A DNA stretch of 30,582 bases from positions 1-30,582 of the forward strand of contig NZ_CP065048.1 in assembly GCF_015689175.1 (NCBI RefSeq), written 5' to 3'. The position numbers and the translations under genes are program-made. The stretch is from Mycobacterium kubicae. GTDB lineage: Bacteria; Actinomycetota; Actinomycetes; Mycobacteriales; Mycobacteriaceae. Shown here one piece after another: positions 1 through 30,582 of the stretch (its first letter is position 1; each line of letters opens with the position of its first letter). The notes beneath the pieces are model-generated. The model saw nothing but the letters and a program-made list of their open reading frames with translations, had not been told where the DNA came from and did no database searches.

Positions 1-573
1 CACCCCCAGCGGCCCAACATTGATGCCTGGCGTCACTGGACACGGCGAGCGGATTTGCTCATCCCGCCCGGCACCGAACCACACACGTTCACCGCGTCAC
101 GGCTGTTCGCCGCCGTCTACCCCGAAGCCGTCAGCCTCGCCGCGATCATCGCCTCACCCGTGTGGCGACAACGCGCCAGCGGCGATACCAACCAAAGGCG
201 TGAATTCCTCGCCGAGGCGTGCCGCCGAGTCGGTATTTCCGCCGACGAGCACAACCCCGGCAATCATGCGATCGCTCACTGGATGCTCTACGACAGCCAC
301 CACCCACCCAGCCGCCCCGACAAGACGTTTCCGGTCACCCGGGACCACGGCGCGATGCGCCACGCGCAGCCGAGCCCACTCAGCCGTCAGCGCACCAGCC
401 GCAGCGCGGCTTGGTTCAAGCTCAACCGCAATGGCGGGAACACCATCCTCTACCACCGGCACCTCAAACCAGTCATCAGCCGAGAATGGGCAACCGCCAT
501 GGACGGCATCACCGCCACCATCGCTGCCAGCGGCTCCACGATCAATTTCGGCCCGGCTGCTCGACTTGCATAG
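1..573 (+). CDS. tniQ: TniQ family transposition protein, C-terminal part (continues from 30055-30582)
   Basis: The frame is open from base 1 (His-Pro-Gln-Arg-Pro...) and stops at 571-573. It continues without a frame change from the GTG-initiated ORF at 30055-30582, which has exactly 176 codons to the window edge. Joined across the edge the protein is 366 residues, a normal TniQ length. TniQ proteins are DNA-binding target-selection or accessory factors of Tn7/Tn5053-like transposition and work with the AAA ATPase TniB and the DDE transposase TniA. This half has no zinc-binding cysteines; they lie in the N-terminal half. It reads like the helical C-terminal part of the family. The nitroreductase gene follows after 90 bp. 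If the window were linear this would be a 5'-truncated gene, but the transposon-end evidence makes the joined reading much more likely. Confidence 0.8.
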   Translation, partial: HPQRPNIDAWRHWTRRADLLIPPGTEPHTFTASRLFAAVYPEAVSLAAIIASPVWRQRASGDTNQRREFLAEACRRVGISADEHNPGNHAIAHWMLYDSHHPPSRPDKTFPVTRDHGAMRHAQPSPLSRQRTSRSAAWFKLNRNGGNTILYHRHLKPVISREWATAMDGITATIAASGSTINFGPAARLA

Positions 574-663
574 GCGGGGCCCGCTCGGCAGCATGTGTTG
601 GCCGACGAGTTTGTGTCAGCGCCGTGCGCTCCAGCATCGAGCACCGGCTGCGATCATCGAGCA

Positions 664-1320
664 ATGACGTTCACCCTCAACCTTTCTCCGGATGAGTTGT
701 TGACCACGACACGGGCGGTGCGCCGTCGGCTCGACCTCGATCGACCCGTTGACCTGGACGTGGTCAAGGAGTGCGTCAGTATTGCCCTGCAAGCACCATC
801 AGGCTCGAACCGGCAGGGCTGGCACTGGCTGGTCATCACCGACATCGAGCAGCGTGCCCGCATCGCCACGCTCTACCGGGCCGCGTTCGACGAATACCGA
901 CAGTCCGCTGTTCACGCAGACGGACTGTTCACGACGGATGACAATCTCAGTCCCACACAGCAGCGGGTCGCCAACAGTGTCGAGTACCTCGCGGAGAACT
1001 TGCATCGTGTCCCGGTGTTGCTGATCCCGTGCATCACCGCCCCAGGCAGTGCTGTGTTACCGGACGCGACGCAAGCCTCGATGTGGGGCTCACTTTTCCC
1101 GGCAGTCTGGAGTTACATGCTCGCCGCCCGGGCGCGCGGGTTGGGCACCGTGTGGACAGACCTCCACCTGCGCTACGAGCATGAGGTCGCCGAAGTCCTG
1201 GACATCCCCGATGCGGTCCGACAAGGCGCGCTGATACCGACTGCCTACACCCTCGGCACCGACTTCCGACCTGGTCCGCGCACAGCTATCGACAACGTGC
1301 TCCACATCGATAGATGGTGA
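664..1320 (+). CDS. Nitroreductase family protein (transposon cargo)
   Basis: This is a predicted FMN-dependent nitroreductase-fold oxidoreductase of 218 residues, a normal family size. Near residue 40 it has an APSGSNRQGW segment, the typical FMN-phosphate-binding loop of the family. A second conserved stretch, with LAARARGLGTVWT, lies near residues 150-165, where bacterial nitroreductases often carry a GLG motif. Such enzymes reduce nitroaromatics, quinones or flavins with NAD(P)H; the substrate here cannot be told. The frame is open further upstream to 595, but the ATG at 664 gives the usual short N-terminus (MTFTLNLSPDELL) and is preferred. It is the only gene between tniQ and the transposon's right end, so it appears to be cargo. 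Confidence 0.82.
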   Translation: MTFTLNLSPDELLTTTRAVRRRLDLDRPVDLDVVKECVSIALQAPSGSNRQGWHWLVITDIEQRARIATLYRAAFDEYRQSAVHADGLFTTDDNLSPTQQRVANSVEYLAENLHRVPVLLIPCITAPGSAVLPDATQASMWGSLFPAVWSYMLAARARGLGTVWTDLHLRYEHEVAEVLDIPDAVRQGALIPTAYTLGTDFRPGPRTAIDNVLHIDRW

Positions 1321-1483
1321 AACCGGTTGCGCCTAAGCCGGAACTCCCCGGCGAGGTGGGATTAGTAGGCCGATATGTGGATCAAATTTGCGAGATGCCG
1401 GGCCAGTTTTCACGAACCGTTGACACGAATCGCGGAAAATGCAAGGTAAGTCCGGACAGGGTTGTCAGGCTGTCCTGACCTAC

Positions 1484-1540
1484 CTCGCAATAGGCCAGCA
1501 ACGGCGACCGATTCCTCGTAACTCTCGGCCGGATAGGACA
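1484..1540 (-). repeat. Right terminal inverted end of the transposon
   Basis: Read inward from 1540 on the minus strand, the end starts TGTCCTATCCGG and matches 17 of the first 25 positions of the left end (TGTCCCGTACGG...). A GTTACGAG box lies at offset 18 from the tip (1515-1522) and an ATTGCGAG box at offset 49 (1484-1491). The left end has GTTGCGA boxes at exactly the same offsets. These are presumably TniA-binding sites with a 31-bp period. The right end has fewer boxes than the left, as is common for the asymmetric ends of Tn7-like elements. Confidence 0.85.
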
Positions 1541-1545
1541 GTTGG
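1541..1545. repeat. 5-bp target site duplication, right copy
   Basis: GTTGG follows the transposon's terminal ACA and is identical to the 5 bp before the left terminus (26108-26112). Confidence 0.85.
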
Positions 1546-1993
1546 TGCGGGGGCTTGTGGGTGTGAGCCGGCTTAGGTTGCGCGGCAGTGGGATCGGGCA
1601 ACATGGACGGTGGACAAATGTCGACAGTTGATGTTTTGCTCGGTGTTGGTAGCGAAGGTCAACGGGTTGGCCGTATGGTGCGGGCATGGTGAAATGCCGC
1701 CACGAAATCAACAGTGCGCAACGCAGGTTCACGGGCGGTGCTGGCAGGAACGAGTCAGCTAGGCGATGGGTGCACTGACGGGCAGCTCAGGAAACGGCGA
1801 ACCACGCTCTGGGAAACGGTCGCGTGATGGCAAACGTTGGGGCTGGTTGCGGGCGGTGATTCGAATGTGGAAGCGGGGTTCGGTGCGCGCGGGAGCCAGA
1901 CCCACTAGGTGCGAAATGCCGCCGGTGACATCACCTTTAGGCGGGCGCGGTTGTGGGTTGTTCGGCACCGCAGTGCTGTACCAGGCGCGACGG
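1546..1993. other. Non-coding region between the transposon right end and the small gene at 1994
   Basis: I find no convincing gene here. The short ORFs show no family resemblance. Before the transposon inserted, this stretch was continuous with 25956-26112, making one intergenic region of about 600 bp upstream of the relaxase gene. It holds a duplicated 11-mer, GAAATGCCGCC (1691-1701 and 1913-1923), a TGTCGACA palindrome (1619-1626) and a GGTGA-CA-TCACC dyad (1925-1936). It could contain part of the transfer or replication origin. Confidence 0.4.
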
Positions 1994-2365
1994 TTAGTGT
2001 CTGCGCTGCTGCTCGATTGCTGCCACCGCGGCCTCTAGCGCGCCCGGGGTGCCGACGTCGAGAACACGGTCGGTGATGTTGTTGTCGAGGGCGTAAACGC
2101 CTTCGACGGGGCCTTCAGAGAAGTGTTGGCGGACAGCCTCAATCTTCCAATCCCGCGCGGCGGGATCGCGCATCCGCGCCAGCTGCTCATCGTGCAGGAG
2201 TTGGCGGGCTTGTTGTGCGTCACGGCCGCGCACCGACCACTGCGCACCGGGGTAGCGGGCAACCCAGGTGCCGTCGGGCTGTTCGGTAACCGAGGGCGTG
2301 AACACGAACGAGACATTGCGCTCGATCATCAGCCGTTCGATATCGGCTTGGGTTTCGACGTTCAT
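1994..2365 (-). CDS. Hypothetical protein coupled to the putative rep gene
   Basis: This is a 123-residue soluble protein that I do not recognise. The ATG at 2365-2363 shares its A with the stop codon of the upstream gene (TGATG). It follows a GGGAGGG ribosome-binding site inside that gene's end, so translational coupling is likely. The middle part (about residues 25-60) has a GTWVARYPG segment followed by a helix rich in Ala, Arg and Gln. This is loosely like HicB-type antitoxin folds, but the resemblance is too weak to assign. It is probably a plasmid maintenance or copy-control accessory because it is cotranscribed with rep. Confidence 0.65.
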   Translation of the reverse strand: MNVETQADIERLMIERNVSFVFTPSVTEQPDGTWVARYPGAQWSVRGRDAQQARQLLHDEQLARMRDPAARDWKIEAVRQHFSEGPVEGVYALDNNITDRVLDVGTPGALEAAVAAIEQQRRH

Positions 2366-3495
2366 CACACCCTCCCGTCGTCGTCCACACATCCATCATG
2401 GCGCGATGCCGAGAAGCGTGCGCGACGTACCGCGAGGTCGAGGGCGGCGGCATCGGCCGCCGCGGCCGCCGTGCGGCGCTCAGCGGCGCGCCGGGACAAA
2501 CGGACGGCTTCGGCACGCGCGGCGGCGCGACCAGCACCGGCAAGGGCGGCCTGGCCCTGGTCGCGGGCGGCGAGGTAGGCCGCGTGTTCGGCGGCCACGG
2601 CGGCGCGACGAGTCTGGCCGGCGGCCAGCTCTTCAGCTTCGCGGGCGAGATCGGCAGCGGCCGGCCGTTCGGCGAGGTTGTCCGTACCGTGCCAGGCGAG
2701 GATGGCGCCCAGCAGGCCGATCGGGCGTGCTGGGCTGTCGGGGATGCGCCTGCCTACACCGAGCCAGTCAGTGATCAGCTGGTTGAGGTCACGCGGGGTC
2801 CAGCCGGCCGCCGCCGGCGCTGCCAGCATCGCCGCCCAACTGGCCGGAGTGAAGCGGTGAGCCCATGGTGGGGCATGCGGATCTGCACGCCAAGTCACCG
2901 CCAGCCGCCGTCCCCCGGGATCTGAAGCTCGGCGGCGCGCAGCGCCGCTGTGCCGGGCGCCCTGGTGGCGCCCGCGGGTAGTAACCAGTCGTTCTCCAGG
3001 TGAGGTGGTGGTGGTTACTTGGGACCGTGCCGGGTGGGGTGACAAGCTGTTAATGGCGCGGTTGAGCTGGGCGTTGTCGTGGAGGACCCAGACTGAGGCC
3101 CAGCCGCGATGGTGATCACCCATGCGCCAGGAGGCCATGCGTTCGGTGTAGGTGCGTTGGCGGCCGCGCAGGACCTCGGTGGCCACCCCGAGCAGCCGTA
3201 GGCATTCGTGGGCGCGTTGGATGGTGCGCTCGTTGTAGCCGGTGTCGTGGTGCAGTTGGGTGTTGGTGGGCCGGCAGTTGCGGCCAGTGTCGCGGTCGGC
3301 GTAGTGCGCCATGGCGGCCGCGATCACGATCAGCGTTCGTTTGGCGATGCCGCCGTTGCACATGCGTGGCCGGATCTCAGGGTAATGCAGGTCGTAGGCC
3401 ACTGCCACGGTGACGTGCGCCCAGCGCGCCGGTCCCCCCGACCAGCACGGCACCCCCGCGTAGGCGTCGTCTTCGAGCTCGAGGTTGACGAACAT
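2365..3495 (-). CDS. Putative plasmid replication initiator (Rep), winged-helix type
   Basis: The product has about 376 residues if the ATG at 3495 is used. The frame is open to 3771, but the extra 92 residues are compositionally odd (many Arg, Cys and Pro) and are probably not translated. Residues about 40-125 read as a winged helix-turn-helix DNA-binding domain: a KRTLIVIAAAMAHYAD helix, then a recognition-helix region around GYNERTIQRAHECLRLLG and a basic wing with RGRQRTYTER. The C-terminal 100 residues are an Ala/Arg-rich helical, probably coiled-coil, region. Many actinobacterial theta-plasmid Rep proteins have this architecture, and the gene sits beside a structured leader and near the partition genes. 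I saw no primase or rolling-circle motif. The function is inferred from domain type and context; a general plasmid regulator is the alternative. Confidence 0.55.
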   Translation of the reverse strand: MFVNLELEDDAYAGVPCWSGGPARWAHVTVAVAYDLHYPEIRPRMCNGGIAKRTLIVIAAAMAHYADRDTGRNCRPTNTQLHHDTGYNERTIQRAHECLRLLGVATEVLRGRQRTYTERMASWRMGDHHRGWASVWVLHDNAQLNRAINSLSPHPARSQVTTTTSPGERLVTTRGRHQGARHSGAARRRASDPGGRRLAVTWRADPHAPPWAHRFTPASWAAMLAAPAAAGWTPRDLNQLITDWLGVGRRIPDSPARPIGLLGAILAWHGTDNLAERPAAADLAREAEELAAGQTRRAAVAAEHAAYLAARDQGQAALAGAGRAAARAEAVRLSRRAAERRTAAAAADAAALDLAVRRARFSASRHDGCVDDDGRV

Positions 3496-3722
3496 GCTGG
3501 CCGGCGGAAGATCGCCACCGCGCAACCGGCGGCCGCGGCGGATCGCCACCACATCAGCGACCGGCGCGGTACGAACGACACCGCGACGACGGCGACCAGC
3601 GCTACAACCGCGATACGTCGGCGGCCGCGACGCGAGCGGCCGAGTGGCGGCACACCCTCGATATGCGATGGCACGCAAGTCCACGGGCGGGGTGGACAAA
3701 AGTTGATCACGAAGCGCGCCGT

Positions 3723-3863
3723 TGTCTGGAAAGGCAGACAGGTATGCGCTACCGTGAGATCTGACCTGCAAAAGTCAAGATCCCTTCGGGGACATGGGTG
3801 CGGACCCGGAACCGAGCGCCAACTCGGTTCAAACCCCCCGACAGGGCCCCGCTACGCGGGGCC
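3723..3863 (+). other. Hairpin cluster upstream of rep (candidate origin or counter-transcribed RNA)
   Basis: Within the 470-bp gene-poor stretch 3496-3962 there are four short dyads in series: TGTCTG-6nt-CAGACA (3723-3740), TCCC-TTCG-GGGA (3781-3792), AACCGAG-6nt-CTCGGTT (3810-3829) and GGCCCCGC-TAC-GCGGGGCC (3845-3863). On the plus strand the last is followed by TTCGT. The cluster lies opposite and upstream of the minus-strand rep gene, where origins and antisense copy-control RNAs often lie. No tRNA cloverleaf can be drawn, despite a GGTTCAAACC stretch. The role is inferred. Confidence 0.4.
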
Positions 3864-3868
3864 TTCGT
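3845..3868 (+). terminator. Terminator-like hairpin
   Basis: A perfect 8-bp GC stem (GGCCCCGC/GCGGGGCC) with a TAC loop is followed by TTCGT. It is terminator-like, although the T tract is short. It could end a short plus-strand RNA starting upstream of 3780. Confidence 0.4.
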
Positions 3869-3962
3869 CATGTCAGCAGAGGATCGATCCCTTACCCAGC
3901 TATTGAGATGTCACATCTGCCCGGCCGTTCCAGCAGGACAAGAAAGCTGCGGGCTTGGAGTC

Positions 3963-4166
3963 TCACATCGCCAGCGGCAGGACCTCCTTGTGATGGTCGA
4001 GCTCGCGGACAAGTTCGGGAAAGCCGGTGTGTACGGCTAGAAGGTCGGCCACGTACTGAGAGACAGACATGCCGTGCCCTGCGGCTAAGTGCTTGATCTT
4101 GTCGGAGACGACGCGCTCTGGGCGAGTTAGTAGTTCAACGCGGTCGCCTTTACGAGGTCGAGGCAT
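3963..4166 (-). CDS. Small ribbon-helix-helix DNA-binding protein
   Basis: This is a 67-residue protein starting MPRPRKGDRVELL. Residues about 8-45 fit a ribbon-helix-helix pattern: a basic beta strand (DRVELLTRP), helix 1 (RVVSDKIKHLAAGHG) and helix 2 after MSVSQYVADLLAVH. Plasmid RHH proteins of this size act as copy-control or autorepressing regulators. The frame extends to 4211, but the ATG at 4166 gives the compact protein and leaves a 17-bp palindrome (4191-4207) just upstream as a natural operator. No toxin gene is adjacent. Confidence 0.7.
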   Translation of the reverse strand: MPRPRKGDRVELLTRPERVVSDKIKHLAAGHGMSVSQYVADLLAVHTGFPELVRELDHHKEVLPLAM

Positions 4167-4190
4167 GGTCTGCAGCCTGCCAGGCAGACG

Positions 4191-4207
4191 CTTGTATCTG
4201 ATACAAG
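4191..4207. promoter_or_regulatory. Palindromic operator upstream of the RHH gene
   Basis: CTTGTATC-T-GATACAAG is a perfect 8-bp dyad around one base, starting 25 bp upstream of the RHH start codon. Its position and symmetry suit autorepression by the RHH protein. This is inference from the dyad and context. Confidence 0.55.
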
Positions 4208-4208
4208 A

Positions 4209-4232
4209 CACGCGCTGTGCGCGTGATTTTTT
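4209..4232 (+). terminator. Rho-independent terminator, plus strand
   Basis: CACGCGC-TGT-GCGCGTG forms a perfect 7-bp GC stem and is followed by ATTTTTT. The orientation terminates plus-strand transcription. No annotated plus-strand gene lies upstream, so a non-coding or antisense transcript covering 3780-4200 may end here. Confidence 0.65.
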
Positions 4233-4371
4233 CGTGACCAGATCTGCCAGGATTGGCGCCCTGGGCTACACCCCCCAACAACCGAGCGTCCAGTGACAGA
4301 AACCTTCACGCGACAGGCCAGGAAGGGGCAGAGCCCCACGCACGGGCACCGGAAGTCCGCGGGTCATCGCG

Positions 4372-4575
4372 TCAGGGTCGTCTGGTGAGGATCGCAATGG
4401 CGGCTTGAATGATGACGCTGAGGATGGCGCTGATGACGCGTCCGGTGTCCCCGATGGTGACCTTGGAGTCCGGGTTGCGGGCGTGGATGCGATCAGCCAA
4501 AACGCAGATGCTCACGACGATGGCCACGATTCCGAGGATGGCAACGATTCCCACTGCCAGGTCAGTTCCGCTCAT
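4372..4575 (-). CDS. Small two-helix membrane protein
   Basis: This 67-residue protein has two hydrophobic segments: residues about 5-28 (AVGIVAILGIVAIVVSICVL) and about 46-63 (GRVISAILSVIIQAAIAIL). A short polar loop (DRIHARNPDSK) joins them, and the tail is basic (TRRP). Both helices are long enough to span the membrane. I cannot assign a family; holin-like, entry-exclusion or pore-forming peptides share this architecture. It stands alone between the RHH gene and the partition region. Confidence 0.55.
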   Translation of the reverse strand: MSGTDLAVGIVAILGIVAIVVSICVLADRIHARNPDSKVTIGDTGRVISAILSVIIQAAIAILTRRP

Positions 4576-4864
4576 GGTTGGTGCTCTTTCTCGCGATGGT
4601 CGGGAAAGTGGGTCCCGGAGCGGGGCGTATGAGCTCCGCTCTCTTCTTCTGGGCGGAACTGCGCTGTTTTCCAGGGCACTGGCCGCACCTTTCTTGTCGT
4701 GGCAACTCGGTCATCAGTGAAGTACCGGGGCGAGAGCTGTTTTCCGTCACGCGCGGTGCGGTAGGTAGTTCTCTGGCACTCATCGGGAGGTATACGCCGG
4801 CGGGGTGCAGGCGGACGGGGTCATGAGGTGCGGGGCCGAGGAGAAGGGGTGCTGGGTTTGGCAT
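4562..4864 (-). CDS. Possible small Pro-rich protein (weak)
   Basis: This is a 100-codon frame ending just inside the start of the two-helix membrane protein gene. Its support is a fair ribosome-binding site (AGAGG, 7 nt before the ATG at 4864) and the 14-bp overlap with the next gene. Against it are a Pro/Arg/Ser-rich composition without recognisable domains and the absence of clear third-position GC preference. It may be the untranslated leader of the 4372-4575 gene. Confidence 0.22.
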   Translation of the reverse strand: MPNPAPLLLGPAPHDPVRLHPAGVYLPMSARELPTAPRVTENSSRPGTSLMTELPRQERCGQCPGKQRSSAQKKRAELIRPAPGPTFPTIARKSTNHERN

Positions 4865-4960
4865 TCACGACCTCTAATGCCTTGTGCAAGGTCGATTTGC
4901 CGACAAGCCGAGTGGTAACGGTTTGGTAACGACCCGTACAAATACCGGCTTACCTGGGTA

Positions 4961-5016
4961 GACGTAATGACGTAATAGCGTGTTGACGCATATGCGTCAT
5001 TGCGCTGTGACGTAAT
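4961..5016. repeat. GACGTAAY repeat cluster 1 (candidate partition site) upstream of parA
   Basis: Two head-to-tail GACGTAAT units lie at 4961-4976, a perfect 16-bp palindrome TGACGCATATGCGTCA at 4984-4999 and another TGACGTAAT at 5008-5016. The last unit is 9 bp before the parA start, so binding here could both mark a centromere and repress parAB. The same unit recurs at 5807-5874 and 6811-6876. Confidence 0.72.
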
Positions 5017-5025
5017 GTTTGGGGC

Positions 5026-5601
5026 ATGCCTACGGTTTCTTTGGTCCACACCAAGGGTGGCGTCGCGAAGACGACGTCGGCGGTGTATCTCGCGACTGCT
5101 GCGCAGCGCCGCGGCCGCGATGTCGTACTTGTCGATGCCGACCCGCAGGGCTCGGCGCTGGAATGGGCGGCGGCCGCCCAGGATGACCCGTTGCCGTTTT
5201 CGGTGGTGCCGGCACGCCGGCCCCTGGACGTCAGTGGTCCCCAGGAGTTGACGATCGTGGACACTCCCCCGGGTACGGCGCAGGTTATTCAAGAAGCGAT
5301 TGAGCTGGCCGATCTGGTCGTGGTGCCCACGGGGGCTTCGCCACTGGATGTCCGCCGGGTGTGGCCGACTTTGGAGATCACCGCGCACCGCCCCACAGCC
5401 GTGTTGTTGACCGGCGTGGATCTGCGTACCCGACTAGCCGACGAGGTGAAGACCCTGCTGGAGGACGAAGGGGTGCCGGTGATCGAAACGCGGATTGTTC
5501 GCCGCGAGGGCATCCGCCGGGCGTTCGGGGCTACACCGGATCACCTGTACGGCTATGACGACGTGTTCGACGAGCTGCTGGGGGCGCTGGTTCATGTCTG
5601 A
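5026..5601 (+). CDS. parA: ParA family partition ATPase (short type Ib-like)
   Basis: This is a 191-residue Walker-type cytoskeletal ATPase that segregates plasmid copies by ATP-dependent binding to the nucleoid. Residues 10-17, KGGVAKTT, are the deviant Walker A motif with its signature lysine. VLVDADPQG near residues 34-42 and TIVDTPPG near 75-83 are the Walker A' and Walker B regions. It lacks the N-terminal HTH extension of type Ia ParA, so another protein must regulate the operon. The next gene overlaps it by 8 bp and encodes an RHH protein, the usual type Ib partner. The repeats immediately upstream are the likely centromere or operator. Confidence 0.93.
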   Translation: MPTVSLVHTKGGVAKTTSAVYLATAAQRRGRDVVLVDADPQGSALEWAAAAQDDPLPFSVVPARRPLDVSGPQELTIVDTPPGTAQVIQEAIELADLVVVPTGASPLDVRRVWPTLEITAHRPTAVLLTGVDLRTRLADEVKTLLEDEGVPVIETRIVRREGIRRAFGATPDHLYGYDDVFDELLGALVHV

Positions 5602-5821
5602 TTTGACTTCGAAGATGGCCGCGCGGGTGAAGACAGAGCCGACCAAGCGGGCGGCGGAGGCGTTCCGCTCCCCCACTGACGATATGCAGCGTGCCACGGT
5701 CTATCTGCCACGCGCGACGGTGCGCGGACTGAAGCAGGCTGCACTAGATCAGGACACCAGCATGAGCAAAATCCTCACTGACCTGGCCGATCAGTGGTTG
5801 GCGCAAAACGTAAAGACGTGA
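5594..5821 (+). CDS. Small ribbon-helix-helix centromere-binding protein (ParB/ParG-like)
   Basis: This 75-residue protein has a basic flexible N-terminus (about residues 1-30) and a C-terminal ribbon-helix-helix: a RATVYLPRATV strand, an RGLKQAALDQD helix and a SMSKILTDLADQWL helix. Type Ib partition systems pair a short ParA with exactly this kind of small RHH protein, which binds short tandem repeats. The ATG at 5594 overlaps parA by 8 bp, implying coupled translation. Its 3' end runs into repeat cluster 2: the coding bases for the last residues and the stop are part of the 8-bp array. Confidence 0.82.
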   Translation: MSDLTSKMAARVKTEPTKRAAEAFRSPTDDMQRATVYLPRATVRGLKQAALDQDTSMSKILTDLADQWLAQNVKT

Positions 5822-5874
5822 TGACGTAAAGACGTAACGACGTAATGACGCGTATACGTTGTTGCGTCATTACG
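5807..5874. repeat. GACGTAAY repeat cluster 2 downstream of the partition operon
   Basis: Five contiguous 8-bp units run exactly in phase over 5807-5846: AACGTAAA, GACGTGAT, GACGTAAA, GACGTAAC and GACGTAAT. An inverted repeat with 11-bp arms follows, CGTAATGACGC at 5841-5851 and its complement at 5864-5874. An 8-bp period with a final inversion fits arrays bound by RHH dimers. The first units overlap the 3' end of the RHH gene. Confidence 0.78.
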
Positions 5875-5904
5875 CGCACAACTTCATGCCACGGTTGGAA
5901 ACGC

Positions 5905-5930
5905 CTGGCGGGCGATTGCACGCCCGCCAG
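5905..5930 (+). promoter_or_regulatory. Strong hairpin in the leader of the NYN gene
   Basis: CTGGCGGGC (5905-5913) and GCCCGCCAG (5922-5930) form a perfect 9-bp stem with an 8-nt loop, ending 14 bp before the NYN start codon. No T tract follows. It could block the ribosome-binding region or act as a weak terminator of the partition transcript. Confidence 0.45.
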
Positions 5931-5944
5931 TTAGCGTCTGTTGC

Positions 5945-6676
5945 ATGCGAGTGGGTGTGTACATCGATGGGTTCAATCTGTACTACGGCGGCAAGTTCCT
6001 TTGTGGCTCTGGCACGGCCGGCTGGCGATGGCTTGACCTGCGCGCCTTGGCGACACGGCTCATCGCCAACCAATCCGCCTGGAGCGGCGCGACCGTTGAA
6101 CGCATCGTGTACTGCACTGCGCGTATCTCAGGAGCTGACAACCGCGTTGGCAGTCGAGAACAGGACGCCTACCTCGCCGCTTTGATCCGTGCCGCTGTCG
6201 TGGATCACATCGAAGAGGGCAACTACGTCAACCGCGTCGCCTCCGCGCCCCTGGCCACCAAAGACCGACGTGGGCGTCCGGTTCTCACCACCCCAGCTTG
6301 GCCGGTAACCATCAAAGATGGCGCCGGACTGAACGCCCCCGACGCGCGATTCTTCGTCTCCGTTGCGCGGCGTGAGGAAAAGGGCTCCGATGTGAATGTG
6401 GCCGCTCACCTGCTGCTCGACATCCTCGAAAAGCGCATCGATGCCGCGCTGGTGATCAGCAACGACAGCGACCTGAAATTCCCCGTTCAGGCCGCACGTG
6501 ATCGCGTCCCGGTTGGCACCATCAACCCGACCAAAAACCAGACCGCAGGAAAGCTGCGCGGTAAACCGTCGGACGGGGTAGGCAACCACTGGTGGTACCA
6601 GCTGGTGGCCGCCGATTTCCAGTCCTGCCAACTTCCAGACCCCGCTGGTGGGGTCTCTAAGCCTCAGCCCTGGTGA
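5945..6676 (+). CDS. NYN domain (PIN-like) RNase
   Basis: This 243-residue protein has an NYN domain, the PIN-like metal-dependent nuclease fold of LabA/YacP-type proteins. The acidic residues expected in the active site are visible: D8 in [10 protein letters not shown]149 in [13 protein letters not shown] and D174/D176 in SNDSDL. Proteins of this family are thought to cleave RNA and are common on actinobacterial plasmids and phages, usually with unknown targets. The gene lies between repeat clusters 2 and 3, next to parA/RHH, and has a strong hairpin in its leader and a terminator 63 bp past its stop. The ATG at 5945 places the motif at the usual N-terminal position. No antitoxin partner is evident. 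Confidence 0.85.
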
Positions 6677-6708
6677 CATACCCGACAAGGGAGGGGAATT
6701 GCGTGGAC

Positions 6709-6735
6709 GCAACGCGCGTTGCATAATTGCGCAAT
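6709..6735. promoter_or_regulatory. Two adjacent perfect palindromes downstream of the NYN gene
   Basis: GCAACGCGCGTTGC (6709-6722) and ATTGCGCAAT (6726-6735) are perfect palindromes sharing a TTGC/GCAA core. A TTGCGT-GG-ACGCAA dyad overlaps on the left. They may bind a regulator or be part of the complex terminator region that follows. Confidence 0.4.
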
Positions 6736-6739
6736 ACCA

Positions 6740-6767
6740 CCCGTTCCCGGCAGGGGACGGGTTTTTT
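6740..6767 (+). terminator. Rho-independent terminator of the NYN transcript
   Basis: CCCGTTCCC-GGCA-GGGGACGGG forms a 9-bp stem with one G-U pair and is followed by six T residues. It is well placed to end the parA-RHH-NYN transcript. Confidence 0.85.
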
Positions 6768-6810
6768 CTGCCCGCGCTAAGCGAGACTGCGGTCCACCCC
6801 TCAACCAAAA

Positions 6811-6876
6811 AACGTAATGACGTAACGTAATGACGTACTGACGTAGTGACGTATATACGTCGTTACGTCACTACGT
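6811..6876. repeat. GACGTAAY repeat cluster 3 overlapping the end of the AlbA_2 gene
   Basis: Units AACGTAAT, GACGTAAC, a truncated GTAAT, GACGTACT, GACGTAGT and GACGTATA run from 6811 to 6855. They include an inverted repeat with 13-bp arms (6841-6853 and 6864-6876, 10-bp spacer). The layout, tandem 8-mers then an inversion, copies cluster 2. The right arm encodes the last residues and stop codon of the minus-strand AlbA_2 gene. Confidence 0.78.
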
Positions 6877-8083
6877 TCATGGTTGGCGGCTGGTTAAAGC
6901 GCTTTTCCCAGGCTGGGTAGCTGCCGAGGCTGCGAAGAAGCGGAGCCGTGAGTGCTGCCACGACCTGGTCGGGATTTTCATCGAGGTCGCTCAGGGAAGC
7001 TTCGGTTGCCCTCTCGTAGATGTCTTCTGTGTAGACGGGCCCTCTGTCGCCAAAATTCCGGTCGGCGATCATCCACGACGTCGAGTCGCGAAGGCCATTC
7101 ATCGAGAGGGCGAACCGCCAACTGCCGGTGTATCCCCAGCGGTGTGACACTGCAGCGGCCAGACGGGCAAGCAAGCTGACGTGCCCGATGATCAACAATT
7201 CCAAGACGACGGTGAGATCGGGTTGGGGAGGGGCCACGTTTCTGAATGAGCGTGTGGTCACGGCGCGCTCCGATGCCAGAACGAGCCGGCCAGACTCATA
7301 CAGCACGATCTCGGCGGCGCGATCCTCGCCGGCGAAGCGTTGCCCGTCGTACATGCCGGTGGTCAACGCGACACCGCCAGGGCGGCGAGCAAAACCACCA
7401 GCGTGAGCCAGCGTTGGTGCGTATGTGTCATGTTCTGGACCTGTGGCCGCGTGAACGAGCTGGAGCACTGCTTCTTCCCACCGCGAGGCTTCGGTGAGGG
7501 AGACGAGCATGTCTTCCCGTGCACTGAGCGGATCGGCCAGCACGACGAGCAGAGGCGCGCCGTCGCCGACGAGCTCGGTACGGATCGATCGGGCTTCAAC
7601 TCGCAGATCGCGGCGGTCCGCCAGGCGCCGGTCAAGGAGCCGTACGACCTCGGTGTTGGTCAGCACACGGTTGGTTTTGTCGCCGCGGCCGTAATAGCGC
7701 CCGTCAGCCATGTGTGGCGCTCGGACTGACTGCGGGACGTGGACAACGAGGTACCCATGGTCGGCGTGGGTTGTCGAATTGATGACGGTGGTCCGAATCT
7801 GTACTGCCTCGTCGACCCTCATCCGCGCAATCTGCTCGATTCGCTCAGCGAGCCCCGCTAGGGGGACCGGCCACAGACTAGGCGGCGACGTGTCCTCGTC
7901 GACGCCGATCAGGATCGTTCCTCCGTCAAGAGCGAAAGCAGCGATGTCTTTGGCTAGGTCTTTATTCGCGGCGTTACCGGATGCCAGCTCGCGTTTGAGA
8001 TCCAACCAGTGGGTTTCTTCCAGCAGGCCATTCAGCGCTAGCCGCTGCAGTTCTTCCTCGGTGCGGGCGGGGATCGCATTCAT
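6863..8083 (-). CDS. AlbA_2 (Schlafen-type) putative DNA-binding domain protein
   Basis: The product has 406 residues from the ATG at 8083, which follows a good GAGGAG ribosome-binding site. The frame is open to 8323, but the extension is poor and overlaps the preceding gene. Residues about 15-150 fit the AlbA_2 pattern: ETHWLDLKREL, then KDIAAFALDGGTILIGVDED, then VQIRTTVINS and HGYLVVHVPQSVRAPHMADGRYYGRGDKTNRVL. The other 250 residues match nothing I know. AlbA_2 proteins occur as regulators and in anti-phage and RNA-cleaving Schlafen-like proteins, so the role is open. It is the last gene of a three-gene minus-strand operon after a resolvase and an unknown protein. Confidence 0.75.
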   Translation of the reverse strand: MNAIPARTEEELQRLALNGLLEETHWLDLKRELASGNAANKDLAKDIAAFALDGGTILIGVDEDTSPPSLWPVPLAGLAERIEQIARMRVDEAVQIRTTVINSTTHADHGYLVVHVPQSVRAPHMADGRYYGRGDKTNRVLTNTEVVRLLDRRLADRRDLRVEARSIRTELVGDGAPLLVVLADPLSAREDMLVSLTEASRWEEAVLQLVHAATGPEHDTYAPTLAHAGGFARRPGGVALTTGMYDGQRFAGEDRAAEIVLYESGRLVLASERAVTTRSFRNVAPPQPDLTVVLELLIIGHVSLLARLAAAVSHRWGYTGSWRFALSMNGLRDSTSWMIADRNFGDRGPVYTEDIYERATEASLSDLDENPDQVVAALTAPLLRSLGSYPAWEKRFNQPPTMNVVT

Positions 8084-8111
8084 GGGGCTCCTCAAGGGGT
8101 CTTTCGCGCGA

Positions 8112-8753
8112 CTAGCGGCTGAGCATTTCGAGTAGTCGCTTTGCCCCGCGGTCAGACACCGACTGCGACGATAGGACGTAGGCGGCGGCTTGATCGGGAG
8201 TGAGACGGCCGCCGCTGATGTGGCCGCTGAGAAATCGCCGTGCTTGGGCCTTGTCATCTGCTCCGGTCCAGCCGTTGCGACCGCCGTAGAAAATGACGGA
8301 ATCGAGGTCTTTGCGCACGTCATCGTCCATCTCGGAGGTGGTGACCTCTCCTGTCAGCAAGTTGATGGCGGCCGCGCCAGCAGCCCACTCGGCCAAGGGT
8401 GTGGAGCCCTCGACGACAGCAAGTGAATGACCGCGGGCGAGGCCCATCGCGAAGTGCAACGACCGTTCATCTGGCACGAAGGCGAGAACCGGCCCGCGGT
8501 CAGGCCGGTTGCGGCTTTGCGGAGTGGCGTGCCCACCCGCTCGGATGATCTCGTCGAGGTCGGCATAACCGAAGCTCGCGGCATTTTGCGCGTTGCTCAC
8601 CAGCAGCGGCGCTAGATCCTCCTCCTGGCCGCGTTCCCAGATCCAATTGGCGGCCAGGGCGATGGCGTCCTCATACGGCCGATCTTCGACGTCATCGGGG
8701 ACCCACGCCGCGGCTCGCAGATGAGTCGACGGGTGCAGTTCGGCGCTGGTCAT
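8112..8753 (-). CDS. Hypothetical protein in the resolvase/AlbA_2 operon
   Basis: This 213-residue soluble protein has no family I recognise. Its ATG shares an A with the resolvase stop codon (TAATG), and its stop is 28 bp before the AlbA_2 gene, so the three genes should be cotranslated. It is acidic and mostly helical by composition. The middle (about residues 85-130) has alternating hydrophobic stretches, VLAFVPDERSLHFAMGLA and SLAVVEG, suggestive of an alpha/beta fold. The C-terminus (GRLTPDQAAAYVLSSQSVSDRGAKRLLEML) looks helical. There are no metal-binding cysteines and no membrane segments. Confidence 0.75.
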   Translation of the reverse strand: MTSAELHPSTHLRAAAWVPDDVEDRPYEDAIALAANWIWERGQEEDLAPLLVSNAQNAASFGYADLDEIIRAGGHATPQSRNRPDRGPVLAFVPDERSLHFAMGLARGHSLAVVEGSTPLAEWAAGAAAINLLTGEVTTSEMDDDVRKDLDSVIFYGGRNGWTGADDKAQARRFLSGHISGGRLTPDQAAAYVLSSQSVSDRGAKRLLEMLSR

Positions 8754-9337
8754 TACGCGGCTCCTGAGGGCGAGCTGAGTTTGGCCAGGTAGCGGTACGC
8801 CGTGGCCCGACTGATACCGAATGCTTGAGCAAGTTCAGGGACCGGTTCCCCCGTTGCGGCGAGTCGGCGCAGCTGTTCTTGGCGTTCCGGGGTCAGCTTG
8901 GCCGGCTTGGTAGCCGGCAGTTGGCGAACTCGGCGGGAGTCCCGGGATGCGGCGCGCCGCTCGCGGCCGAGTTCGAGTTCGAGCTCGGCCAGCGTAGCCA
9001 TAATAGTGGCCACCGCACGCCCTGTCGGTGTACCGGTGTCTACGCCTTCGCGTAAGGCGCGCAATAGAATTCGGCGCTGGCCAAGCTCTGCGATGGTGCG
9101 AGTTACTTCTACGACAGATCGGCCCAGTCGATCGATGGCGGTGACCACTACGGTGTCACCTTCGCGGGCGTAGTGCAGCAAGGCCGTCAGGCCTGGCCGA
9201 TCGGTGTTCACTGCACCGGAGACTTTGTCGGTGAAGACATGGCCAGATTCGACCCCCTCGGCGGCGAGCGCGGCGAGCTGCGCATCGAGATCCTGGCCCA
9301 CAGTGCTCACCCGCGCGTACCCGAGAATCGCTGTCAC
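8753..9337 (-). CDS. Serine recombinase (resolvase/invertase family)
   Basis: The product has 194 residues if started at the GTG at 9337, giving the normal N-terminus before GYARVST. The nucleophile is Ser11 in RVST, and the conserved DRLGRS motif follows near residue 67. The ATIMATLAELELELGRER region matches the start of the long E helix. Residues about 155-190 form the C-terminal HTH (PVPELAQAFGISRATAYRYLAK), so the protein has the size and layout of Tn3-type resolvases. These enzymes recombine short dyad sites, resolving cointegrates or plasmid multimers. A perfect 12+2+12 site lies upstream (9452-9477). The frame runs open to 9397, but that would put the start inside the putative site. 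Confidence 0.9.
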   Translation of the reverse strand: MTAILGYARVSTVGQDLDAQLAALAAEGVESGHVFTDKVSGAVNTDRPGLTALLHYAREGDTVVVTAIDRLGRSVVEVTRTIAELGQRRILLRALREGVDTGTPTGRAVATIMATLAELELELGRERRAASRDSRRVRQLPATKPAKLTPERQEQLRRLAATGEPVPELAQAFGISRATAYRYLAKLSSPSGAA

Positions 9338-9375
9338 AGCATCTACCGTCTCATTGCCCTCCGACAATGCGGATC

Positions 9376-9477
9376 TGAGACACGCGGTGTGAGACAAGAA
9401 ATGAGACAGTACGACCAGCGGTTACGCGACAGGGGAGTAGCGCCCGATGGGTGTCTCGTTTCTTTAGAAACGAGACA
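9376..9477. promoter_or_regulatory. Putative resolution site A of the serine recombinase
   Basis: The core at 9452-9477 is a perfect dyad, TGTCTCGTTTCT-TT-AGAAACGAGACA. Its TGTCT...AGACA ends and two central bases match the general form of serine resolvase crossover sites. Three TGAGACA boxes (9376-9382, 9390-9396 and 9402-9408) lie on the resolvase-gene side and could be accessory subsites. The region also overlaps the expected resolvase promoter, so autoregulation is likely. Related sequences recur at 11470 and 13439. Confidence 0.68.
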
Positions 9478-9530
9478 GCATGGGACGTCGCTTTTCGTCT
9501 TCCGTCGGGCGTGGGCTCAATAGCGGCCGC

Positions 9531-10883
9531 TTAGAGCATCGAGCCGAGGTCGGAGCCCAGGGTGGGGTACGCCGCGGTGGTTGTCTTGAGCTGGCGTGTG
9601 GTGAGGCCTAGTTTGATGGCCAGGGCCACGATGTTGGCGTGTTCGGTGTAGTCCGGTCCGAGCAGGTGTGCGCCCACGATTCGGTCGTCGTCCTTATTGA
9701 CGAGGATCTTGGCTGCGGCGGTATCTTCGCCGAGGCGGTAGCTCGAATACCAGGTGCTGGCGTCGGTGTAGCGCACGTCGATCTTCAATCCCAGGTCGCG
9801 GGCTTCTGTTTCGAGCAACCCAACGCGCGCCAGTTCGGGGATCGTGAATACAGCCGACGGGATACCCGTGTAGTCGGGCACGGTGCTGGCGTCTTTGAGC
9901 ATGTTGGAGGCGGCTACTTTGCCTTCGATGACGGCCACGGGCGTCAACGGGGGGCCGGCGGTGTCTGCGGCATCCCCGGCGGCGTAGACGCCGGGGTGTG
10001 TGGTGCTTTGCAGGTACGGCTCCACACTGATTCCTCGCTCACACCACGCGATGCCAGCACGGTCGAGGTCGAGTTCGGCCAGCTCGGGGACGCGTCCGGC
10101 GCCGTGAACCACCAAGTCTGTATCGATGGTGGTAAGAGTTCCATCCTGATCGACCTGGACTTGGTATCCGGACGCCGTCGCACGTACAGCGGTGACCGTG
10201 GTGGACGGCTGCACGTGAACTCCGGCAACGTCGCCGCCGGCGATCAACAGGTCGACTAGATCGGGGTCGAACCCCTTCAGTGGGCGCGGACCGTGATCGA
10301 GGATGATCGGGTGGCTGCCCGCCCGGGCGGCGATGTGGGCGAACTCGAAAGAAATGTAACCGCCCCCAACGAACACGATTCGCGGTGGCAAAACCTCCAA
10401 TTCGAGGAACTCGGTGCTGTCGATGAGGTGTTCGTTTCCGTGGAACTGCAGCGGTCGGGGCCGCGCTCCAGTAGCAATCAAGACCCGGTCTGTGTGGTGG
10501 GAGTCGTTTCCGATGCTGATCTGATGGGCGTCTACGAACTGGGCCTGACCATGCAGTGTTTGGACGCCGTGGCGACGTAGGTCGTTTTCCATGTTCGCTG
10601 GTGCCGGATCGGTGAAGCCCCGTTTGTGGCGCATCAGATCGGTCCAGTTGATGCGGATCTGGCCATCGTCGATACCTTTTCCGCGCATCAGTTGGGAAGC
10701 GTCGATGATTTCGGCGCCACGGCGCAGGATCTTTTTCGGGTCGCATCCGCGCAGCGCGCAGGTACCGCCGTAGGGCAACGCGTCGACGATCGCCACGCGC
10801 CAGCCCTGGGCGGCGCACTTATTGGCGGCGGCGATACCGGCCATGCCGGCACCGATCACGATCAAATCGAAGCGGGCAGTCAT
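9531..10883 (-). CDS. FAD-dependent pyridine nucleotide-disulfide oxidoreductase (MerA/glutathione reductase-like)
   Basis: This 450-residue protein starts MTARFDLIVIGAG. It has the FAD-binding GAGMAG motif (residues 11-16), the redox-active pair C42/C47 in GGTCALRGCDPKK, an NAD(P)-binding GGGYISFEFA near residue 188, and a second FAD motif ending YAAGDAAD near 310. It lacks the N-terminal heavy-metal domain and the C-terminal vicinal cysteines of true mercuric reductase. The catalytic His-x4-Glu of glutathione reductase is also absent: the tail reads AAYPTLGSDLGSML. It is therefore better called a MerA-like flavin reductase of unknown substrate. It is transcribed divergently from a MerR-type metal sensor gene with a matching promoter, so metal or thiol stress induction is likely. 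Confidence 0.85.
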   Translation of the reverse strand: MTARFDLIVIGAGMAGIAAANKCAAQGWRVAIVDALPYGGTCALRGCDPKKILRRGAEIIDASQLMRGKGIDDGQIRINWTDLMRHKRGFTDPAPANMENDLRRHGVQTLHGQAQFVDAHQISIGNDSHHTDRVLIATGARPRPLQFHGNEHLIDSTEFLELEVLPPRIVFVGGGYISFEFAHIAARAGSHPIILDHGPRPLKGFDPDLVDLLIAGGDVAGVHVQPSTTVTAVRATASGYQVQVDQDGTLTTIDTDLVVHGAGRVPELAELDLDRAGIAWCERGISVEPYLQSTTHPGVYAAGDAADTAGPPLTPVAVIEGKVAASNMLKDASTVPDYTGIPSAVFTIPELARVGLLETEARDLGLKIDVRYTDASTWYSSYRLGEDTAAAKILVNKDDDRIVGAHLLGPDYTEHANIVALAIKLGLTTRQLKTTTAAYPTLGSDLGSML

Positions 10884-10949
10884 CGCCCCACCTGGGTGAT
10901 CGCACCGCAACCGGCCCCTCGGTGCACACGTTTGCAAGTCATGAGGTCA

Positions 10950-10980
10950 CGCTAAACATTGCAGTGCAGTACAAGGTCAA
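10950..10980 (-). promoter_or_regulatory. MerR-type promoter/operator of the oxidoreductase gene
   Basis: On the minus strand a TTGACC -35 box (10980-10975) is separated by 19 bp from TTAGCG (10955-10950). The over-long spacer is typical of promoters activated by MerR proteins. The spacer carries an imperfect dyad, 10957-10976, with half-sites CATTGCAGTGC and CCTTGTACTGC matching at 8 of 11 positions. The promoter faces the oxidoreductase gene. Confidence 0.75.
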
Positions 10981-10988
10981 GGATTAGT

Positions 10989-11399
10989 GTGGCGAGGATG
11001 CTGATCGGAGAGCTGGCACGATCCGTGGATCTATCGCCGCAGACCATCCGTTTCTACGAACGACGCGGACTACTGCCAGCACCTCGCCGCGGCACCAATG
11101 GCTACCGGCGCTACGACCGCACTGCGATCACCCGACTGCACTTCATCCGCGCCGGACAAGCCGCCGGACTGACCCTGGACGATATCGCCAGCATCGTGGA
11201 CCTTCGTGACCACGGAACGGCACCCTGCGAGCACGTACACGCGCTACTCAGCGGCAAGCTCGACGACATAACACAGCGCCAACAAGAGCTGGCATCGCTA
11301 GCAACAGAACTGCGTCGACTCCTTCACCGCAGCCGGACGCTGAATCCTTTGAACTGCACCGACGCCCGCATCTGTCACATCCTCAGCGAGGCTCCGTGA
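10989..11399 (+). CDS. MerR family metal-responsive transcriptional regulator
   Basis: The product has 136 residues from the GTG at 10989, which is preceded by AAGGA at 5-nt spacing. The N-terminal winged HTH is classic MerR: IGELARSVDLSPQTIRFYERRGLLPAPRR near residues 5-33 and GYRRYD near 38. A long dimerisation helix follows. Three cysteines suit metal coordination: one in APCEHV near residue 79 and two in NCTDARIC near 122-129. This resembles the Hg/Zn/Cd/Pb branch rather than the CueR copper branch. MerR proteins distort a 19-20 bp spacer promoter, and such a promoter lies immediately upstream, facing the oxidoreductase gene. The metal cannot be told from sequence. Confidence 0.9.
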   Translation: MARMLIGELARSVDLSPQTIRFYERRGLLPAPRRGTNGYRRYDRTAITRLHFIRAGQAAGLTLDDIASIVDLRDHGTAPCEHVHALLSGKLDDITQRQQELASLATELRRLLHRSRTLNPLNCTDARICHILSEAP

Positions 11400-11469
11400 T
11401 GGGCGTGATCGAGTCTGGTGGCAGGGCCTGGCCGGGCCGCTCCGGCGTCAAAGGGACGGGGACTCCAGA

Positions 11470-11512
11470 TGAGACAGGATGTGATCGGCCTCGTTTCTTT
11501 TTGAACTGAGAC
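11470..11512. promoter_or_regulatory. Resolution-site-like sequence B between merR and chrB
   Basis: TGAGACA (11470-11476), then CCTCGTTTCT (11489-11498), then GAACTGAGAC (11503-11512). The segment 11470-11498 matches 13439-13467 (site C) at 25 of 29 positions with no gaps. The core is a degenerate version of the perfect dyad at 9452-9477, with 5 rather than 4 bases between the TTTC/GAA arms. It has the same orientation as sites A and C. Confidence 0.6.
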
Positions 11513-11550
11513 CGGCGTTAATGCGACCCGGGGGTGTGGTCGCCGCCCGA

Positions 11551-11576
11551 ATGTAACCGCTGATACATTTTTAGAT
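11551..11576 (+). promoter_or_regulatory. Leaderless promoter with dyad in front of the ChrB-like gene
   Basis: TACATT (11564-11569) fits a -10 box 7 bp before the GTG start, the spacing of a leaderless actinobacterial mRNA. ATGTA (11551-11555) and TACAT (11564-11568) form a dyad overlapping the -10 box, a likely repressor site. No clear ribosome-binding site is present. Confidence 0.5.
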
Positions 11577-12122
11577 GTGGCAGAGACATCGGTCCGATGG
11601 TTGGTTCTGGTGGTACGAATGCCTGCGGAGCCTTCGCGGCACCGAGTCGCGGTGTGGCGCGAGCTGCGGCGCGCTGGGGCCACCCTGTTGGGGCAGGGGG
11701 TATGGGCGGTGCCCGATGCCCCGGTATTCGCCGATGGAATCGCCCGAACCGAAGAGCTAGCTGAACGCGGTGACGGCGAGGTGACGGTGCTGGCCGCGTC
11801 CGGACGCAATGAATCCGACGCTGCGCGTCTGGAAGCCTTGTTCACCGCTGAACGGAGCGAGGAGTGGGCTGAGTTCATCTCCGACTGCGCCAATTTCGAC
11901 GCCGAAATCGACAAAGAGATTCGAATCGCCAAGTTCACGATCGCTGAGCTCGAAGAAGAAGAACACAGCCTAGAGCGACTGCGTCGATGGCACCGCGAAC
12001 TGACCGCGCGTGATGTATTCGGCGCCCCCGAGGTGACCGAGGCCAACCAGCAGCTCAAGCATTGCATCGAACGCCTCGCCGACTACACCGAGCGGGTTTT
12101 CACCGCGTTGCACCAGCTATGA
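11577..12122 (+). CDS. chrB: ChrB-like protein (chromate-resistance regulator family)
   Basis: This 181-residue protein begins VRWLVLVVRMPAEPSRHRVAVWRELRRAGA and continues LLGQGVWAVPD, the N-terminal pattern of the ChrB family. After it come an acidic stretch with FTAERSEEWAEFISDC and a long, charged, probably coiled-coil region (EKEIRIAKFTIAELEEEEHSLERL-type, residues about 105-140). ChrB proteins control chromate resistance genes as chromate-sensing regulators. The full-length family has a second C-terminal domain that is missing here, so this is the short form. A transporter gene follows 37 bp downstream in the same direction, and the promoter looks leaderless with a dyad over the -10 box. 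Confidence 0.75.
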   Translation: MAETSVRWLVLVVRMPAEPSRHRVAVWRELRRAGATLLGQGVWAVPDAPVFADGIARTEELAERGDGEVTVLAASGRNESDAARLEALFTAERSEEWAEFISDCANFDAEIDKEIRIAKFTIAELEEEEHSLERLRRWHRELTARDVFGAPEVTEANQQLKHCIERLADYTERVFTALHQL

Positions 12123-12159
12123 CACTCGCCACCGCCGGCACAAACCCACTGTCACCGGC

Positions 12160-13365
12160 ATGAGTACGCCCAACTCTGCCGATACAGGCCTCGGGGGGAC
12201 CCGAACTCAGTTGTTGCCTTTGTACGCGGCGGGATTCGTCACCGCATTCGGCGCTCACAGCATTGCCGCCACCTTGGGCGGCTATATCGACGGGCCATAC
12301 ACATCGCTGCTCACCCTGGGCCTGCTGCTGGCCATCTACGACGGAGCCGAAGTCATCCTCAAACCGGTATTCGGATCGTTGGCCGATCGCATTGGCGCCC
12401 GCCCAGTTCTGCTCGGCGGACTGCTCGCCTTCGCCGCGGCATCCGCTGCCTTCGTCATCGCTGGAGATCCTGCCTGGTTGGGCGTGACCCGATTCGCTCA
12501 GGGCGCCGCCGCAGCAGCATTCTCACCTGCCGCCGGGGTATTGGTGTCGCGGCTAACCGCGCCGGGGCAGCAAGGCCGCGGCTTCGGTCGCTACGGTGCC
12601 TGGAAAGGACTTGGCTACACCCTGGGACCGGTATTGGGAGGGGTGCTCATCACCTGGGGCGGCTACACCCTGCTCTTCGCCACGCTCGCCACACTAGGAA
12701 CGGCGGTCGCAGCGTGGGCGCTGCTGATGGTGCCGGGGGTGGCACCGTTGCCGCGGGTCCGCCAGACGGTACTCGACCTGGGCCGCCGACTCGCCAGCCC
12801 GGGCTTTCTGCGCCCGACCCTCGCACTAGCCGCGGCCACCGCCGCATTATCGGTCGGTGTTGGCTTCCTCCCCGTCATCGGCGCCAGCCGCGGCCTCAGC
12901 CCACTTCTCACCGGAGCGGTCGTCTCGGTGTTGGCAGCGGCGACCGCCGTAGTTCAGCCCGGGGTTGGGCGCGCTCGCGATGACGGGCGCATCGGGGACC
13001 GCACCGGGTTGTCAACCGGCCTACTGCTCGCTGCCGCCGGGTGCGCGGCGGTGGTGATACCAGGAATCATGGGCCTGGCCAGCGCTGCCGTACTGATCGG
13101 CATTGGCGTAGGCGTCGTCACCCCGATCGGGTTCGCCTCTCTGGCCGCGTCCACTCCCGCTGAACGGCTCGGCCAAACCATGGGCTCTGCCGAAGTGGGC
13201 CGCGAACTCGGAGATGCCGGTGGGCCACTACTCGTCGGCGCCCTCGCCGCCGCGGCCACCTTGACCCCTGCGCTACTGGTATTCGCTACTGCCCTAGCCG
13301 CCACCGCCGCGCTCAGCACCGCGCCCACCGCCGGTCGTCACGCCCAAACCAGCAATGACACCTAG
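12160..13365 (+). CDS. MFS transporter (12 TM), probable chromate or metal-oxyanion efflux
   Basis: This 401-residue protein has about 12 hydrophobic segments. The loop between helices 2 and 3 contains GSLADRIGARPVLLGG, the conserved MFS motif A. The region near residue 140 (GAWKGLGYTLGPVLGG) matches the proline/glycine-rich TM5 motif of drug/proton antiporters. The gene is directly downstream of the ChrB-like gene, and actinobacterial chrB genes are often paired with an MFS permease instead of ChrA. Chromate efflux is therefore the best guess, but family membership alone would allow other substrates. The start ATG at 12160 has only a weak ribosome-binding site. Confidence 0.85.
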   Translation: MSTPNSADTGLGGTRTQLLPLYAAGFVTAFGAHSIAATLGGYIDGPYTSLLTLGLLLAIYDGAEVILKPVFGSLADRIGARPVLLGGLLAFAAASAAFVIAGDPAWLGVTRFAQGAAAAAFSPAAGVLVSRLTAPGQQGRGFGRYGAWKGLGYTLGPVLGGVLITWGGYTLLFATLATLGTAVAAWALLMVPGVAPLPRVRQTVLDLGRRLASPGFLRPTLALAAATAALSVGVGFLPVIGASRGLSPLLTGAVVSVLAAATAVVQPGVGRARDDGRIGDRTGLSTGLLLAAAGCAAVVIPGIMGLASAAVLIGIGVGVVTPIGFASLAASTPAERLGQTMGSAEVGRELGDAGGPLLVGALAAAATLTPALLVFATALAATAALSTAPTAGRHAQTSNDT

Positions 13366-13438
13366 TCATCTCCACCGATCCGCATCACCCGCCGCCGAAC
13401 TTGCCACCGGCCCTAGATCGCCGCTACACACCTCCACC

Positions 13439-13481
13439 TGAGACAAGAACTGATCGACCTCGTTTCTCTAGATGTGCGACA
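13439..13481. promoter_or_regulatory. Resolution-site-like sequence C after the MFS gene
   Basis: TGAGACA (13439-13445), CCTCGTTTCT (13458-13467), two central bases CT, then AGATGTGCGACA (13470-13481). The half-site geometry equals the perfect site at 9452-9477 (12+2+12). The first 15 bases (13439-13453) match 9390-9404 at 14 of 15 positions. It is in direct orientation with sites A and B and lies just past the end of the chrB/MFS unit. Confidence 0.62.
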
Positions 13482-13577
13482 GGAGCAATGTGCTCAACTG
13501 TCAGCGGACATGGCTATCTCGGGAGAGCGGGCCCAGTTGTGACGGCCGGATGTCCCGACGTCCCTATCCTTGGAGGC

Positions 13578-13958
13578 GTGACGAGCGAGTGCGGTGACAC
13601 CGGGTCGGAGCTGCCTTCGTCCCCGACTTCGTCCCGCCGTTTCGGTCAACTGCCCGACCTTGGTGTCTCAGATGACTTCGACAAGCCGCTACCTCGCGGT
13701 GATGTCGCTGTGTGGGAAGCGTCTGACACGTCGGCCCACCAGGGCGACAGCGAAGCCCCCGACGAGTGGACCATCGACGAACTCGACGACTGGCCCTTCG
13801 ACGACCCCTCCATCGATGTGGCAGCCCTGCTTCAGTCGCTGCGAGAGTCGGATGCCGACCGCGCAGCCGGCCACACGTTCGGTGAAGAAGAGATTCGCGC
13901 TCGCTATGGCTTGCCGAGGCCAGGCGTAAGCGACAGACCCGTCTCCGAACCTCGGTGA
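13578..13958 (+). CDS. Small acidic protein, possible orphan type II antitoxin-like
   Basis: The product has 126 residues from the GTG at 13578 (GGAGG lies only 1 nt upstream). An ATG at 13488 would give 156 residues and start just inside the boundary of site C. The protein is very acidic, with DEWTIDELDDWPFDDPSIDV near the middle. Its tail, ADRAAGHTFGEEEIRARYGL, resembles the C-termini of RelB/ParD/Phd-like antitoxins, where an acidic tail wraps the toxin. No recognisable toxin follows: a 51-codon frame overlaps its stop as GTGA but matches nothing. The function is uncertain and the start is unresolved. Confidence 0.5.
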   Translation: MTSECGDTGSELPSSPTSSRRFGQLPDLGVSDDFDKPLPRGDVAVWEASDTSAHQGDSEAPDEWTIDELDDWPFDDPSIDVAALLQSLRESDADRAAGHTFGEEEIRARYGLPRPGVSDRPVSEPR

Positions 13959-14110
13959 CCGTCCCTGCGAGGACGAGGCCGCATCTAGATCAGGCGGGGG
14001 TCGCCGTCTTCGTGGAGCACGATGTGCCGATCGCAGCGCTGGGAGCGCGTGGACGAACGTCTGTGTTGGTGGTCATGCGTTTTTCTCGTTGCTGTTGTGC
14101 AGATCCTTAA
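13955..14110 (+). CDS. Possible 51-residue ORF overlapping the acidic gene (GTGA overlap)
   Basis: A GTG overlaps the TGA of the previous gene by the classic 4 bp and opens 51 codons (VTVPARTRPHLDQAGVAV...) to a TAA at 14108-14110. It could be a toxin remnant or a real small partner. Its 3' end runs 38 bp into the convergent gene at 14073-14552, and its last residues look non-native. Support is only the overlap geometry. Confidence 0.22.
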   Translation: MTVPARTRPHLDQAGVAVFVEHDVPIAALGARGRTSVLVVMRFSRCCCADP

Positions 14111-14552
14111 CGGTGCCGATGAACACGTCGGTGATCTCGGGTAGCCGGGATACCAAGTCCCACAGCGGCTTATCGGTCTCGTACCGCGCGGCGGCGTTCT
14201 CTTGGTCCCACTGCTGCTTCCAGGCTGCATAACCAGGTAGGTCATCGGGATCGGAACTGTAGTCCAGAGCATCAAGCCCATCGGGATGCTGCGGCCGGAT
14301 CATGTAAAAGCGTGCTAGTCGTCCGGTGTGGCGGTGGTACGCCACCACGTTGATCTTGAGCTCGCTTGGCCAGTCGTTGCGCATCGGTACGCGGCCCAGA
14401 AGCTGCCACTCGTCCAGGTCTGGCACCTGCAGGCAGGTGCCCTCGGTCAGTGTGATGGCCATCCGTCCATCGGAGTGCACGTGCGCGATCACCTGGTCGG
14501 GGCTGCTCGGGCCGTAACCGGGGCGCAGTGGCGGGGTGGGCGTGATGCTCAT
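14073..14552 (-). CDS. Hypothetical protein
   Basis: This 159-residue soluble protein starts MSITPTPPLRPGYG. The ATG at 14552 has a good AAGGAG ribosome-binding site 8 nt upstream; the frame runs open to 14591. The first 70 residues contain alternating strands (VIAHVHSDGRMAITLTEG, KINVVAYHRHTGRLARFYMI). The C-terminal half is helical and acidic (GYAAWKQQWDQENAAARYETDKPLWDLV). I recognise no family or catalytic motif. It stands alone on the minus strand, divergent from the membrane-protein operon that starts 91 bp away. Confidence 0.7.
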   Translation of the reverse strand: MSITPTPPLRPGYGPSSPDQVIAHVHSDGRMAITLTEGTCLQVPDLDEWQLLGRVPMRNDWPSELKINVVAYHRHTGRLARFYMIRPQHPDGLDALDYSSDPDDLPGYAAWKQQWDQENAAARYETDKPLWDLVSRLPEITDVFIGTVKDLHNSNEKNA

Positions 14553-14643
14553 GCGTGATCTCCTTCGGTGGGTTCCCAGGGTGCGGCACAAAGTGCTCGT
14601 TATTGGTAGCCGTATGTCGCCGGTCGCCGATACCCTTTAACAC

Positions 14644-15276
14644 ATGAATCCGCAGGTGCCGGGCTATCCCGCGGGGTTGTCTGCCTCGCCGGCCGGAGCG
14701 CCTATGGGCGCAACCGTATTGCCGCCACCTCAAACGCCTGCGCCTCCTCCTGGACCTCCACCCCGGCGGAGGGGCTGGATCCTGGTGCTGCTGGTGCTGC
14801 TGGCTGCGTCGCTCTTGGCTATAAGTGCGCTCGTTATGAGCGTGATCAGAATGACCGCGTCGCCCCCACCCGCGACCATCACGACGGTAACGGCGCCACC
14901 GCCGCCCCCGCCGAACTACAGCCCCGAGCAGATAGCGTCGGCGAAAAAAGAAGCTTGCGACGCAAGCGAGGCAGCCTCCTTGAGCGTCAACAACTCGCAG
15001 CAGAACTTAATTGTCGCCGCCCGTGATCGGAAATCGCCCCAATACGGTCCCGCACTGGCGAATTTTCAGCTCGTAGTGGCGATTGAAACTAAGTACATGC
15101 AACAACATCTGCCACCGGCGACCCCAAACGATGTCGTCAAAGCGACTAATGATTACATCGCCGCGCTGGTCGCAGTGGCAGACGGCGAAACCCGTGGAGT
15201 GTCAAACCCAGACGCAGACGCGCTAGTCGACAGAGCAAACAACATCGGCGATCGACTAAACAAGGCCTGTAGCTGA
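14644..15276 (+). CDS. Pro-rich single-pass membrane protein with extracytoplasmic domain (paralogue 1)
   Basis: The 210-residue product has a Pro/Gly-rich cytoplasmic N-terminus (residues 1-45, ending PPPRRRG), one transmembrane helix (about 46-68, WILVLLVLLAASLLAISALV) and a Pro-rich linker (SPPPATITT...APPPPPPN). An extracytoplasmic helical domain follows, with two cysteines (EACDAS and the C-terminal KACS), probably a disulfide. It is paralogous to the next gene: same layout, same KAC motif after the linker and same C-terminal Cys. The layout recalls accessory membrane proteins of mycobacterial secretion loci, but no exact family can be named. It starts the operon 14644-19057. Confidence 0.8.
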   Translation: MNPQVPGYPAGLSASPAGAPMGATVLPPPQTPAPPPGPPPRRRGWILVLLVLLAASLLAISALVMSVIRMTASPPPATITTVTAPPPPPPNYSPEQIASAKKEACDASEAASLSVNNSQQNLIVAARDRKSPQYGPALANFQLVVAIETKYMQQHLPPATPNDVVKATNDYIAALVAVADGETRGVSNPDADALVDRANNIGDRLNKACS

Positions 15277-15277
15277 C

Positions 15278-15844
15278 GTGACCTTTCCCTTTCACTCGCC
15301 TGAGCTAAGACAGCCAGCACCATCGCCGCCATGGCTGCCTACTCCCGGCCCCAGCCGCGGAGTCATAGTGGGAGCGGCAGGCGTATTCGTGGCCGCAGTG
15401 GTCGCAGTGGCGCTGGCCGGCATAGGGCTGGCGACCTCCTCGAAAGGTGCGGTTAACACCGTGGTGGTGCCGTGGTCGCCACCGCCACCAACCGCTGATC
15501 AGGTGGCTGCGGCCCGCGCGAAGGCCTGTGAGCTGTGGGGAAGAACTGCATCGGTGATGGATGGCGCCACAAATGCGGTGGCGCACACTCCGGGTGATTG
15601 GAACACTCCTGCAGTGCAGGATGCCTTGGCCAATGAGGCGCGGGTGACATTGGTCGAAAGGGAGTATCTATATCGCGAATTGCCTGCCAATACACCGGTT
15701 GCGATCCGGTCAGGGATCAACGACTACATGGCGGCCAGCGTGGATATGGAAAACGCCACCGCGCACCGGAAAGGCACAGCGCGAGATGCCGCGATTGATC
15801 GGGCGAATGCCGCCGAGGGCAAGGTCAACGCGGCGTGCCGGTAA
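15278..15844 (+). CDS. Single-pass membrane protein with extracytoplasmic domain (paralogue 2)
   Basis: The 188-residue product starts at a GTG one base after the previous stop. Its Pro-rich N-terminus (1-27) is followed by a transmembrane helix (about 28-52, GVIVGAAGVFVAAVVAVALAGIGLA). A short linker, PWSPPPPTADQ, leads to a helical domain with Cys in AKACELW and a terminal Cys (NAACR). These cysteines match the paired cysteines of the preceding paralogue, so both domains probably share a disulfide-closed helical fold. The duplication suggests the two proteins form a heteromeric envelope complex. The next gene follows after 17 bp. Confidence 0.8.
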   Translation: MTFPFHSPELRQPAPSPPWLPTPGPSRGVIVGAAGVFVAAVVAVALAGIGLATSSKGAVNTVVVPWSPPPPTADQVAAARAKACELWGRTASVMDGATNAVAHTPGDWNTPAVQDALANEARVTLVEREYLYRELPANTPVAIRSGINDYMAASVDMENATAHRKGTARDAAIDRANAAEGKVNAACR

Positions 15845-15861
15845 CAGCATAAGGGGGATTG

Positions 15862-18252
15862 ATGGCTGATGTTCCTGCGGTCAGCATCGCTGGCAACATG
15901 ATCATTACTCTCGATATGGTGCCGCCGGCGGCGGAGCCGTTGGAGGCTCAAGCTGCGCATTACAAGGCGTTGGCCGAAAATACTGCGGAACTGCAGCAGC
16001 GGCTGAAGGTCGCCAATGCGATGCGTGAGGATGCCGCGCAGTCGCCCGGGTGGGAAGCCGGTCACGAAAAGAACCGCCAGCTGGCGGCCGACTACGGGCG
16101 CATGGTCGAGATATACAACGCGGCCGCAACGTATTTCACCGGGGTCGCGGGCGACTATCGCACCGCCCGCAACACTCAGAACAGGATTGCCAACGACGCG
16201 AATGCGGAACTCGCTGCGACCGCAGACCCGGTAAAACGACAGGAGATCGTGGTCGCCGCTCATGCCCGCGCTCGAGACCTGACCAGCCAGGCTGTCCAGT
16301 CCGCGCTCACAAAAGCCAAGGCGTTTCACGGGACCGCTGGCGCGGATATCACCGCTCTGACTTCGCGTTCGGGCGGTCCGATGCCTCAAGATCCCGTTCT
16401 GCCCCACAGCGGCGGTGGCGGCATCGCCGTACCTGCAGGGCGAGACAAAAAAGCGTTAGATGACAGTGGATCGCCAGATGGCGGATCTTCCGATGGCGGT
16501 GAGAACGGTGTTCAGGGTGCGGGCAGTAACCAGCATGGACCCGGCCATCGCAACGGACTCGGGCGCCCCGGGGACGATACAGACAATCCGCTGCCGCCTC
16601 CGGCGGTGGCAAATCCGTTTGCGGGCGGTGCCGAACAGATACCTGGCGGCGGGAGCGGGATTCAGTCTGTCGGGTTTCCGCCGGGGTTGACGTCGATGAC
16701 CGGGGGGCTTGGTTCGATGCCCGGCGGGGGTGGCATGGGCGGCGGTTTGGGGTCAGGTGGAGGCTTGGGCGGGGGGTTGCCTGGTGGTCTTGGGCAGTTG
16801 CCCGGGACTCAGGCTGCCGGGCTGGGGAACCTGCCCGCTAACGCCATACCCACCGCCGGAGCTCCGGCACAGGCTTTCTCTCAAGGGCTTTCAACAGGAT
16901 CGGCATTGGGGTCGTTGCCGCCTGCGACCGGGACCGGCACCCCGGCGGCCGGGCAGACAGCCGCAACTCCAGCGGCGGGACTGACGTCGGGCGCGGGTGT
17001 GCCCTCGGCGGGGGTGGCAGCGGCAGGTGCGACCCCGCCCACGGTTAATCCCGCGGGCGCCGGGGTGGCCAACTCTGCGGGGACGGCGGGTGCGGCGCCG
17101 GCGGCGATGATGCTTCCCCCGCCGGGTATGGGCGCTCCGGCGGCTCCTGTAGCTGGGGGCGCCAGTGGTGCAGCGCCGGTGGCCCCTGCCGGCAATTCGG
17201 CCACAGCGGGTGGTTCGGCGCCGGCTACGAACTCAGCGGGCTCGCCGGGCGGATCGGGTGGGGCGGTGGTGGTGCCGGCCGCCACTGTGAGCGCTGGAGC
17301 GGGGTCCACCCGGCGCGAAAGGTCTGATTCACCGGAGTTGGCTGCCGCAAAAGCGTTGGTGCGCAAGCTCCGTCGTGACAGTGACATCGTTAATTACGCC
17401 TGCATCGAGTGGGCCGTGGGTGTGTTTCGGCGTGAGGCTGGTGGTGCCACCGAGTGTGTGGTGATGTCCAACGAGGGCTTCGGCTATATCCCGTGGGGAG
17501 TGTTCTTGCCGCGGACTGCACGCCTTTTAGCGGCAGATGAGCGGGTGGACAACCAATTTCGGGAACGCTGGTTCGGGTCATCCGACCCTGCCGAGGTGTT
17601 AGCCGAGTACGCACAACTGCGCGGGCGCGGTGGCACGCATCTGGTTGCCATGGCGGTCACTGCGGACAGTCCCTTCGGTCGCGCGCCCGGTGTCGAATAC
17701 GCCGTCTGCCCCCGCGAATTCGATGATGGCCCCTACTCGCGGCCGATCCTCGACGACATGCACATGCACCGACTCGAAGCCTTCGATCCACAGTTGTATG
17801 CCCGGATTGTGCAGACGCCGCGCGAGGTGGTGCAGCGAGCCCTGCAACAGCTCGGCGTTCAGATGACGTGGACTGTGTCGAGGTGCGAGCAGATGACGCC
17901 CGAGCTGCGCGAGATGTGGAATGTGTTGGGTACCGGCGACGACATTTCGCAGCAGACCTGGAACCAATACCGGATCGCGACCAGCGTGTATTTCGTGAAT
18001 TTAAGCGCGACCAGACCGCACTTAGAGTCTTCCACTGGAGAGCGCCAGACGTATCAGGCGCAATGGGTCACGGCACGCACCATGGAATTCGTGCAGGGCT
18101 GGGAGCAGGACCTGGCCGAGGCAGCGGACATGGTCTACGCCGCAGCGACCGCCCACGCCGATCCCGCCGATTTCGCCCACCAATTCGAAATGAGGCTGCG
18201 CGCAGTCGCAGCCGAGCTCGGCTGCGACGATATTGAGCACCACAGTGAGTGA
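15862..18252 (+). CDS. Large EspB-like/DUF5631-DUF5632-like secreted or surface protein
   Basis: The 796-residue product starts at the ATG at 15862 after AAGGGGG. Residues 1-165 are a long helical hairpin-like region (LEAQAAHYKALAENTAELQQRLK, a GWEAGHEKN turn, YNAAATYFTGVAGDYRTARN), similar to EspB/WXG100-like type VII substrates. Residues about 170-475 are low-complexity Gly/Ala/Pro. Residues about 485-796 form a folded domain with VNYACIEWAVGVFRR, GFGYIPWGVFLPRTARLL and RYIATSVYFVNL-like strands. From memory, this resembles the DUF5632/DUF5631 pair of M. tuberculosis Rv3899c and Rv2082. There is no signal peptide, so export, if any, would be by a type VII route. No ESX machinery is on the plasmid, so a host system would be needed. 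The following gene overlaps its end. Confidence 0.7.
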   Translation: MADVPAVSIAGNMIITLDMVPPAAEPLEAQAAHYKALAENTAELQQRLKVANAMREDAAQSPGWEAGHEKNRQLAADYGRMVEIYNAAATYFTGVAGDYRTARNTQNRIANDANAELAATADPVKRQEIVVAAHARARDLTSQAVQSALTKAKAFHGTAGADITALTSRSGGPMPQDPVLPHSGGGGIAVPAGRDKKALDDSGSPDGGSSDGGENGVQGAGSNQHGPGHRNGLGRPGDDTDNPLPPPAVANPFAGGAEQIPGGGSGIQSVGFPPGLTSMTGGLGSMPGGGGMGGGLGSGGGLGGGLPGGLGQLPGTQAAGLGNLPANAIPTAGAPAQAFSQGLSTGSALGSLPPATGTGTPAAGQTAATPAAGLTSGAGVPSAGVAAAGATPPTVNPAGAGVANSAGTAGAAPAAMMLPPPGMGAPAAPVAGGASGAAPVAPAGNSATAGGSAPATNSAGSPGGSGGAVVVPAATVSAGAGSTRRERSDSPELAAAKALVRKLRRDSDIVNYACIEWAVGVFRREAGGATECVVMSNEGFGYIPWGVFLPRTARLLAADERVDNQFRERWFGSSDPAEVLAEYAQLRGRGGTHLVAMAVTADSPFGRAPGVEYAVCPREFDDGPYSRPILDDMHMHRLEAFDPQLYARIVQTPREVVQRALQQLGVQMTWTVSRCEQMTPELREMWNVLGTGDDISQQTWNQYRIATSVYFVNLSATRPHLESSTGERQTYQAQWVTARTMEFVQGWEQDLAEAADMVYAAATAHADPADFAHQFEMRLRAVAAELGCDDIEHHSE

Positions 18253-19057
18253 ACACGAATATTTGCAATGGCTTGCCGAGCAATGGCGCCAAGAGCAGCA
18301 CCAGGAGTGGCAGGCTAAGTACCGTGGGGTAGAACACCTCGCGGTGCTGGGGGCACGTCATCGCGATCTGGTCTCGGCACTCACAGAGAGCGCACGGTGG
18401 GCGGTCGGTACTGCCACACTGGGCATCCCGCCCGAGTCGACCGCCCGGGTGGCTGGCTGGGCAACTGACCTGGAACGCGCCGCATGCGATCTGCGCCTGG
18501 CGGGTATGAAGTTCGCTGCCGCGATCTGTGATCTAGGGCTGACGTGGGATTTTTTGCAACCAGATCAGCCTTCAGCTCCATCAGACTGGATCAAGAAGTC
18601 GCGGCCGTGGTTGGCGCCTGATCCCGGACTCGTCGAGTTTGCGGCCGAGGACAGGTTCGGGCTGAGCTTGCTGGCGGCGACTCGGGCGGCAGGTGAGTCA
18701 TGGTCGACTGAGGTCGCCGTTGCACCGCATTTTCTGTCTGCGTTGTCGTCGGCGGTGGAGTTGGAGCCGTACAGTGCGGCCGGTTCATTGGCCGCACAGC
18801 GCGCGGTTGCGACGTTGGAGCGCGCATGCGTTGAGTCCGTAGGTATTTCCTACAACCGAATGCTGTTCAGGGGTCGGGGTTGGGCTCGTGACGCTTCTGC
18901 CATCACGGAGGAAGACGTCGACGTGATCGCGGAGTGGATGCGGACTTTGGCCGATGCCGGGATACCAAAAGCTTTGTGTGAAGCGGTTTTTCGCGACTTT
19001 CCGGTTGTTTACGATCACGCCCTTGCCGCAGCGCGTAGTAAAGCGGAGTCGATGTGA
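18245..19057 (+). CDS. Hypothetical helical protein coupled to the EspB-like gene
   Basis: The product has 270 residues if started at the GTG at 18245 (an in-frame TTG at 18233 gives 274). The start overlaps the preceding stop by 8 bp without a clear ribosome-binding site, so translational coupling is likely. The protein is helix-rich: HEYLQWLAEQWRQEQHQEWQAKY at the start, STARVAGWATDLERAACDLRLAG in the middle and a C-terminal ITEEDVDVIAEWMRTLADAG. No transmembrane segment or catalytic motif is visible. It may be a chaperone or partner of the large protein, in the manner of cytosolic ESX chaperones. This is inferred only from position and helical character. Confidence 0.7.
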   Translation: MSEHEYLQWLAEQWRQEQHQEWQAKYRGVEHLAVLGARHRDLVSALTESARWAVGTATLGIPPESTARVAGWATDLERAACDLRLAGMKFAAAICDLGLTWDFLQPDQPSAPSDWIKKSRPWLAPDPGLVEFAAEDRFGLSLLAATRAAGESWSTEVAVAPHFLSALSSAVELEPYSAAGSLAAQRAVATLERACVESVGISYNRMLFRGRGWARDASAITEEDVDVIAEWMRTLADAGIPKALCEAVFRDFPVVYDHALAAARSKAESM

Positions 19058-19092
19058 CGATCCGCTGCTAACGCAGCCGGGGAACTTGCGCT

Positions 19093-19127
19093 CCTAATCC
19101 TTTCAAGGGGCCCTTGAAAGGATTAGG
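19093..19127. promoter_or_regulatory. Long perfect inverted repeat with TTTCAAG/CTTGAAA core
   Basis: Arms of 17 bp (19093-19109 and 19111-19127) around one base. The core TTTCAAGG...CCTTGAAA is shared with dyads at 19142-19160 and 19852-19871. It lies between the stop of the helical protein gene and the YbaB-like gene. It could act as a terminator for the upstream operon, although it has no T tract, or as an operator. Confidence 0.6.
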
Positions 19128-19141
19128 CGTTCCGCCTAGTA

Positions 19142-19160
19142 TTCAAGGCAGTCTTGAAAC
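19142..19160. promoter_or_regulatory. Operator-like dyad upstream of the YbaB-like gene
   Basis: TTCAAG-GCAGT-CTTGAA with flanking AC. Its sequence TTCAAGGCAGTC recurs exactly at 19854-19865 in front of the next gene. It ends 16 bp before the start codon at 19177. Confidence 0.6.
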
Positions 19161-19176
19161 TAGTGAGGGGGCCACC

Positions 19177-19821
19177 ATGGTGTCCGCAGCGGCAGCAGAT
19201 CTCGGATGCTTTGGCGCGGTCAGCCCCGGGGGGTTGGTTCGGGTTCGGGTTGGGCGTGATGGTCGGACGGTAGAGATTGGATTGTCGGCGGGGGCGATGG
19301 TGTTGTCGGCCGCTGAACTTGCCGCGGACATTGTGTGTGTGAGTGTGTTGGCGTATATGCGGTTTGAGTTGGCGCAGAATCTTCGGGCACGCGATGAGGT
19401 GGCCGCCTATGCCCGTTTTGTCGCCACCTGCTGTGGGCGGCATCGGCGAGGTACCGGGCCGGTGGCGGCACGGGAGGAGTCCCGGGATGCGGCGCGGCCG
19501 GCGGCCGTGGCGCCGCAGGAGCGCGGCGTCCTGGCCGGGCGGGTGCTGGCTCGGGGCGTCCTGGCCGGGCGGGTGCTGGCTCGGGTGAAGCGTATTGAGG
19601 CGCTGCTGGCGGCCGTGCCGGTGAGTGGTGAATCGGCCAGGGATGCCGGCGAGGTGGTTGTGTCGGTCGATTCGGCCGGCCGGCTGGTGGGTGTGTCGTT
19701 GCCACCTGAGTGCACGGTCCGTTACCGCGCGGCCGAGCTCGAGGAAGTGCTCAACAGGACGTTGGGTGCGGTGAGTACGCCTGCTGCGGTGAGCCGACGC
19801 CGCCAACCCATCCCGGCCTGA
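19177..19821 (+). CDS. YbaB/EbfC-like protein with two related halves
   Basis: This 214-residue protein has a start at 19177 preceded by GTGAGGGGG. The frame runs open to 19114, but that would cover the operator dyad. Two segments follow the YbaB-like pattern of a strand pair and a helix: VRVGRDGRTVEIGLSAGAMV with LSAAELAADIV (about 25-60), and VVVSVDSAGRLVGVSLPPE with YRAAELEEVLNRTL (about 160-200). YbaB-like domains bind DNA or serve as adaptors in mycobacterial secretion loci. Between them is an Ala/Arg-rich linker containing a perfect 30-bp tandem duplication. The role here is unknown. Confidence 0.65.
   Translation: MVSAAAADLGCFGAVSPGGLVRVRVGRDGRTVEIGLSAGAMVLSAAELAADIVCVSVLAYMRFELAQNLRARDEVAAYARFVATCCGRHRRGTGPVAAREESRDAARPAAVAPQERGVLAGRVLARGVLAGRVLARVKRIEALLAAVPVSGESARDAGEVVVSVDSAGRLVGVSLPPECTVRYRAAELEEVLNRTLGAVSTPAAVSRRRQPIPA
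19525..19584 (+). repeat. Perfect 30-bp tandem duplication inside the YbaB-like gene
   Basis: 19525-19554 and 19555-19584 are identical and encode GVLAGRVLAR twice. The lack of any divergence suggests a recent slippage event. The reading frame is kept. Confidence 0.9.
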
Positions 19822-19851
19822 CATTTCAATTGTTCGCGCTGCTGGTGGAGC

Positions 19852-19871
19852 GTTTCAAGGCAGTCTGAAAC
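19852..19871. promoter_or_regulatory. Operator-like dyad upstream of the small HTH gene
   Basis: GTTTCA-8nt-TGAAAC. The inner sequence is the same as at 19142-19160 with one T missing. It ends only 10 bp before the GTG start, so a bound protein would block transcription or initiation. Autoregulation by the HTH protein is the simplest reading. Confidence 0.6.
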
Positions 19872-19881
19872 AATCGGCGGT

Positions 19882-20115
19882 GTGGACGATGAGCGCCGAG
19901 CGCTGGGCGAACTTTTGGCCGCTCACGCGGAGATGGAGCACCTGACCGCGCAGATCGGCGCCGCGCGTGAGCGCCGCCGCGATGCGGCGCGCCGGCTGAT
20001 CGCGTTGGGGCGCGGCACCTCCTGGATCGCGCGCCAGCTCGGCGTGACCGCCCAAGCGGTCGACGGGTTCATCAAATACCAAGAGCGCCAAGACAAAAAG
20101 CGCGGCCAGGTCTAG
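19882..20115 (+). CDS. Small helix-turn-helix protein
   Basis: This 77-residue protein starts at a GTG at 19882. The first 45 residues are a charged, probably coiled-coil helix (RRALGELLAAHAEMEHLTAQIGAARERRRDAARR-type). Residues about 45-70 (GTSWIARQLGVTAQAVDGFIKYQ) fit an HTH with the usual Gly in the turn. It is a likely plasmid regulator, and the dyads at 19142 and 19852 are natural targets. Its stop and the stop of the convergent relaxase gene share the same CTAG (20112-20115), leaving no room for a terminator between them. Confidence 0.7.
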   Translation: MDDERRALGELLAAHAEMEHLTAQIGAARERRRDAARRLIALGRGTSWIARQLGVTAQAVDGFIKYQERQDKKRGQV

Positions 20116-23100
20116 ATGTCGATACCGCGGTCGCGGTCCTCGATGTGGCGATCGCGGTCCTGATGGCGATCGCGAAGCCAGGTTGCGTCCAGGTGACGCT
20201 GGTAGGCGCCGCGAATGGTGGCCTGGAGTTGATCTGCGCGGGTGAGGCTGGCGCGCAGCTGGTCGTCGAGCAGCGCGGGGTGCACGCGCCGTAGCTGGGT
20301 GAGCGCGGCATCGAGGTCCGGAGCAGACGGGCGTGGGGCGGTGTCAGATGGCGTGTGGTCACCGAGGGTGGTGGTCCAGGGCAATTCGGTGTGCAGCAGG
20401 CCCAGGAGCCGTTGTGAGGGCTGCGGGGGCCATGTTCGGCGGCCGGTGGTGTCGAGCAGGATGAGGCCAGCCTGCGTGGTGGCTGCGTGTTCGGCGAGGT
20501 CGGCCAGCACTGCCGGGTCGGCGGTGGCGGCGTCTTCGACGATGAGCAGGGCGCCCGGGGGCAATTGCCACTGCCTGGTGGTGATGTGGGTGCGGGCTTC
20601 GGTGATGTTGGCGGCGGTGTCGGCGAGCTCATCAGCGACGGCACGCTCGGCCTGGTCGCGGGTGGGGCTGCACCACAGGATTTTGCGGTCGGCGGCTGCT
20701 GCTGCGCTGTGCAGGGTGTGTAGGGCCGCGCGGCGCTCGGTCGAGTGTGGGGCGTCGATGACGGTGACAGCGAAGGGCAGGCGGGCTGTTCTGGTGAGCG
20801 CGGCGGCGGTGGTTGGGGGCAGGTCGCCGATGGCACCGGGGGCAAGGCGCAGGGGCCGTTGGGGGTGGTAGCGGCTGGCGGCTTGGAGCACGCGTAGCTC
20901 GGTGGCCAGGTCGTGGCGTTGGGCGCTGAGATATTCAGTGGAGCGGGTTTCGGCGGCGGCGAAGGCCAGGGCGGCGGCCGCTTCAGCACGGTCAAGTTGC
21001 GCGAGCAGCTGATGGTGGTGGCGGCGCGCCACCTGCAGGGCCTGGTGGTCGACGTCGCGAGTGCGGGCGAGCAGCGCGTCGACGTCGGCGCCGCTGATGA
21101 TGCGATCGGGTCCGCCGGCGGCCTGGGCTCGGGCGGCGAGTGCTTCTGCAAGTGGCCCGTGGTAGTGCTCGGCGGGCGTGATCTCGGGTAAGGCCATGGC
21201 GCGTAGCTGGATGTCGAGTGTGGCGGAGGCGATGTCGAGCGGGTCGGCATCGGGCTGGGCCTGCAGTTCGGCGAGTTGGGTGCGTGCCCATGCGAGGCTG
21301 GTGTGCGCGGCTTCGTAGTCGGCTTCGGCATCGGCCCATTGGGCGACGACGTCTTGGACCGCGAGTAGATAGGGGCGGTCGGCATCGGCGCGGGCCCGCA
21401 GCTCGACGATCTGGGCGGCGGCCGCGCACATCGCCGGGCCGCGGTCGTTGCGCACTGCATCAACGAAGGCAGCCAAGTCCGCTGTGCTGGCGACGAATTC
21501 GTTGCGCAGTGCGCGCGCGTCGGCCATCGCGGCCGGCAACGGTAACGGCTCAACCGGACGGTCGGGTCGCAGGTCGGCGAAGTCCAGACCGGCGTCACGG
21601 CCGCCCAACGGGATCTCTTGGCCACCACGATGGTGCGGCAGCTCGTCGACGTCGCGGCCGGCCAGCGCGGCGCCGGTGTCGATGCGCTGCTCGCCGAGCG
21701 GGTCGGGGGGAAGTTGTTCTTCTTCCTCGGGGTGCAGTGGGGGTTGGTCGGGGAGTGGGTGCTCGGTGTTGTCGTGGTGGCCGCCGATCAGGTCGACGGT
21801 GTAGGTGATGGCGCGGGCGTATTGGTGGGCGGGGATGGTGTGGTCGGGGTCGACGTCGGCGAGGTGTTCGGCGGCGACATGCAACAGGCCGGCGGGGGTC
21901 CAGCGGGTGGGGTCGGCGGCATTGACCGCCGAGACAAGGCCGGGCCAGGCCGGGTCGGCGATGATGGATTCGGCGGCCGCAGATCCAAAAACGTTGTGCA
22001 GGTCGGTAATCCAGGCCGGGCGTAGACCGGCATCGGGAGTGTCGAGGGCGGCCGCGGGGGTGAGTTCGGCGGCAAGTCGCCACCACAGCGCGGCGGCGGG
22101 CAGCTCGTCGGGCAGGGGTTGTTCGGTGGCGGCCGCGCGAACCAGGACAGGCAGATCGGGGCGGCTCATGGCAGCTTCGGTCAGGCGCGCAGCCAGTTGC
22201 GGCCAGTACCCGTCGGCGCGGATACGGGGGTCGATGGAGTCGATGAGCTGCTCAAAGCGGCGGGTGTGCGGGTTCTGGGTGCGCACGACCGCTTGGGCAC
22301 GTTCTTCGAGCAGTTCCTGGATGGCGCGGGCGCGCACGGCGTACTGCGGTGGCCCCAACAGTCGGGTGTCGTCGACAGCGACGTGGTGGGCGGCGCGAAA
22401 GACCGCGATTTCAGCGGCAAGGGGCCGGTTGGCGGCCAGCACGGGCTTGGCCCACGCCGGTGCGGTCGCCGGCGTCCAGTGGTGGATGACGGTCTCGCGG
22501 ATCTCATCAACCAACTCGGTGACCAGCGCTGCGCGCCGGGCCAGGTAATCGCCCCACTCGGGGTCGTCGGCCAACAATGCGGGGGTGGCGGGCAGCCACC
22601 GCAGCGGCCCGATCCCGGCCGAGTGTCCACCGGTGGGATCGATGCGCCAGTCCAGAACCGCAGCGGGATCGTGAGCGCTAAACAGCTCACCGACGTTGGC
22701 GGCCTCGCTCAGCGTGGCCACCGGGTCACGCCCATCGGCGGCGACGAGAGCCAGGTGTTGGCACAGCACCGGCCATGCCTCGGCGCGGGTCAAACCCGGG
22801 TAGAGCTGATCGGCGGTGAGGTGCAGTTGCGCCAGCAGCGCCGGGGACGCCACGTGGTGGGCCGCCCGACCCAAGGCGTCGTGATACATCGCCGCGGCCG
22901 GACCCAACCGCACGAACGGGTCACGGGCCTGGCGTGCGGCGGTGGTGGCCGAGACCTGGGCATCGTCGCGGGCCAGGGTTTTCGTCAAGACGTCGACGGC
23001 GGTTTCGGGGTGAGTTGCCTTGGGGGACAACACCCGATGCGGGTCGGACTCGGCGGTGGATAGGTAGATGTGGTTTTCGACGCGACCACGCGTTAAGGCC

Positions 23101-25955
23101 ACGTAGAGCAGTTGGCGGGTGAGATGGCCGCCGCCGACAATATGGCAGGCGTACTGGGCAGTCAGGCCTTGCGTGAGGTCCACGGTGGCCGCATAGCCCA
23201 GGGTGACGTGGGTTTTTACGTAGTCTGCGGGCAAGGTGATGCGCTGACCGGAATCGAGATGGGTGGCGATCACCGACCCATCGGCGCGCACCCGATGAAC
23301 CGTGTAGCGATAGCCATTGCGCACGTAATCGGTGCGACCCAGCCGCAGACCGCGGGCATTCTCGCGGCTGCGGATCACATCACCCGCCGAGGCGGCCAGC
23401 CCATCGGACAACATGACTTCCCGGCCCACACGCCCGCCAGTGGCGGCGAGGCGATCCAGGCGAGCGCGGGCATTGAGGGTATCGACGATGTCGTTGGTGG
23501 GCGCCAACAGCAAGGAATCGCGGCCAGCAGCCAGGTCGGCGGCCCACGCGGTGTAGGCCATGTCGGCGGCAGTCTGATCAGCACCGACGTGCACCCGCTG
23601 GTGGTCGATGTAAAACCCGAGGCCGGTGGGGTCACCGTTGCGGATCGCCAGGGTGGCTGCGCTTTCCGCGGTGGAGCCAAAGCGCACCAACTCAGACAGC
23701 GTCAGTGCGCCGGTTTCCTGGGCGATGTCGCGCAGCACACCGCCAGCGGAGATGGACGCGAGTTGGCCGTCATCGCCGATGAGGATGATGCTGGCGCCGC
23801 GCGCTAACGCGTGGGCGATCACCGCATCAAGTTCCACGGTTCCGGCTTTGCCGGCCTCGTCGATGATGAGCAGCGTGTCGGGGCCGACCGTGGTGAACCA
23901 CTGCGGCGCAGCGGGGCGAGACGAACCGCCTGGGGCGGCCGACCACACATATTTGGCGATGGTGTCGGTGGGGGCTGACAGATCCGCGCCGAGTTCGATG
24001 GCGGCCGCCGCGGTGGGGGCCAAACCGAGGACGATACCGCCCGAGGAGCGCCAAGCCTGCGATAGCGCGGCCATCGCGGTCGTCTTGCCGCTGCCGGCCG
24101 GAGCCAGCGCCAAGGCCAGCCGCCGCCCCCCTGTGGCCATCTCGCGGACCAGGGCGACCTGGCCCTCGTTGAGGTGTTTTCCGCGTGCGGCCGAATCAGC
24201 CAGCGCCAGCTCGACATCGCTGTCGGCGACCGTGCGGCCGCCGAGCTGGCGGGCAGCAGCAAGGATGCGTCGCTCAGCAGCCAGTACCTCATGGCAGGTG
24301 TAGGTGGTGCTGCCGTGGCGGGTGTAGACGCTGGTTCCATCGCGGCGGCGCAGCGGCGCCGGTTCACCCATGTCGCCGTCGTCGAGGTCGATGTGGGCCA
24401 CCGACAGCGGCTCGGACAACGCGACCTGCGTGATCTGATCGGCCAACGTCGCGTTGGTGGCATGCCCGCTGCTCCGGACGAGGCGCTGCGCTTCGGCGAG
24501 CACGTGGTGGCGCTGCCAGGTTGCCCGCGACCGAGCCACCGTGGCGATAACTTTCGTCGCAGCCGCCTTGATCCAATCGTCGTCGACGGCGTCGAGCTGC
24601 CGGGACGAGGTGGACAAAATCTTGCCCAGCATGGCGGTCAGTTCCCGCGCCCCGCCCAGGACTTCGATGGCTTGTCCGCGCCATGTCTGACGCTGCTCGG
24701 CGAGCGATCGGGGTTCGTGTTTGGCCTCGCGGGTTTCCAGGGTCGCTTGTTGGGCCAGCCCGATGGCTTCCACGGTCGTGGGCTCGCGGCCATGGGCCAC
24801 CTGGAATTGCTTGGCGAGCTCGGCGGTGCGGGCTTCGATCGCCAGTCGCCGCGAGGACCAGGCGGCCATCAGCTCGGTCGACATGCCGATGATTTCGCGC
24901 ACCGGGCGCTTGCCGCGGCCCTCGCTCGCCACGTCGGCGAACCGCAGCGCCAGCCGCTCGCCCAGGTGGGCCTCCAGCCGCGTGTTGTACAGCTCGGAAG
25001 CTGCGACCGTGAACTGATGGATCGGCCGGCCGTCCAATGCCAACCAGCGCAGCACCCCATCAGGGCCAACGGTGGCGACCTTGTTGGAGATCGCCACATG
25101 GGTGTGCAGATCCGGGTCGCCGGCGCGGGAGTCACGGTGGGTGAACGCGGCTCCGATGAGTCCGGTGGTGTCGACCTGGGCGACACCATCAGTACCGGAA
25201 CGGGTGAGCGCGGCGTGCGTTTCCAGCCACGCCAGCGCATCGGTCACCGCCGCGTCGTGGCATTCCTCCACGACTTTCGCGACGTCGCGCGGCGCGATCG
25301 CCCACAAGCTCGACACCGACTTCACCGGCGAAAACGTCAAGTCGTAGCCGGCGACCGCGGTGGTGCGGGCGCGGGTTTCTCGCGCGATAAAGCCAGTCAG
25401 TTCACGATCGTCAGCGGGCGCGCGGCCGTATTGCTCGGCGAATATTCTGCGCGCGACGACGGTGCGGATCGCGGCGCGGGTGGGCGCGTCGATGGACGCG
25501 GCTGATGGCCTACCGGCTTGTTCGTTGTGGTCGCGGTAGGCCACTGCCAGGGCGCGGGCAAACGTGGTTTCCCCGTCGCGGATATAGAACTTGCGACCCA
25601 GTTTGGCGGCCTCGATCGCCGCGAGACCGTGCACCCCGCGTGCGGTCACATAGTCAGCGATCACATCGGCGTTGGGATGCAGCCCCTCGCCGAACAACGC
25701 CTTCATTTGAGCTTCGGTGACCTGGGAACCCTCCGGCACCGCCCATACCTTGGCCACATCGTCGGCTGAAACCTGGCGCGCCCCAGTGGATTGCAGCGAC
25801 GCCAAACCAGACCCCACCCACCGGCCCGGAGACTCACCTTTCGACGAGTAGTAATCGATCAGCGGTGCCCGCCCGCGGGCCGTAGCATCCACAGCAGCGA
25901 CCTGCCGGATCAGGTACTCATACCCGTTGCCGGCAGTGAGCTTATGCATCGTCAT
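20112..25955 (-). CDS. traA: MobF relaxase-helicase (TraA/TrwC type)
   Basis: The product has 1,947 residues from the ATG at 25955 (a second ATG is at 25949; the frame is open to 26129). Residues 1-300 are the TrwC-type relaxase: the tyrosine pair at about 35-36 in DYYSSKGESPGRW, the FSPVKSVS segment near 208, and the three-His metal site (H273, H284 and H286 in HRDSRAGDPDLHTH). A RecD2-like helicase follows, with Walker A APAGSGKTT at about 618-626 and Walker B LLIIDEAG at about 695-702. A second P-loop-like domain near the C-terminus is degenerate. It nicks oriT, stays bound to the 5' end and unwinds the plasmid for conjugative transfer. No type IV secretion or coupling-protein gene is in the window, so transfer would need a helper. 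Confidence 0.93.
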   Translation of the reverse strand: MTMHKLTAGNGYEYLIRQVAAVDATARGRAPLIDYYSSKGESPGRWVGSGLASLQSTGARQVSADDVAKVWAVPEGSQVTEAQMKALFGEGLHPNADVIADYVTARGVHGLAAIEAAKLGRKFYIRDGETTFARALAVAYRDHNEQAGRPSAASIDAPTRAAIRTVVARRIFAEQYGRAPADDRELTGFIARETRARTTAVAGYDLTFSPVKSVSSLWAIAPRDVAKVVEECHDAAVTDALAWLETHAALTRSGTDGVAQVDTTGLIGAAFTHRDSRAGDPDLHTHVAISNKVATVGPDGVLRWLALDGRPIHQFTVAASELYNTRLEAHLGERLALRFADVASEGRGKRPVREIIGMSTELMAAWSSRRLAIEARTAELAKQFQVAHGREPTTVEAIGLAQQATLETREAKHEPRSLAEQRQTWRGQAIEVLGGARELTAMLGKILSTSSRQLDAVDDDWIKAAATKVIATVARSRATWQRHHVLAEAQRLVRSSGHATNATLADQITQVALSEPLSVAHIDLDDGDMGEPAPLRRRDGTSVYTRHGSTTYTCHEVLAAERRILAAARQLGGRTVADSDVELALADSAARGKHLNEGQVALVREMATGGRRLALALAPAGSGKTTAMAALSQAWRSSGGIVLGLAPTAAAAIELGADLSAPTDTIAKYVWSAAPGGSSRPAAPQWFTTVGPDTLLIIDEAGKAGTVELDAVIAHALARGASIILIGDDGQLASISAGGVLRDIAQETGALTLSELVRFGSTAESAATLAIRNGDPTGLGFYIDHQRVHVGADQTAADMAYTAWAADLAAGRDSLLLAPTNDIVDTLNARARLDRLAATGGRVGREVMLSDGLAASAGDVIRSRENARGLRLGRTDYVRNGYRYTVHRVRADGSVIATHLDSGQRITLPADYVKTHVTLGYAATVDLTQGLTAQYACHIVGGGHLTRQLLYVALTRGRVENHIYLSTAESDPHRVLSPKATHPETAVDVLTKTLARDDAQVSATTAARQARDPFVRLGPAAAMYHDALGRAAHHVASPALLAQLHLTADQLYPGLTRAEAWPVLCQHLALVAADGRDPVATLSEAANVGELFSAHDPAAVLDWRIDPTGGHSAGIGPLRWLPATPALLADDPEWGDYLARRAALVTELVDEIRETVIHHWTPATAPAWAKPVLAANRPLAAEIAVFRAAHHVAVDDTRLLGPPQYAVRARAIQELLEERAQAVVRTQNPHTRRFEQLIDSIDPRIRADGYWPQLAARLTEAAMSRPDLPVLVRAAATEQPLPDELPAAALWWRLAAELTPAAALDTPDAGLRPAWITDLHNVFGSAAAESIIADPAWPGLVSAVNAADPTRWTPAGLLHVAAEHLADVDPDHTIPAHQYARAITYTVDLIGGHHDNTEHPLPDQPPLHPEEEEQLPPDPLGEQRIDTGAALAGRDVDELPHHRGGQEIPLGGRDAGLDFADLRPDRPVEPLPLPAAMADARALRNEFVASTADLAAFVDAVRNDRGPAMCAAAAQIVELRARADADRPYLLAVQDVVAQWADAEADYEAAHTSLAWARTQLAELQAQPDADPLDIASATLDIQLRAMALPEITPAEHYHGPLAEALAARAQAAGGPDRIISGADVDALLARTRDVDHQALQVARRHHHQLLAQLDRAEAAAALAFAAAETRSTEYLSAQRHDLATELRVLQAASRYHPQRPLRLAPGAIGDLPPTTAAALTRTARLPFAVTVIDAPHSTERRAALHTLHSAAAAADRKILWCSPTRDQAERAVADELADTAANITEARTHITTRQWQLPPGALLIVEDAATADPAVLADLAEHAATTQAGLILLDTTGRRTWPPQPSQRLLGLLHTELPWTTTLGDHTPSDTAPRPSAPDLDAALTQLRRVHPALLDDQLRASLTRADQLQATIRGAYQRHLDATWLRDRHQDRDRHIEDRDRGIDI

Positions 25956-26007
25956 CGTCACTGCAGTGCCGTCCCTTTCCAGGCGCACGCTAGAGACCTC
26001 AGAGACG

Positions 26008-26082
26008 ATCTGTCCCACACAGATGGGCCGGTTCTTAAGAAACCGTGACCTTAATGCAAGAGGTGTGTGGTGTCTGGGGTGC
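26008..26082. promoter_or_regulatory. Candidate oriT/relaxase promoter region
   Basis: Two dyads stand side by side upstream of the relaxase gene: ATCTGT-5nt-ACAGAT (26008-26024) and CGGTT-CTTAAG-A-AACCG (26029-26045). A GT-rich strand follows at 26063-26082 (GTGTGTGGTGTCTGGGGTGC). MobF origins are usually intergenic, next to the relaxase gene, with inverted repeats beside a GT-rich nic region, so this is the best candidate. The exact nic site cannot be read. The transposon inserted about 30 bp beyond it. Confidence 0.45.
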
Positions 26083-26107
26083 TTGAGAACGGTTGGTGCA
26101 GCTGGGG

Positions 26108-26112
26108 GTTGG
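26108..26112. repeat. 5-bp target site duplication, left copy
   Basis: GTTGG directly precedes the transposon's terminal TGT and is identical to 1541-1545 after the right end. Confidence 0.85.
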
Positions 26113-26198
26113 TGTCCCGTACGGGCCAAGGTTGCGAAATTCGGGGTTAGGTTGCGAGAAAGTTGCGAAGTCCCGAGTTAGGTTGCGAGTCGTTGCGG
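26113..26198 (+). repeat. Left transposon end with tandem TniA-binding-like boxes
   Basis: After the tip TGTCCCGTACGG, GTTGCGA boxes occur at 26131, 26151, 26162 and 26182 and a GTTGCGG at 26192. The 29-bp units 26131-26159 and 26162-26190 match at 24 of 29 positions. Offsets 18 and 49 from the tip are repeated in the right end. The array ends 25 bp before the tnsA-like start, so TniA binding could also repress the transposition operon. Confidence 0.88.
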
Positions 26199-26223
26199 GG
26201 CTAGGGGCGTTTGATCGCGAAGA

Positions 26224-26991
26224 ATGCTGGCTGTGACGGTCGTGTTATCCGACGCGGCGAACGTGGCCGCGGAGTCGGACACTGCGGAGTTGAGCTGGGT
26301 TACCGCCGAAGGTGTGCCCCAACGGCTGTCACCGGATCAGGCCGCGGCGGTTCCGTTTGAGGACGGGCTGCCGGTGCGCCGGTTCACCACCCGCAAAGGC
26401 CAGCGTCATCTGAGCGGTCGGTGGTGGTGCGCAACAACGACCGGCCATGTTGGGTTCGAGTCATGGCTGGAACGCGATCATGTGATGTTGCTGGATTTTG
26501 ATCCGGCAGTGGTGGGGATTGCGGCGCAACCGTTTTGGTTGAGCTGGTCGGATGCTAGCGGTTCGATAGTGCGCCATGCCCCGGACTATTTCGCGAGGCG
26601 CGCAGATGGTTCGGCGGTCGTAATGGATTGCCGACCGATCGAGCGACGCCGCGATAGCGATCGGGCGAAATTCGAGGCGACCCGGCGGGCGTGCGCTCGA
26701 TTGGGTTGGGAGTACCGACTGGTCGGCAGTGTCGAGCCAATCCTGGCTGCTAACACTCGGTGGCTGGCGGGCTATCGCCATCCGCGCCATGGCCATCCGC
26801 TGATCGCACAGTTGCTGGTTGAAGTATTCGCGACACCTCGCGGATTGATGCACGGCGCGGCGAAAGTTGGAGACCCGATTGCGGTGCTGCCAGTGCTGTT
26901 TCACCTGCTGTGGCGCCAGACGCTGACAGCGGACCTGACCTGCCCGCTGAGCGAGATGAGTGTGGTCGCCGTGGCTGGGGCGCGGAGTTGA
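26224..26991 (+). CDS. tnsA: TnsA-like heteromeric transposase endonuclease subunit
   Basis: The 255-residue product is the presumed 5'-strand nuclease of a Tn7-like transposase. TnsA cuts the non-transferred strands so that the element leaves the donor cleanly. The fold pattern is visible: FESWLERDHVMLLDFDP (residues 78-94, with the first acidic residue E79 or E83), VVGIAAQPFWLSW, HAPDYF with D121, and VVMDCRP (132-138). In Tn7 TnsA the last motif is Q-V-K; here it reads D135-C-R137, so the catalytic lysine is replaced by arginine. The same replacement may be common in actinobacterial homologues. The stop overlaps the likely TTG start of tniA. Start ATG 26224 has a weak ribosome-binding site. 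Confidence 0.8.
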   Translation: MLAVTVVLSDAANVAAESDTAELSWVTAEGVPQRLSPDQAAAVPFEDGLPVRRFTTRKGQRHLSGRWWCATTTGHVGFESWLERDHVMLLDFDPAVVGIAAQPFWLSWSDASGSIVRHAPDYFARRADGSAVVMDCRPIERRRDSDRAKFEATRRACARLGWEYRLVGSVEPILAANTRWLAGYRHPRHGHPLIAQLLVEVFATPRGLMHGAAKVGDPIAVLPVLFHLLWRQTLTADLTCPLSEMSVVAVAGARS

Positions 26992-29015
26992 CCAACCGTC
27001 CAAGCGTCCTGCGGCCGGGCGATTGGGTGGTGCTCGACGGCGTCGAGCACCAGGTGGTGGCGTTGGCCGGGACATCGGTGCGGCTGCGGTCGGTGGGTGG
27101 TGCTGAGCAGGTGATGCTGTTGACGCATCTGCTGTCGTGGCCGGGGTTCACCGTGCTGGGTCACGAAGAAGACTGTGGACTTGAGCCTTTCGGGTTGTTA
27201 GAGACCCTGCCACCGGCGGTGGTCGCTGCGGCGCGTGAGTGGGAACGCCACGTCATTGAGGTTGAAACCGGGTTTAGTCCGGACGCGCCACCGGACTCGC
27301 CCGCCCGTGATGGGTTCGACCCGGCGGTGACCACGCTCGGCGAACGCGACGCAGCCAAGGCCGCCGAGCTTGGGGTGGGTGTGCGCACGGTACAGACGCG
27401 CCGGGCGCGGTATGCCCGACAAGGTTTGTGGGGCCTGGTAGATCAGCGGGCATCCCGGGAGTGGGCGGCCACAGGACGGGCTGATGCGCGGGTGGTGGCC
27501 GCGGTCGGCGAGGTGCTGGCTGCTGAGACCGACACGTCGACGGGCACCCGGTCGCGGCTGATGCGGCGGGTGGTGAGGAAGATCGAGGACGAGTACGGAC
27601 CGGGGGTTGTGCCATTGCCAGCGCGCACGGCGTTCTACCGGCTCGTCGAGTCGCTGGCCGCTGGCCGGCACACCTTCGGATCGGCGGTCACGCGCCGCCA
27701 GACCGCCAACCGCCCGCAGGGGATGTTCACGCCGAGCTTCGCGGCCAGGCCGGGTGAACAGGTGCAGATCGATTCGACCCCGATCGATGTGATGGTTTTG
27801 CTGGACAACGGAACGCCGGCAAGGGCGGACTTGACGATCGTGGTCGACATCGCGACGCGCACAATCCCGACCGCGGTCCTGCGCCCGGTGGGGACCAAGG
27901 CGGTGGACGCGGCCCTGCTCCTGGCGAAGATGGTAGTGCCCGAGCCGATGCGGCCGGGGTGGTCGGCGGCGTTGCAGATGTCGGCGTCAGTGCTGCCGCA
28001 CGCCCGGCTGGTCGATATCGACGCACGGATGCAACTGGCGGCGGCCCGGCCAGTGATCGTGCCGGACACGATCACCATCGACGGCGGGAAGGTGTTCGTC
28101 TCCGAGACGTTCACCCGAGCCTGTGAGCAGCTGGGGATCTCGGTACAGCAGGCGCGCCCGCGCACACCGACCGATAAGGCAATCGTGGAGGCCACGTTTT
28201 CGGCGATCAACACATTGTTCTGCCAGCACGTGGCCTCCTACACCGGGTCGAACCCGACTCGCCGCGGCAGCGACGTGACCGGAGCCTGGACGCTGCCCGA
28301 GCTGCAGGACCTGCTCGATGAGTGGCTGCTGGCGGGCTGGCAGAACCGCCCACACGACGCGCTGCGCGACCCGCTGGCCCCGCGTCGGATGCTCAGCCCC
28401 AACGAGAAGTACGCCGCATTGGTGGCCGCGGCCGGTTATCTCCCACTGACGCTGTCGGGGGAGGACTACCTGGAGTTGCTGCCGGTGAGCTGGCGGCAGA
28501 TCAACGCCTACGGCATCAGACTCGACTACCGCACCTATGATTGCCCCGAACTGGGTGTCTATCGGCTGCAGCACTCCGGGATCAACGCCCGCCGGGGACT
28601 GTGGGAAGTGCACTACGACCCCTACGACGTCAGCCGGGTGTTCGTGCGGACCCGCGATGGGTGGCTGACTGTGCCCTGGACACACCTACCGATGGTGTCG
28701 GCCCCGTTCGCCGAGTTCACCTGGCGCCACGCGCGCACCATCACCGCCCAACGGGGCCAAGACGACCGTAACGAAACCGAGGTCGCCCGGGTACTTGACG
28801 ACCTACTGACCCGCGCCCAAGCCGGGCCGGTCGACACCCGCACCGACCGCATCGCCGCCCGGACCCGCTTGGCTTTGATCGACCGTCCCCGCCTACCGGC
28901 GCCACCGGCAACGGCGGTCCATGCAGAGCCCGACGACGAATCCGCCGATGAACCGCTGGCCACGGTGATCCCATTCGGGGTCTTCGACGCCGACGTCGAG
29001 GCCGACCGATGGTGA
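26988..29015 (+). CDS. tniA: DDE transposase, TniA/TnsB type (Mu transposase C-terminal)
   Basis: The product has 675 residues from the TTG at 26988, which overlaps the tnsA-like stop (TTGA). A GTG at 26910 would add 26 residues inside tnsA, and the product would then have 701. The N-terminus has a small beta domain (LRPGDWVVLDGVEHQVV), then an HTH (AAELGVGVRTVQTRRARYARQGLWGLVDQR, residues about 125-155). The catalytic core is an integrase fold with D262 in QIDSTPID, D365 in TIDGGKVF and E401 in KAIVEATF, the last two 36 positions apart. A Mu-C beta-barrel follows near 500-560, with a helical tail that should bind TniB. It joins the 3' ends to target DNA and binds the terminal boxes. Confidence 0.93.
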   Translation: MTNRPSVLRPGDWVVLDGVEHQVVALAGTSVRLRSVGGAEQVMLLTHLLSWPGFTVLGHEEDCGLEPFGLLETLPPAVVAAAREWERHVIEVETGFSPDAPPDSPARDGFDPAVTTLGERDAAKAAELGVGVRTVQTRRARYARQGLWGLVDQRASREWAATGRADARVVAAVGEVLAAETDTSTGTRSRLMRRVVRKIEDEYGPGVVPLPARTAFYRLVESLAAGRHTFGSAVTRRQTANRPQGMFTPSFAARPGEQVQIDSTPIDVMVLLDNGTPARADLTIVVDIATRTIPTAVLRPVGTKAVDAALLLAKMVVPEPMRPGWSAALQMSASVLPHARLVDIDARMQLAAARPVIVPDTITIDGGKVFVSETFTRACEQLGISVQQARPRTPTDKAIVEATFSAINTLFCQHVASYTGSNPTRRGSDVTGAWTLPELQDLLDEWLLAGWQNRPHDALRDPLAPRRMLSPNEKYAALVAAAGYLPLTLSGEDYLELLPVSWRQINAYGIRLDYRTYDCPELGVYRLQHSGINARRGLWEVHYDPYDVSRVFVRTRDGWLTVPWTHLPMVSAPFAEFTWRHARTITAQRGQDDRNETEVARVLDDLLTRAQAGPVDTRTDRIAARTRLALIDRPRLPAPPATAVHAEPDDESADEPLATVIPFGVFDADVEADRW

Positions 29016-30052
29016 CCCGGCCAGCCGGCGACGAAGCGTGGACGGAAGAGCCGCTGACCACCAAGGAGGGGTGGCGGCGGTTCGTAGATCGGGCACCGGC
29101 ACCGGTAGAGGTGCTCGACCCAGCAACGCTGGGCCGGTTGTCAGCGGACCAGCGCGACGCCTACGACGAGGCCCGTCGCATCTATCACGCCGACCTGCCG
29201 TTGGCCAATACGCCGACGATCCAGAAGGTCATCAGCACTGCACGGCTTTTGGTGCAGCTCAACCGCAATCAGGTCTCGGCGCGGCGTGGGCTGATCGTGT
29301 CCGGCGCGTCGGGCACCGGCAAGACGACCGCGCTGACCCAACTGGGGCGCACCCACGAGCGTCATACACGAAAGCGCTATCCGGCCGACAAGCATCGGCT
29401 GCCTGTTCTGTATGTGACCGTTCCGCCTGCGGCGACAGCCCGGATGTTGGCTGTGGAGTTCGCCCGCTTTCTCGGGCTCAGTTTCACCAGTCGCGCCAAT
29501 ATCACCGACATCGTCGAGGCAGCCTGTGCTACGGCGACCCGCACCCACGTCGAACTGGTCTGCGTGGATGAACTGCATAACCTCAACCTGGCCACCCGCG
29601 CTGGTGCTGAGGTGTCTGATCAGCTGAAATACTTCGCCGAGCGACTACCCGCAACGTTCATCTACGCCGGCATCGACGTCGAAGCCGCCGGCCTGTTCGC
29701 CGGGGTTCGGGGCCGCCAGATCGCCGGCCGATTCAGCGTCATCCCTGCAACCGCCTTCGCCTACGGCACCAACGATCAGCGCACCCAATGGCGGGCGCTG
29801 ATCGCCACCATGGAATCCACCCTGCGGCTACACCAGCAGCGCCGCGGCAGTCTGATCGAACTCGACGAATACCTCTACCAACGGAGCGGCGGCATGATCG
29901 GCAGCCTGTCGCACCTGATTCGCGGCGCAGCGATCCTTGCCATCGAGGACGGCTGCGAGCACATCACCCGCGCCTTGCTTGACATGGTCCCCGTCGACTA
30001 TGCCGCCGAACGCGCCACCCCGACACGCACGACGCGTCGAGCAGTGAGCTAA
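29009..30052 (+). CDS. tniB: TniB-like AAA ATPase, transposition regulator
   Basis: The 347-residue AAA+ ATPase overlaps tniA by 7 bp. Walker A is GASGTGKTT (residues 99-107). Walker B is LVCVDELH (about 183-190) with the catalytic D187/E188. Sensor-like and arginine-rich stretches follow (GVRGRQIAGRF). TniB and TnsC proteins form ATP-dependent filaments on target DNA and connect the target selector TniQ with the transposase TniA. The order A-B-Q with tight overlaps is the standard operon of Tn5053-like elements. The start ATG 29009 lies within the last codons of tniA, so coupled translation is likely. Confidence 0.92.
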   Translation: MVTRPAGDEAWTEEPLTTKEGWRRFVDRAPAPVEVLDPATLGRLSADQRDAYDEARRIYHADLPLANTPTIQKVISTARLLVQLNRNQVSARRGLIVSGASGTGKTTALTQLGRTHERHTRKRYPADKHRLPVLYVTVPPAATARMLAVEFARFLGLSFTSRANITDIVEAACATATRTHVELVCVDELHNLNLATRAGAEVSDQLKYFAERLPATFIYAGIDVEAAGLFAGVRGRQIAGRFSVIPATAFAYGTNDQRTQWRALIATMESTLRLHQQRRGSLIELDEYLYQRSGGMIGSLSHLIRGAAILAIEDGCEHITRALLDMVPVDYAAERATPTRTTRRAVS

Positions 30053-30054
30053 TC

Positions 30055-30582
30055 GTGCTGGCGGCTTTGCCGATTCCAGCTGGCCCGGCCCAACACGAAA
30101 CCCTCGCTTCCTACCTGGACCGGCTGGCAGCACTGCACACCTTGCCCGCCCGTGAACTCTGGGACCAGCTCAGCATCCCCCGAGCAGGCAGCACACGGCG
30201 CGTCGTACTGGCCGATCGGCTCGCGACAGTCACCGACCGCCCAGCCAACCACCTAGCCCGAGCACTGCCCGAATTACGCAACCCCGCTCCGGATTGGACG
30301 CTGTGGCGCCATCAGCCCCAACCAGGCTGCCCGCGCTGCGATGCCCGCCACGACGGTGGACCCGTGCTGCGACTACTGCCACATCACCGCTACGTCTGCA
30401 CCCAGCACCACTACTGGATCGGCCCACCGGACGCGGGCCAGCCAGCCACATTGCTCGGCGAGCGCCTCGCCGACATCGTGGGCGCCCAACACCAGCATCA
30501 GCGATTGGTGACCCGCTATGGCGGCCACGCCGTCTTCGACGCCGTGATGACGGGATTCCTGATCTGCGGACACCTGTGGGCC
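30055..30582 (+). CDS. tniQ: TniQ family protein, N-terminal part (continues at 1-573)
   Basis: A GTG 2 bp after the tniB stop opens a frame that is uninterrupted for 176 codons to the window end. The sequence ETLASYLDRLAALHTLPARELWDQL is the typical TniQ N-terminal region. A zinc-ribbon-like set follows: C92 and C95 in GCPRC, and C115 and H118 in YVCTQHHYW. TniQ acts as the target-site adaptor of the TniA/TniB machinery. The last residues (FLICGHLWA) join in frame to HPQRPNIDAWRHWTRRADLL at base 1, giving a 366-residue protein. Confidence 0.88.
   Translation, partial: MLAALPIPAGPAQHETLASYLDRLAALHTLPARELWDQLSIPRAGSTRRVVLADRLATVTDRPANHLARALPELRNPAPDWTLWRHQPQPGCPRCDARHDGGPVLRLLPHHRYVCTQHHYWIGPPDAGQPATLLGERLADIVGAQHQHQRLVTRYGGHAVFDAVMTGFLICGHLWA

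Follow-up and report, generated by a model that had tools for sequence, protein, structure and literature searches.

Integrons, which are based on a tyrosine recombinase, are the usual model of directional gene-cassette arrays. We describe here a locus in a 30,582-nt stretch of Mycobacterium kubicae DNA (contig NZ_CP065048.1, positions 1–30,582; hereafter the window), together with related loci which resemble integrons in several respects: the recombinase gene faces away from the array and one capture site adjoins it, tandem cassettes in a single orientation each have a terminal recombination site, arrays also occur without a recombinase (compare CALIN), and the cargo includes toxin-antitoxin and metabolic genes. 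They differ in that the integron integrase IntI is a tyrosine recombinase (PMC8618304) whereas the enzyme here is a small serine recombinase, and in that a folded attC strand is used there but a sequence-conserved 43-bp res-like dyad is found here. Furthermore, the genes lie in both orientations, often with several ORFs per cassette, and the systems found here are mycobacterial, apart from two MAG titles.

The locus had been likened in an earlier note to dif modules moved by XerCD. As in the Acinetobacter pdif system, adaptive plasmid genes lie between short sites, and sites of the dimer-resolution type are reused for exchange; the layout is nevertheless nearer to that of the integron, with direct sites and a capture site by the recombinase. 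XerCD are host tyrosine recombinases, whereas here the recombinase is plasmid-borne and has a dedicated capture site. The sites flanking pdif modules are mostly inverted, with no excision in the test cited there (PMC11705084), while those found here are direct in 31 of 31 loci. Sites of the pdif kind have XerC and XerD arms on which host XerCD act. The core of the element matches site I of the plasmid resolvase, a 12+2+12 dyad.

With the resolvases of Tn3, gamma-delta and Sin the locus shares the Resolvase and HTH domains, a gene adjoining res, a dyad site I and accessory boxes, whose direct repetition recalls Sin site II. Standard members of this group act on two identical res sites to resolve cointegrates or dimers, whereas additional compact sites bound cargo genes here. 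The res hunters of the Tn402/Tn5053 family likewise bring cargo to plasmid res sites, but by transposition with 5-bp duplications in the case cited (PMC12217951), in contrast to the duplication-free reciprocal crossover junctions of the present locus. No description of such a resolvase cassette system was found in the literature searched.

The res site, the two-cassette block and the 43-bp element

The locus is composed of the following features.

8753..9337, minus strand: small serine recombinase (resolvase), 194 aa (Pfam Resolvase, 3.5e-34, and HTH_7)
9376..9408, plus strand: accessory part of res, in which the TGAGACA box occurs three times in direct repeat (TGAGACA-N7-TGAGACA-N5-TGAGACA); alignment covers 32 distinct res sequences
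9452..9477, plus strand: res site I (site A), perfect 12+2+12 dyad, crossover dinucleotide TT at 9464–9465
9466..13469, plus strand: two-cassette block of 4,004 bp, missing in contigs L120, L121 and L122 and 100% identical in L059
9531..10883, minus strand: cassette 1, pyridine nucleotide-disulphide oxidoreductase (Pfam Pyr_redox_2, 4.6e-51)
10998..11399, plus strand: cassette 1, MerR-family regulator (Pfam MerR_1, 5.7e-19)
11470..11513, plus strand: element B, degenerate copy with a 3-bp centre (12+3+12), probably inactive
11577..12122, plus strand: cassette 2, ChrB N-terminal domain protein (Pfam ChrB_N, 1.4e-73)
12160..13365, plus strand: cassette 2, MFS transporter (Pfam MFS_1, 1.6e-39)
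13439..13481, plus strand: element C, cassette-boundary site, crossover dinucleotide CT at 13468–13469
13470..13958, plus strand: recipient flank, joined directly to the left half of res site I in the empty contigs

The Pfam search covered 40 proteins, 9 of them within the window, and the list of cassette ORFs has 124 entries. The resolvase has both the N-terminal catalytic domain and the C-terminal HTH of a small serine resolvase; its nearest solved relatives include chains of invertase, Tn3, gamma-delta and Sin type, and its counterpart in a near-identical plasmid is annotated 'recombinase family protein'. According to Pfam, no transposase gene is present among the four genes of the block, and the ORF at 13578–13958 in the recipient flank is hypothetical, with no Pfam match. 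The window contains no Rfam family at threshold. Of 10 cassette proteins given to a defence-protein library, one found a match, a MADS-like ATPase in L056. Judged solely by the names of the protein families, the cassettes may function in metal resistance.

The dyad with TGAGACA boxes which the earlier note described beside the resolvase gene was confirmed: direct TGAGACA copies at 9376, 9390 and 9402 lie upstream of the gene and are followed by the perfect dyad TGTCTCGTTTCT-TT-AGAAACGAGACA, whose right half-site is part of the inserted block. The two related sites, B and C, also start where they had been placed (11470 and 13439, both on the plus strand), share 25 of 29 bases and are spaced by 1,969 bp, and C matches the accessory boxes of A (9390–9404) in 14 of 15 bases. 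Their true length is greater than had been claimed: both are copies of a 43-bp element, YGAGACARGAWCTGATCGAYCTCGWWTCT-YT-AGAAACGAGACA, the core of which is the site I core of the res adjoining the resolvase, and since the element ends in the right half-site it holds a crossover dyad of its own. B and C are the only two matches to TGAGACA-N(8–16)-CCTCGTTTCT in the window, and 100 shuffles gave none. The left part of C comes from the block and its right half, AGATGTGCGACA, from the recipient backbone. The centre of B has 3 bp, against 2 bp in A and C, and B therefore has a low score with the ungapped 43-bp profile (10.6 bits, compared with 64.6 bits for C). B is probably inactive, so that the unit differing between plasmids is A to C (4,004 bp) and not, as had been proposed, B to C.

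Distribution of the element

The 43-bp element was present in 77 of the 396 genomes that were sampled from the larger genus group, where the reversed pattern had no match; outside the genus it was found in 0 of 368 sampled genomes of the class. A profile trained on 72 distinct sites, obtained with a pattern allowing up to 5 mismatches, gave 137 matches scoring 5 bits or more, a count that includes training sites and redundant loci, against none in reversed sequences (1.88 million positions). Within the conserved 43 bp lies a 12+2+12 dyad that is conserved in sequence and resembles a duplex resolvase site; no conservation was seen beyond the 43 bp. Scanning one genome per species with one exact pattern yielded 17 stretches, 15 of which are titled Mycobacterium or Mycolicibacterium; the others are two MAGs, one under the title Actinomycetota and the other, L157, under Microbacterium. 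The DNA of L157 is about 90% identical to a Mycolicibacterium plasmid over 4.9 kb and 98.7–100% identical to copies of the block, and we therefore read it as mislabelled. Viral contigs gave 0 matches to one exact pattern.

A search for the pattern flanking other genes, which the earlier note had proposed, revealed that the elements bound gene cassettes with a median of 1.3 kb. They lie between genes, often just 3' of stop codons; crossovers fall within predicted ORFs in 5 of 124 cases, and the same sequences without module boundaries, the outcome which would have spoken against the proposal, were not seen.

Orientation of the arrays and association with the resolvase

Arrays were picked from the table of 396 genomes with preference for contigs having several matches, and strand was no criterion. 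All elements of a locus share one strand in every multi-element locus (31 of 31). Resolvase genes with 60% identity or more always occupy the strand opposite to the elements (18 of 18) and are always transcribed away from the array, 17 of them from a position upstream of all sites; in a stricter set without shared site sequences the corresponding counts were 29/29 for same strand, 23/23 for opposite resolvase and 22/23 for upstream position. Relative to the elements, 79 genes have the same orientation and 45 the opposite. Ten loci were excluded from the layout count, namely six near copies (L012, L055, L063, L066, L067 and L080) and four loci without sites (L007, L008, L009 and L014); the remaining 40 loci still have some cassettes in common, and at least one of the 124 sites counted is res site I itself (L013, 15647). 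A counter-example is L056: its resolvase, with 39% identity, shares the strand of the elements and was uncounted because only resolvases of at least 60% identity were included.

A close resolvase (best E up to 1e-60; G214 and G286, with 59% identity, were left out) and the element occur together in 33 genomes, the element only in 44, the resolvase only in 33 and neither in 286 (Fisher p = 3.9e-10, uncorrected for kinship). A res with crossover dyad and accessory boxes is present in the window and in 39 of 40 loci, the exception being L060, which has no site I. The 39 sequences, L060 being omitted from the alignment, collapsed to 32 distinct res sites, among which the left half together with YT shows 89% identity and the bases after the right half 27–28%. 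Among 18 further plasmid stretches, site I (21/26 matches, a stricter cut) was found in 9 of the 14 bearing a resolvase gene; not every resolvase thus has a recognisable site I.

Empty sites and precise insertions

The three related contigs L120, L121 and L122 carry a natural empty site, which consists of the left half of res, TT and the right half of C. Their flanks are identical to those of the window (3,014/3,014 bases on the left and 3,000/3,000 on the right), and the window exceeds them by exactly 4,004 bp with no target duplication; this empty/filled pair alone is compatible with gain or loss of the block. The block is also present in a different contig, L059, with 100% identity over 4,012 bp that ends 3.5 bp from the crossover on both sides, unlike the 461-bp resolvase-res stretch, which is only 82.6% identical between the two. 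In element C, one identical left part is combined with three different right halves (window, L006 and L059). Res site I is also the place of a precise insertion in two other cases, L059 (about 1,324 bp) and L137 (about 919 bp).

Among 54 precise insertions in pairwise comparisons, 23 have both ends at crossovers and collapse to three events (the 4,004-bp block and those of L059 and L137), all at res and with a common junction stretch of about 14–20 bp. In the pairs L052/L062, L047/L048 and L051/L057, single cassettes have crossovers as their boundaries in both members. Homology ended within 20 bp of a crossover in 73 of 830 cases, about 5 being expected, in a pairwise and redundant count from which near-identical pairs were left out. 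The 757 other ends and the 31 other insertions lie away from crossovers and count against capture at these sites; the 20 non-crossover insertions listed resemble ordinary IS insertions or other indels. The junction dinucleotides of the block, TT on the left and CT on the right, count against it also, because they match imperfectly, as do the 44 of 77 element genomes without a close resolvase and the 33 of 66 resolvase genomes without an element at threshold.

Proposed mechanism and alternative explanations

The gain of cassettes by site-specific recombination at resolvase sites, which the earlier note had suggested, is strongly supported by the comparison, with A to C taking the place of B to C as the unit: the empty site, the crossover-bounded identical block of L059, the two more insertions at res site I and the same-strand arrays all point to it. 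We consider it very probable that cassettes are captured and exchanged at res by a small serine resolvase, in a layout which is integron-like without being an integron. The candidate catalyst is the product of the gene at 8753–9337, which would bind res through the direct TGAGACA boxes and the crossover dyad of site I. A mobile cassette would end in the compact 43-bp res-like element with a core matching site I, and recombination at the central YT dinucleotide would join it to res site I, so that cassettes would accumulate by res, all facing the same way, and the resolvase gene would point away from them. By the likeliest route, a rare intermolecular crossover between a donor element and the recipient res site I would fuse two plasmids, and ordinary, efficient res x res resolution would then leave donor cassettes beside the recipient res; alternatively, an excised circle may integrate at res. 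Small resolvases favour deletion, and in the SGI1 case described in PMC12217951 res sites on two plasmids recombined at a very low rate, an observation which counts against capture.

It is unlikely, in our view, that cassette movement is due to another recombinase, such as a distant serine recombinase of the host chromosome, and that the plasmid resolvase merely uses the same type of site. Of 52 non-redundant loci, 30 have arrays with no close resolvase in the stretch retrieved, the 44 element genomes lacking a close resolvase fit this as well, and resolvase relatives of about 55% identity exist in many genomes; however, the element core is the site I core of the plasmid resolvase, all three precise insertions are at its res, and the layout beside its gene is strict and the co-occurrence significant. 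Insertion of the block into res by a Tn402/Tn5053-type transposon appears extremely unlikely, even though such transposons target res (PMC12217951) and an M. avium plasmid has recombinase and Mu-type transposase genes beside the resolvase. The block genes include no transposase, the block ends are crossover-core half-sites, the empty site represents the product of a reciprocal crossover, and the insertion in the cited paper has 5-bp repeats (PMC12217951); since the 4,004-bp junctions have no such target duplication, this explanation was rejected.

The junctions do have shared sequence, as would be expected if homologous recombination between short repeats had shuffled the genes without a site-specific enzyme, but the shared stretch is merely about 14–20 bp at the three insertions, ends cluster at one dinucleotide, orientation is strict and conservation is confined to 43 bp; we rejected this very improbable explanation on the junction structure. 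That the repeats are promoters, operators or terminators lying between genes by chance would suit their intergenic position, often just past stop codons, but has practically no likelihood: their orientation is fixed although genes run both ways, the block is identical across contigs, and the natural empty site at the core contradicts it, for which reason it too was rejected.

The window offers one example of a more widespread arrangement. We think it probable that mycobacteria have evolved, independently of integrons, a genus-wide system of mobile cassettes that relies on a small serine resolvase, in which res captures the cassettes and a compact 43-bp derivative of res marks their ends, with plasmid-dimer resolution driving transfer and plasmid and chromosomal arrays drawing on one cassette pool. 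Mycobacterial plasmids appear to collect and exchange small cassettes at a resolvase recombination site, in an integron-like manner with an unrelated type of enzyme. If this is true, it would be a second, plasmid-resolvase solution and would show that cassette capture can evolve from dimer resolution, and it would explain how genes for metal resistance, toxin-antitoxin systems and metabolism move between mycobacteria of the environment and of the clinic, whose cassette pools can be mapped with the 43-bp motif.

Sites in the window

The earlier note had placed a 12+2+12 dyad with TGAGACA boxes (site A) beside the resolvase gene, and two related sequences, B and C; the dyad, three boxes, B and C are all present as described. 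Its pattern matches the window at B and C only, and found nothing in 100 shuffles. In the features listed here, the crossover is the central YT dinucleotide of site I or of an element, and a cassette is a stretch of cargo DNA that ends in an element.

8753-9337 (-): resolvase gene
9376, 9390 and 9402: starts of the TGAGACA boxes of site A
9452-9477: dyad, res site I; crossover TT at 9464-9465
9466-13469: block of 4,004 bp with two cassettes (oxidoreductase and MerR; ChrB_N protein and MFS transporter)
11470-11513 (+): element B, with a 3-bp centre (12+3+12)
13439-13481 (+): element C; crossover CT at 13468-13469

B and C are copies of one 43-bp element, whose profile over 72 distinct sites is YGAGACARGAWCTGATCGAYCTCGWWTCT-YT-AGAAACGAGACA, with at most 0.25 bits per position on either side. 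Its right end forms a complete crossover dyad that has the site I core, and its left end has boxes similar to the accessory direct repeats of res (TGAGACA-RGAWC-TGATCGA for the element vs TGAGACA-AGAAA-TGAGACA for res). Because the left end resembles this direct-repeat accessory part, we infer from the sequence that the element may be a compact res. Half-sites of Sin site II are likewise in direct repeat, according to an excerpt of PMC9943657.

Precise empty sites and transfer of the block

An empty site was found in three other genomes of the genus that carry the plasmid sequence of the window (contigs of 38.8 kb, 15.7 kb and 422 kb) and have a 100% identical resolvase. It consists of the left half of A, TT, AGATGTGCGACA and then the sequence right of C. 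The flanks are identical to those of the window at 3,014/3,014 and 3,000/3,000 bases, and the surplus of the window is exactly 4,004 bp (9466-13469), with no duplication; the junction dinucleotides of the block, TT and CT, are a mismatch at the crossover.

A single pair of empty and filled sites gives no distinction between gain and loss. The same block, at 100% over 4,012 bp, is present in L059, a contig of 8.7 kb assigned to Mycolicibacterium sp. CR10, where the stretch of resolvase and res has 82.6% identity to the window over 461 bp and an additional cassette with a cadmium-transporter gene lies between res and block. Transfer is needed to explain why two backbones share an identical block. 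Element C has one and the same left part in the window, L006 and L059, followed by three different right halves and flanks.

Among all fetched loci (L-numbers, from other contigs and plasmids), 54 pairwise precise insertions were found. The 23 with both ends at crossovers represent three events, each immediately at res site I: an insertion of 4,004 bp (window type), one of about 1,324 bp in L059 and one of about 919 bp in L137. The remaining 31 are not at crossovers, and the 20 of them that were listed resemble IS insertions or other indels.

The res site and its cargo

Upstream of their resolvase genes, eight distinct plasmids, the window among them, share one res plan, in which direct TGAGACA boxes are followed by about 45 bp of spacer and a dyad, TGTCTCGTTTCT-YT-AGAAACGAGACA with variations. 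At 21/26 matches, a dyad beside the resolvase gene was not found in 5 of 14 resolvase-bearing plasmid stretches, and L060 has TGAGACA boxes with no recognisable site I found. Mean pairwise identity among 32 distinct res sequences is 89% for the left half with YT and 76% for the right half, vs 28% for the next 20 bases and 27% for the next 60, indicating that DNA right of the crossover is freely replaced. The homology of the window to four matching plasmids (H17, H20-H22) ends at 9475-9478; an exception is the pMM23-type plasmids (H9-H16), in which 85% homology continues past res through a related oxidoreductase gene, there a neighbour of mercury genes.

In named plasmids, the DNA next to res holds, among other cargo, genes for mercury, tellurium, cadmium and phosphonate functions, GGDEF genes, a PemK/MazF pair and a reverse transcriptase gene, the last immediately downstream of res in an M. 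chimaera plasmid (L143 8900-10444). Plasmids of M. avium and M. paragordonae carry second recombinase and Mu-type transposase genes (L172 6889-9870, L146 2353-4466, L147 9714-11827), directly adjoining the resolvase in L172; these are possible res-hunter transposons. A second right half-site (14 bp) follows site I in L010 (1630-1669) and L064, a micro-insertion at the crossover and possibly a recombination scar.

Arrays of elements in the genus

The earlier note had proposed searching plasmids for the pattern around other genes. Same-strand arrays flank diverse genes in other loci of the genus. Because loci were picked for carrying elements or resolvase, the layout counts apply to arrays and not to genomes in general. 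After 10 loci were dropped, 40 loci with 124 sites were counted, some of which still have cassettes in common. All 31 loci with at least two sites (84 neighbouring pairs) have them on one strand, with a median spacing of 1,340 bp, and the longest array found, in L049, has nine sites behind a resolvase gene. Crossovers lie inside predicted ORFs at 5 of 124 sites, while the same caller scores 66% of the DNA as coding. The 83 cassettes hold one ORF in 44 cases, two to five in 29 and none called in 10, and ORFs run in the direction of the site in 79 cases and opposite in 45. The cassette proteins that were scanned belong to varied families: cytochrome P450, mycothiol transferases, phosphotriesterase, UbiA, a phosphotransferase-family protein, P-type ATPase and cadmium transporter.

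Resolvase genes with 60% identity or more are encoded on the other strand than the sites in 18/18 cases and lie upstream of every site in 17/18; the sole exception is a resolvase fragment within the array of L077 (8604-8831). In a stricter set with no site sequence in common, sites are on one strand in 29/29 loci, and the resolvase is opposite in 23/23 and upstream in 22/23. A 39%-identical resolvase in L056 has the orientation opposite to the usual layout, and the fetched stretch lacks a resolvase gene in 30 of 52 loci.

The 43-bp profile scored 5 bits or more at 137 places in the fetched loci, and at none in the reversed sequence. With up to 3 mismatches, the element pattern is present in 77 of 396 genomes sampled from the genus (reversed pattern, 0). 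Of 394 genomes sampled across the class, 5 carry it; these 5 are among the 26 that belong to this genus, and it was not found in the 368 outside. Co-occurrence with a close resolvase is significant but incomplete: with kinship ignored, 33 genomes have both, 44 the element only, 33 the resolvase only and 286 neither.

In the window as in L006 and L059, an additional base separates the half-sites of element B. For a serine recombinase with a 2-bp stagger, strand exchange would be expected to fail at such a 3-bp centre, which fits the constant pairing of B with C: both are present, at a distance of 1,969 bp, in each of the seven B-bearing loci (window, L006, L012, L055, L059, L066, L067), some of which are the same plasmid.

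Setting of the window

The window is bases 1-30,582 of contig C2 in an assembly of three contigs, and near relatives of its middle part include Mycobacterium intracellulare plasmids of 24.6-26.0 kb. Contig C3 (28 kb) of this genome carries a related resolvase (80%) of its own, with res and one element (L082 2066-3295), so that two related systems are in one cell. At 26224-30052, a TnsA-like endonuclease (NCBIfam NF033179), a transposase-like ORF (weak IS481/IS21 matches) and a further match-less ORF stand in a row and are read as a Tn7/Tn402-like module; its ATPase, assigned by eye from sequence, is presumptive. Clusters of GACGTAAT-type 8-bp repeats (4960-5005, 5806-5875, 6823-6876) surround an ORF (5026-5601) that looks ParA-like, as in the pMi27 annotation at the corresponding place, and are a candidate partition site.

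Known systems and a possible mechanism

The proposed resolvase cassette system is like an integron in layout and use, and is not one because the recombinase family differs: integrons are defined by the intI tyrosine recombinase, attI and attC in an excerpt of PMC8618304. The flanking sites of pdif modules are mostly inverted, and the modules showed no excision in the test described in PMC11705084 (see also PMC6449649). Among the matches listed (titles and abstract starts in the open-licence PMC literature), no description of such a system was found; one may exist elsewhere.

Resolvases usually recombine a pair of directly repeated res sites within one molecule, and recombination between res sites on two plasmids is real but of very low rate in the SGI1 system, according to an excerpt of PMC12217951. 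Alternatively to what we propose, an excised circle could integrate at res. In the proposed cointegrate route, a donor element and the recipient res site I would first undergo one rare crossover to form a cointegrate; its two full res sites would then recombine to resolve it, leaving the donor cassettes beside the recipient res. This cointegrate route needs known resolvase reactions only, and insertion next to res, which it predicts, was found in 3/3 events.
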